Origin: Chryseobacterium gleum | GTDB lineage: Bacteria > Bacteroidota > Bacteroidia > Flavobacteriales_D > Crocinitomicaceae | Assembly (NCBI GenBank): GCA_945888595.1 | Contig: CAMDAO010000004.1 | Coordinates: forward strand, 1-60,646 | Direction: 5' to 3' | DNA length: 60,646 bases | Shown: piece after piece, positions 1-60,646 of the stretch | Numbering within the stretch: the stretch's first letter is position 1 | Layout: the number at the start of each line of letters is the position of its first letter | Translations under genes and position numbers: made by a program | The notes under the pieces: generated by a model | What the model saw: the letters and a program-made list of their open reading frames with translations, nothing else | Databases searched by the model: none | What the model was told of the DNA's origin: nothing

Positions 1-267
1 ATTTCTTAATCCTTTAAAAAAATGTTCAACCTCAGCTGAAAAGTCGAACAGTTTTCATTTTTTACGATGTAAAGATAAAAAAGTCATTAGATATATGTGC
101 AAAGTTTGAGTCACTTTTTACATAATTTGTATAATATCCTTTTTCTTGCTCCTCAAGTTTTGAATTGTCGTCATCTTGTTTTAAACCTATTAATGGCAGA
201 GTATTTAATTACCAATTTCATTTTCGAAAATTGTCCTAACTTTGTGATATTATAAAATAGATTCAAA
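1..267. other. Intergenic region at left edge
   Basis: No open frame with a plausible start is visible on either strand. The stretch is AT-rich and ends with the likely promoter of the MBL hydrolase gene. I see no repeat or RNA gene in it. Confidence 0.6.
237..244 (+). promoter_or_regulatory. Bacteroidota -7 box (TAACTTTG) for the MBL hydrolase
   Basis: TAACTTTG matches the TAnnTTTG -7 consensus of Bacteroidota housekeeping promoters and lies 23 bases before the ATG at 268. The upstream element is weak: TTTC at 216-219, spacer 17. Confidence 0.5.
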
Positions 268-912
268 ATGTTATACATAGATATTTTTGCCTTTAATCAA
301 TTTCAGGAAAATACATACGTTGTTTCTGATGAACAAAAAAATTGTGTCATAATTGATCCAGGATGTTACGAAAAAGAGGAAGAGGACTCCATTTTAGCTT
401 TTATCAAGGAGAACGATTTAAAACCTTTAGCTTTATTGAATACGCATGCCCATATTGATCACGTGCTTGGAAATTCATTCATTCTAAAAGAATTTAAGGT
501 GGATTATTACCTGCATAGTGAAGATCTTCCGACTTTAAATGCGGTTTCAAATTATGCCCATTTATATGGTTTCCCTGGCTATAAAACGTCTCCTCAACCC
601 ACAAAAATACTGAAGGGTGGCGAGAAGTTAATATTTGGAGAAATTGAATTTGATGTCTTATTTACTCCTGGACATGCACCTGGACACGTTGTTTTTTACA
701 ATGCGGAAAACAAATTTATCATCAATGGAGATGTATTATTCAAAGGAAGTTATGGTCGTGTTGATTTGCCTGGAGGAAGTATGGATGTCCTAAAAAAATC
801 GATTAAAGAAATAATGTTTGCGCTTCCAGAAGATACAGTTGTGCACTGCGGCCATGGCCCAGAAACAACAATCGGTGTAGAAAAACGTTCGAATTATATT
901 CTACAAGATTAA
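268..912 (+). CDS. MBL-fold metallo-hydrolase (glyoxalase II-like)
   Basis: Cytoplasmic metallo-beta-lactamase-fold hydrolase of 214 residues, probably a thioester hydrolase of the YcbL/GloB group. The zinc motif HxHxDH is seen as H60-H62-D64-H65, followed by TPGHAPGH (H136, H140), the bridging aspartate D155 in NGDVLF, and a final histidine near 196 in HCGHGPE. The length fits the short single-domain YcbL-type enzymes, which lack the C-terminal helical domain of true glyoxalase II, so hydrolysis of S-lactoylglutathione is not assured. No signal peptide. A glycosyltransferase gene follows on the same strand after 51 bases. Family assignment is secure; the substrate is unknown. Confidence 0.9.
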   Translation: MLYIDIFAFNQFQENTYVVSDEQKNCVIIDPGCYEKEEEDSILAFIKENDLKPLALLNTHAHIDHVLGNSFILKEFKVDYYLHSEDLPTLNAVSNYAHLYGFPGYKTSPQPTKILKGGEKLIFGEIEFDVLFTPGHAPGHVVFYNAENKFIINGDVLFKGSYGRVDLPGGSMDVLKKSIKEIMFALPEDTVVHCGHGPETTIGVEKRSNYILQD

Positions 913-938
913 GTCATCTACTTTAAAAAGATGATTTT
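911..938 (+). terminator. Possible weak intrinsic terminator after MBL hydrolase
   Basis: AAGTCATCT (911-919) can pair with AGATGATTT (929-937) over a 9-base loop, including one G-U pair. The 3' arm ends in four T residues. It overlaps the last bases of the stop codon and may only attenuate transcription into the glycosyltransferase gene. Confidence 0.4.
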
Positions 939-963
939 CACCTACTAAAAAAAGAAGAAAACG

Positions 964-2097
964 ATGAGGATTGCCATAAATACCCGCTTTTTAATTTCGA
1001 CCAAGATGGAAGGGTTTGGCTGGTATACCTATGAAATTGTTAGGCGACTTGTTGAGAATCATCCTGAACATACATTTATCTTATTTTTTGATAGACCATT
1101 TGACCCTAAATTCATCTTTGGTCCGAATGTGACTCCAGTAATCCTTCGGCCTGCTGCTAGACATCCGATTTTATTTATTCTGTGGTTTGAATTTGCCATT
1201 TATAAAGCGTTGAAAAAACATGAAGTAGATGTTTTTCTTTCACCCGATGGATACCTCTCAATTCGTTCAAAAATTCCGCAAATAGCAGTAATACATGATC
1301 TCAATTTTGAACATTATCCAAAAGACATTCCCTTTTCAGCACGCGTATATTTACGTTACTTTTTTCCTCGTTTCGCAAAAAAAGCGGCAAAAATTATTAC
1401 CGTTTCAAATTATTCGAAACAAGATATTGTAAAAACGTATGAAATACATGCAGATAAAATAACAGTTGCTTGGAATGGTGCTTCTGATGTTTTTGTCCCC
1501 TTGTCTATCGATAATCAAAAAGCGATTAGAGAAAAATTGACAAATGGCAAACCCTATTTTTTATTCGTAGGCGCGCTTCATCCAAGAAAAAATATTACCC
1601 GTTTAGTTGAAGCATATGAAAAATATAGAGCGACAGAAAATCCTACGCATGAATTAGTGATTGTAGGCGAAAATTTGTGGAAAAATTCGAGCGTTCAATT
1701 TTCGATTTCTGATGCGGTGAAACAAACGGTTCATTTTACGGGACATTTACCTTTGGAAGAATTAGCGGAAGTGATGGGCGCGGCCTCTATTCTCACATTT
1801 ATTCCCTATTTTGAAGGGTTTGGGATTCCATTGGTGGAAGCTATGAAATGTGCAGTTCCTATACTTTCTGGAAATTTAACTTCGTTGCCTGAAGTAGGTG
1901 CTGATGCCGTTGAATATTGTAATCCATTTGATGTACAAGAAATTTTTAAGAAAATGAATTCTCTCTCAAACAATGAAAAGATTCTTGAAGAATTATCTAG
2001 TAAAGGTTTACAAAGATCGAAAGAATTCTCTTGGGATACTTCGGCTGTAATTGTTTGGAATGAAATCGAAAAAATCGTTAAGAAGTCTAAAATTTAA
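964..2097 (+). CDS. Glycosyltransferase family 4 protein
   Basis: Retaining GT-B glycosyltransferase of 377 residues, GT4 type, acting in the cytoplasm on a nucleotide-sugar donor. The C-terminal half begins with FVGALHPRKN (about 201-210), the usual start of the donor-binding domain, and carries the E-x7-E motif as E284 and E292 in FEGFGIPLVEA. The N-terminal acceptor domain ends around VSNYSKQDI (148-155). No membrane segment. It stands alone rather than in a polysaccharide cluster, so the acceptor cannot be inferred. Its 3' end overlaps by 11 bases the end of the convergent gene on the minus strand, with both stop codons in an AAAATTTAAATTTT palindrome. Confidence 0.88.
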   Translation: MRIAINTRFLISTKMEGFGWYTYEIVRRLVENHPEHTFILFFDRPFDPKFIFGPNVTPVILRPAARHPILFILWFEFAIYKALKKHEVDVFLSPDGYLSIRSKIPQIAVIHDLNFEHYPKDIPFSARVYLRYFFPRFAKKAAKIITVSNYSKQDIVKTYEIHADKITVAWNGASDVFVPLSIDNQKAIREKLTNGKPYFLFVGALHPRKNITRLVEAYEKYRATENPTHELVIVGENLWKNSSVQFSISDAVKQTVHFTGHLPLEELAEVMGAASILTFIPYFEGFGIPLVEAMKCAVPILSGNLTSLPEVGADAVEYCNPFDVQEIFKKMNSLSNNEKILEELSSKGLQRSKEFSWDTSAVIVWNEIEKIVKKSKI

Positions 2098-2641
2098 ATT
2101 TTATTCCGAGTGTATGTTGCATATAGTTAGAACCTTCTTTTGCTAAACAAAACTTTCCAACTGATTTAATATCGATTCCTAAACGTTTTCCTACCCAAAA
2201 AGTTGATCCAAAACCAATATTACCCGTTGGAACCACTTTTTCTCCTCGAAGGGTTGCTCCAAAACCCGCAACTAGAGCAGGATCGAACCAATACATCTTT
2301 TTATACAGCGCATTAAAATGAAATTTTGCGTTTAAGTCTAGGGAGAGAAAAACTCTATTTCTATTGATTGTTGAACCGTCGATAAGCGTCCCGATTTGAT
2401 ATGAATTTACAGATTGACATAATTCTACACTTATACTTTCCTTCCAATAATTTTCAATGGTAAAAGCTGTCGGAAAAGGTAAAATATTCCAACCTTTAGT
2501 GACATTAAAAAAATCGTTCGATTTTCCATCATCATCAACAGCACTAAAACTCATCCCGAGTACCCATTGTTTTGCTGTACATTGAGCATTTGTTTGATAA
2601 ACAAAAAGGAAGAAAAAAAGAATAATTTTGACTGTTTTCAT
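2087..2641 (-). CDS. Secreted/outer-membrane protein of unknown function
   Basis: The protein has 184 residues and begins with a typical signal peptide (MKTVKIILFFFLFVYQTNAQ, predicted cleavage after NAQ). The mature part is rich in aromatic residues and alternating hydrophobic stretches and ends HTLGIKFKF, a terminal phenylalanine as seen in outer-membrane beta-barrels. I do not recognise a family. It resembles the small barrel-like proteins common in Bacteroidota that are annotated only as hypothetical. The gene is convergent with the preceding glycosyltransferase and is transcribed away from the tRNA gene. Confidence 0.7.
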   Translation of the reverse strand: MKTVKIILFFFLFVYQTNAQCTAKQWVLGMSFSAVDDDGKSNDFFNVTKGWNILPFPTAFTIENYWKESISVELCQSVNSYQIGTLIDGSTINRNRVFLSLDLNAKFHFNALYKKMYWFDPALVAGFGATLRGEKVVPTGNIGFGSTFWVGKRLGIDIKSVGKFCLAKEGSNYMQHTLGIKFKF

Positions 2642-2774
2642 ATTTTTTTATTGTGTTTTTACCTCTAATTATTACTTTCTGATGAAACAAATTTACAACA
2701 ATAAACAAGAAATTAGTAAAACTATTAAAATTTAAATAACACTAGGTTGTGAATTAATATTGGTGATTTATCCC

Positions 2775-2782
2775 TATTTTTG
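2775..2782 (+). promoter_or_regulatory. -7 box (TATTTTTG) for tRNA-Arg
   Basis: TATTTTTG lies 26 bases before the mature tRNA 5' end. A TTG at 2747-2749 could be the -33 element, but its 25-base spacer is longer than usual. Confidence 0.45.
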
Positions 2783-2808
2783 CAACAGTATTTATGCCAT
2801 TATATGCA

Positions 2809-2880
2809 GGTTCCGTAGTTCAAGGGATAGAATAGAAGTTTCCTAAACTTTTGATACAGGTTCGAGTCCTGTCGGAATCA
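2809..2880 (+). tRNA. tRNA-Arg (anticodon CCT)
   Basis: A complete cloverleaf can be folded by hand. The acceptor stem is GGTTCCG/CGGAATC with one G-T pair, the D-arm is GTTC/GAAT, and the anticodon stem GAAGT/ACTTT carries the loop TTCCTAA with anticodon CCT at 2842-2844. The variable loop has 4 bases, the T-arm is ACAGG-TTCGAGT-CCTGT, and the discriminator is A. CCA is not encoded, since the next bases are CAATT. It should decode AGG. Confidence 0.95.
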
Positions 2881-3242
2881 CAATTTACTCTTCGTGCAGA
2901 TAAAAAGAAATCCTGATGCACTAGAACCTATATCGAACCACGATTTTATCGGTCATATTTGTATTTCCTAATCGGTTTGGAAATGGAATTCATCTGTTCT
3001 ATATTATACGTTTGTGCGGGGAAAACTAAAATATGCACGCATCATGCTGCTATTGGGTTATGAGTATCGCATGGCAGAAACTTTGCTAAAAAAATATTTT
3101 TAATTAATTTGGATATTTGAAAAATAAATTTATCTTTGAGAATCACTACTAAGAGTATAATTCAACCTTATTATTTACTTATCAATAAACAGAATAGCCG
3201 AAAACTGAATAGAGTAGGCATTAAATATATAAATCAATCAAA
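2881..3242. other. Intergenic region with a possible coding remnant and the TM2 promoter
   Basis: From 2972 to 3103 a plus-strand frame stays open for 43 codons and ends YARIMLLLGYEYRMAETL-LKKYF, which looks protein-like. The only in-frame ATG (3044) would give just 19 residues. It may be the decayed 3' end of a gene or chance. No insertion-sequence ends or repeated tRNA 3' end are visible. The promoter of the TM2 gene lies at 3109-3138. Confidence 0.4.
3109..3138 (+). promoter_or_regulatory. Complete Bacteroidota promoter (TTG - 19 bp - TATCTTTG)
   Basis: TTG at 3109-3111 and TATCTTTG at 3131-3138 are separated by 19 bases, the expected -33/-7 arrangement. The ATG of the TM2 gene is at 3243, so the 5' untranslated region would be about 100 bases, much longer than for other genes here. 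Confidence 0.65.
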
Positions 3243-3458
3243 ATGGCAGAACAAAAACCAGCACAATCAAAAACAACAATGGCAATAATTTGCTTTTTCT
3301 TAGGAGGTCTAGGTATTCATCGATTTATGATGGGGCATACGGGAATTGGAATTTTAATGATTTTAACTGCAGGATGCTGTGGAATCTTAACATTAGTTGA
3401 TTTCATTCGAATACTTATGGGTAGTCTGAAAATGGCTGACGGAAGAGACTTAGTTTAA
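3243..3458 (+). CDS. TM2 domain-containing membrane protein
   Basis: A 71-residue inner-membrane protein made almost wholly of one TM2 domain. Two hydrophobic helices (about 14-26 and 33-55) are joined by the signature turn with G-x-H-R-F at GIHRFMMGHTGIG, followed by CCGILTLVDFIRI. A short polar N-terminus (MAEQKPAQSKT) precedes the first helix. The biochemical role of TM2 proteins in bacteria is not established. The next gene encodes a second TM2 protein with a zinc ribbon and the third a DUF2752 protein, which suggests a functional cassette. A strong hairpin separates this gene from the second TM2 gene, so the first can be transcribed as a single message. Confidence 0.9.
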   Translation: MAEQKPAQSKTTMAIICFFLGGLGIHRFMMGHTGIGILMILTAGCCGILTLVDFIRILMGSLKMADGRDLV

Positions 3459-3463
3459 AATAT

Positions 3464-3487
3464 AGGGGGAGAAAAATCTCCCCCTTT
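3464..3487 (+). terminator. Intrinsic terminator/attenuator between the two TM2 genes
   Basis: A GC-rich 9-bp stem, AGGGGGAGA (3464-3472) with TCTCCCCCT (3477-3485), encloses an AAAA loop and is followed by TT and AAT. The stem is far more GC-rich than its surroundings. It lies six bases after the stop codon and ends 14 bases before the next gene starts. Confidence 0.65.
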
Positions 3488-3501
3488 AATGTATCTGAAT
3501 C

Positions 3502-3837
3502 ATGAAACAAGATAACGAAAAATACTGCACGGAATGCGGCGAGTTAATTAATATTAAAGCTGAAATCTGCCCAAAATGCGGGGTCAGACAACAAGTGCAT
3601 GCAACCCTTGTAAGTGCAGAAACAACTGAGCAGAGGAATAGATGGATTATTTGTTTACTTCTTTGCTGGTTTCTTGGGGTTTTTGGTGTTCATCGATTTT
3701 ACACAGGACATACAGCACTAGGAGTATTCCAACTGCTGACATTTGGCGGTTGTGGAATATGGGCATTAGTAGATTTTATTATTATAGTATCCGGGAATTT
3801 CAAAGACGCAGAAGGGAACCCAATAAAAAATGTATAA
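3502..3837 (+). CDS. Zinc-ribbon plus TM2 domain membrane protein
   Basis: A 111-residue protein with an N-terminal zinc ribbon (CTECG at about 9-13 and CPKCG at about 23-27, two CxxC pairs) followed by a TM2 domain with two membrane helices (about 48-60 and 72-94). The conserved GVHRFYTGHTALG turn and CGIWALVDF match the first TM2 protein. The ribbon should face the cytoplasm and could bind protein or nucleic acid, which is inference. The gene overlaps the following DUF2752 gene by 8 bases, so the two are surely co-transcribed. It is a paralogue of the preceding gene with an added sensor-like head. Confidence 0.88.
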   Translation: MKQDNEKYCTECGELINIKAEICPKCGVRQQVHATLVSAETTEQRNRWIICLLLCWFLGVFGVHRFYTGHTALGVFQLLTFGGCGIWALVDFIIIVSGNFKDAEGNPIKNV

Positions 3838-4135
3838 TACAATAATAAAATATATTGCTAAGAACAAATTTTTATTGATTGTAGGTTTTTATTTTTTGTT
3901 CTCGGCGATCCTAAAAGCAGTTGCAGAAATAGATATTTGTATTCCTTGTTTATGGAAGTCGATATTTGGCTTTCAGTGTCCCGGTTGCGGCTTAACAACT
4001 GCCTTTATAAGTCTGTTAGATTTAAACTTTAAAAATGCGTTTGAAAGCAATTGGTTAATATTTATTATTTTGCCATTTGGGATTTATTATATTACGAAAG
4101 ACTATTTTAAATTCAGAAGAAAACACAACGTATAA
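3830..4135 (+). CDS. DUF2752 family membrane protein
   Basis: The protein has 101 residues, membrane helices at about 13-31 and 73-88, and a further hydrophobic stretch around 55-65. It carries the family signature CPGCGLTTAF (C50 and C53), diagnostic of DUF2752. An extra pair of cysteines (C37, C40) lies before it. The function is unknown. In other Bacteroidota, as far as I recall, DUF2752 genes often lie next to TM2 genes, as here. It starts inside the preceding gene, indicating translational coupling. The conserved cysteines suggest metal binding or redox activity at the membrane surface. Confidence 0.87.
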   Translation: MYNTIIKYIAKNKFLLIVGFYFLFSAILKAVAEIDICIPCLWKSIFGFQCPGCGLTTAFISLLDLNFKNAFESNWLIFIILPFGIYYITKDYFKFRRKHNV

Positions 4136-4578
4136 ACTTACCTGCTAGCTTATAAAAGAAATCCCCACGTTTGTCGCACGGAATAATAAAAAGGGCATAG
4201 ATATAGTTGAATAGCGAAAGATTATTGAGATCTATTTATCCTAATTTGTGCTTTTTTACTTTGAAATGACGGCACCAATTAGGTCAAAACAAGTAGGATG
4301 ATTCAAGAGAATTCCAAAAAAATTCTACACACAATAAATCATCGAAAATAGTAAAAAAGCCTTCTACAAAAGTCACCTGCTTTTTTTAAAGATGCGCAAA
4401 AATCCAGAACGTCGAAGATTCTTACTGAAAAACGGTACGAATGAAAAACGAGTTACAAAAAAAATAATGATATTTGTTGTAATATACTACAATTTTATAC
4501 CTCGGCTTCTTGGCTAAGAATGAAATGGGCAGACACAAATTAAAATGAATGATAATCAAACAAGAAAATGTAGATAGT
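4136..4578. other. Gene-free stretch of about 440 bases
   Basis: AT-rich and without an open frame that looks coding. It contains a short inverted repeat, TTGTA-ATATAC-TACAA, near 4478-4493, but no recognisable promoter box or RNA structure. Confidence 0.5.
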
Positions 4579-5871
4579 ATGAACGATATAAATTGTCCCC
4601 ATTGCAAGAGAGTTTTTAAGGTCGACGAGGCTGGTTTTGCAGATATTTTGAAACAAGTTCGTGACCATCAGTTCGAGGAAGAATTGACACAGAGATTGAA
4701 TCTTGCTGAAAAAGAAAAAGAAAATGCGGTTCAACTAGCTGAAGCAAATCTTAGAAATTCACTACAAGAAAATCTAGCGAAAAAAGATCAAGAAATCATC
4801 GAATTGCAAGCAAAAAATGAGCGAGACCTTTCTGAACAGTTAGCGAAGAAAACAGCGGAAATTGCTGAAATGAAATCGAAAATTGAGAAAGCAGAAATTG
4901 AAACGAAACTGACTGTAACAGAAGCTGTCCAAAAAATTGAAAAAGAAAGAGATGAGTTGGCCAACAATCTGAAAAATAAAGAAACAGAAAAACAATTACT
5001 TGAAAAATCGTTAAACGAAAAATATTCTGCTGAACTAAAGACAAAAGAAGATATTATCAAGATGAAGGACGAGGAAATTGCTCTTCGCAAGGATATGAAG
5101 CTCAAGCTATCGACTAAAATGATTGGCGAAACCCTTGAACAACATTGCGAAACCGAATTCAACAAACTACGAGCAACCGCTTTTCAAAAGGCTTATTTTG
5201 AAAAAGATAATGATTCAAAATCAGGAAGTAAAGGTGATTTTATCTACCGAGAAATGGATGATTCAGGGAATGAAATCATTTCAATCATGTTTGAAATGAA
5301 GAATGAAGGAGATGAAACTGCTTCAAAAAAAAGAAATGATGATTTTCTCAAAGAACTGGACAAAGATCGCACAGAAAAAAAATGTGAGTATGCTGTTCTG
5401 GTTTCACTATTGGAGTCTGAAAGCGAGTTCTATAACTCTGGTATTGCTGATGTTTCTTATAAATACCCAAAAATGTATGTGGTTCGTCCTCAATTTTTCA
5501 TTCCTATTATCACACTTCTTCGGAACGCAGCTATGACTTCTCTAAAATATAAATCAGAACTTGCGCTGGTAAGAAATCAAAATGTAGATATTACCAATTT
5601 TGAAGATAAAATGAATACATTTAAAGAAGGATTTGCTAAGAACTATGAATTAGCAAGTCGCAAATTTAAAGAGTCTATTGATGAAATAGATAAAACGATT
5701 ATTCATCTCCAAAAAACAAAAGACGCGCTTTTATCTTCTGAAAATAATCTTCGTCTGGCAAATGACAAAGCAGATGGTCTAACTATCAAGAAATTAACGC
5801 ATGGCAATCCAACAATGAAAGCAAAGTTTGAAGAGCTATCAGGTACTACTGAATCAACTTTAGAGGATTGA
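4579..5871 (+). CDS. DUF2130 domain-containing coiled-coil protein
   Basis: A 430-residue cytoplasmic protein. It opens with [13 protein letters not shown], a CxxC that is usual at the start of this family, then has a long charged coiled coil (about 35-190, rich in E, K, Q and L heptads). The conserved DUF2130 domain follows (about 190-370), with [19 protein letters not shown] and GDFIYRE. A second helical segment closes the protein. I chose the ATG at 4579 because family members begin at this point; an in-frame ATG at 4549 would add ten residues. A nuclease-like fold has been suggested for the domain, but the role is not established. The gene is isolated on both sides. Confidence 0.85.
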
Positions 5872-6194
5872 AAGAAAACGCGTATTGAATCAAAGAGACG
5901 AATTAGCTAAAATTTAGCAGAATTTCATTTCTCAGCAGAGGCTTATGCATCTTAATGTGTAGAATTTGAAAAATCAAAAAGATGCATAGGCAATTAGGAT
6001 ATATAGAAAATAAAAAGTATGTTTAAAAAAAGAATAGTGCTTTATTATACGTTTCGCAGATTAAAATACGATGATAAACAATTTTTGGTTCATTGATTGC
6101 ATACAATTATCGTGGAGACAAGAAAACCACATAAAAAACAGGGAGCATTCTGAAAATCCTTAAGAGTAGGAAGTAAATTTAATAATGAAGTACA
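5872..6194. other. Intergenic region containing a 10-bp inverted repeat
   Basis: No coding frame is seen. TATGCATCTT (5944-5953) and AAGATGCATA (5979-5988) are perfect inverted repeats with a 25-base loop. There is no T-tract after the stem, so a terminator is not clearly indicated. Confidence 0.5.
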
Positions 6195-6530
6195 ATGAAA
6201 AATTTAATCATAGTGGCAACGATACTATTTTCATGTACTATTGCTAGTGCACAAAAAATATTCAGTGTCAACAGCCAATCATATGCGGATGTTAAAGTAT
6301 ATGTAGTTAGCAGTGAATCATATGCAGACTTATTAGTTTATAAAGTTAGTAGCGAATCGTATGCTGGAAAGAATGATGGAAAGTGGTATTTTGTTTCTAG
6401 TGCATCGTATGCAAAAAAGAAAATTTATTTTGTTTCTAGCGAATCCTATGCGGATCTAAAAATTTATTTCGTTAATAGTGAGTCTTATGCTGGATGGAAA
6501 AATAGAAGTAAAATGCATCTTATGGAATGA
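6195..6530 (+). CDS. Secreted DUF6150 repeat protein
   Basis: A 111-residue exported protein. A signal peptide (MKNLIIVATILFSCTIASAQ, residues 1-20) is followed by six repeats spaced 13 to 16 residues apart, each built on (V)-S/N-S-x-S-Y-A-D/K/G with a short beta strand such as LKIYF between them. The third and sixth copies end with G and carry insertions (GKNDGKWY, GWKNRSKMHLM). The pattern predicts stacked short strands, perhaps a small solenoid. DUF6150 proteins of this length and architecture occur across Bacteroidota; their function is unknown. The gene is isolated and is followed by the convergent dusB. Confidence 0.82.
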   Translation: MKNLIIVATILFSCTIASAQKIFSVNSQSYADVKVYVVSSESYADLLVYKVSSESYAGKNDGKWYFVSSASYAKKKIYFVSSESYADLKIYFVNSESYAGWKNRSKMHLME

Positions 6531-6703
6531 TTTATTCCTCTGCAACGGGAATACATTTTTGAAATTTTGAGTGCATTATAACTCCCACTTTTACTTCCGA
6601 AATTGTATGAAAACTTGACCTTGCCTTGAACTAGCTCATACTAATCGAGATTTTTTTTTTGCAAATTATATAGAATAAATCTCTTATAACTAACATTGAG
6701 AAC

Positions 6704-7714
6704 TTAGGGAACATTTGGCTTTTGAGCAAACTCAAATTCATCGGCATTATTTTCCAACATGTCCAAAATGTCTAGTATTTCTTGCAATTCATAGGTTGAA
6801 ACCAATTTTAATCGATGCTCTTTAAAATGAGCAATCCCTTTAAAATAGTTCGTGTAATGTCGCTTCATTTCATTTATTCCTAGTCCTTCTCCTTTCCAGC
6901 GAACACTCATTTCTAAATGATCGCGTGTTGCTTGAACTCGTTCTTTCACACCAGGAGCGGCTAAATGCTGACCCGTTTTTAAAAAATGTTTCACTTCATT
7001 AAAAAACCAAGGATAACCTATACTTGCGCGACCAATCATAATGCCGTCAACACCGTATTTATTTTTGTATTCTACTGCTTTTTCTGGACTTGTAATATCG
7101 CCATTTCCAAAAATAGGAATATGCATTCTTGGATTATTTTTCACTTCTCCAATCAATGTCCAATCTGCCTCTCCTTTATATAATTGTTGACGAGTTCGAC
7201 CATGAATCGAAATGGCTTCCACGCCCACATCTTGCAAACGCTCAGATGTATCGACAACAAATTTCGATTTATCATCCCACCCCAAACGGGTTTTAATGGT
7301 CACTGGAAGGTTGGTGATTCTGACAATCTCATCCGTCATTTTTATTAACTTTGGGATGTCTTGCAACATACCAGCGCCTGCGCCTTTGCAGGTTACTTTC
7401 TTAACAGGACAGCCAAAATTAATATCAATAATATCTGGATTCGTTTTTTCTATAATTTGAGCGGCTGTTTTCATGCTTTCAATATCATATCCAAAAATCT
7501 GAATTCCTACCGGTCTTTCATATTCGTAGATGTCTAATTTCTGCACACTTTTCGCCGCATCTCTTATCAAGCCTTCAGAAGAAATAAATTCTGTATACAT
7601 TAAATCTGCCCCGTGTTTTTTGCATAGAGCTCGGAAAGGTGGATCACTCACATCTTCCATTGGAGCAAGTAATAATGGGAATTCACCCAACTCGATATTT
7701 CTAATTTTAACCAT
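6704..7714 (-). CDS. dusB: tRNA-dihydrouridine synthase DusB
   Basis: An FMN-dependent enzyme of 336 residues that reduces uridine to dihydrouridine in the tRNA D-loop. It has an N-terminal TIM barrel starting LLLAPMEDVSDPPFR (14-28), the catalytic cysteine C102 in INFGCPVKKV, the FMN phosphate region GNGDITSPEKA with MIGRASIGYPWFF, and a C-terminal helical tRNA-binding domain (H-YTNYFKG). The frame is open up to 7828, but I place the start at 7714. The family begins here, and a promoter box at 7723-7730 lies within the extra stretch. The gene appears monocistronic and is divergent from the M13 peptidase gene. Confidence 0.93.
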   Translation of the reverse strand: MVKIRNIELGEFPLLLAPMEDVSDPPFRALCKKHGADLMYTEFISSEGLIRDAAKSVQKLDIYEYERPVGIQIFGYDIESMKTAAQIIEKTNPDIIDINFGCPVKKVTCKGAGAGMLQDIPKLIKMTDEIVRITNLPVTIKTRLGWDDKSKFVVDTSERLQDVGVEAISIHGRTRQQLYKGEADWTLIGEVKNNPRMHIPIFGNGDITSPEKAVEYKNKYGVDGIMIGRASIGYPWFFNEVKHFLKTGQHLAAPGVKERVQATRDHLEMSVRWKGEGLGINEMKRHYTNYFKGIAHFKEHRLKLVSTYELQEILDILDMLENNADEFEFAQKPNVP

Positions 7715-7722
7715 TGACCCCG

Positions 7723-7730
7723 CAAAGATA
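7723..7730 (-). promoter_or_regulatory. -7 box (TATCTTTG) immediately before dusB
   Basis: CAAAGATA on the plus strand is TATCTTTG on the minus strand. Only eight bases separate it from the dusB ATG, so the message would have almost no leader. No clear -33 TTG is visible. Confidence 0.5.
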
Positions 7731-7919
7731 CAGGTTTTTTCGTCCTCTTGAAACCCTTTTTGCTTTTGCTTGTCAAATTCACAGTCTTTTGAAAATAAAT
7801 TGGCACTTCTTCCATCAGAAAAATACATCCAACTACACTTTTATTCATACTTGTATTTATATGCACGTAAAACTTTCAAAAGAATTGCCTTCTTTATACT
7901 ATTTACTCGATATTATTAA

Positions 7920-7927
7920 TAAATTTG
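7920..7927 (+). promoter_or_regulatory. -7 box (TAAATTTG) for the M13 peptidase
   Basis: TAAATTTG matches TAnnTTTG and lies 39 bases before the ATG at 7967. The -33 element is unclear. Confidence 0.4.
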
Positions 7928-7966
7928 AACTTGCTTTTTTTAAAATCAAACGCTAAAATTAAATAA

Positions 7967-10006
7967 ATGAACTATTGTAAATCTATTGTCGTTATTGCGC
8001 TAGCCAGTGTTTCCCTTTCAAATTGTACAAACAAAGAAATTCCTTTTGTTGATCCATTGATTTCTCACAGAGATACTACGGTAAATGCCTCAGATGATTT
8101 TTTCTTATATGCAAATGGAGGCTGGTTTAAAGCAAATCCTATTTCTTCTAGTGATAGAAGCAATGGTATTTTTAATACAATTGGCGACACAATCAATAGC
8201 CAAATAAAACAAATTTGTGAAAGGTCTGCCGCAGATACAGAAGCTACAGTAGGAAGTAATAAACAAAAAATTGGTGATTTTTATTCATCAGGAATGGACA
8301 CGGTTTCGATTGAAAACGCAGGATTAACACCTCTTCATACAGAAATGAAATCGATCGATAGAATCGTTGATGGACCTTCTTTGATGTCAACAATAGCTCA
8401 TTTGCAAACAATTGGAGCAAGTCCAGCATTTTCTTTTTACGTTTCTCAAGATGACAAAATCAGTTCAAAACAAGCTGTTTTTTTCAGACAAGGTGGATTA
8501 GGGTTAGGCGATCGTGATTATTATTTTTTGACGGATGATAGAACAAAAAATATACGAAAAGAATACGAAAAGCATTTGCAAGCGATGATGCAATTCACAG
8601 GTGAAAAGAAGGAAACTGCTGCGAAAAGTGCTAGTTTGATAATGAAATTAGAGATGGATTTAGCAAAAGCCTCAAGAAAATTAGAAGCTCTAAGAGATCC
8701 GCTAGGGAACTATAATAAAATGAGCGTATCTCAATTTAATAGCTCAACTCCGAATATTTCATGGTCCGAAATTTTAAAAACAATCGGTCTAAAACAGGTC
8801 GATTCAGTGATCGTTGGTCAGCCAGAATTTTTTACTGCTTTAAATAAATTAGTGAAGAAATACACTATTTCTGAATGGAAAACATACTTAAAATGGGATT
8901 TAATCAATTCATATTCTAGTTTTTTAAACAAAGAAATTCGCGATCAAAATTTCAAGTTTTTCGCCACCGTAATGGGAGGTGTTAAACAACAAAAGCCACG
9001 TTGGGAAAGTGTTGTCGGTCAAACAGATGGGGCATTAGGTGATTTAATCGGTCAGGTTTATGTGGCTGAATATTTACCAAAAGGTGCAAAAGAAAAATTA
9101 ATGGAAATTGGTACAAATATTAGAAATGTATTCGCGGAGCATATCAAAAAATTAGATTGGATGAGTGCGGAAACGAAGAAAAAAGCTTTGCATAAATTAA
9201 GTACTATGATTATGAAAGTTGGATACCCTGACAAGTGGAAAGACCTGAGTAAATTGAAAATTGACAGAAAATCTTATTGTGCGAATGTTATGAAAGCTAA
9301 TATTTGGGGATATCAAGAAATGATTAATAAATATGGTAAACCAGTAGATAGAAATGCTTGGGATATGCAACCTCACACGTATAATGCTTATTACAATCCT
9401 AGTAATAACGAAATAGTTGTTCCTGCTTGCAATATTATTGTTCCAGGATTTGAAGGTAGAATGCCAGATGATGCGATTTTATATTCGATTATTGGAGGCT
9501 CAACTTTTGGTCATGAAATGACACATGGTTTTGATGATCAAGGATGTCAATACGATGAAATCGGAAACTTAAACAATTGGTGGACCAAAGAAGATTTAAA
9601 GAAATTTCAATCGAAAACTAAATTAATTGTTAATCAATTCAACCAATTTAAAGTACTTGGCAACAAACAAGTAAATGGAGATGCAACCCAAGGAGAAAAT
9701 ATTGCAGATTTAGGAGGAATTGTAATGGGATATGAGGCTTTCAAAAAGACGACCCAATTTAAATCTAACCGAAAGATTAGTGGATTAAGTCCCATTCGAC
9801 GGTTCTTCTTAGGATATGCGTATGCATGGATGGTCAATATTAATGATGAATCTTTAGCGAATCAAATAATGACGGATGTGCACGCTCCTGCAAAATTTAG
9901 GATTAATGGACCTTTGAGTAATATGCCTGAATTTTATAAAGAATTTGCAATCAAAGAAGGCAATAAAATGTTCTTAGCTCCATCAAAAAGAGTGGTTATT
10001 TGGTAA
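7967..10006 (+). CDS. M13 (neprilysin/PepO) family metallopeptidase, probable lipoprotein
   Basis: A zinc endopeptidase of 679 residues, exported. The N-terminus MNYCKSIVVIALASVSLSNC resembles a lipoprotein signal with C20 as the acylated residue, although asparagine at -1 is unusual. The M13 N-terminal domain begins at DDFFLYANGGW. The active-site region reads GHEMTHGFDDQG (HExxH near 515-519) and ENIADLGG, whose glutamate near 577 is the third zinc ligand. NAYYNPSNNEIVVPA is the substrate-binding strand. The protein ends RVVIW, matching the usual C-terminal tryptophan of the family. Such enzymes usually degrade peptides in the periplasm or at the cell surface. A bidirectional terminator follows. 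Confidence 0.93.
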   Translation: MNYCKSIVVIALASVSLSNCTNKEIPFVDPLISHRDTTVNASDDFFLYANGGWFKANPISSSDRSNGIFNTIGDTINSQIKQICERSAADTEATVGSNKQKIGDFYSSGMDTVSIENAGLTPLHTEMKSIDRIVDGPSLMSTIAHLQTIGASPAFSFYVSQDDKISSKQAVFFRQGGLGLGDRDYYFLTDDRTKNIRKEYEKHLQAMMQFTGEKKETAAKSASLIMKLEMDLAKASRKLEALRDPLGNYNKMSVSQFNSSTPNISWSEILKTIGLKQVDSVIVGQPEFFTALNKLVKKYTISEWKTYLKWDLINSYSSFLNKEIRDQNFKFFATVMGGVKQQKPRWESVVGQTDGALGDLIGQVYVAEYLPKGAKEKLMEIGTNIRNVFAEHIKKLDWMSAETKKKALHKLSTMIMKVGYPDKWKDLSKLKIDRKSYCANVMKANIWGYQEMINKYGKPVDRNAWDMQPHTYNAYYNPSNNEIVVPACNIIVPGFEGRMPDDAILYSIIGGSTFGHEMTHGFDDQGCQYDEIGNLNNWWTKEDLKKFQSKTKLIVNQFNQFKVLGNKQVNGDATQGENIADLGGIVMGYEAFKKTTQFKSNRKISGLSPIRRFFLGYAYAWMVNINDESLANQIMTDVHAPAKFRINGPLSNMPEFYKEFAIKEGNKMFLAPSKRVVIW

Positions 10007-10028
10007 GCACATTTGTTAATATAGATTA

Positions 10029-10064
10029 AAAACTGTCTCTTTTACACGTTGAAAGAGACGTTTT
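10029..10064. terminator. Bidirectional intrinsic terminator
   Basis: AAAAC-T-GTCTCTTT (10029-10042) pairs with AAAGAGAC-GTTTT (10052-10064) around a 9-base loop with one bulged T. A-runs on the left and T-runs on the right allow termination in both directions between the convergent M13 and AsmA genes. Confidence 0.8.
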
Positions 10065-10071
10065 AATGCTT

Positions 10072-12738
10072 CTACAAATCTTCAAATTCTTCCTTCTTTT
10101 CCTTTTCAGATTCTTCCTTCATCTTTTTTAAGGCATTGCTGAATTTGGAATCTTTTTTTACTTTCTTGGTGTCTTGAATGGGTTCCTCCTTTTTAGCTGG
10201 ACCAAATTCCATTTTTAATTCCTCTTTTTGTTGCTTAATTGGTTGGTATGTTTTTACAGTTGAGTCATTTTTAAACAAGCCAAATTCCGTTTTTAAAATT
10301 GATTTTGCATCTTGTTTGGCTGCTTCCCTGTTTTCCCTAGCTTGCTCTTTTTTAGCGTCTTGATCCCACTCAATTGTTGGATTATCCATATTTCCAAACA
10401 TGTGAATAAAAACGTGAAGACCTGTTTTATCATCGATTATTTGCCCAAATTCTTCTTGATTTTTTTGTGTTTTTATTTCCCGAAAACGGAAATCAAAATG
10501 ATAATCGATGGTGTTATCAAAATCATGTATTCCATACAATTCCATGTCTAATGCGCTGGAATGAATAAGCATCTTAGGAATTTCCAATTGACCATTTTGT
10601 ATGATAAACGTATTTTCTAAGGTTTCAAATTTAAGATCAAGGAGCTTTTTTTCAAGGTCATTAATATTACTTTTTCGCACTATATATTTAGCGGCTGAGG
10701 TTTTCAAACTTTCAGTAATAGACTTAAAAGTAGAGACATTTTTTAACCTTCCTCCAATTATTTTAAGTTGAATTTGTGATTTTATCGCTTTTTTTATCAC
10801 CCCCGTTTTTAAATCAAAAGGGGCTGAAAAATCTAATAGCGCGTGCGCTCTGCCATAAATATTCTCTTCGGAAATTACCTCTTGTTCAAAATTATTCCAC
10901 TCTTTGAATAGCGCTTTAAACTCAATATTATCGGAAGCTAATTGCGTCGATATCGTAAAAATTTCAGGTGATTTTTCTTCAATTGTTAAAGCTCCTCGCA
11001 CATCGGCATTGGCATTTTGAACCGTTAAATTAGAGAACTGAATAGCACGATTACCAAGAATCATTTCACCATTAAATCGTTTAAAATGATGCTTCTCATA
11101 TTTGATATCATTCGCATTTAATGTAATATTTCCAAAAATGGTAGTCGGTAAGATCCAATCTTTTCCATCTTTAATCTGCTCTTGTTTTGTTTCCAAACTA
11201 AGATCCTGTATATCAATAAAATTTGAACTTATATCTACATCCGTTTCTAAAAGTTCATCCTTTTTTAGAAAGCCAATTACATTTTTAAAAATTCCATTTA
11301 ACAGCAAATCAGAACTTCCTACATTCAAAGAAATTTTATCTAACCCGATTTCATTATCCCTTAAATAAATCGCGCCATTTAATTTTTGAAAGAATCGCTT
11401 GTCCTCTTTCATTTGCAAATTCACATTCTTCAGAAAAATATCACCTTCACATTTTTGAACCGTATATTCTACCGTATTGTCAGCCTGGCGCATTGACTGA
11501 ATGTTAAAATCACTTTTTAAGTCAACTATTCCCTGGATTTTTTCTATGGTTTGAAAAGGAAATAAACTTTGCAGAACTTCTAAGTCTAATTTCCCTTTTG
11601 CCGTGCCTTCGTAAATAGGGTTGTCAAAGCGAGTAAGCATTAAATCCCCTTTAAAAGGTCCGCCGATGGTAGAAAAAGAAATATTTGAAAGACGTAAACA
11701 CTCTTTATTTTTACCTCCTCGATTAGAATAACGACCATTTAAAAATAGATGTTTCAATTTCAAACCTTTAGAGGGTTCAACCAAACTCCCTTTATGAATT
11801 CCAAAAGAACAATTTACCTCAGGCGCTTCTACTGCAGCCATTGACCCCGAAATTGAAACATCAAAATTAACAGTGCCTGTTCCGCTATATTTTTTAACAT
11901 CTTGAATAGAAGAATGGGCTAAATTATTCGCAACATCTTCGAGTTCTAAATCTTTTGAATGAATGGTGAAATTTAAATTTCTTGGCGTTATTTTTCCCTT
12001 AAACTCAAACGGCAGATTGGCGACATATAAAATGGCGTTAGGGATTTCAAAGATATCTGTTTCTTGATTTACTAGGATATTAATGTCAAATGCCGCCGGT
12101 TTATTTGATATCAAGGTAACACTACCACTTTTTGCTTGATTAATAAAAAATGAACTTTTACTGTGTAGCGTGAATTTTTTTTCCGAGAAAGCTCCTTGTA
12201 ACTCAAGCTCGTTCAAATGTGTTGAATAATACTGACTAGAAGCCTTATTTCTAAAAGAAAATCCGATATCCTCCAAAACAACTTTTTTCAGATTTAAATT
12301 AAAATTGGATGCAGCTGTATCTTTTGTTGCTTTTAGTATATCGTAGTTATTTACTCCCTTTTTATTTACCTTAAGTTGAATTGTACCGGAAGAAACATCA
12401 ATTGCTTTTACATTGTACTTTTCGTTCCATAAATCTAGTGGATTGAATTTAAGGCGGATACGTTCCGAAAATAGAAGAGTATCTTTTTTAGTAGAATTTT
12501 TATAGGAATCTTGCACAAAAACATCTTCAAAATCAACCGATAAATTGGGGAATGAACTCCAAAAAGCCAAATCAACGTGAGAGATTGAAACTTTTGCTTT
12601 TAAATGTTGGTTAACCTCCGTGATAACGTACCCACAAATATCATCTTTAAAAAAATACAGCCCTGCCGTAATGAGTAAGAAAAGACTCAATAAAGTTCCG
12701 AAAAACCATGCTCCAATTTTGATGATGCGTCTTTTCAT
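10072..12738 (-). CDS. AsmA-like envelope protein
   Basis: A large protein of 888 residues with one N-terminal membrane anchor (about 8-30) followed by the AsmA-type opening, in which the hydrophobic helix leads into VTEVNQHLKAKVSI-SHVDLAFWSSFPNLSVDFEDV. The rest is predicted to be repeated beta strands, as in the bridge-like AsmA/TamB/YhdP lipid-transfer group. The C-terminus (about 790-888) is an unusually charged K/E-rich tail ending KKEEFEDL, probably disordered. AsmA-family proteins span the periplasm and are thought to move phospholipid or affect outer-membrane assembly. The gene seems monocistronic. Family is clear; the precise role is inferred. Confidence 0.85.
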   Translation of the reverse strand: MKRRIIKIGAWFFGTLLSLFLLITAGLYFFKDDICGYVITEVNQHLKAKVSISHVDLAFWSSFPNLSVDFEDVFVQDSYKNSTKKDTLLFSERIRLKFNPLDLWNEKYNVKAIDVSSGTIQLKVNKKGVNNYDILKATKDTAASNFNLNLKKVVLEDIGFSFRNKASSQYYSTHLNELELQGAFSEKKFTLHSKSSFFINQAKSGSVTLISNKPAAFDINILVNQETDIFEIPNAILYVANLPFEFKGKITPRNLNFTIHSKDLELEDVANNLAHSSIQDVKKYSGTGTVNFDVSISGSMAAVEAPEVNCSFGIHKGSLVEPSKGLKLKHLFLNGRYSNRGGKNKECLRLSNISFSTIGGPFKGDLMLTRFDNPIYEGTAKGKLDLEVLQSLFPFQTIEKIQGIVDLKSDFNIQSMRQADNTVEYTVQKCEGDIFLKNVNLQMKEDKRFFQKLNGAIYLRDNEIGLDKISLNVGSSDLLLNGIFKNVIGFLKKDELLETDVDISSNFIDIQDLSLETKQEQIKDGKDWILPTTIFGNITLNANDIKYEKHHFKRFNGEMILGNRAIQFSNLTVQNANADVRGALTIEEKSPEIFTISTQLASDNIEFKALFKEWNNFEQEVISEENIYGRAHALLDFSAPFDLKTGVIKKAIKSQIQLKIIGGRLKNVSTFKSITESLKTSAAKYIVRKSNINDLEKKLLDLKFETLENTFIIQNGQLEIPKMLIHSSALDMELYGIHDFDNTIDYHFDFRFREIKTQKNQEEFGQIIDDKTGLHVFIHMFGNMDNPTIEWDQDAKKEQARENREAAKQDAKSILKTEFGLFKNDSTVKTYQPIKQQKEELKMEFGPAKKEEPIQDTKKVKKDSKFSNALKKMKEESEKEKKEEFEDL

Positions 12739-12903
12739 AGTGACGGTAAAAATAGAAGAATATAGACCTAATTATGTGCTTTCAAGCTAAACTTATGAAC
12801 GAGATAATGTGAAGTTTGTTGTATATCAACGATTACTAAAATTGAAGTCATTCATTTCTGGTAAAAATCGACCAAAGAAATAACCCTGTCGCCCAAGTAA
12901 AAA

Positions 12904-12934
12904 TTGGTAATATGATACATTTGTAGTATTTTTG
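12904..12934 (+). promoter_or_regulatory. Complete promoter (TTG - 20 bp - TATTTTTG) for PfkB gene
   Basis: TTG at 12904-12906 and TATTTTTG at 12927-12934 are spaced by 20 bases. The ATG is at 12960, giving a leader of about 20 bases. This is one of the cleanest promoters in the window. Confidence 0.68.
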
Positions 12935-12959
12935 TGCTCTTAAAACAAGAATACATAAG

Positions 12960-13892
12960 ATGAGTTTACTTACAGTGGGTAGTGTGGCTTTTGATGCCAT
13001 TGAAACGCCTTTCGGAAAAACGGATAAAATTATTGGTGGTGCAGGAACATACATTGCACTTTCCGCGGCTTTTTATGAGCAAAATCAAAAAATTGTTTCG
13101 GTTGTAGGAGATGATTTCCCGAGAGAAATGTTGGATAAATTGGCTTCTGTAGGAGTTGACTTAGAAGGTTTACAAATCAAACAAGGTGAAAAAACCTTTT
13201 TCTGGTCTGGTCGTTATCATAATGACATGAATTCTCGCGACACATTGGTAACAGAATTAAACGTCCTAGAAAATTTTGACCCAATTATTCCTGAAAGTTA
13301 CCAAGGCGTAGATTATTTAATTCTTGGAAATTTAAGTCCTCAAGTGCAAAGAAGTGTCATTGAAAGACTAACCAAACGTCCGAAATTAATCGCAATGGAT
13401 ACCATGAATTTTTGGATGGATATTGCTTTAGATGAATTGAAAAAAACAATCAGTTTGGTAGATGTTTTAATCATCAATGATGAAGAAGCTCGTCAACTTT
13501 CTGGAGAATATTCTTTAATGAAAGCATCGAAACTAATTCGTGCGATGGGTCCAAAATATTTAATTATCAAAAAAGGAGAACACGGCGCTTTGTTATTTAA
13601 CGAAGATAAAGTTTTCTTTGCTCCAGCCTTGCCTTTAGAAGATGTTTTCGATCCAACGGGTGCTGGAGATACATTTGCTGGTGGTTTTATCGGATATATT
13701 GCGAGTACAGATGATATTTCTTTCGACAATATGAAGCGTGCTATTATCAATGGATCAGCCATGGCTTCTTTCTGTGTTGAAAAATTTGGAACAGAAAAAC
13801 TATTAACGATTACAAAACAAGATGTTGAAAATAGAATTGAGCAATTTGTTGCTTTAGCTAATTTTGATATGATACAAACAACTGTAGGATAA
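12960..13892 (+). CDS. PfkB family sugar/nucleoside kinase
   Basis: A cytoplasmic ribokinase-fold kinase of 310 residues. The substrate-binding glycine pair appears early in IIGGAGTYIALSAAF, and the ATP/anion-hole motif is DPTGAGDTFAGGF with catalytic base D237. LIINDEEARQLSG is also typical. The closest recollection is the group annotated as sugar or adenosine kinase in Bacteroidota, but sequence alone does not fix the substrate. The DUF349 gene starts 18 bases downstream, so the two probably form an operon driven by the promoter at 12904-12934. Confidence 0.9.
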   Translation: MSLLTVGSVAFDAIETPFGKTDKIIGGAGTYIALSAAFYEQNQKIVSVVGDDFPREMLDKLASVGVDLEGLQIKQGEKTFFWSGRYHNDMNSRDTLVTELNVLENFDPIIPESYQGVDYLILGNLSPQVQRSVIERLTKRPKLIAMDTMNFWMDIALDELKKTISLVDVLIINDEEARQLSGEYSLMKASKLIRAMGPKYLIIKKGEHGALLFNEDKVFFAPALPLEDVFDPTGAGDTFAGGFIGYIASTDDISFDNMKRAIINGSAMASFCVEKFGTEKLLTITKQDVENRIEQFVALANFDMIQTTVG

Positions 13893-13910
13893 AACCTAAA
13901 TATCTGCGCT

Positions 13911-15632
13911 ATGGAAAAAATGGCATTTTTAGAGGAATTGAACGTGTTGACGGCGAATGAAAACGTACTTTCAGTTAGTCGCGACGTGAATGAATTAAGA
14001 ACGCGTTTTGACGATTATCTATTAGAAGATGAACGTAAAAAACAAGTCGCTGTTTTGGAAGCAAAAGCGAATGGAGAGAATGTAGAATTCGAACGTGAAG
14101 ACGATCCAATCAGAGATGAATTCTATACCGTTTATACTGCCTATAAAGAACTTAAAAATAAAGCTGTAGCGACAAAAAACGCGTCTCAAAACGAATCTTT
14201 ACTGCAGAAAAAAGCGCTTATTTCACGTTTACGTGACGTAATTTCCAAAGAAGAAAACATTGGGGCAGCATTTAGTGCTTACAAAGAAATCCATGAATCG
14301 TGGAAAAAAGTAGGAGATATTCCTCGCGAACAAAGAGATGAAATTCAATCTCAATATTCTCGTTTACTAGAAGACTTTTTCTACAACATGAAAATTTATC
14401 GTGAATTAAAAGATCATGATCTTCATAGAAATCAGCAAGTTAAATTAGATTTAATACAACAAATTCAAAATTTACTTACCGTTGAATCTGTCAAAGAAGT
14501 AGAAAAAACGATTAAATTACTTCAAAATGAGTGGGAAGGAACGGGGCCTGTTGGACGTGAAGGTTGGGAAAATTTAAAGAAGTCGTATTTAGATTGTGTT
14601 CGATTAGTATATGAAAGAATTAATAAATATCATGATGCACGCAGAACTGCGCAACAGGACAATATAGAAAAGAAACAAATTCTGCTCGATAAATTAAAAA
14701 CAATCTGTTCTACTCTTTCCAGCTTAAAAACAGTAAAAGAATGGGAGGATCTGACCAAAGAAATATTTGAAATTCAAGGAGTTTGGAAATTAATTGGATT
14801 TGGACCTAAAAAAGAAAACGAAGAAATTTGGGTACTATTTAGAGCTGAATGTGATGCTTTTTTTGCTTTGAAAAAAGAATTTTTTGATCAATTACGAACG
14901 GGTTTTGATGCGCTTGCTGAAGCGAAACAAAAATTAATAGACAAGGCGATTGTTTTAAAATCTTCCACTGATTGGAAAATGGCAGGAGAACAGTTAATTC
15001 AATTACAAAAACTTTGGAAAAATATAGGTAACGCTGGTCAAAGAAATGAGCAACGATTATGGAAGGAATTTCGCAGTGCCTGTGATGAATTTTTTAGTGC
15101 GAAAACAGCCCATTTTGCTCAACAAGATTCAGAAAACGAAGTAAACTTAGCAGGGAAATTAGCGTTAATTGCAAGAATTGAAGGATATGAAATTCCAGAA
15201 GATAAGAAACAAGCGATTTCTGATTTAAAAGGATTTGCAACCGAATTTAACGATTTAGGGAAAGTTCCACTCGCTCAAAAAGACAGCATTTATTCTTCTT
15301 ATAAAACCGCTCTTGACAAATTATACGGTTCCTTAAAATTAGAAGGTCTAGAAAAAGAACAAGTCCTATTTCAAGCGCGCCTAGACACTTTTCAAGCAAG
15401 TCCAAATATTGGGAAATTGCTCGAAAAGGAAAAAATGGATTTACGCCGTCAGATTGAAATTATTCAGCAAGATGTTACTCAATATGAAAACAATCTTGGT
15501 TTTTTCAAAAATTCTAAAGGGGCAAATTCAATGAAAGAAGAAGTAGAAAAGAAAATAGAAAGTTCAAAGCGTAAGATCGAAGAAATTAAACGTAAAATAA
15601 AAATGATCCCCTCTGAAGAAAAATTTGCGTAA
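13911..15632 (+). CDS. DUF349 repeat protein
   Basis: A 573-residue, highly charged helical protein. Repeated units of about 70-75 residues share the core W-K-x-[IV/L]-G-x-[IV/GP]: HESWKKVGDIPREQ, LQNEWEGTGPVGRE, QGVWKLIGFGPKKE and QKLWKNIGNAGQRN, each followed by LWxxFRxxCDxFF-like helices. These are DUF349 repeats. The C-terminal stretch (about 505-570) is a coiled coil rich in lysine and glutamate. No signal peptide or membrane helix. The function is unknown; a few DUF349 proteins in other phyla have been linked to stress or translation. It is downstream of the PfkB kinase and is followed by a likely terminator. Confidence 0.87.
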   Translation: MEKMAFLEELNVLTANENVLSVSRDVNELRTRFDDYLLEDERKKQVAVLEAKANGENVEFEREDDPIRDEFYTVYTAYKELKNKAVATKNASQNESLLQKKALISRLRDVISKEENIGAAFSAYKEIHESWKKVGDIPREQRDEIQSQYSRLLEDFFYNMKIYRELKDHDLHRNQQVKLDLIQQIQNLLTVESVKEVEKTIKLLQNEWEGTGPVGREGWENLKKSYLDCVRLVYERINKYHDARRTAQQDNIEKKQILLDKLKTICSTLSSLKTVKEWEDLTKEIFEIQGVWKLIGFGPKKENEEIWVLFRAECDAFFALKKEFFDQLRTGFDALAEAKQKLIDKAIVLKSSTDWKMAGEQLIQLQKLWKNIGNAGQRNEQRLWKEFRSACDEFFSAKTAHFAQQDSENEVNLAGKLALIARIEGYEIPEDKKQAISDLKGFATEFNDLGKVPLAQKDSIYSSYKTALDKLYGSLKLEGLEKEQVLFQARLDTFQASPNIGKLLEKEKMDLRRQIEIIQQDVTQYENNLGFFKNSKGANSMKEEVEKKIESSKRKIEEIKRKIKMIPSEEKFA

Positions 15633-15671
15633 AATCGTTGATTCGGAGTAAAGATCTTGATCACGATTTTT
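15631..15671 (+). terminator. Probable terminator after DUF349 gene
   Basis: AAAATCGT (15631-15638), overlapping the stop codon, pairs with ACGATTTT (15663-15670) followed by another T. Three further pairs (GAT/ATC) are possible across a bulge. The loop of about 18-24 bases is long. Confidence 0.45.
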
Positions 15672-15704
15672 ACTAGTTCAATACTGACTAACAATTAAAA
15701 ATAC

Positions 15705-16379
15705 ATGAATAAATTCATCAATGTAATGTTATTATTTCTTGCGATTCCTACCATGGTATTATCCATTTTTGTAGGGATGAATTTACCTATTGAATTTTTA
15801 AAAACTTCTGGGGCACAATTGCCATACAGCTTTGAAATATTTCTGACGCTAGGAATTATTTTTTTCGTTATTATTCTTCGAAGAAGTGTCAGAAGATGGA
15901 TGGGCGTTAGCATGGTCAGTCATACCGAAAAATATAAGTGGAACGAGGCAATGGGAGAAGAAAGAAAAAAGAGAGTCTATCTTTATCAATCTTTGGAGGC
16001 GTTATTAATGACTTTTGCTGCTGTTTCTCTCTATACAGTTTGCAAAGATGCTTGGTTACCCGCTTGTGCTTTTATGTTTGGAGCAATCGACAATCTTATA
16101 TTCCTGTTTATGGGAATGCAAAAAAACATCTATCGAATTGGTCTTACTTCCAAAGCGATTGTTGTGGCAGATAGAGATGTGAAAGTAGTGTACTTCTCTG
16201 GTTTACGAAAAGTTACAATCCATCAACAAACCGTCTTTTTTGATTATATCAAAGATTTACAATGTACTTTTCCTTTGAACTGTATCGATGAAAAAGATAG
16301 AACCAATTTTAAAAATTCACTTGAAGCACAAATAGATAGGGATAAAGTTTTTTTCTCTGACAGTGTAAAAGATATGTAA
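15705..16379 (+). CDS. Membrane protein of unknown function
   Basis: A 224-residue protein with membrane segments near 5-25, 45-60, about 100-115 and about 120-135. A basic cytoplasmic loop (RRSVRRW to EERKKR) separates the second and third. The C-terminal third (about 140-224) has alternating strands (IGLTSKAIVVADRDVKVVYF) that recall a PH-like or bPH2-type cytosolic domain, but I cannot name a family. It stands between the DUF349 gene and a secreted hydrolase-like gene on the same strand, with about 50-70 bases on each side. Confidence 0.7.
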   Translation: MNKFINVMLLFLAIPTMVLSIFVGMNLPIEFLKTSGAQLPYSFEIFLTLGIIFFVIILRRSVRRWMGVSMVSHTEKYKWNEAMGEERKKRVYLYQSLEALLMTFAAVSLYTVCKDAWLPACAFMFGAIDNLIFLFMGMQKNIYRIGLTSKAIVVADRDVKVVYFSGLRKVTIHQQTVFFDYIKDLQCTFPLNCIDEKDRTNFKNSLEAQIDRDKVFFSDSVKDM

Positions 16380-16428
16380 TTATAAAAACGTATCCGGGAA
16401 AGGTGGACAATTTATAAAACCGAATACT

Positions 16429-17880
16429 TTGAAAACATTTCTTTTATATTGCATCATTTTTTTATCCAGAACTTGCCTTTTTTCTCAAGATCAAACAATT
16501 GATTCAATCACACAAAAGGAAAATATTTCTGAAAAAATTACCCATTCATTTTTAAAAACGGGTGCTTTAGTTTCCTATTATTTTTGGGAAGAAGATAGCG
16601 CTGGATTTATTATCAATAACGAAATTAAAAAACCGTTTCTCCAAAATTATTATATTACTTGTTCTTCATCAAACCTACCAAAAGATACAGTTGATTTCTT
16701 GACGTTTACAAAGATTATTAAATCATACGTTAATGATGTCACGAAGAATGATGATAAAAAAATATTTGACGAAAAGGAGAATCTAACTTCTAAGTGCTTT
16801 TTTCCGCTACACCGTGAAGCAGCCGAAGTAAAAGGAAGTGTTATTCAAGTGAAAAAAAATCAAGAATGGTCTAGTAAAAAAAAGGGGAGTGTGTTGTATA
16901 TTTCTATTTCAATAGATAATAAATGGAAATTTTATAAAAGTAGCGATTCAATTATTTTGACAAAAAATAGTATAGCAGTACCTTCCAATGGTCAGTATCT
17001 TGTTTTTACCTATCTCAAAGAAAATTCCAAAAAAGTAATAAAAGAAGAAGTCTATACATATGCAGGAGAAAATGTGACAGCGTTTTTTTTACATGCTAAA
17101 ACCATTGATCCTCAACGAGTAATTGTTTTTGCAAATGGATACAGAGGGCACAACAAAGAAAAAGATGAAAGTGATAATTTAGTCGTCAATAAAGATCGTT
17201 TTTACTATTGGTACAAAATTGACAATCAATTTATTGAAAGGTTACAACCCGCTGCGTCCTATTATGTTGATGGAAGTATGAGTATTAAAACATCAAACCA
17301 TCGGTCAAATATTCGGTTTTTAATGGGATATCTTCGGTCTAAAAAAATGTTTGGGCATTTCAGGAAGAAAAGGAAGAAACACGGGCTGAATGATAAAAGT
17401 AATCTGGCAGGATTTGCTAGAAGAAAAGAACAAGGGAGAATAGCTGGAAAAGCCCTTTTAGAAGCTTTGTGTAACTCTCCAGCTTGTCAACAAACAATAG
17501 ACACAATCGACATAGTCTGTCACAGCATGGGCTATGCGTATGCATTAGGATTAATTGAAGAAATAAAAAATAAAGTGACATTTGGCAAAATTTACATTCT
17601 AGCTCCAGAAAATGCTTCAGCAGATAATGTAGATTGGAATCTTTTTGAGGAAGTTTGGCAATATGGTAGTAATTCTGATGATCCTCTGTGGGAACAAGAC
17701 GGTATTGCTCCACAAACTGCCGTAAAAGGAATAGAGAATTTACCTTTGGATAAAGGAGGACGATTATATTTCCCTGTAGATTGGCCGCTTAAAAATTTTG
17801 TTGATAGCCATCAGCTGTACAATTATGATTGGATTTTTGAGCGTATTAATAAAGGAGAAAAAGGGTATATCTGTAGATGA
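16429..17880 (+). CDS. Secreted alpha/beta-hydrolase-like (lipase-type) protein
   Basis: A 483-residue exported protein. The start is a TTG that gives a good signal peptide (MKTFLLYCIIFLSRTCLFSQ); no in-frame ATG lies nearby. The C-terminal half looks like an alpha/beta hydrolase: a strand VIVFANGYRGHNKE near 227-240 where an oxyanion loop would be, then DIVCHSMGYAYALG with serine 366 as the predicted nucleophile. The usual G of G-x-S-x-G is cysteine here. Later acid and histidine residues are plausible (VDSHQLYNYDW near the end). The N-terminal half matches nothing I know. Lipase or esterase activity is inferred. Confidence 0.68.
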   Translation: MKTFLLYCIIFLSRTCLFSQDQTIDSITQKENISEKITHSFLKTGALVSYYFWEEDSAGFIINNEIKKPFLQNYYITCSSSNLPKDTVDFLTFTKIIKSYVNDVTKNDDKKIFDEKENLTSKCFFPLHREAAEVKGSVIQVKKNQEWSSKKKGSVLYISISIDNKWKFYKSSDSIILTKNSIAVPSNGQYLVFTYLKENSKKVIKEEVYTYAGENVTAFFLHAKTIDPQRVIVFANGYRGHNKEKDESDNLVVNKDRFYYWYKIDNQFIERLQPAASYYVDGSMSIKTSNHRSNIRFLMGYLRSKKMFGHFRKKRKKHGLNDKSNLAGFARRKEQGRIAGKALLEALCNSPACQQTIDTIDIVCHSMGYAYALGLIEEIKNKVTFGKIYILAPENASADNVDWNLFEEVWQYGSNSDDPLWEQDGIAPQTAVKGIENLPLDKGGRLYFPVDWPLKNFVDSHQLYNYDWIFERINKGEKGYICR

Positions 17881-17935
17881 ATCCGCGATAAAAAATCAAT
17901 AGTATCTTTCCAACTTCTATTCTTTAAAATATCTC

Positions 17936-17943
17936 TATTTTTG
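17936..17943 (+). promoter_or_regulatory. -7 box (TATTTTTG) overlapping the M1 peptidase start region
   Basis: TATTTTTG ends five bases before the ATG at 17949, so transcription would begin at or next to the start codon. The -33 element is weak. Confidence 0.45.
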
Positions 17944-17948
17944 TGAAT

Positions 17949-19544
17949 ATGAAAAAGGTGCTTTGTATTTGGTTTTTAACTTGTTTTGGTCTTTCTGCAT
18001 TTTCTCAAGAATTTAAAAATAGATTTGAATCAATTGATGTGCAAGATTATGCAATTGAGATTGAGGTAAATGATACCACCGATGTTATTTCTGTTATAGA
18101 AACAATTACGATTTCATTCTTGAAGCCACTAGATTCATTCTATTTAGATTTAGTAGATCAAAATTCCGAGCAAAAAGGCATGAAAATTCAATCTCTTCTG
18201 CAACAAGGGAAAGAAATTGCTTTTACACATGCGAATTCAATACTTCAAGTTTCACCTAAAAATGCGACTAAAAATGAAGTGCGAACCTATACAATTCAGT
18301 ACAGCGGAATTCCCAAAGATGGCTTAGTGATTAGCAAAAACAAATATGGTGAACGAACTTTTTTTGGCGATAATTGGCCTACGAGGGCGAGAAATTGGAT
18401 TGCAAGTGTAGATCATCCATCTGATAAAGCGACCGTGTCATGGACAATTGTCGTTCCTGCTTATTATAAAGTAGTGGCAAATGGGGAAATGAAAAGTGAA
18501 ATGACGCTTTCAAATAATCGAAAAAAAATAAGTTATCGATGTTCAACAGCTATTCCTACAAAGGTAATGGTGATCGGTGTGGCGAGATTTGAAGTAGAAC
18601 AAGTGGCTACTATCCAAAATATTCCTGTTTCTAGTTGGGTTTATCCTCAAAATAAGAAGTCTGGATTTTATGATTATGCCTTAGGAGCGAATATCTTAGA
18701 TTATTTCATCCATCATTTTGGGCCATATTCCTATGAAAAATTAGCAAATGTGCAATCAACTACTCGCTATGGTGGGATGGAAAATGCAAGTTGTATTTTT
18801 TATGATGAGAATAGCATCAATGGAACCAGAGATTGTGAACCATTATTAGCGCATGAAATTGCGCATCAATGGTTTGGCAATGCTGCAACAGAGTTGGACT
18901 GGCCTCATCTTTGGTTAAGTGAGGGATTTGCAACGTATTGTACGAACTTGTATACAGAGGAAAAAAAAGGAAAAGAAGCTTTTGAAAAACAAATGCAAAC
19001 CGACAGAAAGAGAGTTGTGTCTTTTTATAAAACAAATAAAAATCCGGTTATAGATACGATTTCAATTGATTTAATGTCGCTGCTGAATGCCAATTCTTAC
19101 CAAAAAGGCGCGTGGGTTTTACACATGTTGCGTAGAAAAGTTGGCGATGAATTCTTTTTTAATGGGCTTCGAACGTATTACAAAAAATATCAATTTTCAA
19201 ATGCTACAACGAATGATTTCATGCAAGTGATGGAAGAAATTTCAGGAATTGAATTGAGTCTGTTTTTTGATCAATGGCTTAGAAAATCTGGGCATCCAAA
19301 AATTCTAGCGAAATCAAAAGTGGTGAAAAATAACCTTGAAATTACGATCCAACAAATTGACGGCACACAGGAACTATTTAATTTTCCCCTGGAAATACAA
19401 GTAATGTATACGGACAACACCTCGGAAATAAAAACGTTTGAAATACATGCCAATAAAGAAAAATTCTCTTTCCCAATTACAAAGAAATTTAGTAATATGA
19501 TTTTAGATCCGCATACAAATCTACTTTTTGAAGAGAAAAAATAA
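17949..19544 (+). CDS. M1 family (aminopeptidase N-like) metallopeptidase
   Basis: A 531-residue exported zinc peptidase. The signal peptide is MKKVLCIWFLTCFGLSAFSQ; a GTG two codons upstream is in frame but adds nothing. The exopeptidase motif GAMEN appears as GGMENAS near 275, and the zinc site as HEIAHQWFGNAATELDW (HExxH near 302) with the third ligand in WLSEGFATY. The protein lacks the C-terminal ERAP1-like domain of long M1 enzymes, like many short M1 peptidases of Bacteroidota. It probably trims peptides in the periplasm. A glycosyltransferase gene follows after four bases. Confidence 0.92.
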   Translation: MKKVLCIWFLTCFGLSAFSQEFKNRFESIDVQDYAIEIEVNDTTDVISVIETITISFLKPLDSFYLDLVDQNSEQKGMKIQSLLQQGKEIAFTHANSILQVSPKNATKNEVRTYTIQYSGIPKDGLVISKNKYGERTFFGDNWPTRARNWIASVDHPSDKATVSWTIVVPAYYKVVANGEMKSEMTLSNNRKKISYRCSTAIPTKVMVIGVARFEVEQVATIQNIPVSSWVYPQNKKSGFYDYALGANILDYFIHHFGPYSYEKLANVQSTTRYGGMENASCIFYDENSINGTRDCEPLLAHEIAHQWFGNAATELDWPHLWLSEGFATYCTNLYTEEKKGKEAFEKQMQTDRKRVVSFYKTNKNPVIDTISIDLMSLLNANSYQKGAWVLHMLRRKVGDEFFFNGLRTYYKKYQFSNATTNDFMQVMEEISGIELSLFFDQWLRKSGHPKILAKSKVVKNNLEITIQQIDGTQELFNFPLEIQVMYTDNTSEIKTFEIHANKEKFSFPITKKFSNMILDPHTNLLFEEKK

Positions 19545-19548
19545 CGGG

Positions 19549-20793
19549 ATGGTAGATCTTAAAATTCAAAATATTCTTGTGATTGGTTTCGTGTGGCCAG
19601 AACCTAATTCGTCCGCTGCGGGAGGAAGAATGATGCAACTAATAGATTGTTTTTTGGCGCAAAATTCTAAAATAACTTTTGCTTGTGCCGCAGCAGACAG
19701 CGCGTTTATGCTGGATGTAAAAGAAGTAGGAATTGAAAAAGTATCGATTGAATTAAATAATTCCTCTTTTGATGATTTTATAAGAAATTTGCAACCAACC
19801 CTCGTACTTTTTGATCGTTTTATGGTGGAGGAGCAATTTGGTTGGAGAGTTGCAAAAGAATGCCCAGATGCCTTACGAATTTTAGACACAGAAGATTTGC
19901 ATTGTTTGCGAGCAGCGCGCCAAATTGCCCTGAAAGAAAAAAGAGAATTTACTTCATTCGACTTGTTTTCAGATATAGCTAAACGTGAAATTGCCAGTAT
20001 CTTACGGTGTGATTTATCGTTGATTATTTCTTTGTATGAAATGGAACTTTTGACAAAAATAGTTAAGATTGATCCTGCTATCTTGCTTTATTTACCTTTT
20101 TTACTAGATCCAATTCTTCCAGAAATAAGTAATCAATGGCCTTCGTTTGCAGAGAGAAAGCATTTTGTTTTTATTGGCAACTTTCTACATGCACCTAATT
20201 GGGATGCTGTAAAATTTCTAAAAGAAGAAGTGTGGTCTCTGATTCGCAAGAAAATTCCCGAGGCGGAATTACATATTTATGGAGCGTATCCTTCTCAAAA
20301 AGCACTTCAACTCAACGCCATCCAAGAAGGTTTTCATTGTTTGGGAAGGGCTGAAAATGCAAGTGAAGTAGTTTCAAAGTCAAGAGTTTGTTTGGCGCCA
20401 GTTCGCTTCGGAGCAGGAATTAAAGGTAAATTAGTTGAAGCAATGCAATGTGGTACACCCAGCGTAACAACCACTATAGGTTCGGAATCCATGCATGGTG
20501 ATTTAGCATGGAATGGCTTTGTAAGTAATACTCCAGAAGACATTGCCGAAGCTGCTGTTCAACTATATACGGATCCACTCGTTTGGGAGCAATCACAAAA
20601 AAATGGAATTACTATCATCGAAAAAATATATTCGAAATCGTTTTATAGAAAGAAGTTAATAGACCAAATTTTTCATATTCAATCGACGCTAAAAGACCAC
20701 AGACTGCAAAATTTTATAGGAGCAATGCTGATGCATCATACATTAGCGAGCACGAAATATATGTCGAAGTGGATTGAAGAGAAGAATAAATGA
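19549..20793 (+). CDS. GT-B glycosyltransferase (GT4-like)
   Basis: A 414-residue glycosyltransferase. The N-terminal Rossmann half starts NILVIGFVWPEPNSSAAGGRM. The C-terminal donor domain starts HFVFIGNFLHAPNWDAV and contains ELHIYGAYPS, SRVCLAPVRFGAGIKGKLVEAMQCGTP and TTIGSESM, which match the group-1/GT4 donor-binding region. G-x-G-x-K-x-K-L-V-E-A replaces the usual E-x7-E. I chose the ATG at 19549, four bases after the M1 stop; an in-frame ATG at 19528 would overlap that gene. It probably belongs to the same transcript as the peptidase. The acceptor is unknown. Confidence 0.85.
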   Translation: MVDLKIQNILVIGFVWPEPNSSAAGGRMMQLIDCFLAQNSKITFACAAADSAFMLDVKEVGIEKVSIELNNSSFDDFIRNLQPTLVLFDRFMVEEQFGWRVAKECPDALRILDTEDLHCLRAARQIALKEKREFTSFDLFSDIAKREIASILRCDLSLIISLYEMELLTKIVKIDPAILLYLPFLLDPILPEISNQWPSFAERKHFVFIGNFLHAPNWDAVKFLKEEVWSLIRKKIPEAELHIYGAYPSQKALQLNAIQEGFHCLGRAENASEVVSKSRVCLAPVRFGAGIKGKLVEAMQCGTPSVTTTIGSESMHGDLAWNGFVSNTPEDIAEAAVQLYTDPLVWEQSQKNGITIIEKIYSKSFYRKKLIDQIFHIQSTLKDHRLQNFIGAMLMHHTLASTKYMSKWIEEKNK

Positions 20794-20941
20794 TACACAA
20801 ATGCAAGATCGTATCGTTTTTCTCTCAAATATTTTTGTATTTTCTTGATTTAGCACGATAAACCTAATAAAACACTCCTAAATCTTTCAAATTTAATTAA
20901 AATCTGATTGCAAAATATCAGTCGAACTCAGCTTATTAATC

Positions 20942-20949
20942 TATCTTTG
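20942..20949 (+). promoter_or_regulatory. -7 box (TATCTTTG) for cysS
   Basis: TATCTTTG lies 23 bases before the cysS ATG at 20973. No strong -33 TTG at the right spacing is seen. Confidence 0.5.
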
Positions 20950-20972
20950 TTTGAAACACTTCAAATAAGATC

Positions 20973-22439
20973 ATGAGCACGATTAAAAATGAACTTTTAA
21001 TATACAATAGTTTATCAGGTCAGAAAGAAAAATTTGAACCTATTCACGAAAATAAAGTCGGTATGTATGTATGTGGACCTACCCTTTATAGTGAACCGCA
21101 CATGGGAAATATGCGCACGTTCATCAATTTTGATATGATTTATCGTTGCTTGTTGAAATTAAATTACCAAGTGAAATATGTCAGGAATATTACGGATGCT
21201 GGACATATCACAAACAGTGCTGGAGATGAAGTGGACAGTATTGGTAAAGTGGCTCGTTTGGAACAAGTTCAATCTCTAGAAATCGTTTATAAGTACAATG
21301 TAAAATTTCAAGAATTACAGAGGATATATAATATGTTGCCTCCGAATATTGAACCAACTGCAACCGGTCATATTCAAGAACAAATTGAAAGTATTGAAAA
21401 AATTATCGAAAATGGTTTTGCCTATGTTGTCAATGGTTCTGTGTATTTTGATGTGAAAGCATACACTGAAAAATTCGAATATGGAACGTTAAGTGGTCGA
21501 GTGGTAGATGAATTATCTGAAGAAACGAGGGAGCTGAATGCGCAAGATGAAAAACGATTTTTTGCTGATTTTGCCTTGTGGAAAAAAGCAAACCCAGAAG
21601 ATATGCAGATTTGGCGATCACCGTGGGGTGATGGAAATCCAGGCTGGCACATTGAATGCACAGCAATGAGTACGAAATATTTAGGCGCTCATTTTGATAT
21701 TCATGGAGGAGGAATGGACTTAAAATTCCCTCATCATGAAGATGAAATTGCACAAAATTGCGCTTCTTTGGGTTGTAATCCTGCAAAATACTGGATGCAT
21801 GCCAATATGTTAAACGTGAATGGGCAAAAGATGAGTAAATCCTTGGGGAATTATTTTCTTCCGAAAGAAATTGTGGAAGGAACAACAACTGTTTTTGAAA
21901 AAGCATATTCGCCAAATATTATTCGTTTTTCTATGATGCAAGCGCATTACAGAAGTACATTGGATTTCACCGCAGATTCTTTAGATGCTGCTGAAAAAGG
22001 ATTTTCCCGCCTATCAGAAGCTGTTGAAAAATTAGCTGTGCTAAAAACGTCTGCGACTTCTTCTGTTTCCATCCCCGATATTATTCAGAGTTTTTACAAG
22101 GCAATGTCCGATGATTTCAATGCGCCGATTCTTCTCGCTAAAATTTTTGATGCTGTAAAATATATCAATTCTGTCAATGATGGAAAAGCAACTATTACAA
22201 AACAAGATTTAGAAATGCTTTCAGTAGAAATAAATTCTTTTGTTACGGATATACTGGGCTTAACCATGGAGAAATTAAATTCTGATGCGAAATTGGCGCC
22301 AGTAATGGATTTAGTGTTGGATATTCGCAAATCAGCAAGAGAAAATAAAGATTGGACAACTTCTGATAAAATTAGAGACGGTCTTGCAATAGCAGGTATT
22401 GAAGTCAAAGATGGCAAGGAAGGCACAACTTGGAATTAA
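20973..22439 (+). CDS. cysS: Cysteinyl-tRNA synthetase
   Basis: A class I aminoacyl-tRNA synthetase of 488 residues that charges tRNA-Cys. The zinc cysteine C34 in MYVCGPT is followed by the HIGH signature in the form HMGN (43-46). Further zinc ligands lie in WHIECTAMS and FPHHEDEIAQ, which together select cysteine. KMSKS is at 286-290. The C-terminal DALR-like and tRNA-binding helices complete a full-length enzyme. polA starts 12 bases downstream on the same strand, so the two are probably co-transcribed from the promoter at 20942. Confidence 0.97.
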   Translation: MSTIKNELLIYNSLSGQKEKFEPIHENKVGMYVCGPTLYSEPHMGNMRTFINFDMIYRCLLKLNYQVKYVRNITDAGHITNSAGDEVDSIGKVARLEQVQSLEIVYKYNVKFQELQRIYNMLPPNIEPTATGHIQEQIESIEKIIENGFAYVVNGSVYFDVKAYTEKFEYGTLSGRVVDELSEETRELNAQDEKRFFADFALWKKANPEDMQIWRSPWGDGNPGWHIECTAMSTKYLGAHFDIHGGGMDLKFPHHEDEIAQNCASLGCNPAKYWMHANMLNVNGQKMSKSLGNYFLPKEIVEGTTTVFEKAYSPNIIRFSMMQAHYRSTLDFTADSLDAAEKGFSRLSEAVEKLAVLKTSATSSVSIPDIIQSFYKAMSDDFNAPILLAKIFDAVKYINSVNDGKATITKQDLEMLSVEINSFVTDILGLTMEKLNSDAKLAPVMDLVLDIRKSARENKDWTTSDKIRDGLAIAGIEVKDGKEGTTWN

Positions 22440-22451
22440 AGAGAAAAAATT

Positions 22452-25253
22452 ATGTTAACACCCAAACACCCAAAAAAACTTTTTTTGTTAGACGCTTATG
22501 CTTTGATTTACAGAGCTTATTTTGCTTTTGCAAAAAATCCAAGAATGAGTACAAAGGGATTAAATACGTCTGCTGCTTTTGGTTTTACGAATGCGTTAAT
22601 TGATATTATTAAGACCGAAGAACCTACCCATTTAGCTGTTGTTTTTGATCCTCCTGGTGGTTCAACTCATCGGCAAACTGATTTCGAAGCATACAAAGCG
22701 CACCGCGAGGAAATGCCAGAAGGAATTCGTTCAATGATTGAACCGATAAAAGAAATTATTCGATCATTCAATATTCCAATTTTACAAGTAGCTGGATTTG
22801 AAGCAGATGATGTTATTGGAACATTAGCAAAGATGGCTGAAAAGAAAGATTTCGTAACCTACATGATGACTCCTGATAAAGACTTCGGGCAATTGGTTAC
22901 GGAAAATATTTTTATGTACAAACCTGGTCGAAGTGGAAATCCGCCAGAAATTTGGGGTGTTGCTGAGATTTGTGCGAAATTTGAAATTGATCATCCTATT
23001 AAAGTGATCGATATACTTGGATTGTGGGGTGATGTTTCTGACAATATCCCTGGAATCCCTGGAATAGGCGAAAAAACTTCCAAATTATTGATTCAAAAAT
23101 ATGGTTCTATTGAGAATTTAATTGCGAATGCTGCTGATTTAAAGGGGAAACAAAAAGAAAATGTCATTGAATTTGCTGAACAAGGAATGGTTTCTAAGAT
23201 GTTGGCAACGATCATTTTAGACGTTGAGGTGGAATTCAATGAGGAGCATTTGATCATGTGTGAACCTGATGTTGAAAAAGTAAAAGAGATTTTCACTGAA
23301 TTAGAATTTAGAAATTTAGCCCGAAGAGTTATCGGGGAAGATATTGTTGTTACAGCAGCTAGCAATGAAGTTGGACAAATGGACTTATTTGGAACTCAAA
23401 GTCTACTTGTTGAACAATCACCGATTGAAACAGCAGATTATAAAACAATCGCAACAGAAAAAGCAAGTTACCATCTGATTACAAAGCCTGAAGAGCGAAA
23501 AGAATTACTGGAAATTTTACTTTCACAAATGCAAGTTTGTTTTGACACGGAAACTACGTCAATTGAAGCACGTCATGCAGATATAGTAGGAATGTCTTTT
23601 TCTTACAAAGCGAGGGAAGGTTTTTATGTTGCGGTTCCAAAAGATTTTAATGACGCAAAACAAATTATTGAAGAATTTAAACCATTCTTTGAATCTACCA
23701 TTATTGAAAAAATTGCACACAACCTAAAATACGATATCCAAGTCCTAAATAGATATGGTATCGAGGTGGCTGCTCCAACATTTGATACCATGATTGCTCA
23801 TTATTTGATCAATCCTGAATCAAAACAAAGCATGGATTTTCTTTCGGAGTTCTATTTATCGTACAAACCCGTTTCTATTGAGGCGTTAATCGGCAAGAAG
23901 GGGAAAAGTCAAGGAAATATGGGTGATTTATCTCCAGAGGAAATTAGCGATTATGCGTGTGAAGATGCGGATATTACTTTTCAATTGAAGCAAATTTTTG
24001 AACCTGAAATTCAGAAAGAGCATCTGAAGAAATTATTCTACGAAATGGAAATGCCTTTGGTAGAAGTATTAAAATCAATGGAAATGGAAGGTATTGCTAT
24101 CGATGTACCTGCTCTGCAAATCTTCTCCATTGAAATTGAAAAAACCATTTTGGAATTAGAAAAATCAATTAAAAATTTGGCGGAGATGGATTTCAATATC
24201 GATTCACCAAAACAACTAGGAGAAGTATTGTTTGAAAAGATGAAAATTTCATCCAAAGCGAAGAAAACGAAGACTGGTCAATATGCTACTGGAGAAGAAG
24301 TTCTTGTGAAACATGAAAAAGATCATGCGATTATTCCTATGATTTTGCAGTATCGCCAATTGCGTAAACTGAAAAGTACGTATGTCGATCCATTGCCTAC
24401 TTTATGTGACCCAATCGATGGGCGAGTTCATACACATTTTATGCAAACCGTCACTGCTACCGGGCGACTAAGTTCAAATAATCCGAATTTACAAAACATC
24501 CCTGTTCGAACCGAAAATGGAAAAGAAATAAGAAGAGCATTTGTCTCAAGAGGAAAAGATTTCCAATTAATGGCTGTCGATTACTCACAAATTGAACTAC
24601 GAATTATAGCTGCTCTAAGTGAAGATCCAACTATGATTGCAGCTTTTAAAAGTCGTCAAGACATCCATTCAGCCACAGCTGCGAAGGTTTTTCATGTTTC
24701 AATTGATGAAGTAACACGTGATCAAAGAAGCGCTGCAAAAGCAGTCAATTTTGGAATTATTTATGGTCAATCTGCTTTTGGATTAGCCCAAAATTTAAAC
24801 ATTTCGAGAACAGAAGCGAAAGAAATAATTGACAGTTATTTTGCTGAGTATGCGACCATAAAGACATATATGGATAACACTGTTGCGCAAGCACGTGAAA
24901 ATGGATACGTTGAAACCATCATGAAACGTCGTCGTTACTTGCCCGAAATAAATTCAGCGAACGCAATTGTAAGAGGTTTTGCTGAAAGAAACGCAGTCAA
25001 TGCGCCCATTCAAGGTTCGGCAGCTGACATTGTAAAATTGGCAATGGTTGCTGTTTTCAAAGAAATGAAAAAAGCCAATCTGAAATCTAGAATGATCTTA
25101 CAAGTGCATGATGAACTTGTTTTTGATGTGCATGAAAGAGAAATTGAGGAAATGAAAACAGTAGTGAAGGAAGCGATGGAAAATGCGATTCATTTAGTGG
25201 TGCCAATGGAAGTCGAGATGAAATTAGCTGGAAATTGGCTGGATGCACACTAG
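22452..25253 (+). CDS. polA: DNA polymerase I
   Basis: A full-length PolA of 933 residues acting in Okazaki-fragment processing and repair. The 5'-nuclease domain occupies about 1-300 (LLDAYALIYRAYFAF, GFEADDVIGTLA, TPDKDFGQLV, GIPGIGEKTSKLL). The 3'-5' exonuclease domain follows at about 335-520, and its catalytic residues are intact (D365 and E367 in DTET, and YACEDADITFQL), so proofreading is expected. The polymerase domain (about 560-933) has TATGRLSSNNPNLQNIP, VDYSQIELRI (motif A), the O-helix RSAAKAVNFGIIYG with phenylalanine as in E. coli, and HDE at 886-888 (motif C). Confidence 0.97.
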   Translation: MLTPKHPKKLFLLDAYALIYRAYFAFAKNPRMSTKGLNTSAAFGFTNALIDIIKTEEPTHLAVVFDPPGGSTHRQTDFEAYKAHREEMPEGIRSMIEPIKEIIRSFNIPILQVAGFEADDVIGTLAKMAEKKDFVTYMMTPDKDFGQLVTENIFMYKPGRSGNPPEIWGVAEICAKFEIDHPIKVIDILGLWGDVSDNIPGIPGIGEKTSKLLIQKYGSIENLIANAADLKGKQKENVIEFAEQGMVSKMLATIILDVEVEFNEEHLIMCEPDVEKVKEIFTELEFRNLARRVIGEDIVVTAASNEVGQMDLFGTQSLLVEQSPIETADYKTIATEKASYHLITKPEERKELLEILLSQMQVCFDTETTSIEARHADIVGMSFSYKAREGFYVAVPKDFNDAKQIIEEFKPFFESTIIEKIAHNLKYDIQVLNRYGIEVAAPTFDTMIAHYLINPESKQSMDFLSEFYLSYKPVSIEALIGKKGKSQGNMGDLSPEEISDYACEDADITFQLKQIFEPEIQKEHLKKLFYEMEMPLVEVLKSMEMEGIAIDVPALQIFSIEIEKTILELEKSIKNLAEMDFNIDSPKQLGEVLFEKMKISSKAKKTKTGQYATGEEVLVKHEKDHAIIPMILQYRQLRKLKSTYVDPLPTLCDPIDGRVHTHFMQTVTATGRLSSNNPNLQNIPVRTENGKEIRRAFVSRGKDFQLMAVDYSQIELRIIAALSEDPTMIAAFKSRQDIHSATAAKVFHVSIDEVTRDQRSAAKAVNFGIIYGQSAFGLAQNLNISRTEAKEIIDSYFAEYATIKTYMDNTVAQARENGYVETIMKRRRYLPEINSANAIVRGFAERNAVNAPIQGSAADIVKLAMVAVFKEMKKANLKSRMILQVHDELVFDVHEREIEEMKTVVKEAMENAIHLVVPMEVEMKLAGNWLDAH

Positions 25254-25335
25254 ACGATTTATCATTTATTGACCCTTTTTATGACCCTATTTTTAAGGAT
25301 GTCATGGTAAGAGACGAATTATTAAAAATGGAGTA

Positions 25336-26118
25336 TTAAATTCCTATCAAAAAATGAATTGCCTTCGTATTGAATTGTTCGGCCTGTTCTATATTTACTA
25401 TATGTCCGCAGTTTTCGATTATTTCTAATTGACCATTTTTTTCCATTTTAACCATTTCTATTGCATCGTCTACAAATAAGTGGTCTTGTCTGCCCATGAG
25501 ATAAAGCACTGGAAAATTATGAATTTTGCTCGCGTAATTTTCTAGATTTTTATTAAGTGTTTTTGTCATCTTGAACCATCTTAGAAATTCGGTTTGTTTC
25601 AATTTTTTAGCTTCCTTAATGAAAACATTTCGAGACTTTTTGTGATTATATCGGGGCATTATTACAAAAGCAAAGATTTTATAAAGCACCATAAAAGGAA
25701 CAAATTTCTTTGTTGCATTTCCAATTTTAATCAATGTCTTAGAATAATTGTTTAATCGAATAATAGTTCCTGTTAAAACAGTTTTAATGATTCTTTCAGA
25801 ATGTGATTCAATCAATTCCCTGATTACTATGGTACCTAGTGAGACCCCTACAAAATGTGCTTTATCAATTTTGATTTCATTGAGGACTTCAATTATTTCT
25901 TCTGAGATAGATGGTAATGTATATTCTAATTTATTATTTATCTCTTCTATAACGGTATTTTGTCCGTGTCCTCTGAGATCTATAAGTAATATGTTAAAAT
26001 ACTCTTTAAACGCTTTTATTTGTTTATACCATATTGAAGAACTACCTCCTGCACCGTGCACAAACACAACCCATTCTAATGTACTATTTTCATTTACATG
26101 TGTTGTGTAATAAATCAT
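25336..26118 (-). CDS. Alpha/beta fold hydrolase
   Basis: A cytoplasmic hydrolase of 260 residues with a classical alpha/beta core. The oxyanion region is VVFVHGAGGSSSIWYKQ (about 17-33), LLIDLRGHGQN follows, the nucleophile elbow is GVSLGT (serine near 94), the acid lies in LMGRQDHLF, and the histidine is in ENCGHIVNIEQ. It resembles broad-specificity esterases or the MenH/BioH group. The substrate cannot be told. It is convergent with polA and lies just past the ATP synthase terminator on the same strand, so it is probably expressed separately. Confidence 0.87.
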   Translation of the reverse strand: MIYYTTHVNENSTLEWVVFVHGAGGSSSIWYKQIKAFKEYFNILLIDLRGHGQNTVIEEINNKLEYTLPSISEEIIEVLNEIKIDKAHFVGVSLGTIVIRELIESHSERIIKTVLTGTIIRLNNYSKTLIKIGNATKKFVPFMVLYKIFAFVIMPRYNHKKSRNVFIKEAKKLKQTEFLRWFKMTKTLNKNLENYASKIHNFPVLYLMGRQDHLFVDDAIEMVKMEKNGQLEIIENCGHIVNIEQAEQFNTKAIHFLIGI

Positions 26119-26126
26119 TTTCTGTC

Positions 26127-26161
26127 AAAAAAAAATCCCTTTATCTAATACAAAGGGATTT
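26127..26161 (-). terminator. Intrinsic terminator of the atp operon
   Basis: On the plus strand AAATCCCTTT (26133-26142) and AAAGGGATTT (26152-26161) form a perfect 10-bp stem with a 9-base loop. On the minus strand the stem is followed by a run of nine T residues (26135 to 26127). It lies 22 bases past the atpG stop. Confidence 0.88.
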
Positions 26162-26182
26162 AACTACATGCTATTTAATCTT

Positions 26183-27058
26183 TTAATTTTTCAAGGCTTC
26201 TGCTCCACCAACAATTTCTAATATTTCACTAGTAATTGCTGCTTGTCGTGCTTTATTGTAACCAATAGTTAATGATTTTTTCATTTCTTTCGCGTTGTCA
26301 GTAGCTTTGTGCATTGCTGTCATACGAGCGCCATGTTCAGAAGCATTTGAATCTAATAAGCCTTTAAAGAATTGTATTTTTAAAGATTTTGGTATTAGAT
26401 CATCAACTATTTCTTCTTTCGAAGGTTCAAAAATGTAATCTCCTATCGATTCCGATCCTGTTAAAACAGGAGGAAGAATAGGTAAAAATTGTTCTGCTTT
26501 CACATCTTGAGAAGCTGCATTTATAAAGCTATTGTATACAACAATAATTTTATCAAATTCTCCTGCTACGAAAGTATTCATTAATGAATTAGTGATAATT
26601 GAAGAATTATTAAATGTCAATTTAGAAAAAATATCTTCTACTTCCGCTAGTTCAGAATTAATGTAATAGCTATCTGAATTTTTAAAAGAGTCTTTGATTT
26701 TCTTCCCTAAGCAAAGTACTTTCGTGTTCGCTTTTTTATAGTCATTGTTAATTAGTAAGTTTACTTGCTTAATAACATTATTATTAAACCCGCCACATAA
26801 ACCACGGTTAGAAGTAATACCAACAATTAAAACATTTTTAATTTCCCTGTTTTCAGAATAAGCATTTTCAGATAAATCTAAAGAAGAACTTAAGTTACTC
26901 AAAATATCTTGAAGCTTAATCGCATAAGGTCTCATTTGTGTGATTGCATCTTGCGCTTTCTTCAATTTAGCAGCAGAAACCATTTTCATAGCCGATGTAA
27001 TCTGCATAGTAGATCCAACGGAAGCGATACGATTTCTTATTTCTTTTAAATTTGCCAT
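26183..27058 (-). CDS. atpG: ATP synthase F1 gamma subunit
   Basis: The central rotor shaft of F1-ATP synthase, 291 residues. The conserved N-terminal helix (EIRNRIASVGSTMQITSAMKMVSAAKL) and C-terminal helix (NAKEMKKSLTIGYNKARQAAITSEILEIVGGAEAL) are both present and pair as the coiled-coil shaft. SNRGLCGGFN is the family signature in the Rossmann-like middle domain. It is the last gene of the atp cluster and is followed by a strong terminator. Between it and atpA lies a pair of palindromic repeats. Confidence 0.97.
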   Translation of the reverse strand: MANLKEIRNRIASVGSTMQITSAMKMVSAAKLKKAQDAITQMRPYAIKLQDILSNLSSSLDLSENAYSENREIKNVLIVGITSNRGLCGGFNNNVIKQVNLLINNDYKKANTKVLCLGKKIKDSFKNSDSYYINSELAEVEDIFSKLTFNNSSIITNSLMNTFVAGEFDKIIVVYNSFINAASQDVKAEQFLPILPPVLTGSESIGDYIFEPSKEEIVDDLIPKSLKIQFFKGLLDSNASEHGARMTAMHKATDNAKEMKKSLTIGYNKARQAAITSEILEIVGGAEALKN

Positions 27059-27070
27059 TTTTTTATATTA

Positions 27071-27136
27071 TTGGGATAAGGTATACCTTATCCTTACAGA
27101 TTATGACGTTGGGACAGGGCATTACCTGTCCTTACA
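27071..27136. repeat. Two diverged copies of a palindromic element in the atp operon
   Basis: Two 28-base copies (27071-27098 and 27109-27136) both start TTGGGA and end TCCTTACA. The first holds a perfect 20-base palindrome, GGATAAGGTATACCTTATCC (27074-27093). The second holds GGACAGG/CCTGTCC (27112-27118 with 27125-27131) around a 6-base loop. A T-A pair in copy one is C-G in copy two, a compensatory change. The copies lie between the atpA stop and the atpG start and would fold in the mRNA. Confidence 0.8.
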
Positions 27137-27142
27137 TCAATA

Positions 27143-28717
27143 TCAATATTTATCTGCTATTTCTTTAGCTACTTTTGTCAAAGTATCCGTAATTTCATCT
27201 GTGTATTTTCCAGCTTTTAAAGCAACTAAGATATCTTTGTGTTTTGCTTCCAAGTAATTTAAAAATTCTGTTTCAAATTCTTTTACTTTAGCAACAGGAA
27301 TACGTTGGATCAATCCTTTTGTACCCACATAGATAATGGCAATTTGTTTTTCAACTGGATAAGGATTTCCTTCTCTTTGTTTCAAAATCTCAACATTACG
27401 AGCACCTTTATCCAATACTGATTTCGTAGCTGCATCTAAATCCGAACCAAACTTCGCGAAAGCTTCTAACTCACGGAATTGTGCTTGATCTAGTTTCAAT
27501 GTACCCGCCACCTTTTTCATTGATTTAATTTGAGCATTACCCCCAACACGTGATACAGAAATACCTACGTTAATAGCTGGACGAATACCAGAGTTAAATA
27601 AATCTGAATCTAAGAAAATCTGACCATCTGTAATAGAAATTACGTTGGTTGGAATATATGCCGCAACGTCACCTGCTTGCGTTTCAATAATAGGAAGAGC
27701 TGTTAAAGAACCACCCCCTTTTACTTTTCCTTGCAAAGAAGCAGGTAAGTCATTCATTTTTGCAGCGATTGAATCATTGTTAATAATTTTAGCTGAACGC
27801 TCTAATAAACGAGAGTGTAAGTAGAATACATCACCAGGATATGCCTCACGACCCGGAGGACGACGAAGTAATAAAGATACTTCACGGTAAGCAACTGCTT
27901 GTTTTGACAAATCATCATATACAATCAACGCTGGTTTACCCATATCTCTAAAATATTCACCAACAGCAGCACCGGTCATTGGAGAATAAAACTGCATTGC
28001 AGCCGGTTCAGAAGCATTTGCAGCGACAACAACTGTATACGCCATTGCACCTGCATCTTCTAATTTTTTCACGATTCCCGCAACCGTTGAACCTTTTTGT
28101 CCAATAGCCACATAAATACAGAAAACAGTTTCACCTCTATCGTAAAATTCTCTTTGATTAATAATTGTATCAATTGCAATAGTCGTTTTTCCTGTTTGAC
28201 GGTCACCAATGATTAACTCACGTTGTCCACGTCCTACTGGAATCATTGCATCAATTGACTTGATTCCTGTTTGAAGAGGCTCTGTTACTGGCTGACGGAA
28301 GATAACACCTGGCGCTTTACGCTCGATAGGCATTTCAAACAATTCACCCGTTATTGGACCTTTACCATCAATTGGGTTACCTAATGTATCAATAACACGT
28401 CCAACTAATCCATCACCTACTTTTACAGAAGCGATGCGACGTAAACGTTTTACAGTATCTCCTTCTTTTACTAAAGTAGATCGTCCTAGAAGAACGGCCC
28501 CAACATTATCTTCTTCAAGATTCAAAGCAATCGCTTGCAATCCTCCGTCGAATTCTATTAACTCACCGTATTGAACTCCTGTAAGTCCATAAATACGTGC
28601 AATACCATCTCCTATAGAAAGAACGGTACCTACTTCTTGAAGTTCTGTTTCAGATCTGAATCCTGATAACTGTTCTCTTAAAATTGCAGAAACTTCTGCT
28701 GGTTTTACATCTGCCAT
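27143..28717 (-). CDS. atpA: ATP synthase F1 alpha subunit
   Basis: The non-catalytic nucleotide-binding subunit of F1, 524 residues. The P-loop is GDRQTGKT (about 170-177), the family signature is [14 protein letters not shown] with the arginine finger, and [17 protein letters not shown] is conserved. Full length, with the N-terminal delta-binding region ([12 protein letters not shown]) intact. It follows atpH after 36 bases. The catalytic beta subunit gene (atpD) is not in the window, as is usual in Bacteroidota, where atpD-atpC form a separate locus. Confidence 0.98.
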
Positions 28718-28753
28718 GTTGTGTAGTTTTACTCTGATGTTGGCTGTGCCAAT

Positions 28754-29287
28754 TTATCTTGTTAAACGTTGTTTTAATTCATTGAATTGGCTTGCGACTG
28801 AAGCATCAATTTGTTTATCTCCCATTCGAACAATGAAACCACCAATTAGTGACTCATCGATCAATTCGGTAACTTCTAATTGTCCTGTTACATGGTTTTC
28901 AACTTTTTGTAAAATGATTTTCTTTGTTGAATCATCTAGTTTTACAGCTGATAAAATAGTCACAGGAATTATTCCTTTGTATTCTTTTACTTGCGTATCG
29001 AAAGATTCTGCTATCGAAGGAAGAAAACTTTCTCTCCCGTTTGAAGTAATCAACTTCACGAATGCCATGGAAACTTCTTCAAACTGACCAAAAAGCTCAT
29101 TGAAAATAGCAATTTTTTTATCTCCTTTAATTATCGGGCTATCCAATAATAATTGAAAATCGCGTGTTTCATTGCTTGTCTCCAAGAGAAAATTCATATC
29201 TCCAGATATTTGCTCAATTTTATTTTGCTCGATAGCCAATTCCAAGAGTGCTGTAGCGTATCGCGCGGCTACTTTCGATCCTTTCAT
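28754..29287 (-). CDS. atpH: ATP synthase F1 delta subunit
   Basis: A peripheral-stalk subunit of 177 residues linking F1 alpha to the b subunit. It begins KVAARYATALLELAIEQ, the typical N-terminal helix, and ends with the C-terminal domain signature LIGGFIVRMGDKQIDASVASQFNELKQRL. Start and length match the family. It is eight bases after atpF and upstream of atpA in the minus-strand cluster. Confidence 0.95.
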   Translation of the reverse strand: MKGSKVAARYATALLELAIEQNKIEQISGDMNFLLETSNETRDFQLLLDSPIIKGDKKIAIFNELFGQFEEVSMAFVKLITSNGRESFLPSIAESFDTQVKEYKGIIPVTILSAVKLDDSTKKIILQKVENHVTGQLEVTELIDESLIGGFIVRMGDKQIDASVASQFNELKQRLTR

Positions 29288-29295
29288 CCTCTTAA

Positions 29296-29790
29296 TTAAT
29301 TCAAGTTAAAATCAGCAGCAAGTCTCTCTGATAACGCTTTTTGCTTGTCAGCAGAAGATAATTCTCCTTTTACCACCTTTTCAGCGATTTCTATTGAAAG
29401 AATAGCAATTTGAGTTTTTATTTCCGCCAATGCAGCTGTTTTTTCATTATTAACTGCTTCACGAGCAGAATTGATGATTTTCTCAGCTTCCACTTTCGCT
29501 GTGTTTTTTGAATCATCTACCATTTTTGTAGCTATTTCTCTAGCATCTTTTACGATAGAATCTCTTTCTGCACGTGCTTCTTTCAATAAATCTTCATTCT
29601 GAGCTTGTAAAGCTTTCATTTCATTCATTGTCTTTTCAGCCAACTCTAATGAAGCTGTGATACTTTGTTCACGACTGTTTACAGCTGCTAATATTGGTTT
29701 CCAAACAAATTTTGTAAGAACAAACATTAGCAAAAGGAATACAAGTCCTGTCCAGAACATTAAACCCAAATCTGGTGTAATTAAATCCAT
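29296..29790 (-). CDS. atpF: ATP synthase F0 b subunit
   Basis: A peripheral-stalk subunit of 164 residues. One N-terminal membrane helix (about 8-26: LMFWTGLVFLLLMFVLTKFVW) is followed by KPILAAVNSREQSI and a long alanine/glutamate-rich coiled coil to the C-terminus. It is separated from atpE by a terminator-like hairpin. No new -7 promoter box is visible between the hairpin and the start codon, so expression should depend on read-through. Confidence 0.95.
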   Translation of the reverse strand: MDLITPDLGLMFWTGLVFLLLMFVLTKFVWKPILAAVNSREQSITASLELAEKTMNEMKALQAQNEDLLKEARAERDSIVKDAREIATKMVDDSKNTAKVEAEKIINSAREAVNNEKTAALAEIKTQIAILSIEIAEKVVKGELSSADKQKALSERLAADFNLN

Positions 29791-29820
29791 TTTTTATATA
29801 GTGTGTATATTAATATTCTT

Positions 29821-29861
29821 TTTAAAAAATTTTGCTACAACCAACCGTTGTAGCAAAATTT
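29821..29861 (-). terminator. Terminator-like hairpin between atpE and atpF
   Basis: A perfect 15-bp inverted repeat, AAATTTTGCTACAAC (29827-29841) with GTTGTAGCAAAATTT (29847-29861), has a 5-base loop. It begins six bases after the atpE stop codon. On the minus strand the stem ends in six consecutive T residues, the form of an intrinsic terminator. In this operonic position it probably terminates only part of transcription. Confidence 0.75.
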
Positions 29862-29867
29862 ATTTAA

Positions 29868-30080
29868 TTACTTAGCAGCACCAAGCATACCTACTACTAC
29901 TCCAAATAATGCAACACCTTCAATTAAGGCAGCAGCAATAATCATTGTAGAAGTGATTTTACCTGAAGCTTCTGGGTTACGAGCGATTGCGTCCATTGCT
30001 GAACCACCGATTCTACCAATTCCTAAACCTGCACCTAAAACTGCAAGTCCTGCTCCGATTGCGGATATTCCGTAAATCAT
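29868..30080 (-). CDS. atpE: ATP synthase F0 c subunit
   Basis: The proteolipid of the rotor ring, 70 residues. Two membrane helices are joined by the polar loop ARNPEASGK. The first helix has the glycine-rich packing motif (AGLGIGRIGG) and the second the ion-binding carboxylate E54 in ALIEGVAL. The residues around E54 do not show the Q/E-S/T pattern of sodium-binding rings, so proton coupling is expected. It lies between atpB and atpF, with a strong hairpin directly downstream. Confidence 0.97.
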   Translation of the reverse strand: MIYGISAIGAGLAVLGAGLGIGRIGGSAMDAIARNPEASGKITSTMIIAAALIEGVALFGVVVGMLGAAK

Positions 30081-30106
30081 AACTATATATATTAAAAAAT
30101 TACAAA

Positions 30107-31216
30107 TTAATGATGCGCTTCCTCAACTGCAGCACCTATAAACAATGCTGAAAGCATCGCAAATAAATACGCTTGTAAAAACGCAACTAACAACTCCAAC
30201 ACACAAATAAACAATGCCATTGGCACTGATAAGAATCCCCATGCTGCACTTTGATTCACAAAAATAATTGAAATTAATGCTAAAACAATAATGTGTCCTG
30301 CTGCCATATTAGCAAACAAACGTATCATCAAGGCAAAAGGCTTCGTGAATATCCCCACGATCTCAATAGGAATCATAATAATTAAAAGTACTTTAGGTAC
30401 ACCAGGTGTTGCAAAAATATGTCCCCAATAATTTTTGTTTCCTGAAATAACCGTAATTAACAAAGTCAACACTGCCAAAACCAATGTAACACTAATGTTA
30501 CCTGTTAGATTTGCTCCACCAGGTAAAATCGGCACTAATCCTAATAAGTTGTTAATGAAAATAAAGAAGAAAATAGTTAATAAATACGGAAGATATTTAG
30601 TGTGTTTTCCTCCATGGATATAAGGTTTTGCAACGTCATCTCTAACAAACACTACTAAAGGCTCGATAAATTTAGCTAGTCCTTTCGGCGCCACTGCTCC
30701 ATTTTTCTTGTAAAATTTAGCTGCCGTTAAAGTTAATATTAGAATGATAATCGCTCCGAAAAATAAAGAAAGTGTGTTTTTTGTAATCGACATATCAAGA
30801 ACTTTTGCCGTTAGCGGATGTTCCCTTTCAAATATTAATTCATCGTTAGCGTCTAATTTGTAAATTTTTTCATGGTATAATCCATATCCATTCTCAACAT
30901 CAGCTGAATAATGGAAAGGAAGTTCAACTCCCTCTTTTGTTTTTGCCATTTTTGTTTCACCATGGTACAAGTGAGAAGAAGAAAACATTTTTAGGCCTCC
31001 ATCTACTATAATTACAGGAAGATAAACACTAAAAGAACCTTTTCCATGGGTTGGTCCCCACATATGCCATTCATGTGCGTCAGAAATATGGTGGATTATA
31101 TCTAATTCACTTTTTTTGTGCTCTTCACTTGTGTTTCCGTTAGCAAAAGAAGTGTTTAAGGAGAAAACTACTGTGCAAATTAATACTATTGATTTTACTA
31201 TGTTTCTAAAAGCCAT
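30107..31216 (-). CDS. atpB: ATP synthase F0 a subunit with exported N-terminal extension
   Basis: The stator channel subunit, 369 residues, about 100 longer than in E. coli. It opens with a signal-peptide-like segment (residues 1-25, ending TSFAN) and a polar, histidine-rich extension (about 26-145) before the first standard helix. Such an extension is common in Bacteroidota AtpB. The essential arginine is R299 in ALMIRLFANMAAGH. LLGLVPILPGGANLTGN marks the second helix. A complete promoter lies just upstream (31257-31286), so atpB can be transcribed independently of the four genes before it. Confidence 0.96.
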   Translation of the reverse strand: MAFRNIVKSIVLICTVVFSLNTSFANGNTSEEHKKSELDIIHHISDAHEWHMWGPTHGKGSFSVYLPVIIVDGGLKMFSSSHLYHGETKMAKTKEGVELPFHYSADVENGYGLYHEKIYKLDANDELIFEREHPLTAKVLDMSITKNTLSLFFGAIIILILTLTAAKFYKKNGAVAPKGLAKFIEPLVVFVRDDVAKPYIHGGKHTKYLPYLLTIFFFIFINNLLGLVPILPGGANLTGNISVTLVLAVLTLLITVISGNKNYWGHIFATPGVPKVLLIIMIPIEIVGIFTKPFALMIRLFANMAAGHIIVLALISIIFVNQSAAWGFLSVPMALFICVLELLVAFLQAYLFAMLSALFIGAAVEEAHH

Positions 31217-31256
31217 TACCTACTTTTCTTAATGATATAACCACTTAATTTTGGCG

Positions 31257-31286
31257 CAAAGATAGTTAAACTTTCTTAAAGGACAA
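31257..31286 (-). promoter_or_regulatory. Complete promoter (TTG - 19 bp - TATCTTTG) for atpB
   Basis: On the minus strand TTG (31286-31284) and TATCTTTG (31264-31257) are spaced by 19 bases. The atpB ATG begins at 31216, about 40 bases downstream. It provides a separate start for the core ATP synthase genes. Confidence 0.68.
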
Positions 31287-31390
31287 AAAAATCACTTTTA
31301 TTTTAAAGAATAAATCGAATACCTGTTTATAGTATACAACAACCTTAGAATCCGTGGTAATTGATTGACTTTTTTATGGTTTTTGAATCC

Positions 31391-31768
31391 TTAGCTTTTT
31401 TTAATTTGCCGAACCAATAAAATTGCTTGAACGGACAACAGAGCTATAAATACACTTAATAAATGGTACCCAATCGCTTTAAAATTGGTCATTTTGATCA
31501 GTGATAAGGATAAAATCGTTACCATCATCGTAAGCAATTGAAGCGTGGTTAATAGAAGAAATCGATTGACAAAATGGTCGGATGCTTTATCTAGTCCGGG
31601 AGCAATAATAAAAGTACTCGCCAAAAAGAGTAAAAATAACAGGCCGTCCATCAAAAATAACTTTGTGAGTGGTAAATGAAATATCCCTGCGCTTAAAAGT
31701 GCTACGTGGCAAACAAAAATAAGTAAAGCAATTAGTAAGAATTTTTTTATATAGGCTTTACTTTTCAT
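31391..31768 (-). CDS. Small four-helix membrane protein in the atp cluster
   Basis: A 125-residue protein with four predicted membrane helices (about 8-28, 33-53, 68-88 and 95-115) and short charged ends (MKSKAYIKK, RQIKKS). It lies exactly where atpI/uncI sits in many atp operons, between the AtpZ-like gene and atpB, and overlaps the AtpZ-like gene by 11 bases. By position it may assist assembly of the c-ring, but I see no AtpI sequence signature. It belongs to an uncharacterised family conserved at this place in Bacteroidota. Confidence 0.75.
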   Translation of the reverse strand: MKSKAYIKKFLLIALLIFVCHVALLSAGIFHLPLTKLFLMDGLLFLLFLASTFIIAPGLDKASDHFVNRFLLLTTLQLLTMMVTILSLSLIKMTNFKAIGYHLLSVFIALLSVQAILLVRQIKKS

Positions 31769-31994
31769 CTTCTTTATTCGTATTTAAGACTTCTCGGATA
31801 ATTAAATACAGACCGGTAAAAACACCAAATAGCGAAAGAATAATAGTCCACCAAGGCGTTTCTGTGCGGTATTTATGGTCTATAAATGTCCCGAGCCATG
31901 TAAAAAATCCTATAATCGCTCCCATCTGAATAACTAAAGATGAAAACCGGGCATATTTTGAAAACTTGTTAGGATTATTCTGCTCTGCTGCCAT
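31758..31994 (-). CDS. AtpZ/AtpI family protein
   Basis: A 78-residue protein with two membrane helices: about 15-38, including MGAIIGFFTWLGTFIDHKY, and 48-66. The motif G-x-x-x-G-T-F-I-D-x-K is typical of the AtpZ/AtpI group, with the helix-end pattern PWWTIILSLFGVFTGLY. These proteins are thought to help ATP synthase assembly or magnesium supply. It is four bases after the bactofilin gene and overlaps the next small membrane protein gene, so all three are co-transcribed. Confidence 0.85.
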   Translation of the reverse strand: MAAEQNNPNKFSKYARFSSLVIQMGAIIGFFTWLGTFIDHKYRTETPWWTIILSLFGVFTGLYLIIREVLNTNKEDEK

Positions 31995-31998
31995 TTTA

Positions 31999-32418
31999 TT
32001 AATAGTTGTCTTTGTCTGAATTTTCTTCGGAAACTACGAGATGAGCTTGTTCTCTGATAGCTTCATGTCCATTCATGTGACAAGACCCTATGAAAATGGC
32101 TCCTTCTTCAACGTGCAATTTAGAAGTTAATATGTCTCCTATTATTTTTGACTTTTCACGCAGGATAAGAAGTCCTTCTGTTTCCAAAGAACCATTTACG
32201 TTCCCTTCAATATCAGCTTCAAGACAACTAATATTTCCAAAAACAACCCCTGATTCTCCGATAACAACTTTAGATCTAGAAAATACATTCCCAACAATTT
32301 CTCCGTCAATTCTCAGATTAGAGTCGGTAATAATATCTCCTACTATTTTTGTCCCTTCTACAAGTCTATTCAAACGATCAGGACTTTCAAATTGTGTTTT
32401 TTCTTTTCTTCTTAACAT
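31999..32418 (-). CDS. Bactofilin (polymer-forming cytoskeletal protein)
   Basis: A 139-residue bactofilin. The central domain (about 17-115) is a right-handed beta-helix made of short repeats with regular hydrophobic and glycine positions (TKIVGDIITDSNLRIDGEIVGNV, GNISCLEADIEGNVNGSLE, KSKIIGDILTSKLHVEEGAIFIG). Flanking polar ends (MLRRKEKTQFE, VSEENSDKDNY) are unstructured. Bactofilins polymerise without nucleotides at the membrane and scaffold envelope processes. It lies three bases after the PorW/SprE-like gene, suggesting a link to envelope or secretion organisation. Confidence 0.92.
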   Translation of the reverse strand: MLRRKEKTQFESPDRLNRLVEGTKIVGDIITDSNLRIDGEIVGNVFSRSKVVIGESGVVFGNISCLEADIEGNVNGSLETEGLLILREKSKIIGDILTSKLHVEEGAIFIGSCHMNGHEAIREQAHLVVSEENSDKDNY

Positions 32419-32421
32419 ATC

Positions 32422-35076
32422 TTAATAATATTCTAGGATGAAGTCTTCGTACTCTTTTAGCTTTTGTGTCTCGAATAATATTCTTAAATTTTCTTTCGTA
32501 ATAGGCACAATTTTAGCCTTTTGCAAATCTAATAAATATTTTCGTGTATTTTTAAAAACTCGAATATATTCCAATGATTTTAAATCCGTTTCAAAATCCT
32601 CTACAATAATAATACTTTGATCACTTCCATAAATTTTTGAATTGATCTTTAATTTATCTCGACTAAAAAATTCACGATTAAAATCAGATACTTTTGATTT
32701 TTCTGCATTTGAAGTTTGATCTTTGTTCAGAAAAATCATTACCCAATGTGGTAATTTTTCGTCATACGTATATATCGACTTGGAAGTAAAATCAATTGGT
32801 TCGTTTTTGGAAACTCCTGTTTTTAAAATCAATAATAATTCATCAGCTCTAATTTGTTCTGGCGTTTTTGGGTATTCACTCACTACTTGCTGAAGTAACG
32901 GTATTAATTCATCTTTATTATCAGACGTTTGCCCTAGACTCATTGCTTTCAATAGTATATATTTAGACCGAAAAGGATTGTCTTTTTCATCCGCAATTAC
33001 GGCATTTGCTTTGAAAATAACGGGGGCATAAATTCCTCTATTGTAGCGATCCAAAATATCCACATACTCTTTTTCTGCTAGTGCATCTCGTTCTTTTTTC
33101 TTAATGAAGTATTCTGGATCACGCAAATAATTAGCATAATCTGAATTTGGATACATGTTCAAAATATAGTCTTTTTGCATCAAAGCTTTGGCTGGCTCCA
33201 CTTCATTATACATTTTATATAATTGGTAGGCTGACAATAAATTAAATTCACTTTCAATTTTTCTATCTAAAACAGAATTAAATTGTTTTGTTGCCATAGC
33301 AGTTTCCAGTAATTGATCTTTGTAGATAATTCCTGCCCCATACAAGGCCGAAAGTAACCTTTGATTTGAAGCTACAAGTGCTGAATCAGTTAAAGGAACT
33401 CGTTTCATCAATAGTGCAACCGTAAGTGTGTCAACTTCTGTTTTTACCGTGGCTGTGTCTTTTTTAGAAATAGAATCCCCTTTTGATTCATCAAAATTGG
33501 CAAACACCGTTTTTTCACTTCTTCTCCAATTATCTTCATTGACACGGACACCCCATAATTTACGAAATTCATCGTATCCTTCTGAGCGCGTTTTTACATT
33601 ATTCCAATACCATTTTCCGCCATTTACATCATTGTTTTGAGCGATCAAAGCTTGATTTTTTTGGAGTTCTCTTAGCCGTTCAGCCTCCATTTTTTTTCGG
33701 TGCTCTTCGTCTTTTTTTATTTTTTTAATCACATTTTTCACAAAGTCTTCTCGATCATTTTCTGCTAATTTCGCGATTTTTTGAACACTGTCTTCAAATT
33801 GAGCTGATTCCACCGCTTTCACTAAATCTGCTAGCTTAATAGCTTTTGCTCGAACTCCGGCAGCATTTGGGTATTGATCGTTGATTACTGTGGAGCAAGA
33901 ATCATAATACTTTTGGGCAACGACATAATTTCTTTCACGAAAGCTCATATTTCCTAAGGTTTCATATGCCAGCCCTTTCTGTCTCGTATTGGTGGTTGAA
34001 TAAAAAGCAGATTGTGTTAAATATTCTTTCGCCTTTTGAATATTTCCTTTTTGAATTTCCATATCCGCTAAAGCGAAATAAATTTGATCTTTAAATTCAG
34101 AATTTTTTGCATCGCGAAGCATCTTTTTCAAATCCTTTTCAAGCTTAATATCTCCGCCCATAAACGCTCTTTTAATTCGAGCAGTGAAATTCATTTCATA
34201 GGGAGATTGGTATTTTAAAACCGCAGAATAGTGTCTTTTTGCTTCTTCTCGCTTATTCGTGGCTTCATATAACTGACCTAAAATAAAGTGAATTCTAGAT
34301 TTGTCATTTTGCTTTTTGGCATATAATAAAGACTCTTCCAAATATTTTATCGCATCTTCTTTATTATTTTTCTTAAGGGCTAAATTTGCTTTTGTCTTTT
34401 CCAAATCAAATTTTATCTTTTTGGGAAACTTAGCAATTCTCTCTTTTTTAGCTATTTTCTCTTTCTTTTTAAATAATCCTGGCTTTTCTAAATTTCTTTT
34501 GTCCTCTGCGGCAATTGCATCGTCTAGATTGGTTACATTAAACAAAGCCTCTGTATAATTTCCGGTCTCTATGTTTGTTTTAGCCATCCACAATTCAGCA
34601 ATGTATAAAGTTGGGTCATTTGAATAAAATTTCTTTACGTACGAAAAGTTTTTCATCGCCCCTTCATAATCTCTGCGGTAAAAATCAGCAATTCCTACTG
34701 TCGTCCAATTTTCATCGATCCACTGATTGTATTCTGCCTTTTTCTTTGAAGGTCTATCATTACTAGGCATACTGTGATTTTGAATCACTTTTGTACATTT
34801 CGAAATTGCGGTATCAATGGAAGAATACAAGGAAATCACTTCAGTTTCGTTTGGGAGCGGGTCAATTGGTAGGATTTCGTAATAATTCTCTTTTAAACCG
34901 GATTTATAATTTAATAAGGAAAGTCGAATAAGTTCTGTGGCATTAAAATAGCCATTATAATGAGCCGTAACTCCATGATATGAGCGATTGATAAGTTTAT
35001 TTTTTTCAGTTGAACAAGAAAGTACACTAAAAATAATTACTAGCAATAAAAAAATATATCGAAAAACTTTATTCAT
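32422..35076 (-). CDS. PorW/SprE-like TPR lipoprotein (type IX secretion)
   Basis: An outer-membrane-type lipoprotein of 884 residues. The signal peptide ends at a lipobox (FSVLSC, acylated cysteine about 21), followed by STEKNKLINRSYHGVTAHYNGYFNA, the conserved start of the SprE/PorW family. Many TPR repeats run through about 110-420 (for example GIADFYRRDYEGAMKNFSYV, GQLYEATNKREEAKRHYSAVL) and again at about 590-760. A lysine/glutamate-rich linker lies between. In Flavobacterium and Porphyromonas this protein is needed for type IX secretion and gliding. The ATG at 35076 is preferred over a TTG at 35088. Bactofilin and atp genes follow. Confidence 0.82.
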   Translation of the reverse strand: MNKVFRYIFLLLVIIFSVLSCSTEKNKLINRSYHGVTAHYNGYFNATELIRLSLLNYKSGLKENYYEILPIDPLPNETEVISLYSSIDTAISKCTKVIQNHSMPSNDRPSKKKAEYNQWIDENWTTVGIADFYRRDYEGAMKNFSYVKKFYSNDPTLYIAELWMAKTNIETGNYTEALFNVTNLDDAIAAEDKRNLEKPGLFKKKEKIAKKERIAKFPKKIKFDLEKTKANLALKKNNKEDAIKYLEESLLYAKKQNDKSRIHFILGQLYEATNKREEAKRHYSAVLKYQSPYEMNFTARIKRAFMGGDIKLEKDLKKMLRDAKNSEFKDQIYFALADMEIQKGNIQKAKEYLTQSAFYSTTNTRQKGLAYETLGNMSFRERNYVVAQKYYDSCSTVINDQYPNAAGVRAKAIKLADLVKAVESAQFEDSVQKIAKLAENDREDFVKNVIKKIKKDEEHRKKMEAERLRELQKNQALIAQNNDVNGGKWYWNNVKTRSEGYDEFRKLWGVRVNEDNWRRSEKTVFANFDESKGDSISKKDTATVKTEVDTLTVALLMKRVPLTDSALVASNQRLLSALYGAGIIYKDQLLETAMATKQFNSVLDRKIESEFNLLSAYQLYKMYNEVEPAKALMQKDYILNMYPNSDYANYLRDPEYFIKKKERDALAEKEYVDILDRYNRGIYAPVIFKANAVIADEKDNPFRSKYILLKAMSLGQTSDNKDELIPLLQQVVSEYPKTPEQIRADELLLILKTGVSKNEPIDFTSKSIYTYDEKLPHWVMIFLNKDQTSNAEKSKVSDFNREFFSRDKLKINSKIYGSDQSIIIVEDFETDLKSLEYIRVFKNTRKYLLDLQKAKIVPITKENLRILFETQKLKEYEDFILEYY

Positions 35077-35129
35077 TTTTAACTCCAACGCACGAATTAT
35101 ATTAATCCCGGAATATAACTCCGAAATAA

Positions 35130-35159
35130 CAAATTTATTTTAAATCTTTGATAAAACAG
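35130..35159 (-). promoter_or_regulatory. Promoter (CTG - 19 bp - TAAATTTG) for the PorW/SprE-like gene
   Basis: TAAATTTG (35137-35130 on the minus strand) matches the -7 box. CCTG at 35160-35157, with a 19-base spacer, is a near match to the -33 TTG. The start codon is about 54 bases downstream. It could drive the lipoprotein, bactofilin, AtpZ-like and small membrane protein genes. Confidence 0.5.
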
Positions 35160-35212
35160 GTTTTAATACCAGAAAAAAGACTTTTTAGGAAGAGATACAC
35201 TATTCGAAAACC

Positions 35213-35243
35213 AAAAAAGACCTTTCAACTGAACGGCCTTTTT
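35213..35243 (-). terminator. Intrinsic terminator after yebC
   Basis: On the minus strand AAAAAGGCC pairs with GGTCTTTTT (9 bp including one G-U) over a 12-base loop and continues into T residues. It begins 13 bases after the yebC stop codon. Confidence 0.75.
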
Positions 35244-35256
35244 AGTAATTTCTATT

Positions 35257-35967
35257 TTAAGCAATATTGGTGAAGACTTGCTGAATGTCATCATCATCCT
35301 CAATCTTATCTAACATTTTTTCAATATCGACGAGCTGCTCATCTGTAAATTCAACTGGCGATGTTGGAATTCTCTGCAAATTTGATTTTAATATTTCAAT
35401 ATTTAAAGCCTCAATTGCACTTGCTAAGGTCCCAAAAGAAGTATAATCGCCGTAGACGAAAATTTTATCTTCAACTAGTTCAATTTCTTCGCAACCTGCC
35501 TCTATTAATTCTAATTCTAACTCCTCAACATCAATGGCCTCCGTTTTTGCAATTTCAAAAACACATTTTCTGTCAAACATAAATTCCAAAGAACCATTTG
35601 GAACCACTCCTCCACCTGACTTATTAAAATACATTTTAACGTTAGCAACGGTTCTAGTCGTATTATCTGAAGCACATTCAACAAATACTAAAACACCATG
35701 AGGACCTTTTCCTTCATAATTTATTTCTGAAAAAGATGCTAAATCTTTTTGAGTTGCCCGCTTTATTGCTGCTTCAATATTATCCTTCGGCATATTCTCA
35801 GATTTCGCATTCTGAATAGCAGTTCTTAACTTTCCATTCATCGTCGGATCTCCTCCTCCTTCTTTCGCTGCCATTGTAATAGCTTTTCCTAATTTAGGAA
35901 ACACTTTGGACATCTTATCCCATCTTTTTTCTTTTGCCGCACGGCGATATTCGAACGCTCTTCCCAT
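35257..35967 (-). CDS. YebC/PmpR family protein
   Basis: A cytoplasmic protein of 236 residues in three domains. The N-terminal signature [22 protein letters not shown] and [35 protein letters not shown] mark the first domain. [28 protein letters not shown] marks the alpha/beta domain. YebC proteins were described as DNA-binding regulators; members of the family have more recently been linked to relief of ribosome stalling at proline runs. Full length. It is monocistronic, with its own -7 box and terminator. Confidence 0.93.
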
Positions 35968-35988
35968 AGAACTTTTTATTTATCCGCG

Positions 35989-35996
35989 CAAAAGTA
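35989..35996 (-). promoter_or_regulatory. -7 box (TACTTTTG) for yebC
   Basis: CAAAAGTA on the plus strand is TACTTTTG on the minus strand, 21 bases before the yebC ATG. The -33 element is not clear. Confidence 0.48.
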
Positions 35997-36128
35997 AACA
36001 TTTTGTGATACCTAACGCATGTCAAACATTAAACTTCCTCAGTTTCTAAACAAAAAAGGTATCGTTTGTTAAAAAAATAATAAAAATCATGTTTTCTGTT
36101 AAATCATGGCAGAATAAAATAAGATTGT

Positions 36129-36136
36129 TACCTTTG
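36129..36136 (+). promoter_or_regulatory. -7 box (TACCTTTG) for the saccharopine-dehydrogenase-like gene
   Basis: TACCTTTG lies 24 bases before the ATG at 36161. It falls inside the longer open frame that begins at 36089 and so supports the downstream start. Confidence 0.48.
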
Positions 36137-36160
36137 AAATCTATTATAAAGAACACATAC

Positions 36161-37492
36161 ATGAAAACGATTTTGGTTATTGGGGCTGGTTTATCTTCTT
36201 CTTCACTTATTAGGTATTTATTACAAAACTCCATCTCAAATAATTGGCAGATAAGGGTTGTGGATCAAGATATTGAATTGGCAAAAAGGAAAATAGCTGG
36301 ATTCTCAAACGGTGAAGCTTTGTCTTTCAACGCATTAAACCCTCTTGAACGCCGTCCAGAAATCGTAAAAGCAGATTTAGTGATTAGTATGCTTCCTGCT
36401 CGTTTTCATGTCGAAGTTGCAAAAGATTGTATTGAACTTAAAACCAATCTTATCACTCCTTCCTATGTTTCTCCTGAAATGAGAGAATTAGACGCTAGCG
36501 CTAAAAAAGCAGGAATAGTGATCATGAATGAAATTGGCGTAGATCCGGGGCTCGACCACATGAGTGCCATGAGGATTATCGATGAAATAAAAGCTAAAAA
36601 GGGTAAAATTCATAGTTTTACATCGTTTTGTGGTGGTCTTATTGCTCCTGCATATGATAACAATCCATGGAATTATAAGTTCACGTGGAACCCCAGAAAT
36701 GTGGTACTTGCAGGTCAAGGAGCTGCGGCTTGCTTCGAAGAAGAAACAGAATACAAATATATTCCCTATACTAAATTATTTAGTCGTTTAGATAAAATTT
36801 CTGTTCCCGGATTTGGAGACTTTGAAGGATATGCCAACAGAGATTCTCTATCCTATCGAAGTATTTATAAATTGGAAGGGATTCCAACTATTTACAGAGG
36901 AACTCTTCGCAGACCAGGCTATTGCAAAGCATGGAATGTGTTTGTAGATCTTGGTATGACGGATGATAATTATACAATGTATAAATCAGAAGACTTAAAT
37001 CCTCGTTCCTTTTTAAATGCTTTTTTACCTTACAGAACGGGTATTACGATTGAAGAAAAATTCAAAGAATATTTAGGGAATAATGTAGATCTATATTCTA
37101 AATTTGAATGGCTTGGACTATTTGAAAATACACCAAATTTTGGGATTGAGAATGCAACTCCTGCTCAACTTTTAGAAAGTATTTTAGTAAAGAAATGGAC
37201 CTTAGAGCCAACAGATAAAGACATGTTGGTGATGTTCCATGAATTTATGTATGATTTGGATGGTAAGCGCCATACAATCACTTCGCACATGGTAAACTTA
37301 GGCGAGGATGGTGTCTATACTTCTATGAGCAACACGGTGGGTTTACCTGCAGCAATATGTGCTAAAATGATATTAAATGGAACTCTGAAAGTAAAAGGAG
37401 TGCAACTACCGATTCAAGCGGAAATTTATACGCCGATTTTAAATGAACTGGAAGAATATGGAATCCAATTTATAGAAAACGAAGTTCTGTAA
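36161..37492 (+). CDS. Saccharopine dehydrogenase family protein
   Basis: A cytoplasmic oxidoreductase-like protein of 443 residues. It starts MKTILVIGAGLSSSSLIRYL, a Rossmann NAD(P)-binding motif (GAGxSS). VISMLPARFHVEVAKDCIE and NEIGVDPGLDHMSAMRIID are characteristic, as is the substrate domain with FTSFCGGLIAPAYDNNPWNYKFTWNPRNVVLAG. It is closest to bacterial saccharopine reductase/dehydrogenase-like proteins of lysine degradation (or alpha-aminoadipate-type chemistry), although in Bacteroidota the physiological substrate is not proven. I reject the ATG at 36089 because the Rossmann motif should be N-terminal. It is convergent with the next gene at a distance of six bases. Confidence 0.88.
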   Translation: MKTILVIGAGLSSSSLIRYLLQNSISNNWQIRVVDQDIELAKRKIAGFSNGEALSFNALNPLERRPEIVKADLVISMLPARFHVEVAKDCIELKTNLITPSYVSPEMRELDASAKKAGIVIMNEIGVDPGLDHMSAMRIIDEIKAKKGKIHSFTSFCGGLIAPAYDNNPWNYKFTWNPRNVVLAGQGAAACFEEETEYKYIPYTKLFSRLDKISVPGFGDFEGYANRDSLSYRSIYKLEGIPTIYRGTLRRPGYCKAWNVFVDLGMTDDNYTMYKSEDLNPRSFLNAFLPYRTGITIEEKFKEYLGNNVDLYSKFEWLGLFENTPNFGIENATPAQLLESILVKKWTLEPTDKDMLVMFHEFMYDLDGKRHTITSHMVNLGEDGVYTSMSNTVGLPAAICAKMILNGTLKVKGVQLPIQAEIYTPILNELEEYGIQFIENEVL

Positions 37493-37498
37493 AACCAA

Positions 37499-38356
37499 TC
37501 ATTTTGCGATAGTAAAGTACACATTTTCAATAATTTCATCATTATTATATACGGTCAATTCGACGGTTGGTTCATTTTCGTCGGTAATTCCCACTTCAGA
37601 AAGTATTTGTTGTACATCAATATTTTTAAAATCTTGCAGCGCAAAGGTCTTTGAACTTTCTTTAAACCCAACAGCAGTAACATTGAATTTCACACTAAAA
37701 TTCGTTTTCATTTTTGCATTGTTTTTGAATTTAGGTGTGATAATAACTTGTGGAACCTGAGCAATTGTCAATTTTTTATTTTTAATTGATTCGCCATTTA
37801 ATAGAATATCGAACTTCCAAATTTCATTCTTCGTTAGCTCTGGTTCTTGCTTAATAAACTCACCATTTTTCCAAAATTCTGAATATAGGAATTCACCTTT
37901 ATTAGTATAATATATCCATTTCCCATCTGGCACACTGCAGAATCCTCTTGCTTGGATAGTTTTATAATTCCAATCTCCAGAATTATTTTCTTTGAATTTT
38001 CCACTTAATTTAACCTGACCATTTGCCCAAAATTCTTTGAAATCACCCACTCCACAATCTGTGCAAGATACTACTTCACGCAGGAGAATGTCATTTTTAT
38101 CATAATATTTTAGCAGACAAGGACAACAAGTTTCTACCGTTTTCCAATTAGGTTTGAATTTATCATAAGTAGATTTTGAAACCTTTTTTCCATCTAATCT
38201 ATATACTGCTTTTCCCTTAATTGTCCGAAATGAAGTTCCTACAGAATACATCTTCTTCGTCTCCAGTTTTTTATAAATAGTTGAAGAATCATTTTGCCCA
38301 AAAAGAGGAAAAATGGAAATGGTAAATAGTAACAGTGCTAATATGTCTTTTTTCAT
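37499..38356 (-). CDS. Secreted MORN-like repeat protein of unknown function
   Basis: A 285-residue exported protein with signal peptide MKKDILALLLFTISIFPLFG. The middle region (about 100-160) has toxin-antitoxin-type/MORN-like motifs: FKEFWANGQVKLSGKFKENNSGDW, PDGKWIYYTNKGEFLYSEFWKNGEF. Two cysteine pairs (CCPC near 77-80, CTDC near 96-99) precede them. The C-terminal 120 residues look like beta strands, with VELTVYNNDEIIENVYF at the end. Such proteins are widespread in Bacteroidota without a known role. It is transcribed toward the saccharopine-like gene and separated from nadD by a C-rich spacer. Confidence 0.7.
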   Translation of the reverse strand: MKKDILALLLFTISIFPLFGQNDSSTIYKKLETKKMYSVGTSFRTIKGKAVYRLDGKKVSKSTYDKFKPNWKTVETCCPCLLKYYDKNDILLREVVSCTDCGVGDFKEFWANGQVKLSGKFKENNSGDWNYKTIQARGFCSVPDGKWIYYTNKGEFLYSEFWKNGEFIKQEPELTKNEIWKFDILLNGESIKNKKLTIAQVPQVIITPKFKNNAKMKTNFSVKFNVTAVGFKESSKTFALQDFKNIDVQQILSEVGITDENEPTVELTVYNNDEIIENVYFTIAK

Positions 38357-38395
38357 CCGAAGCAGTATTTAATTTTGCTTTTCAAATTTTTAATG

Positions 38396-38498
38396 TTATT
38401 TCAAACACCTCATCTCTCAACCTAAAACTCATCCTAAATCTCAACCTAACCCCCCTCACCCCTTATAAAAATTCATCTCATCAATATACTTTCTCACA
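38396..38498. repeat. G-free (C-free on the nadD mRNA) low-complexity tract
   Basis: There is no G on the plus strand from 38396 to 38498. The tract covers the last codons of nadD and the spacer beyond it. It contains CTCAACCTAA twice and a C-rich end (CCCCCCTCACCCC). Confidence 0.6.
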
Positions 38499-39073
38499 GG
38501 TTCCGTTAATAAATATCGGACATCTTTTCCTGATTTAATTGCATTTCGAACAAAACTAGCAGAAACCTTCATCACTGGCGCTTCATTACAAATAGTGACA
38601 TTGGGTAAATCTCTGAATAAATTATCTGGAAGTGAGCCTATTTGATCTATTTCAATTTCCTCTTGTTCTGTCAGCACCCTTGGATACACATAGAAATCGT
38701 GGTTTTTTAAAATCACTTCATGGTTGAACCACTTGTGTAAAGTCCGTAAATTATCTTCCCCCATTATCAAGGAAAATTTATTGTCAGGATATTTTTCAGC
38801 TAAATATGTTAATGTGGTGGCAGTATAACTTGGTTTTGATAACTTGAATTCAATATCACTTGCTCTTAATTTTGGGTTATCATCAATTGCCGCCTTTACT
38901 ATCGCTAATCGATGAAAATCTGGTAACAAGGAAGATTTAACTTTTAGTGGATTTTGAGGAGAAACCACCAGCCATACCTGATCCAAGTCGGTAAAATCGG
39001 CCATATAATTTGCTATGACTAAATGCCCAACATGAATAGGATTAAATGTCCCGAAATATAAACCGATTTTCAT
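38456..39073 (-). CDS. nadD: Nicotinate-nucleotide adenylyltransferase
   Basis: An NAD biosynthesis enzyme of 205 residues that adenylates nicotinate mononucleotide. The nucleotidyltransferase motif GTFNPIHVGH is at residues 8-17, and the second conserved motif is SASFVRNAI (SxxxR type) near 170. IMGEDNLRTLHKW is the conserved middle segment. It overlaps gmk by four bases (ATGA), so translation is coupled. The last codons lie in a 103-base stretch with no G on the plus strand. Confidence 0.95.
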   Translation of the reverse strand: MKIGLYFGTFNPIHVGHLVIANYMADFTDLDQVWLVVSPQNPLKVKSSLLPDFHRLAIVKAAIDDNPKLRASDIEFKLSKPSYTATTLTYLAEKYPDNKFSLIMGEDNLRTLHKWFNHEVILKNHDFYVYPRVLTEQEEIEIDQIGSLPDNLFRDLPNVTICNEAPVMKVSASFVRNAIKSGKDVRYLLTEPVRKYIDEMNFYKG

Positions 39074-39651
39074 TCTTTGTTCAAAAATTCAGACACCATT
39101 TCTTTTGCCTTTTTACAAGCTTCGTCCAAGTTGTCGTTGATTAAAATAATATCAAATTCAGGCGCATAGGCAAACTCGGTATTTGCTTTTTTCATTCGCT
39201 GTTGAATTTTATCTTCTGTTTCTGTACTTCTATTTCTTAAACGTTTTTCTAATACTTCATAACTCGGGGGCTTTACAAATATGGATAATGCTTGTTCTCC
39301 AAAAATTCGCTTTAAGTTGAGCCCGCCAATAACATCTAGATCGAAAATAACACTTTTTCCGTTCGCCCAAATCCGTTCAATTTCCGACTTGAGTGTTCCA
39401 TAAAAATTATTTGTGTACACTTCTTCCCATTCAATGAAGGCTTCTTTATCAATTTGATCCTTAAATCCTTCCAATCCTAAGAAATAATAATCTTTGCCGT
39501 TTATTTCATTTTTTCTTGGCTCTCTGCTACAGGCAGAAACCGAAAATTCTAATCCCAAAGATTCTTTTAATAAATAATGTACAATCGTTGTTTTCCCCGC
39601 CCCGGAAGGAGCAGAAAAAATAATGCATTTACCTTTTTTACTATCTGACAT
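39070..39651 (-). CDS. gmk: Guanylate kinase
   Basis: A nucleotide kinase of 193 residues that converts GMP to GDP. The P-loop SAPSGAGKTT is at about 13-22. SACSREPRKNEINGKDYYFL is the GMP-binding region, FIEWEEVYTNNFYGT is conserved, and RLRNRSTETEDKIQQRM is the lid. It follows yicC in the same direction but is separated from it by a 474-base repeat region. It overlaps nadD at the 3' end. Confidence 0.96.
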   Translation of the reverse strand: MSDSKKGKCIIFSAPSGAGKTTIVHYLLKESLGLEFSVSACSREPRKNEINGKDYYFLGLEGFKDQIDKEAFIEWEEVYTNNFYGTLKSEIERIWANGKSVIFDLDVIGGLNLKRIFGEQALSIFVKPPSYEVLEKRLRNRSTETEDKIQQRMKKANTEFAYAPEFDIILINDNLDEACKKAKEMVSEFLNKE

Positions 39652-39692
39652 ATTAATGCTTTAAAATTAATATCTAAACTAAATCCCTTTTA

Positions 39693-40128
39693 AACCATAT
39701 AAGGAATATAAGGTCATATAAGAGCTGAGCAAACCTACACTACACTAAAACCCCCAATACCTAACACCAAATCCCTAAGCCCTAATTAAACACAGCCCAT
39801 AAAGACCCAATCCCTAGTCCCTTCTTTAACCATATAAGGAATATAAGGACATATAAGAGATGAGCAAACCTACACTACACTAAAACCCCAAATACCTTAC
39901 ACCAAATACCTATGCCCTAATTAAACACAGCTCATAAAGACCAAATCCCTAGTACCTTCTTTAACCATATAAGGAATATAAGGTCATATAAGAGATGAGC
40001 AAACCTAATTAAACACAGCCCATAAAGCCCAAATCCCTATACCCTAACTAAACACAGCTCATAAAGACCCAATCCCTATGCCCTAATTAAACAAAGCTCA
40101 TAAAGACCAAATCCCTAGTCCCTAATTA
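39693..40128. repeat. Nested tandem repeat array (135-bp and 39-bp periods)
   Basis: Two full 135-bp units (39693-39827 and 39828-39962, about ten mismatches by eye) begin AACCATATAAGGAATATAAG. A third unit starts at 39963 but lacks 47 bases between two CCTA sites. It continues as 39-bp units at 40004, 40043 and 40082 (each CCTAA[T/C]TAAAC...) plus a partial one at 40121. This 39-bp segment also occurs once in each 135-bp unit (39781 in the first). The plus strand is G-poor. The last partial copy includes the yicC stop codon (40126-40128). Confidence 0.92.
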
Positions 40129-40992
40129 AAGAGTATTCAATATTTGTTCTTTTATTTTTTCTAAGTTGTCTTTCATATCAACCACTAATTTTTGCATTTC
40201 TGCATGATTACTTTTACTTCCTAATGTATTAATTTCTCTTCCAATTTCTTGAGATATAAAGCCCAATTTTCTTCCTCCAGAAGGTAAAACCATTGTTTCT
40301 AAAAAATAGTCTAAGTGATTCATTAAGCGCATCTTTTCTTCAGAAACGTCTAATTTTTCAATATAAAAAATCATTTCTTGTTCGAAGCGATTATCATCAT
40401 ACGATTTGGTTTCTAAATCATCCAAACTTTTGCGCATGCGCTCACGAATAGTGTCGATTCGCTCATTTTCATATTTTGGAACTTCTAGTAATAAACGTCT
40501 AATGTCTTCAATTCGATCCGTAAATTCATTTTCAAGCGCAATGCCTTCTTGCCTTCTAAACACATTAATATCTTCTGCAGCAACTTTTACAAGATTAAGC
40601 AACCACTCCTTTTCCTCCTCTAAAAGTTCTTCTTTTTCATTAATATATATATCGGGCATTCTCAAAATAAGCGACAAATAGTCTTCTGACTTTTCTCCGA
40701 TTGCCTCATTAATTTGTTTTAAATCTTTATAATATGCAACCGCTAAATCTTGATTAACGGTGTAGTTTTTTGCAGAACCTGTACCATCAATATTAATATT
40801 TACGTCCACTTTTCCTCTGTCTAAAGATTCGCCAATTAAACTTCGGATACTTCCTTCCAATTCTTTATAAATCGGCGCATAGCGAACATTTAAATCCAAT
40901 GATTTACTATTAAGAGATCTAATTTCTACTGAAATTCTTTTGTCAAGATAGGAAGCCGTGGCTTTACCATATCCAGTCATTGATTTTAACAT
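40126..40992 (-). CDS. YicC/YloC family endoribonuclease-like protein
   Basis: A 288-residue protein with the N-terminal YicC domain (MLKSMTGYGKATASY, EIRSLNSKSLDLNVR) and the C-terminal DUF1732 domain (DRGKVDVNINIDG, EMIFYIEKLDVSEEKMRLMNHLDYFLE, GRKLGFISQEIGREINTLGSKSNHAEMQ). E. coli YicC has been reported as an endoribonuclease acting on a small RNA; the role in Bacteroidota is unproven. The usual order yicC-gmk-nadD is kept here, but a tandem repeat array begins at its stop codon. Confidence 0.93.
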   Translation of the reverse strand: MLKSMTGYGKATASYLDKRISVEIRSLNSKSLDLNVRYAPIYKELEGSIRSLIGESLDRGKVDVNINIDGTGSAKNYTVNQDLAVAYYKDLKQINEAIGEKSEDYLSLILRMPDIYINEKEELLEEEKEWLLNLVKVAAEDINVFRRQEGIALENEFTDRIEDIRRLLLEVPKYENERIDTIRERMRKSLDDLETKSYDDNRFEQEMIFYIEKLDVSEEKMRLMNHLDYFLETMVLPSGGRKLGFISQEIGREINTLGSKSNHAEMQKLVVDMKDNLEKIKEQILNTL

Positions 40993-41175
40993 GAGTTATT
41001 TTTTTTATAAAAGTAGTAAAAAAGACTGAAAACTTCATTCCCTTTTAAGTTGCTAGCGCGCAGAATCAAGAATCTTCCGCTTTCATTCAGATTAAAAAGT
41101 GAATTGAACAATAGCTCCATTGAGAATCAGCAGGTCTTGCATAACGGATGAATCTATTTTCAAACTTTATACTGC

Positions 41176-42084
41176 TTAACTTTTCTTTGATATAGTATAA
41201 ACCCCAGTAAATATAAGTAACATGTAGATTATCTTCGAAAAAGTAATCGTGTGCGTATAATCATCTGCCATTCCAATAGATGCCAAAAAGAAGGTAAAAA
41301 ACACTACTAAAACAGGCTGTATATAGATATAAGAACTAGAAATTGCAGGACTTAAATATTTTAATCCATACATGGTTAACAAATACGTCAAGAAGGTTAC
41401 ACCCACAATAACATAAACAATTTTTGCAATAATTGAAGGGGTAAATGTTGAGTAATCCGTCGTAAATAATTCAGGTAAAGTTGGTGGATATAGTAGAATA
41501 AAACACAAGCCAAATGTAAACACATACGTAATGACGGTCAATGGTTGGTACTTTTTCATTAATGGTTTTGCTATCACTAAATAAACCGCATAACTGGCTG
41601 CATTAATAAATAAGAAAAAATCTCCAAGGGTCGAATCGCCTTTCCCTGTTCCGCCGGCTAAGGTTAATAAGATGGCTCCAGTCGCGCCCAATACTATTCC
41701 AATTACCTTCGTTTTAGTGATACTTTCTTTGAGAAGGAAAAAAGAAAGTATGACAACCAAAATAGGGTTGACGGTCATGATGATTCCTGAATTAATGGAA
41801 GAAGATAAATTTAAACCGTGAAAGAAAAACAATTGATTGATTGCAACGCCAAATAATCCACATAGCACCAATCGTTTGTAGTCACTTCGTTCTATTTTTT
41901 CGCGAACAAAAAAGAAAGTAACAATCCAAAAAAGAAATGTAGCCCCAACAACTCGAAAGAGAATAAATACGTTAGGAGTTAAAAAATTAGGCATGATTCC
42001 TTTTGCAATGACGTGGCTGGCTCCATAAAATACATTGACTAAAAAAAGAGCCATATGTGCTTTCGCGGCTTGTGAAATTTTCAT
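41176..42084 (-). CDS. EamA family drug/metabolite transporter (DMT) permease
   Basis: An inner-membrane transporter of 302 residues with about ten helices in two EamA repeats (about 8-140 and 152-300). Typical motifs are GINQLFFFHGLNLSSSINSGIIMTVNPILVVILSFFLL, closing the first repeat, and LSPAISSSYIYIQPVLVVFFTFFLASI, closing the second. The substrate is unknown. It follows an ArsC-like gene by 11 bases. A Shine-Dalgarno-like AGGAGG precedes its ATG, which is rare for this phylum. Confidence 0.9.
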   Translation of the reverse strand: MKISQAAKAHMALFLVNVFYGASHVIAKGIMPNFLTPNVFILFRVVGATFLFWIVTFFFVREKIERSDYKRLVLCGLFGVAINQLFFFHGLNLSSSINSGIIMTVNPILVVILSFFLLKESITKTKVIGIVLGATGAILLTLAGGTGKGDSTLGDFFLFINAASYAVYLVIAKPLMKKYQPLTVITYVFTFGLCFILLYPPTLPELFTTDYSTFTPSIIAKIVYVIVGVTFLTYLLTMYGLKYLSPAISSSYIYIQPVLVVFFTFFLASIGMADDYTHTITFSKIIYMLLIFTGVYTISKKS

Positions 42085-42090
42085 AGAGGA

Positions 42091-42099
42091 CCCTCCTAC
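42091..42099 (-). promoter_or_regulatory. Shine-Dalgarno-like site before the DMT permease
   Basis: On the minus strand GTAGGAGGG ends six bases before the ATG at 42084. It overlaps the ArsC-like stop codon (TAG at 42098-42096). Strong SD sequences are uncommon in Bacteroidota. Confidence 0.4.
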
Positions 42100-42449
42100 T
42101 TCTTAAATGAGTCTGCTGCTGCTTGAACTTCCTTTTTAGCATTTCCAATAAACACGTTCTCCTCGTTGATAATAAAAGGACGTTTTAAAAAGGTGTATTC
42201 TTGTAGAATATATTTTCTATAATCTGACTCTGTGAGAGACATGTTGTTTAAACCCAAGGATCTAAATTTTATTGCTCTTTTAGAGAATAAAGCTTCATAA
42301 GACCCGATTTTGTCCTTGATCCAATCCAAGGTTACTTCGTCAATATTTTGAATTTTGATATCTTGCAATTCAACTTCTTGCCCCGGATTTATTATCTGTA
42401 TTATTTTCTTACAAGTGTCGCAAGAACTTAAATAAAATATTTTTTTCAT
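42096..42449 (-). CDS. ArsC/Spx family thioredoxin-fold protein
   Basis: A 117-residue protein of the arsenate reductase/Spx superfamily. It starts KKIFYLSSCDTCKKII, with C10-x-x-C13, as in Spx- and YffB-like members; classical ArsC has a single cysteine here. It ends with the conserved region TFLKRPFIINEENVFIGNAKKEV (RP-loop). Lacking other ars genes nearby, true arsenate reduction is unlikely; a redox role is plausible. The DMT permease gene starts 11 bases downstream. Confidence 0.83.
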   Translation of the reverse strand: MKKIFYLSSCDTCKKIIQIINPGQEVELQDIKIQNIDEVTLDWIKDKIGSYEALFSKRAIKFRSLGLNNMSLTESDYRKYILQEYTFLKRPFIINEENVFIGNAKKEVQAAADSFKK

Positions 42450-42519
42450 CGCAAATAAACAATTTAATACATATCAATAAGACAGTGACGTATGATTTAA
42501 CCATTTTTAACACGCAAGG

Positions 42520-43452
42520 TTATTGTCCTTGCATGTATTCTTTATTTCTTTTCCGGTCTTCTTCTGAACCTGTATTACAGCCAGAAGTTTTCTTCTTTTC
42601 AAGTAATTTAATAAATTTTAAATGAAAAAATACTGGTAAATAATTCGAGGAATACCATTGCAGAGAAGGATTTCCTTTGTGAAATTCCGCTAAACCTAAG
42701 ATCGGTATTTGAATTCCTGGAATTAAATAACTACCTCTTCTTATTTTTATTCCAAAACCAATATCATAGTGTATTTGTGCCACTAAAGGCTTGTGAAAAT
42801 GTTGGGGTTGAGCACCTGAAAGACCAATTGTTGAGGTGCCAACATATTTTTGAGTACCAGTCAATACGCGGTAATCAAAATTAACCCCAAGTCCATTATC
42901 AAGATAATATTTCTCCCCAAAATATATATTTTTGTGAAGTGAAAATCGACCGGATACATAGCCATTATAAAACCCTTTAGTGGTAGTAGCAACATCATTC
43001 CCATCCCCATGTTGACTTGAAAGAATTAGCGTTCCGGTTGGGTCATAGTTATTTATATCTGTTGCTTCTTTTCCTCCAATATATTTAAATCCTAGCCCCC
43101 AATCATAATAACTTAAAAATCGCTTTTTTATAAATTTCAGTTTAGGTTCTCCCATTGGAAAATGAGCCATCCCGATTTCAACAAACCCTCCGATGCGCCC
43201 ACTAGGATCAATCGTATAGTCAACTGGTCGACCAGAATTAGATTGAAAGCGAATCGTTTCATTATGAAGTCGCGTTAATGTGTAGTTTGGTCCGGCAGAA
43301 AATTGAAATCCATAATTTCTTAATTCACGCCTATCAGCAGCTCCTCCAAACATCTTACCTCTTGAAGAACCTTTTTTTGGTGATAAATCTCTTTGGCCTA
43401 TTGATGGGAAAATATTTATTAGAACAAAAATTAAAACGACAATAGATTTCAT
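42520..43452 (-). CDS. Outer-membrane beta-barrel-like protein of unknown function
   Basis: A 310-residue exported protein. The signal peptide MKSIVVLIFVLINIFPSIGQ starts at 43452; an ATG at 43470 adds six residues and also fits the promoter. A longer frame begins at 43605, but the promoter box at 43496-43503 lies inside it, so I reject that start. The mature protein has alternating aromatic strands (FQFSAGPNYTLTRLHNE, YDWGLGFKYIGGKE, GLGVNFDYRVLTG, IHYDIGFGIKIRRGSYLIPGIQI), as in outer-membrane barrels. The C-terminus is polar (NKEYMQGQ). I recognise no family. Divergent from hemA. Confidence 0.72.
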   Translation of the reverse strand: MKSIVVLIFVLINIFPSIGQRDLSPKKGSSRGKMFGGAADRRELRNYGFQFSAGPNYTLTRLHNETIRFQSNSGRPVDYTIDPSGRIGGFVEIGMAHFPMGEPKLKFIKKRFLSYYDWGLGFKYIGGKEATDINNYDPTGTLILSSQHGDGNDVATTTKGFYNGYVSGRFSLHKNIYFGEKYYLDNGLGVNFDYRVLTGTQKYVGTSTIGLSGAQPQHFHKPLVAQIHYDIGFGIKIRRGSYLIPGIQIPILGLAEFHKGNPSLQWYSSNYLPVFFHLKFIKLLEKKKTSGCNTGSEEDRKRNKEYMQGQ

Positions 43453-43495
43453 GTGATGCATTCCTTTCATAGTTTTAAGTATAAAACAACTTGTA

Positions 43496-43503
43496 CAAAT
43501 ATA
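43496..43503 (-). promoter_or_regulatory. -7 box (TATATTTG) for the outer-membrane protein
   Basis: CAAATATA on the plus strand is TATATTTG on the minus strand. TTCG at 43526-43523 with a 19-base spacer is a weak -33 element. The likely start codons at 43470 and 43452 are 25 and 43 bases downstream. Confidence 0.48.
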
Positions 43504-43694
43504 AAAATATAACGTAAATGTTCGAACGAAAGTTACATCTCTATTTTCAAGTGCAAGATAGAAAAAAATGCATAAAAACATGATTAATATTATATCTTTT
43601 ATCATAACTATTTGAAAATAAATATATTAATAATTTAAAATAATTCTAAATAAATAAATGACAGTTTTATGACACAACTACGATCAATCAAAGG

Positions 43695-43702
43695 TAACTT
43701 TG
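43695..43702 (+). promoter_or_regulatory. -7 box (TAACTTTG) for hemA
   Basis: TAACTTTG lies 19 bases before the GTG start of hemA, the same spacing as at several other genes here. The -33 element is not clear. Confidence 0.5.
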
Positions 43703-43721
43703 CCTAAAACATAGATAGAAA

Positions 43722-44948
43722 GTGCTTAATAATTTTCATATAGTTGCTTTTACTCATCGAAATTTAGGTATTAGCGAAATAGGAAAACTTCACATAGAAG
43801 ATGTGAAGCAGAATGCATATCTGAATAATTTAAAACAAAGACTAGAGTTGATGGAACTAATGTTTCTTTCTACTTGCAATCGAGTTGAATTTATCTTTTG
43901 TGCAGATGCTCCGATTGACTATGCATATTTACAAGTTTTCTTTCAAACCTTATATCCAGAATTTACAGATGAAACAGTGAATTACTTTGCTGAAAACGCT
44001 GATGTTTTTTCTAAAATGGAGGCTGTTGAGCATATGTTATCCGTAGCGTCTTCTATCGATTCGATGGTTGTTGGAGAACGTGAAATTATAACACAAGTTC
44101 GCAACGCATTTGAAGCATCCAAAAAAATGAACTTAACGGGTGATTTTATACGTTTGGTTATGCGTCAAACCATTGAAACCGCGAAGAAAGTGTATACTGA
44201 AACAAGTATCGCAACAAAACCTGTTTCAGTAGTTTCATTAGCATATCATAAATTAAAAGACATGAACATTCCTTTGGATGCTCGCATTTTAATTATTGGT
44301 GCAGGAACAACCAACACAAATATGGGGCGTTTTTTAAGAAAACATGGGTTTAAAAACTTTGTCGTTTTCAATAGAACTATCTCAAAAGCACAAGCTTTAG
44401 CCCAAGATCTTCATGGAGTTGGATATGACTTAAAGGCATTAAAATCCTATACAAAAGGTTTCGACGTTATTATTACATGCACGGGGTCAGAGACTCATTT
44501 AATTACACCCGAGATTTATTCCAAATTATTACAAGGAGAAACAGATCGTAAAGTAGTAATTGACATTGCTTTACCACAAGACTTAGATCCTCAGATTATT
44601 ATAAATGAACGAGTTAACCATATTTCGGTCGAAATTCTACAAAAAATTTCAAACGAAAATTTAAAAGAACGTTCAAAAGAAATTCAACATGTTGAGGAAA
44701 TAATTGCCGAAGCAGTCTTTGAATTTAAACACCTTAATAAAGTTAGAGTAGTTGAACTTGCGATGCGGGAGGTGCCTCAAAAAGTGAAGGAAATTAGAGA
44801 AACTGCTGTCAATGATATTTTTAAAACAGACATAGATTTGTTAGACGATAATTCTCGTGAAATTTTAGAAAAAATTATTGGTTACATGGAAAAGAAGTAT
44901 ATGAGTGTTCCCATGTTAATGGCAAAAGAAATTCTACTTAAAAAATAA
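43722..44948 (+). CDS. hemA: Glutamyl-tRNA reductase
   Basis: The first enzyme of C5 haem synthesis, 408 residues; it reduces glutamyl-tRNA to glutamate-1-semialdehyde. The catalytic cysteine is C52 in FLSTCNRVEF. GEREIITQVRNAFE and the NADPH-binding ILIIGAGTTNTNMGRFL with FVVFNRTISKA follow. The C-terminal dimerisation helices end at LMAKEILLKK. The start is a GTG at 43722; no suitable ATG exists near the conserved FTHRNLG. hemC starts four bases downstream and hemD overlaps hemC, so all three form one operon. Confidence 0.96.
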   Translation: MLNNFHIVAFTHRNLGISEIGKLHIEDVKQNAYLNNLKQRLELMELMFLSTCNRVEFIFCADAPIDYAYLQVFFQTLYPEFTDETVNYFAENADVFSKMEAVEHMLSVASSIDSMVVGEREIITQVRNAFEASKKMNLTGDFIRLVMRQTIETAKKVYTETSIATKPVSVVSLAYHKLKDMNIPLDARILIIGAGTTNTNMGRFLRKHGFKNFVVFNRTISKAQALAQDLHGVGYDLKALKSYTKGFDVIITCTGSETHLITPEIYSKLLQGETDRKVVIDIALPQDLDPQIIINERVNHISVEILQKISNENLKERSKEIQHVEEIIAEAVFEFKHLNKVRVVELAMREVPQKVKEIRETAVNDIFKTDIDLLDDNSREILEKIIGYMEKKYMSVPMLMAKEILLKK

Positions 44949-44952
44949 TTCA

Positions 44953-45855
44953 ATGCAGCACATAATTATCGGATCAAGAGGTAGCGACTTGGCTTTGTGG
45001 CAGGCACACCATGTAAAATCTCAATTAGAAAAATTAGGTTGTACGGTTGAACTAAAGATAATCGTGACGCAAGGTGATGCAATTCAACATTTAAGTTTCG
45101 ATAAATTGGAAGGAAAAGGATTTTTCACGAAAGAAATTGAAGTTGCCTTACTGGAGAAATCAATTGATTTAGCTGTCCATTCTCATAAAGATTTAGAAAC
45201 AAATCCGCCTGCAGGATTAATAATTGCATGTGTTTCAGAACGAGAAGACCCCGCTGATTTATTGTTGATCGCAAAATCAGCCGTAGACAAGAAAAACGAT
45301 TGGACCTTAAAGACAAATGCCATTGTGGGAACATCTTCCGCTAGAAGAAAATCGCAAGTTGTTCGTTTTAGAGAAGATGTTGAAATAAAAGATCTTAGAG
45401 GAAATGTGCCAACTCGTATTCAGAAGTTACGCGACGGAAACTACGACGCCATACTTTTAGCAAAGGCTGGAGTTGATCGTTTGCAAATAGATTTAAGCGA
45501 ATTTGAGGTGGTTGTTTTAAATCCTAAAGCATTTGTACCAGCGCCTGCGCAAGGAGTTTTAGCCTTACAAATTCGCGAAGAAGATACCGCTCTTTTTGAC
45601 TTACTGCAAAAAATGAATCACCCAGATGTCCAAAGACGTATAGCCGTCGAACGGAAAGTTTTAAACTTAATGCAAGGAGGTTGTCAGCTTCCTTTGGGAG
45701 TATATTGCGATGATAATGATATAGTTTACGTTTCTCATTCCGACGATTGGACACAAGGTTCAGCATGGTATGAATATGAAGCAGAAGATTTAGAGGGGTT
45801 GGCAGAATTTATTGTTGAGGATATCACGTCTCCCTTCACAGAAGATGCTGAATAG
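44953..45855 (+). CDS. hemC: Porphobilinogen deaminase (hydroxymethylbilane synthase)
   Basis: The third haem pathway step shown here, 300 residues; it polymerises four porphobilinogen units. It begins IIGSRGSDLALWQAHHVK. The cofactor-attachment cysteine is C244 in QGGCQLPLG. LRGNVPTRIQKLRDG and AVHSHKDLETNPP hold the conserved arginines and the catalytic aspartate region. Full length. Its 3' end overlaps the hemD start by 11 bases, implying coupled translation. Confidence 0.96.
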   Translation: MQHIIIGSRGSDLALWQAHHVKSQLEKLGCTVELKIIVTQGDAIQHLSFDKLEGKGFFTKEIEVALLEKSIDLAVHSHKDLETNPPAGLIIACVSEREDPADLLLIAKSAVDKKNDWTLKTNAIVGTSSARRKSQVVRFREDVEIKDLRGNVPTRIQKLRDGNYDAILLAKAGVDRLQIDLSEFEVVVLNPKAFVPAPAQGVLALQIREEDTALFDLLQKMNHPDVQRRIAVERKVLNLMQGGCQLPLGVYCDDNDIVYVSHSDDWTQGSAWYEYEAEDLEGLAEFIVEDITSPFTEDAE

Positions 45856-46513
45856 AACAATTTTTATATCAAAGAATAAGCAAGAAATAGAACCTTTTCA
45901 GGTCGTTTTTAATCACTTAAATAGTACTGTAATTGCCCATTCATTTTTGCAATTCGAACCCATTCCTTTTCAACTGAAAGATTCGTATGAGGCCATTTTT
46001 TTTGGAAGCCCCAGAGCTGTCGACTTTTTCCTTTCGCAAGAAACGATTCCACAAGGAACTATCATTGGGTGTATTGGCGAAATAACAGCAGAGTTTTTAA
46101 AAAAACATAGAGTTGAAGCAGATTTTATTGGAAAAACTTCTGGTAATGCCTCGCTTATCGCGGAAGAATTTAAAAATTTTATAGGCAATAAAAAAATACT
46201 CTTTCCACAATCTTCGATCTCTAATCGCTCCATTTCATCTGTTTTTAATGCGAGTCAAATTACCGAAGTAAGTGTGTATAAAACAGCTATCCAATCCATG
46301 AAAATACCTGTCTGCGATATATATGTTTTTACAAGTCCTTCAAATGTGGATGGATTTCTAGCAGAAAATAAAATTTCTGTGAATGGGAAAATTATTGCGT
46401 GGGGGAAAACTACTGAAAAACATTTAAAAAGTAAGGAATTAACCGTCCACACTACCTTGTTAAAAGCTACAATGATAGAATTAATTGAAGTGCTTGAAAA
46501 CAGTAAAATATAA
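45845..46513 (+). CDS. hemD: Uroporphyrinogen-III synthase
   Basis: A 222-residue HemD-fold protein that closes hydroxymethylbilane into uroporphyrinogen III. Sequence conservation in this family is low. The support is FFGSPRAVDFFL, IGCIGEITAEFLKKHRVEADF, YVFTSPSNVDGFL and IIAWGKTTEKHLKSK, plus its place right after hemC. I use the ATG at 45845, which precedes RTIFISKNKQEIEPF; an in-frame ATG at 45812 would overlap hemC more. No further hem genes are seen downstream; a convergent gene begins 36 bases later. Confidence 0.88.
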   Translation: MLNRTIFISKNKQEIEPFQVVFNHLNSTVIAHSFLQFEPIPFQLKDSYEAIFFGSPRAVDFFLSQETIPQGTIIGCIGEITAEFLKKHRVEADFIGKTSGNASLIAEEFKNFIGNKKILFPQSSISNRSISSVFNASQITEVSVYKTAIQSMKIPVCDIYVFTSPSNVDGFLAENKISVNGKIIAWGKTTEKHLKSKELTVHTTLLKATMIELIEVLENSKI

Positions 46514-46549
46514 GTCGAACTCCATTTACTACCAGACTTGTAAGTCGTT

Positions 46550-46903
46550 TTACTCCAACATCAATTCAATCATAGGATCCCAAACAATTTGAGAAAAATT
46601 CTGAATCTGATCTTCTTTCACGATTACACCTTCTTGCTCTAATAATTCTTGCATTCTGCTGGGTGGAAAAAAATGCATTTTACCTGTCAGCAAACCGTTT
46701 CTATTCACAACTCTATGAGCAGGAATATCTGTAAAATCGTGCGATTTGTTCATGGCCCAACCAACCATTCTACTTGATCTAGCAGAACCTAGATATCTAG
46801 CAATTGTTCCATAGGAAGTAACTCTTCCAGCCGGTATTAATTTCACCACTTCAAAAACATTCTCAAAGAAATCTTTGTTTTTATCAGGAATGCTTGTAAT
46901 CAT
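46550..46903 (-). CDS. Alkyltransferase-like (ATL) protein lacking the reactive cysteine
   Basis: A 117-residue protein of the MGMT DNA-binding-domain family. It has PAGRVTSYGTIARYLG (helix-turn-helix), the arginine finger in SARSSRMVGWAM (about 40-51), and IPAHRVVNRNGLLTGK. In the reactive motif PCHRV the cysteine is alanine 62 (codon GCT at 46720-46718), so it cannot accept alkyl groups. ATL proteins bind O6-alkylguanine and hand lesions to nucleotide excision repair. Its start lies two bases after the stop of the upstream secreted gene. Active-site loss is certain from sequence; the repair role is inferred from the family. Confidence 0.92.
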   Translation of the reverse strand: MITSIPDKNKDFFENVFEVVKLIPAGRVTSYGTIARYLGSARSSRMVGWAMNKSHDFTDIPAHRVVNRNGLLTGKMHFFPPSRMQELLEQEGVIVKEDQIQNFSQIVWDPMIELMLE

Positions 46904-46905
46904 TT

Positions 46906-48462
46906 TTACAGTCGGATAATTCTTTTCGTCAATAATTTCCCATTTAAATTGATGGAAACGAAATAAAGACCTTTATGGACAGAAATACCTTGTTCATTTT
47001 TACCATCCCAACCTATTTGTACATTCTTTGAAGTCACTTTAGAATTTGAAACTAATTTATTCACAACATTTCCTTGCGCGTCATATATATACATGGATAA
47101 ATTATCCCCAACGATAGCTTCTAGTGAAATAATTGTTTCGTCGATAGAAGGGTTTGGAGAGATCACAACATCTCCTATTTCATCCTTTGTTATTTCTTTT
47201 AATGCAGCTCCCATTAATGCTTGTAAATCATACGTTTCATCGCCTGCCTGATACAACATGTAATGAAAATAAACCAAAAACATTTCATCACTTGTATTTA
47301 AGCCAGGACCAATAGCAATTGGCGGAGAATTTGGGTTATGTGGATTAGAAGCCGTATTGTCATACACTCCAATCCCATTGATTATGGTTCCTGCAGGCGC
47401 TTTAACGATGTTTTTAAAGAAATAGAAATCTTGCCAATGGAAATCCCATTTAGGAATATCTATAAAACGTAAGGTATCTAAAGCAGGCGTGATACCAAAT
47501 GCTTTTATGCTTTTTCCAATCATATGTTGATGAGGAAAGACGCTCAAAATGGACATATTATTACCTAATGCAGGGTAGGAATCAGTAACGGTTGTTAAAA
47601 CGTTAGGGGGTAAATTGAATGCCCAATTTTCTATAATTCGACCGGCAAATACTTCCCGAATTCCTGTTTCGCCAATCGGATAGAAATGAAAAATCACTTT
47701 CGTGCTATCAAACTCGCCGTATGTTCCATTCGGATAATGCATGTTAAAATAGATATTAGAACCTGCGGGCAGAGACATCCCCAATTTAAGTGGTGAAGTG
47801 GTCGGCAAAGTCATCGGTGAGGCGCCAGGTGTGTATCCTGCAATTAAAACGGTAGTCAAATTAGATGGACTTGAACAATTACCTCCAATACTATCCGTTA
47901 CTTCCGTCCCCGCTGGATCTACGTAAATAAGGGCATGATGCACAATTTGTCTATTTCCAGGAATAATTTCTATTGATTTTATTTTTCTATCTACCAACAA
48001 ACCACTAGGAACCGAAAAACAAGCGTAATCATCTGATAATGCGGAAGCCTTACTCATATAGGTAGGAATTCGAACTTCTAAATCTCCTGCACCCAATAGC
48101 GCGCCAACAGAAAAAATTGGTATGGGTGGTGTAGAAGATGCATCTCCTTCAGGCGCTCCTAGACCAATCCATGTTAAAATTGTCGCTTTTTCTGAGGCTG
48201 TCAAAGAACGATCATGTTGATATGTTTGATACGTTTTACTAGGAGGCCAGGGAGGCATCTCATCATCTGTGACATACGATTGAATGGCTGCCGCAAGCGG
48301 GCTCACCTCTACAAAGGTCGTTAAAGGAGTAGTTGAAATACCTGCAGGATTGTGACATTTTGCACACTTATTGTAAAAGATGCTTGCTACCTCTCCGCTC
48401 CACGTTTGCGAATGAACTATAAACCCAAGAAAGAAAAATGTAAATAATAGGAATGTTTTCAT
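46906..48462 (-). CDS. Secreted c-type haem/copper type II monooxygenase-like protein with T9SS tail
   Basis: A 518-residue exported protein. A signal peptide (MKTFLLFTFFFLGFIVHSQ) is followed by a haem-binding CAKCH (C33, C36, H37) in a short cytochrome-like domain with EMPPWPP as the possible axial region. The centre (about 120-410) resembles the copper type II ascorbate-dependent monooxygenase fold: IIPGNRQIVHHALIYVD, FPHQHMIGKSIKAFG and DEMFLVYFHY supply the usual His/Met ligands. The C-terminus (about 430-518) is a type A T9SS sorting domain (ISPNPSIDETIISL ... GLYFVSINLNGKLLTKRI). Secretion by T9SS is inferred. The substrate is unknown. Confidence 0.85.
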   Translation of the reverse strand: MKTFLLFTFFFLGFIVHSQTWSGEVASIFYNKCAKCHNPAGISTTPLTTFVEVSPLAAAIQSYVTDDEMPPWPPSKTYQTYQHDRSLTASEKATILTWIGLGAPEGDASSTPPIPIFSVGALLGAGDLEVRIPTYMSKASALSDDYACFSVPSGLLVDRKIKSIEIIPGNRQIVHHALIYVDPAGTEVTDSIGGNCSSPSNLTTVLIAGYTPGASPMTLPTTSPLKLGMSLPAGSNIYFNMHYPNGTYGEFDSTKVIFHFYPIGETGIREVFAGRIIENWAFNLPPNVLTTVTDSYPALGNNMSILSVFPHQHMIGKSIKAFGITPALDTLRFIDIPKWDFHWQDFYFFKNIVKAPAGTIINGIGVYDNTASNPHNPNSPPIAIGPGLNTSDEMFLVYFHYMLYQAGDETYDLQALMGAALKEITKDEIGDVVISPNPSIDETIISLEAIVGDNLSMYIYDAQGNVVNKLVSNSKVTSKNVQIGWDGKNEQGISVHKGLYFVSINLNGKLLTKRIIRL

Positions 48463-48690
48463 AGATAATTTATTTTTTAATGGTAAAATGAAAAACTAGC
48501 TTTAGCTCTTCCTTAAAGTTTAACTGCATTACTTCCTCGCAAGCGACTTTATAATCATGACTATTTAAATCTATAAAGTAATCAATGAAATACGTTTTCT
48601 TTATCGCAAATTAAGAATAAAGTTTTAAATATGAACATATAAGGTTAAAAATTATTACTTTACCTTTTATACGTCATGTAAAAAAAAGAA

Positions 48691-48981
48691 TTATTTATCT
48701 AAAACTTTTGGAATACGGAAATAATCAGAATCTTTTTTAGGCGCATTTTTCAATGCTTCCGATTGAGTAAGTGTTACCTTCGCAACATCTTCACGCAATA
48801 CATTTACAGATTCATTCATGAAAATTAATGGTTCCACATTTTCGGTGGGAAGATCTGAAAGCTTATCCATAAATGAAATGATTTTTTCTAGATCCTGCTT
48901 AATAGCAATTTTTTTATCTCCCTCAAATTTTAATCTAGCAAGGTGAGCAATATGATCTACTATTTCAGCTGTAATTTTCAT
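48691..48981 (-). CDS. gatC: Asp-tRNA(Asn)/Glu-tRNA(Gln) amidotransferase subunit C
   Basis: The small subunit of the GatCAB transamidosome, 96 residues. It begins MKITAEIVDHIAHLARLKFEG, the family signature, continues with LEKIISFMDKLSDLPTENVEPL, and ends FRIPKVLDK. It wraps around GatA and GatB to stabilise them. gatA and gatB are not in this window, as is common in Bacteroidota. It has its own -7 box. Confidence 0.93.
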   Translation of the reverse strand: MKITAEIVDHIAHLARLKFEGDKKIAIKQDLEKIISFMDKLSDLPTENVEPLIFMNESVNVLREDVAKVTLTQSEALKNAPKKDSDYFRIPKVLDK

Positions 48982-49000
48982 TCTGTCAGTTTTTACTTGG

Positions 49001-49008
49001 CAAAGATA
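49001..49008 (-). promoter_or_regulatory. -7 box (TATCTTTG) for gatC
   Basis: CAAAGATA on the plus strand is TATCTTTG on the minus strand, 19 bases before the gatC ATG. The -33 element is not obvious. Confidence 0.5.
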
Positions 49009-49054
49009 AGAAAGACTATAGATTTTTTGACATCAGACCCTAGACATTTTACTG

Positions 49055-49840
49055 TTATTTTCTACATTTGTAATCAATTCTTTTGTCTTCGAGTCTTTTA
49101 TCTTGTAAAAGTGGTTCATTAATTATATCGAAACATTTCTTCATTAATTCTTCTTCCGTTAAAGTAGCAATCAATTCTGGACTTACATAATCGTGAACAA
49201 ATACGCTCATAATTCCGGGCCGGGCTCCTCCAAAATAATTACTTGGGTCAGAAAATAATTTGTAACTATTCGTAAATGTTAGTGGTATGATGGGAATACT
49301 TAAGTTTTTCGCCAATTTAAAAGCGCCATCTTTAAAAGGAGCCATATGTGGTACATTATCATCCGGAATTCCCCCTTCTGGAAAAATCATTAAAGACCAT
49401 CCTTTTTTCACCATTTGTTTCGCTTCCAAAAATGATTTTGCAGCTTTCATTTTGTTATCTCTAAAAACCGGAATGTGAAGCAGTTTAAAATAAGATCCTA
49501 AAATAGGGTATTTTAACAATTCACTTTTTCCTAAAAAAACAAACGGTGAGCGGGGTAAAATGGAGTGCATTAAAAAAATATCCAAATAGGAAGAGTGATT
49601 AGAAATAATAATAAAAGGACCTTTTGGTAAAGGAGATGTTTTCACTTTTTTAACAAAATACAATGAAAACAAACGAATACTCCAACTCCAGATGCAAAAA
49701 AAAGTGTGCGAATACTTTTTCCATACTTCTTTCATCAAGAGAACGCGGATAAAAGGATAGAGCAATAATCCAAAGATTATAAAAACGATTACCACGTAAA
49801 CCTTCCAAAGGTTAGAAAAAATTGATAAAAAACACTTCAC
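49055..49840 (-). CDS. 1-acyl-sn-glycerol-3-phosphate acyltransferase (PlsC-like)
   Basis: A membrane-associated acyltransferase of 261 residues that should convert lysophosphatidic acid to phosphatidic acid. An N-terminal helix (about 12-34) is followed by the catalytic NHSSYLDIFL (H82, D87), FLGKSELLKYPILG, FRDNKMKAAKSF and the acceptor-binding FPEGGIPD, all in the usual order. The start is a GTG at 49840. A -7 box almost abuts it, and an in-frame stop lies two codons upstream. It is divergent from trpS. Confidence 0.88.
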   Translation of the reverse strand: MKCFLSIFSNLWKVYVVIVFIIFGLLLYPFIRVLLMKEVWKKYSHTFFCIWSWSIRLFSLYFVKKVKTSPLPKGPFIIISNHSSYLDIFLMHSILPRSPFVFLGKSELLKYPILGSYFKLLHIPVFRDNKMKAAKSFLEAKQMVKKGWSLMIFPEGGIPDDNVPHMAPFKDGAFKLAKNLSIPIIPLTFTNSYKLFSDPSNYFGGARPGIMSVFVHDYVSPELIATLTEEELMKKCFDIINEPLLQDKRLEDKRIDYKCRK

Positions 49841-49844
49841 TAAT

Positions 49845-49852
49845 CAAAAATA
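49845..49852 (-). promoter_or_regulatory. -7 box (TATTTTTG) abutting the plsC-like start
   Basis: CAAAAATA on the plus strand is TATTTTTG on the minus strand. Only four bases lie between it and the GTG start at 49840, so the message would be leaderless. No clear -33 element. Confidence 0.38.
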
Positions 49853-49965
49853 CAAAAACAAAATCGAAATTTCTTATTAAAATTTGCACAAAAGGGACTT
49901 CTTGTTGAATCATTAAATAAATCAATTAAAAATAATTACTTTCGTAATCAAAATTCTTTATATCA

Positions 49966-50937
49966 ATGGCACGTATTCTTACAGGAGTTCAAAGTACAGG
50001 AACACCACATTTAGGAAATTTACTAGGCGCAATTATTCCAGCTGTAGAACTGGCTAATAATCCTAAAAATGAGGCCTTTATTTTTATAGCTGATTTACAT
50101 TCCTTGACTCAAATTAAAGACCGTGAAACAATGATGGCGAACACCTATTCAACGGCTGCAACTTGGTTAGCATGCGGAATAGATCCTTCAAGGACCGTTT
50201 TTTATCGTCAAAGTGATATTCCAGAAGTCACAGAATTAATGTGGTATTTATTGAGCTTTTACCCCTATCAAAGATTAACATTGGCTCATGGATTTAAGGA
50301 TAAAGGAGACCGACTAGATGACGTCAATGCGGGTTTATTTACCTACCCAATGCTTATGGCTGCTGATATTTTATTGTATGATGCTGAAATAGTTCCGGTA
50401 GGAAAAGACCAACTCCAACATTTAGAAATGACGAGAGATATCGCTTCTAGGTTTAATAATAAAATGGGAGAAACTTTTGTTCTTCCTCAAGATAAAATTC
50501 AATCTGACACTCAACTTGTACCAGGCACTGATGGACAAAAAATGAGTAAATCGCGAAATAATTTTATAACCATTTTTTTGCCGGAAAAGGAATTAAAAAA
50601 ACAAGTAATGTCCATCGTTTCTGACAGTAAATCACTCGAGGATACCAAGGATCCTGAAAGTTGTGTCATATTTGGCTTGTATAACTTAATTGCTTCTCCT
50701 ATTGAAATTGACACAATGCGAACCCATTATTTAAAAGGCGGTTATGGATACGGGCATGCAAAAATAGAACTGTATGAATTAATTATCAGAAAATTTGAAA
50801 AAGAACGTGCTATATACTTTGAATTAATGGCAAATCCTTCCAAAATTGATGAAGTATTGGCTATTGGTGCTGAAAAAGCAAGAAAAGTGGCAAAAAATGT
50901 ATTAGCTCGCGTTCGCTCAAAAGTAGGTTATCTATAA
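49966..50937 (+). CDS. trpS: Tryptophanyl-tRNA synthetase
   Basis: A class I synthetase of 323 residues that charges tRNA-Trp. The HIGH-type motif is TPHLGN (14-18, H15) within TGVQSTGTPHLGNLLGA. KMSKS is at 192-196 in DGQKMSKSRNNF. PVGKDQLQHLEMTRDIA is the tryptophan-binding segment. Full length. A variant -7 box (TACTTTCG) may lie about 25 bases upstream but does not match the consensus. Confidence 0.97.
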   Translation: MARILTGVQSTGTPHLGNLLGAIIPAVELANNPKNEAFIFIADLHSLTQIKDRETMMANTYSTAATWLACGIDPSRTVFYRQSDIPEVTELMWYLLSFYPYQRLTLAHGFKDKGDRLDDVNAGLFTYPMLMAADILLYDAEIVPVGKDQLQHLEMTRDIASRFNNKMGETFVLPQDKIQSDTQLVPGTDGQKMSKSRNNFITIFLPEKELKKQVMSIVSDSKSLEDTKDPESCVIFGLYNLIASPIEIDTMRTHYLKGGYGYGHAKIELYELIIRKFEKERAIYFELMANPSKIDEVLAIGAEKARKVAKNVLARVRSKVGYL

Positions 50938-51033
50938 TCATAGTGAAGAAGTAATTATGGTCTGTTGGTCACCTTTATTACTATTTATTAACCATTTGAT
51001 GGAGAAAGATAGATATCCCCTTATTTTTTTTGT

Positions 51034-51041
51034 TATATTTG
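51034..51041 (+). promoter_or_regulatory. -7 box (TATATTTG) for the solute-binding protein
   Basis: TATATTTG lies 20 bases before the ATG at 51062, the spacing common to this window. The -33 element is weak. Confidence 0.48.
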
Positions 51042-51061
51042 TTTAACTAAATTTTGCTCTC

Positions 51062-52777
51062 ATGAGAAATTCAATTATATATTTATTTATTCTTTTTTCA
51101 TTTATCATTTCTTCTTGTGGCGGAGGAGCAGATGAAACAAAAAATTTAACCGCAATTGGTGGAAAAATTTATGGGGGAGAATTTAGCTTTATGTCTCCTG
51201 AAAAAATAGAATCATTATTTCCCGTTTCTGTATCAGATGTATATTCTCACCGAATCATTTCACAAGTTTTTGAATCGCTGCTCAAGATAGATGTTAACAC
51301 GTTGAAAGTTGTGCCAAACGTTGCTGAATCTTTTACCGTTAGTGAAGACGCAAGAATCTTCACTTTTAAAATTAGAAAAGGGGTGATGTTTCATGATGAC
51401 GCTTGTTTTGGAGGGCCAGGTAGAGAAGTAACTGCCGAAGACGTAAAGTTTTCATTGGATATGGCATGCTCAGGTCTCGAATTAAATACTATTAGTTATT
51501 TGCTCGTAAATAAAATTAAAGGAGCAAAGGAATTTAATTTAAATTCTAAAAAGAATTTACCGAAAGCAGGCGTTTCAGGTATAAAAGTTCTAAATCCCTC
51601 TACAGTTGAAATTCAACTATTGGAACCTTTTATTGGATTTGATAAATTAATTACGCACAATAGTTTAGGTATTTTTTCCAGAGAGGCCTATGAAAAATAT
51701 GGCTCAGAGATAAAAAAACACCCAATAGGAACTGGCGCCTTTATGCTTGAAACATTTGATAATGAACAAATTATTTTAAAAAGAAATCCTAACTATTGGA
51801 GAAAAGATGATTTTGGTAATAAATTGCCCTTTTTAGATAAAGTAATATTGACCTATACAAAAAACAAAAAAAGTGAATTATTAGCATTCAGAAATAGAAA
51901 AATTGATTTGGTGCTTGAAATTCCGGTTGAGGAAATTGAAAATGTATTTGGATCATTAGAAGATGCTCAAAACGGGAAGAATATTAAACATAAAGTAGAA
52001 ACAGAATCTAGTCTTCATATGGTTTATATGGGTTTTGCTTGCGAAAGTAAAGAGTTCAAAGATGAAAGAATAAGAAAAGCATTTAATCTCGCTATCAATA
52101 GGCAAAGAATTGTAGATAATGTTTTACAGGGAGAAGGATATCCAGCGGTGAATGGCTTCGTTCCAAATATGGGGACATATCCGAATAGCAAAATTAAAGG
52201 TTTTCAATATGATCCAGAATTAGCAAAGCGATTAATGGCAGATGCTGGTTATAAAAACGGGGTGAAATTTCCTGCCTTGGAGGTTTATGTAAATACGAAA
52301 GATGGGTCTAGTGCGCACAAAATGTATAAAGCAATAATATCGAACATAAACTCAGTTTTAAATATCCATCTAAAAGTAAAATTATGCACTATCAAAGAGA
52401 AAAATGCTCAAATAATGTCTGGTAAAGCAAAACTATGGAAAGGAGGTTGGGTTGCAGATTATCCTGATCCTGAAAATTTCTTGTGTTTATTTTACAGTCC
52501 AAACATTGATGAAAAAGGGGGAGCTATTAATGCTTTCAAATTTAGAAATCCTGAATTTGACACCTATTTTCAAAAAGCCTTGAAGGAATTAAATAATGAT
52601 AAAAGAAACGAATATCTAGTAAAATGTGACCAATTGGTAATTGAACATGCTGCAACCATGCCTTTATTAACGGATGATTTAATAATAATGGTAAATGTAA
52701 GAGTAAGAGATTTTAAGACTAATAATTTACAAGCGATGGATTTCGCAAAGCTCTATATAAAAGAGCAAAGACAGTAA
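51062..52777 (+). CDS. ABC transporter substrate-binding lipoprotein, SBP family 5
   Basis: A 571-residue lipoprotein. The signal peptide ends in a clear lipobox (FIISSC, cysteine about 19) followed by GGGADE. The family 5 (oligopeptide/nickel-type) signature appears in RIISQVFESLLKIDVNTLKVVPNVAESFTVSEDARIFTFKIRKGVMFHDD, then PIGTGAFMLETFDNEQIILKRNPNYW and IRKAFNLAINRQRIVDNVLQGEGYPA. Typical members bind oligopeptides. There are no permease or ATPase genes beside it: trpS is upstream and the convergent odhB gene downstream. The partner transporter must be elsewhere, if one exists. Confidence 0.92.
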   Translation: MRNSIIYLFILFSFIISSCGGGADETKNLTAIGGKIYGGEFSFMSPEKIESLFPVSVSDVYSHRIISQVFESLLKIDVNTLKVVPNVAESFTVSEDARIFTFKIRKGVMFHDDACFGGPGREVTAEDVKFSLDMACSGLELNTISYLLVNKIKGAKEFNLNSKKNLPKAGVSGIKVLNPSTVEIQLLEPFIGFDKLITHNSLGIFSREAYEKYGSEIKKHPIGTGAFMLETFDNEQIILKRNPNYWRKDDFGNKLPFLDKVILTYTKNKKSELLAFRNRKIDLVLEIPVEEIENVFGSLEDAQNGKNIKHKVETESSLHMVYMGFACESKEFKDERIRKAFNLAINRQRIVDNVLQGEGYPAVNGFVPNMGTYPNSKIKGFQYDPELAKRLMADAGYKNGVKFPALEVYVNTKDGSSAHKMYKAIISNINSVLNIHLKVKLCTIKEKNAQIMSGKAKLWKGGWVADYPDPENFLCLFYSPNIDEKGGAINAFKFRNPEFDTYFQKALKELNNDKRNEYLVKCDQLVIEHAATMPLLTDDLIIMVNVRVRDFKTNNLQAMDFAKLYIKEQRQ

Positions 52778-52844
52778 TACACAACTCTCTTTAGTTTTCT
52801 TCGAATTAATTTCCTTGAATTAAAATATTTCAGCAATTAAAACC

Positions 52845-52872
52845 ACGTTAAGTTGTATAAATGCCTTAACGT
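52845..52872. terminator. Probable bidirectional terminator
   Basis: ACGTTAAG (52845-52852) and CTTAACGT (52865-52872) form a perfect 8-bp stem with a 12-base loop. T-rich tracts follow on the plus strand (CTCTTTCTTTT) and on the minus strand (GGTTTTAATT). It lies between the convergent solute-binding and odhB genes. Confidence 0.6.
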
Positions 52873-52918
52873 CTCTTTCTTTTGAAGGTAAGATTCAATG
52901 TGACCTTTGAAAAATGAA

Positions 52919-54184
52919 TTACAATCCCAATAAAACAGCGTAAGGATCTTTGCTTCCGAACAGCATTCTCTCTGGATTTTCTAACATTTCTTTTACTTTC
53001 ACAAGGAAACTTACAGATTCCTTTCCATCGATGATTCTGTGATCGTACGAAAGTGCTAAATACATAATCGGTCGAATCTCCACTTTTCCATTAATTGCTA
53101 CTGGCCGCTCAACTATGTTGTGCATTCCTAAAATGGCAGATTGTGGCGGATTGATAATTGGTGTAGATAACATCGAACCAAAAACACCTCCATTGGTGAT
53201 AGTGAACGTTCCTCCCGTCATTTCATCCGGCGTGATTTTTCCATCTCTCGCTTTGATAGCCAATCGTTTGATTTCTCTTTCGATTTCCGCCAAACTCATC
53301 TGCTCAGCATTTCGAACAACAGGAACCATTAATCCTTTTGGTGAAGACACTGCAACACCAATATCAGCATAATCGTGAAAAATAACCTCGTTTCCGTCAA
53401 TCATTCCGTTCACAGCTGGGTATAAATTCAATGCTTCTGTTACTGCTTTTGTAAAGAATGACATGAAACCCAAATTAACATCATGATGTTTCGCGAAAGC
53501 ATCTTTGTATTTTGCCCGTAAATCCATGATTGGTTTCATATCTACTTCATTGAAAGTAGTTAACATCGCTGTCGTATTTTTTACAGCTACTAATCTCTCA
53601 GCAATTTTACGACGCATCATGGACATTTTCTCACGTTTTTGTTCACGTGATCCGCCCCAACCTTGCGCTGCATCTGTAGAAAATCCTGCGGCCATTGCTG
53701 CTACAACATCTTGTTTAGTTATGCGTCCATCTCTTCCTGATGCAGTTACTTTTGATGTATTAATTCCATTTTCAGCAATGATTTTAGCTGCTGCCACAGA
53801 TGGAGTTCCACTTGCATAAGAAGCGGATTTTTCGTTCACTGGATTTGGACTTGGAACCACGACTGCCGCTACTGGAGCAACTGCTTGTTCAGTTTTTACA
53901 TCCGCTACCTTTTCAGTTTTAGGGGCACTTCCCGCAGGACGAGCTGCAGAGGTGTCAATTAAACAAACTACAGCTCCCACTTTTACAGCATCCCCTTCTG
54001 CCGCTTTTAAAGTGATAATACCACTTTCTTCTGCAGGTAATTCCAAGGTAGCTTTGTCAGAATCTACTTCTGCAATCGCTTGATCTTTTTCTACGTAATC
54101 ACCATCAGCTACTAACCATTGAGCAATTTCAACTTCTGAAATTGATTCACCTGGACTCGGAACTTTCATTTCTAATACTGACAT
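52919..54184 (-). CDS. odhB: Dihydrolipoyllysine succinyltransferase (2-oxoglutarate dehydrogenase E2)
   Basis: The core E2 of the 2-oxoglutarate dehydrogenase complex, 421 residues. It has a lipoyl domain with attachment lysine K44 ([12 protein letters not shown]), an alanine/proline-rich linker, a peripheral subunit-binding domain (about 125-160), and a catalytic domain with H382 and D386 in [12 protein letters not shown]. The frame runs up to 54253, but the extra 23 residues come from a tandem heptamer in the spacer. I use the ATG at 54184, before [13 protein letters not shown]. It follows odhA on the same strand, so E1 and E2 are made together. Confidence 0.95.
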
Positions 54185-54228
54185 ATTGAATATATTTTTA
54201 AACTCTATAATTTCTAAATTCTTATTGA

Positions 54229-54257
54229 CAATTTGCAATCTGCAATCTGCCAATTTG
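54229..54257. repeat. Short direct-repeat element between odhA and odhB
   Basis: CAATTTG occurs at 54229-54235 and 54251-54257, flanking two tandem GCAATCT copies (54235-54248). Read in frame on the minus strand it creates a spurious N-terminal extension of odhB. Confidence 0.6.
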
Positions 54258-54262
54258 TAATC

Positions 54263-57010
54263 CTATGCTTTTACTGAAGCGAATTTAAACAACTCGTCAA
54301 ACAATAATTTCAATCGTTTTTTGTGCAGTTGAGATGAACCTTCTGCGCATGCTGCGGATGGATTTCTTGAAATACCTATAATTGGCAAGTGTCTCAATGC
54401 CATTGCGAAGTATGTCCAAGCTCCCATGTTAGCAGGCTCTTCTTGAGCCCATAAAACATTTGAAGCATTTTTATATTTAGCAAGAATTGCATCAATTTGA
54501 ATCTTTGGCAAAGGATATAATTGCTCAACACGAACGAAAGCCATATTTTCAACTTCCAATTCTTTTGCTTTTGCTTTCATTTCATAGTAGAACTTACCAG
54601 AACAAAAAACAACTGTATCGATATTTGCAACAACTGCTGCAGTATCATCAATGACCTCCTGGAAACCTCCTTTCGCCATTTCATCTAAACTAGAAACAGC
54701 TTCTGGGTTACGTAATAATTGTTTTGGAGAAAAGACAATCAAAGGTTTTCTAAAATCACGCTTCATTTGTCTTCTTAATAAATGAAAATGATTCGCTGGT
54801 GTCGATGTATTAACAACTTGAATATTGTCATCAGCACATTGAACTAAAAACCGTTCCATTCTTCCACTTGAATGTTCAGCACCCTGACCTTCGTAACCAT
54901 GCGGTAATAATAACACCAAGCCACTTTGCGTATCCCATTTATCTTCTCCAGCAGTGATGAATTGGTCGATCATTATTTGAGCTCCGTTAAAGAAATCTCC
55001 AAATTGTGCTTCCCAAATAGTTAACCCTTTTGGAGAAGCTAATGAATATCCGTATTCAAAACCAAGTACTCCGTATTCAGATAATAATGAATTATAAATT
55101 GAGAAAGTAGCTTGCGTATCACTTAATAAATTCAACGTCACCACTTCTTCTTCTGTATCTTCCGTTTTTACCACAGCATGTCTGTGAGAGAAAGTGCCTC
55201 TTTCAACATCCTGACCTGAAACACGAACAGGATGACCTTCCTCTACTAAAGTAGCATACGCTAGCATTTCAGCAGAACCCCAATCTAATTTATCTGTTTT
55301 GATAGCGTTTAATCGATCATCAAATATTTTAGAAATTTTACGGAAGTATTTTTTTCCTTCGGGAAGTGTGGACAATTTTATGCCCAATTCCAACAATTTC
55401 TTTTTGTCAACTCCTGTATCAATAGAAGAATCAAAATCAGAAGGAACACTATGTCTATATCCTTCCCAAGTTTTACTCAAGAAATCATACACCAATGCTT
55501 TATCATTTTTACGCGATATTTCATATTCAGCATCTAAATGAGTATTAAAATCTTCTTCCAATTTTTTTGCCACTTCTTTTGTGATAACACCCTCTTTCTC
55601 TAATTGATCAAAATAAATGTCTTTTGGATTCGGATGCTTTGCAATTAAATCATATAATTTTGGTTGAGTGAATTTAGGTTCATCACCTTCATTGTGTCCA
55701 TATTTTCTATAACACAACAAATCAATAAAAACATCTCTACTAAATTGTTGACGGTATTCCATCGCGATTTCCATTGTTTGCACAACCGCCTCCACGTCAT
55801 CGCCATTTACATGAAAAACGGGACATAAGGTAGTTTTCGCAACATCTGTACAATACGTTGAAGATCGACCATCTGTGAAATTCGTTGTAAATCCTACTTG
55901 GTTATTGACAACAATGTGAATGGTTCCTCCAGATCTATATGCATCTAATTGAGCCATTTGCAATACTTCGTAAACGATTCCTTGAGCTGCAACAGCAGCA
56001 TCACCATGAATCATTACCGGACAAATTTTAGTTTCGTCTTTTAAAATGTGATCTATTTTTGCACGTGCAATTCCTTGTACAACCGGATCAACAGCTTCTA
56101 AGTGTGAAGGGTTAGGTGACAATGTTAGACCAATCGTTTTGCCATTTTTTAATTTTACTTCAGAAGTATATCCTTGGTGGTACTTCACATCTCCATCAAA
56201 CGTATGGTCGATATCAAATTCTTTTCCTTCAAATTCAGAAAAAATATCTTTGGGTCGTTTTTCAAAAATATTAATTAATGTATTTAAACGACCCCGGTGA
56301 GCCATTCCCATTACGAAATATTCAATTCCTAGGTCTGAACCTTTAGAAATTAATGTATCTAAAGCAGGAATTAAAGCTTCTCCACCTTCAATTGAAAACC
56401 GTTTTTGTCCAACAAATTTCTTTCCTAAATACGCTTCGAAATTCGTCGCTTGATTTAATTTTTTATAAATTTCCATTTTTCGATTTGCATCGAATTTTGG
56501 ACGATTTTTTAATTCAACTTTGTGCTTTAACCATTCTACTCGATCGGGAGCGCGTATGTACGCAAATTCTATTCCAATCGAAACACAATATGTATCTTCT
56601 AGATGAGAAATAATATCTTTTAAACTTGCTGCACCAATACCCGTTTCTTCACCTGCTTGAAAAACAGTATCTAAATCAGATGCTTCTAATCCAAAGTTTT
56701 CAATTGCTAAAGTTGGTGCGTATTGTCTTCTTTCACGAACAGGATTTGTATGTGTAAATAAATGTCCACGTGTTCTGTATCCATTAATGAGATTAATAAC
56801 CTTGAATTCTTTCTGAAAATTTTCAGGAACGCCAAAGGCCTCACCGGAGGTAATTTCACCTCGGTCTTCATAATTAGTACGAGCAAAATCAAAGCCTTCA
56901 AAGAATTTTTTCCAGCCTAAATCCACGCTTTCTGGATCTTGTTGATATGATTTATACAAATGATCAATCGCTGTGACATCTGCATTCCCTACGTATGTTA
57001 CTTTATCCAT
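54263..57010 (-). CDS. odhA: 2-oxoglutarate dehydrogenase E1 component
   Basis: The thiamine-diphosphate enzyme of the TCA cycle, 915 residues, that decarboxylates 2-oxoglutarate. The N-terminal recruitment helix (DHLYKSYQQDPESVDLGWKKFF) is present. The catalytic core has GMAHRGRLNTL, MIHGDAAVAAQGIVYE (the TPP diphosphate region), CYRKYGHNEGDEP, WEAQFGDFFNGAQIMIDQF and the C-terminal LLPHGYEGQGAEHSS and EEPANMGAWTY segments. Full length and intact. odhB follows 78 bases downstream. The lpd (E3) gene is not in the window. Confidence 0.97.
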   Translation of the reverse strand: MDKVTYVGNADVTAIDHLYKSYQQDPESVDLGWKKFFEGFDFARTNYEDRGEITSGEAFGVPENFQKEFKVINLINGYRTRGHLFTHTNPVRERRQYAPTLAIENFGLEASDLDTVFQAGEETGIGAASLKDIISHLEDTYCVSIGIEFAYIRAPDRVEWLKHKVELKNRPKFDANRKMEIYKKLNQATNFEAYLGKKFVGQKRFSIEGGEALIPALDTLISKGSDLGIEYFVMGMAHRGRLNTLINIFEKRPKDIFSEFEGKEFDIDHTFDGDVKYHQGYTSEVKLKNGKTIGLTLSPNPSHLEAVDPVVQGIARAKIDHILKDETKICPVMIHGDAAVAAQGIVYEVLQMAQLDAYRSGGTIHIVVNNQVGFTTNFTDGRSSTYCTDVAKTTLCPVFHVNGDDVEAVVQTMEIAMEYRQQFSRDVFIDLLCYRKYGHNEGDEPKFTQPKLYDLIAKHPNPKDIYFDQLEKEGVITKEVAKKLEEDFNTHLDAEYEISRKNDKALVYDFLSKTWEGYRHSVPSDFDSSIDTGVDKKKLLELGIKLSTLPEGKKYFRKISKIFDDRLNAIKTDKLDWGSAEMLAYATLVEEGHPVRVSGQDVERGTFSHRHAVVKTEDTEEEVVTLNLLSDTQATFSIYNSLLSEYGVLGFEYGYSLASPKGLTIWEAQFGDFFNGAQIMIDQFITAGEDKWDTQSGLVLLLPHGYEGQGAEHSSGRMERFLVQCADDNIQVVNTSTPANHFHLLRRQMKRDFRKPLIVFSPKQLLRNPEAVSSLDEMAKGGFQEVIDDTAAVVANIDTVVFCSGKFYYEMKAKAKELEVENMAFVRVEQLYPLPKIQIDAILAKYKNASNVLWAQEEPANMGAWTYFAMALRHLPIIGISRNPSAACAEGSSQLHKKRLKLLFDELFKFASVKA

Positions 57011-57184
57011 ATCTATTTTATGCTCAATAATATACTGTAAAGTTAAATAATTCTATGGTTATAAGTAAGACATTTTGCGATTTAATTTATTGGAATAACA
57101 TTGCAGCTAAAATTGAAGTTAAGTTGTGTCAATAAATTTATTTCAGTAGTAAGCTCAATCTTCTGCAAAGTCTAACGCTTCTTA

Positions 57185-58912
57185 TTAAAAACGAAACGTC
57201 ACCCCGCCCATTACTTGAAAACCTTGAACAGGATTGTTATACCACCTTTTATAGCGCTGAGCTGCTACATTGTTACATTGTAAAAAAGCTGAAATTCGAG
57301 GATTATATCGATATTCCATTCCGAGATTAACATCGGTTATAAATCCAAGACTTTTTGCAAATTGAGTATTTTCCACAACCACGTCATCCTCCATTTTATA
57401 CACTAATGCTTTTCTTCCTCCCTCTAAATTAACATCCAAATTCACTAAAAATTTATCGTATAAATTATAGCTACCTCTTGTAACAATTTGAAATTGAGGT
57501 AAGTTCCAAGCATATGAATTGTTATTTAAAGAATAAGAATAATAACGCCCAATTGCGTCAATTTTTAACTTCTCAAGTAATTGATACGACATTGATCCTT
57601 CAATAGTTACGAGATTCAAGGTGTCAAAAATAATATTGAATTTGTTTCCCAATGAATAGGTTGTATCCGTTACAAAAAGCGCTTTATTTTTTATATGAGC
57701 AAAACTAGCACTCGCATTAAAGCTAATTCTTTTCGATAATGTCCCTTTGATACCAAAATAAATGTCAGCCACTTTATTCTCATTTTTCATTGCCACATTG
57801 GATAATAAAAATTCATTCTCCAGTGTAAGTGTTTTGTACGTATTTTGCTTCATACCACCTTTTACCCCAAGATACGGGATAAACATATCACTGAAAAACG
57901 AGTATTTTACTTCAGCAACTGGATAAATATAAAACTTTCCTGTAGCATTTACATCAAGGGTAAGATCTATCCCAATTTTCGCCTTAAATCTGTTGTTTTT
58001 TGCAAACGTTACAATGGATGGAGTTAAATTAATTAAGGTATTATTTATTACAATTCCAGTGTCTAAAATTGTAATACTTGTATCAGCAACTCCATATTTG
58101 TAGCCATTATACCGCACATTAAAATCAGTAGAAAATAACTCTTTTCCCATTTTATAGCTTAATGTTGAAGCTAAGGCAAAATAATTTTCACGCGCTCTCC
58201 AAAGGGCCAAACTATCTTGCAGAGGTTTCTTAGATTGAAAATTATTATACGTTACGCCAATTTTATAATTTACAGAAGCACTGTCTTTTTTATGAGAGGC
58301 AAACGAAAATGTACCGCCTGCATCACTAAATCTTTGAGCGATGCTATCTCGATCCAAAGATTCATTTTTTATTCCATAGTAATGAAAGCCTTTATTGTTG
58401 TAATGAGCGTCTCCACTTAAGGTGTAATTTTGCTCGTTGATACCTCCAAAAAGCTTGATGGAATTTCTATCAAATTGAGCTGGAGCATATCCTGGAATTT
58501 TTCCAAAAGAACTTAAGTGTTTTAAATGTGCTCCGTACACAAATTTGCGAGAACGCGTGCCGTCAAAATAAAATTCTCCAAGAGGCATTAAAGCGCTGCC
58601 AATCCCAGCTTTGACATATGAATGATACAACTGCTCTATCTTTGGTTCTAATTTTACTTTTGCTGGTTCAATTTGTTCTAATTCAATACTCGTTTTTTGC
58701 TGCAGTAGAAGCAAAGGATACGATGTTACTGGTGTCGACAAAATTGTGTCAATAATTTTAGGGCTTCCCGAAATTCGAAAAGCTAGCGGCACAATTCGAT
58801 TGACGTCAATATCTATAATAACGGGCTTGTCGCCTTGTGTAAAAGCACAATTTTCAATCAAAATAGTAAAACTGAAAAATAGATATACGAATATTAAGGT
58901 TTTCTTTCTCAT
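57185..58912 (-). CDS. Outer-membrane beta-barrel (TonB-receptor-like) protein
   Basis: A 575-residue exported protein. The N-terminal 25 residues are a signal peptide (ending ENCAFTQG). The rest is a series of amphipathic strands typical of a large outer-membrane barrel, ending YNNPVQGFQVMGGVTFRF with a terminal phenylalanine. No plug domain is visible before the first strands, so it is not a standard TonB-dependent receptor. Annotation pipelines usually call this family TonB-dependent receptor. The start codon overlaps the stop of the upstream TPR gene (ATGA), so the two are translationally coupled and probably act together in the envelope. Confidence 0.78.
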   Translation of the reverse strand: MRKKTLIFVYLFFSFTILIENCAFTQGDKPVIIDIDVNRIVPLAFRISGSPKIIDTILSTPVTSYPLLLLQQKTSIELEQIEPAKVKLEPKIEQLYHSYVKAGIGSALMPLGEFYFDGTRSRKFVYGAHLKHLSSFGKIPGYAPAQFDRNSIKLFGGINEQNYTLSGDAHYNNKGFHYYGIKNESLDRDSIAQRFSDAGGTFSFASHKKDSASVNYKIGVTYNNFQSKKPLQDSLALWRARENYFALASTLSYKMGKELFSTDFNVRYNGYKYGVADTSITILDTGIVINNTLINLTPSIVTFAKNNRFKAKIGIDLTLDVNATGKFYIYPVAEVKYSFFSDMFIPYLGVKGGMKQNTYKTLTLENEFLLSNVAMKNENKVADIYFGIKGTLSKRISFNASASFAHIKNKALFVTDTTYSLGNKFNIIFDTLNLVTIEGSMSYQLLEKLKIDAIGRYYSYSLNNNSYAWNLPQFQIVTRGSYNLYDKFLVNLDVNLEGGRKALVYKMEDDVVVENTQFAKSLGFITDVNLGMEYRYNPRISAFLQCNNVAAQRYKRWYNNPVQGFQVMGGVTFRF

Positions 58913-60646
58913 TTGTTTTCTTCGATTACTTCAATTTCTGACGCACTTTTTTCAGGAACTTCCTTGTCTGTGTTTTTCAATTGCATTAATTCATTCCACA
59001 TACTATTCGCCTCTTCAATTATACCATCTGTTTGGTCCGTATAATGGTCAATGATTGATTGTAATATTTGTTCAGCCTGAAATAAATCCTCCTTTATTAC
59101 TTGAATTTCTGCTTGTAAAAGCAATCCTTTTGCAACCCAATAATTATAGGTTGGTTTCATTTTTATCAAACTTTTTATTTCCGCGTCCGCTTTATCATAC
59201 TCTTGTTCAAGGAAAAATATTTCAGCGATTAAAAATTTTGCTTCAGCACCTTTTTCTGTCGTTGTATTTTTAGTTATCCATTCCAATGAATTTTTTGCGT
59301 CTGGATAATTTTTTAATGAGTAATCTGATAGGCCTTTTATGTATTCTGACTCCAGTCTTATTTTTGCATCAATCTGAGAGTTTTCTACTACGATTTTAGA
59401 ATAATTTACTGCCTTTTCCCAGTTTTCAAGTAAGAAATAACTGCGCATTAAACCTAATTGTGAATTGTAAATAATCCCTGGAGTCGAACTTGACTGCTCT
59501 AATCGCTCATAATAAGGAATCGCTTCTAAATATTTATCCGAATTGAATAAGTATTTTGAAACTCTCAATGCAGCAGTCTCTGTGTACACATTATTTGGTT
59601 CTTCCAATGTTTGCTGATATAGCGGAATAGCAAGTTCGAAATTATCTTGTTTATAATAACAATTGGCAAGATAATATTTTGAATCTATAGCATACAAACC
59701 TGTTGGGTATTTTGTTAAGTACTTTTCAAACAACGAAATAGTATTGGCTAGAGGTTTAAGCGTATCTCTATAACTTGCTAGTGCGGGAGAATAATAAAGG
59801 TCCTCTTGTTGATCTTTCGTCAAGCCTGCGCATGGATATTGTTCGTTGACTTCGATTACTTTTTCAGGCTGATTTAATGCTTTATAAATCGCCATTAATC
59901 CTTTCGCTCCTTCTTCACAAATATCTCTATCCGAACCACTTTCAAGTAAAATTTGCTTAAACGATTCTTCAGATTTTGAATAATCTCCCTTTTTAAAATA
60001 GATATCTGCTACTTCTATTTTGGCTTGTTTTACTAAAATATTTGAGGGATAATCCGTAATTATCAATTCAAAATAAAGTTTTGCTTTGTCATATTCTTCA
60101 ATTCCTTTGTAGGTAGTTGCCAAATTTTCAATCGCAGGAAGCACATATTTAGATTCCTTGTGATTGGCTATCAAGTCTTGAAGGTGAGCTATTTGATTGG
60201 CTGTTCCGTTTCCACTTTCTGTAAAGGAGTATGCTTTTGCAACGAAAAACAACGCTTGGTCCTCATACCCAGATTTTAATTTTAATACTTCTAAATAATA
60301 CTTAATCGCACTCTCATTCTGTCTTGTTGCATAAGCCCCATCTGCAATACGCATATTTGCATCCGCTAATTTCCGCTTATCTTTTAAGTTGGATTGTTGT
60401 GTATACAGAATAAACGATTCCATGCCAAGTAAGGTGTCATGCTTTGCAAAATAAGCATAACCAATGTTATAATAAGCATCACATTTAAGGGCGTAAGACA
60501 ATGTCGCTGGTAAAACCAAAAATGCTCTAAAACCTTGTATAGACTTTTCATATTTGCCCATATGAAAATAAGCATCTGACGCCCAAAATTTAGCTTTTCC
60601 AATTAATACCGCATCGATAGGGTATTTTTCCACCAATTCGAACGCT
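58909..60646 (-). CDS. TPR repeat protein, 5' end beyond the window
   Basis: A partial gene: the frame is open to the right edge (the first visible residues are AFELVEKYP), so the true start is outside. At least 578 residues are encoded here. Many 34-residue tetratricopeptide-type units appear, such as AYFHMGKYEKSIQGFRAFLV, ADIYFKKGDYSKSEESFKQIL, NCYYKQDNFELAIPLYQQTL and LIAEIFFLEQEYDKADAEI. The C-terminus is acidic and polar. TPR arrays mediate protein contacts. The gene ends in the ATGA overlap with the outer-membrane barrel gene, which suggests a periplasmic partner for it. Confidence 0.85.
   Translation of the reverse strand, partial: AFELVEKYPIDAVLIGKAKFWASDAYFHMGKYEKSIQGFRAFLVLPATLSYALKCDAYYNIGYAYFAKHDTLLGMESFILYTQQSNLKDKRKLADANMRIADGAYATRQNESAIKYYLEVLKLKSGYEDQALFFVAKAYSFTESGNGTANQIAHLQDLIANHKESKYVLPAIENLATTYKGIEEYDKAKLYFELIITDYPSNILVKQAKIEVADIYFKKGDYSKSEESFKQILLESGSDRDICEEGAKGLMAIYKALNQPEKVIEVNEQYPCAGLTKDQQEDLYYSPALASYRDTLKPLANTISLFEKYLTKYPTGLYAIDSKYYLANCYYKQDNFELAIPLYQQTLEEPNNVYTETAALRVSKYLFNSDKYLEAIPYYERLEQSSSTPGIIYNSQLGLMRSYFLLENWEKAVNYSKIVVENSQIDAKIRLESEYIKGLSDYSLKNYPDAKNSLEWITKNTTTEKGAEAKFLIAEIFFLEQEYDKADAEIKSLIKMKPTYNYWVAKGLLLQAEIQVIKEDLFQAEQILQSIIDHYTDQTDGIIEEANSMWNELMQLKNTDKEVPEKSASEIEVIEENK

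Follow-up and report, generated by a model that had tools for sequence, protein, structure and literature searches.

The closest described counterpart of the repeat array that separates yicC from gmk in this genome is the STAR repeat of Staphylococcus, which is built on a GC-rich 14-mer, T(G/A/T)TGTTG(G/T)GGCCC(C/A) (PMC3532100). As in STAR, a short core is found in direct repeats at intergenic loci, the recurring spacers are specific to each locus, the loci expand and contract, and both function and spreading mechanism are unexplained (PMC3532100). The core of the present array, however, is AT-rich with three internal words, belongs to another phylum, where it is found in several classes, and frequently forms facing inverted pairs. 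On reading the array we found no GGCCC-type core and nothing that fits the 14-bp STAR consensus; the core is ACCATATAAGGAATATAAGGNCATATAAG. The array has direct core repeats in an intergenic position, spacers particular to the locus, and expansion and contraction, and so behaves like a STAR locus, but it is not one because the sequences are unrelated.

Other described repeats resemble the array in part. REP/BIME sequences with RAYT are also short, dispersed and intergenic and often occur as inverted pairs or clusters (PMC2817692), but the core lacks the GT(A/G)G head, is AT-rich where they are GC-rich, and is not itself palindromic. A RAYT/REP origin was ruled out, as none of the 29 Y1/RAYT transposase loci (PF01797) in 14 genomes carries the core. 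The comparison with MITEs rests on a Draconibacterium metagenome-assembled genome (MAG), in which the core lies inside elements with apparent long terminal inverted repeats, and on a sequence, GTCTCAAAAGGA, that is common to several core-bearing spacers of the present genome. Unlike a MITE insertion, the array has no clean empty site among relatives, whose yicC-gmk spacers are fluid, so that a target-site duplication is not identifiable, and no terminal inverted repeats flank it within 38350-41100. VNTRs or minisatellites share with it the differences in unit number and order at orthologous loci, seen here between species with one genome per species, but the unit of this array includes a dispersed core that also occurs at unrelated loci. 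The segments between cores are themselves repeated, in contrast to the unique spacers between identical repeats of a CRISPR array, and a structured RNA or riboswitch finds no counterpart in the array, which has no Rfam match and no folding beyond its composition.

The array belongs to a dispersed repeat family, of which it is a locally expanded member that varies in copy number between sister species. We consider it likely that the family is intergenic and STAR-like and that at this locus it has grown in tandem between yicC and gmk, with any effect on gmk being incidental. The prevalence of the core in an evenly drawn sample of the phylum (given below) is patchy for such a family and counts against this explanation, and a binding protein could account equally well for the conserved word sequence in several classes.

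The window, the whole stretch of 60,646 nucleotides that was analysed, carries yicC (40126..40992), gmk, encoding guanylate kinase (39070..39651, with the P-loop motif SAPSGAGK), and nadD (38456..39073) as open reading frames on the minus strand, the names being taken from sequence and operon order. yicC was present in 29 of the 30 genomes searched. The 474-bp spacer between yicC and gmk (39652..40125, minus strand), delimited from the open reading frames and by spacer comparison, is filled by the array, which consists of 3 units of 135, 135, and 88 bp with one core each, followed by 39-bp periods up to the yicC stop codon. Tandem Repeats Finder reported a period of 135 over 39684-40078 (3.0 copies, 88% matches, score 597) and a period of 39 over 40004-40130 (3.3 copies, 88% matches, score 198). 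In the register alignment, unit 1 (39685..39819, plus strand) comprises a core and a C-rich tail, and unit 2 (39820..39954, plus strand) is 91% identical to it, in agreement with the first-pass annotation, which had described two near-identical 135-bp units and a shorter third. Unit 3 (39955..40042, plus strand) is a short form of 88 bp whose junction is shared with a sister species (genome G003); relative to unit 2 it lacks precisely the 47 nt that lie between two CCTA ends.

The first-pass annotation had also called the 39-bp periods that follow (40004..40130, plus strand) exact, which is true of the period, seen in register at 40025 and 40064, but not of the copies, which match at 84-87% over 67 nt. 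The final partial 39-mer, CCCTAATTAAA at 40120-40130, does span the yicC stop codon (TTA at 40126-40128), as proposed. Also as proposed, the plus strand of the array is G-poor, with a GC skew of -0.38 to -0.58, and since yicC, gmk, and nadD all lie on the minus strand the sense RNA of the spacer is G-rich and C-poor. A second 39-bp tandem repeat lies at 6387-6503 in the same window (three copies, 76% matches); its period is a multiple of three, and it may thus encode a 13-residue protein repeat. A G-rich word patch similar to the DNA of the array also ends the spacer after nadD (38356..38455, minus strand), where the nadD stop codon is met by GGTTAGGTTGAGATTTAGG on the sense strand. This patch reads GGGGGGTTAGGTTGAGATTTAGG on the sense strand, and like patches start from stop codons in the sister genome and in another genome of the genus, G001 (L310, L315, L333, L339). 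The spacer after nadD is also rearranged in the sister.

Each unit carries one ACCATATAAGGAATATAAGGNCATATAAG, usually preceded by TTTTTGA or TTTAA, and what remains of the unit is a C-rich, word-like tail. The core as a whole can be written AACCATATAAG-GA-ATATAAG-GNC-ATATAAG, that is, three ATATAAG words with starts 9 and 10 bp apart. A pattern search placed the three copies at 39694..39722 (ACCATATAAGGAATATAAGGTCATATAAG), 39829..39857 (ACCATATAAGGAATATAAGGACATATAAG), and 39964..39992 (ACCATATAAGGAATATAAGGTCATATAAG again), all on the plus strand. The exact two-word core pattern matches these three array cores and nothing else in the window; with up to 3 mismatches the core pattern has 6 matches there against 1.09 expected, well beyond chance. 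Among the 123 core copies listed, 72 are followed within 120 nt by an inverted partner that faces them (CTTATATGGT, with no more than 1 mismatch), which suggests that the core is part of a hairpin element, and 14 have a back-to-back inverted partner upstream. The full element is thus often a hairpin elsewhere, whereas the array, and the window with it, holds cores as direct repeats only.

The suggestion of a dispersed, genome-wide family with the array as one of its copies was borne out: the core recurs elsewhere between genes in this genome, across the genus, and across Bacteroidota. Within the genome, where counts rest on similarity and pattern searches together with an 816-kb sample, the whole array used as a query matches itself alone, and the core as a query gives 29 matches at E<=10, the best 13 of them at E<=1.5e-4. 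The three-word core at no more than 2 mismatches occurs 12 times, on contigs C1, C4, C7, C15, C43, C83, and C140. Core copies in the 816-kb sample are intergenic except for two that overlap predicted open reading frames, one at the start of a frame and one within a frame of 88 codons. Further tandem arrays of the core are found on C1 (L236:17859-18210), with six copies 61-70 bp apart between two plus-strand genes, on C7, with two copies 133 bp apart, and on C15, with two copies 116 bp apart; as each of these differs in period, the core is common to the loci and the period is specific to each. One spacer on C7 (L252:2044-2209), which has the strongest strand skew of the sample, consists almost purely of GGTTGAGG-type repeats when read in the sense direction. 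The sequence GTCTCAAAAGGA, which belongs to a GAGGCTGTCTCAAAAG-like end, is common to the spacers at L252:672, L246:5695, L268:10149, L271:6936, and L272:6630; most of the spacers with this sequence also hold remnants of the core, and they may represent a MITE family that carries it.

When about 85,000 species were scanned with the core pattern, at least 117 stretches matched, and the matches listed are all from Bacteroidota, after correction of two titled Kuenenia, and fall in the classes Bacteroidia, Flavobacteriia, Saprospiria, Cytophagia, Sphingobacteriia, and Chitinophagia. Assembly CALPRR02 (L067/L130), titled Candidatus Kuenenia stuttgartiensis, is apparently a mislabelled MAG, as it holds the same contig as genome G008 of the window's genus (L033). 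An even sample of the phylum contained the core at up to 2 mismatches in 6 of 148 species, with none for a reversed control pattern, and the core is accordingly widespread yet patchy in Bacteroidota. Viral contigs gave no exact core match and plasmids gave no core match, by which a phage or plasmid origin was ruled out. The dispersed copies that enclose the core in the Draconibacterium MAG (DYQJ01; L063, L070, L096, L146, L163) have an extended conserved flank, GTGTAAATTTTTAAGTGATAA ... TTATCACTGGAAAAATTACA, resembling terminal inverted repeats. Exact-string and keyword searches of the literature found no paper on the core, on related words, or on the repeat.

The word itself may be less constant than its arrangement. 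In contigs chosen because they contain the ATATAAG core, so that the result is a lead and not a census, exact triples of 6-nt words spaced 8-11 bp apart were observed 169 times, mostly the core for which the contigs had been selected, against 2 in one shuffle. In 10 of the 30 triples listed, the first word directly follows RCC, as in GCCACATAGACACATAGACACATAG, ACCACAGATTACACAGATTCGCACAGAT, ACCACATAAGACACATAAGGACCACATAAG, and ACCACAAAGTTCACAAAGGATTCACAAAG. The words found in this frame are ATATAAG, ACATAG, ACATAAG, ACAGATT, ACAAAG, ACGAAA, and ATTAAG, and a CACAGAG version of the element was present in 4 of the 148 sampled species. We tentatively raise the possibility, which for now seems rather doubtful, of a wider class in which RCC is followed by three copies of a 6-8 nt word, spaced by roughly one turn of the helix and frequently paired with a facing inverted copy, with the word varying and the frame staying the same. 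If it exists, such a class would imply a common mechanism of propagation or recognition, and we found no description of one in the literature.

Within the genus, similarity searches detected the array or its core in all 11 remaining genomes (best E values between 3e-53 and 0.0015); for the other genera of the family, the best E value of 0.018 is at the level of noise. yicC and gmk are separated by 1-2 bp in five species of the genus, by 16 bp in genome G004, by 55 bp of low-complexity sequence in G007, by 75 bp in G001, where the spacer holds one G-rich module without a core, by 474 bp here, and by 582 bp in the sister, and the array does split a gene pair that is usually contiguous, as had been noted. 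The sister is close to the present genome at the DNA level, with 98.6% identity in yicC, 95.2% in gmk, and 96.3% in nadD. Its array contains the same modules in a different order, with six cores, 3 of three words and 3 of one word, and aligns to the present one with 86% identity over ungapped columns and an additional 148 gap columns. The array is carried by two independent assemblies and is hence not a chimera.

This comparison bears on two further claims of the first-pass annotation. Copy number does vary, as it had suggested, between the two species (3 cores in 474 bp here versus 6 cores in 582 bp in the sister). The 47-nt difference of unit 3 stands, but its interpretation as a loss is contradicted by the sister array, which contains the short junction, AGCAAACCTAATTAAACACAG, twice and lacks the long form; because the sister has only the short junction, the short form is probably older and the long form derived. 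Three further orthologous core loci differ between the two genomes. The array on C1 has six copies here and five in the sister; the locus on C83 has one full core and one degenerate core here versus several in the sister, whose contigs break within the repeat; and the locus on C6 has no core here and one in the sister.

A role for the array in controlling gmk, and with it nadD, is not supported, and nothing that we found shows gene control; the proposal of a gmk-nadD regulator met with no fold beyond that of shuffled sequences, no Rfam match, and, as the sole promoter-like motif of each unit, one that carries G where the consensus excludes it. The motif in question is TAnnTTTGC, which in the direction of gmk resembles the Bacteroidota -7 element TANNTTTG. 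The units carry it as TAGGTTTG or TAGTTTTG, and the copy beside core 1, TAGGTTTGC, lies at 39729..39737 on the minus strand, with others at 39864-39872 and 39999-40007, although a promoter role for it is doubtful (PMC6847099). If the array were a multi-copy promoter, gmk-nadD would be transcribed independently of yicC at a strength set by the number of units. The motif is present on the sense strand in 3 units here and in 6 in the sister and absent from the antisense strand, counts that none of 500 shuffles reach, and TAnnTTTG occurs 2.3 times per kb upstream of genes in this genome versus 0.7 in coding sequence. The -7 element of F. johnsoniae, however, has been refined to TAHHTTTG, whose two middle positions practically never hold G (PMC6847099); the array motifs have GG or GT there. 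It is TAHHTTTG that is enriched upstream of genes (2.33 versus 0.53 per kb), and TAGGTTTG stands upstream of genes only 5 times in the sample. The copies in the array are moreover not independent, because the units share ancestry, and the motif is absent beside the cores at the other loci inspected. The -7 promoter, promising initially, was weakened by the refined consensus and the genome counts (PMC6847099). A regulatory role is possible because all units of the two arrays retain TAnnTTTGC, but we regard a promoter function as unlikely. Sigma-70-type promoters and intrinsic terminators were at the level of shuffled sequence, with none inside the spacer.

Two other functional readings fare no better. 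Lying within a codirectional run of genes, the array could act in the RNA between yicC and gmk as an attenuator, terminator, or stability element, and the inverted pairs that cores often form in other genomes could fold; the yicC-gmk array, however, has direct repeats only, its spacer folds no better than shuffles on either strand (sense z -0.21, antisense z -0.30) and contains no terminator-like site, and the C-poor sense RNA would be unlike a Rho loading site, all of which makes this reading most improbable. A related Rho-avoidance idea, that skewed spacers are always G-rich in sense, was dropped, because it held for all of the four most extreme codirectional spacers in a first sample but, over three species, for only 16 of the 27 codirectional spacers with strong skew. 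It is very unlikely that the core is the binding site of a Bacteroidota chromosomal protein, with its three words on one helix face and the arrays being selected clusters of sites. The 9- and 10-bp word spacing, the other words in the same frame, and the conservation of the core across six NCBI classes (among the matches listed) despite differing flanks would fit such a site. The patchiness in the sampled species and near-absence from other genera of the family argue against it, as does the fast turnover of core copy number and position.

We therefore return to the STAR-like repeat family as the preferred reading, for which a sequence of events can be outlined. The core, AACC and then ATATAAG three times at intervals of roughly one helical turn, is scattered over the genome and over Bacteroidota; in many copies it makes up half of a hairpin of two facing cores, which suggests that it may spread as a small, non-autonomous element that moves or is copied. 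At some loci the core and the DNA adjoining it would then have been tandemly duplicated through replication slippage or unequal recombination between short stretches of homology, and because the core would be copied with whatever adjoins it, each locus would come to have its own period and tail. In the common ancestor with the sister species, the 1-2 bp yicC-gmk junction was probably opened by G-rich spacer DNA of the word type, and the core-containing array would have formed afterward; the differences between the two arrays point to rearrangement since the species split. As the three genes lie in one codirectional run, gmk-nadD are probably read through from yicC across the 474-nt untranslated, C-poor spacer, and any effect of the array on gmk would be expected to be incidental.

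The analysis provides a defined and searchable core for a dispersed repeat of Bacteroidota, of which we found no prior description in the literature searched, and in the sister pair its arrays are seen to grow and rearrange between two housekeeping genes that are read in the same direction. Two questions thereby become testable: what agent spreads the core, and what becomes of an operon when untranslated repeat DNA expands within it.
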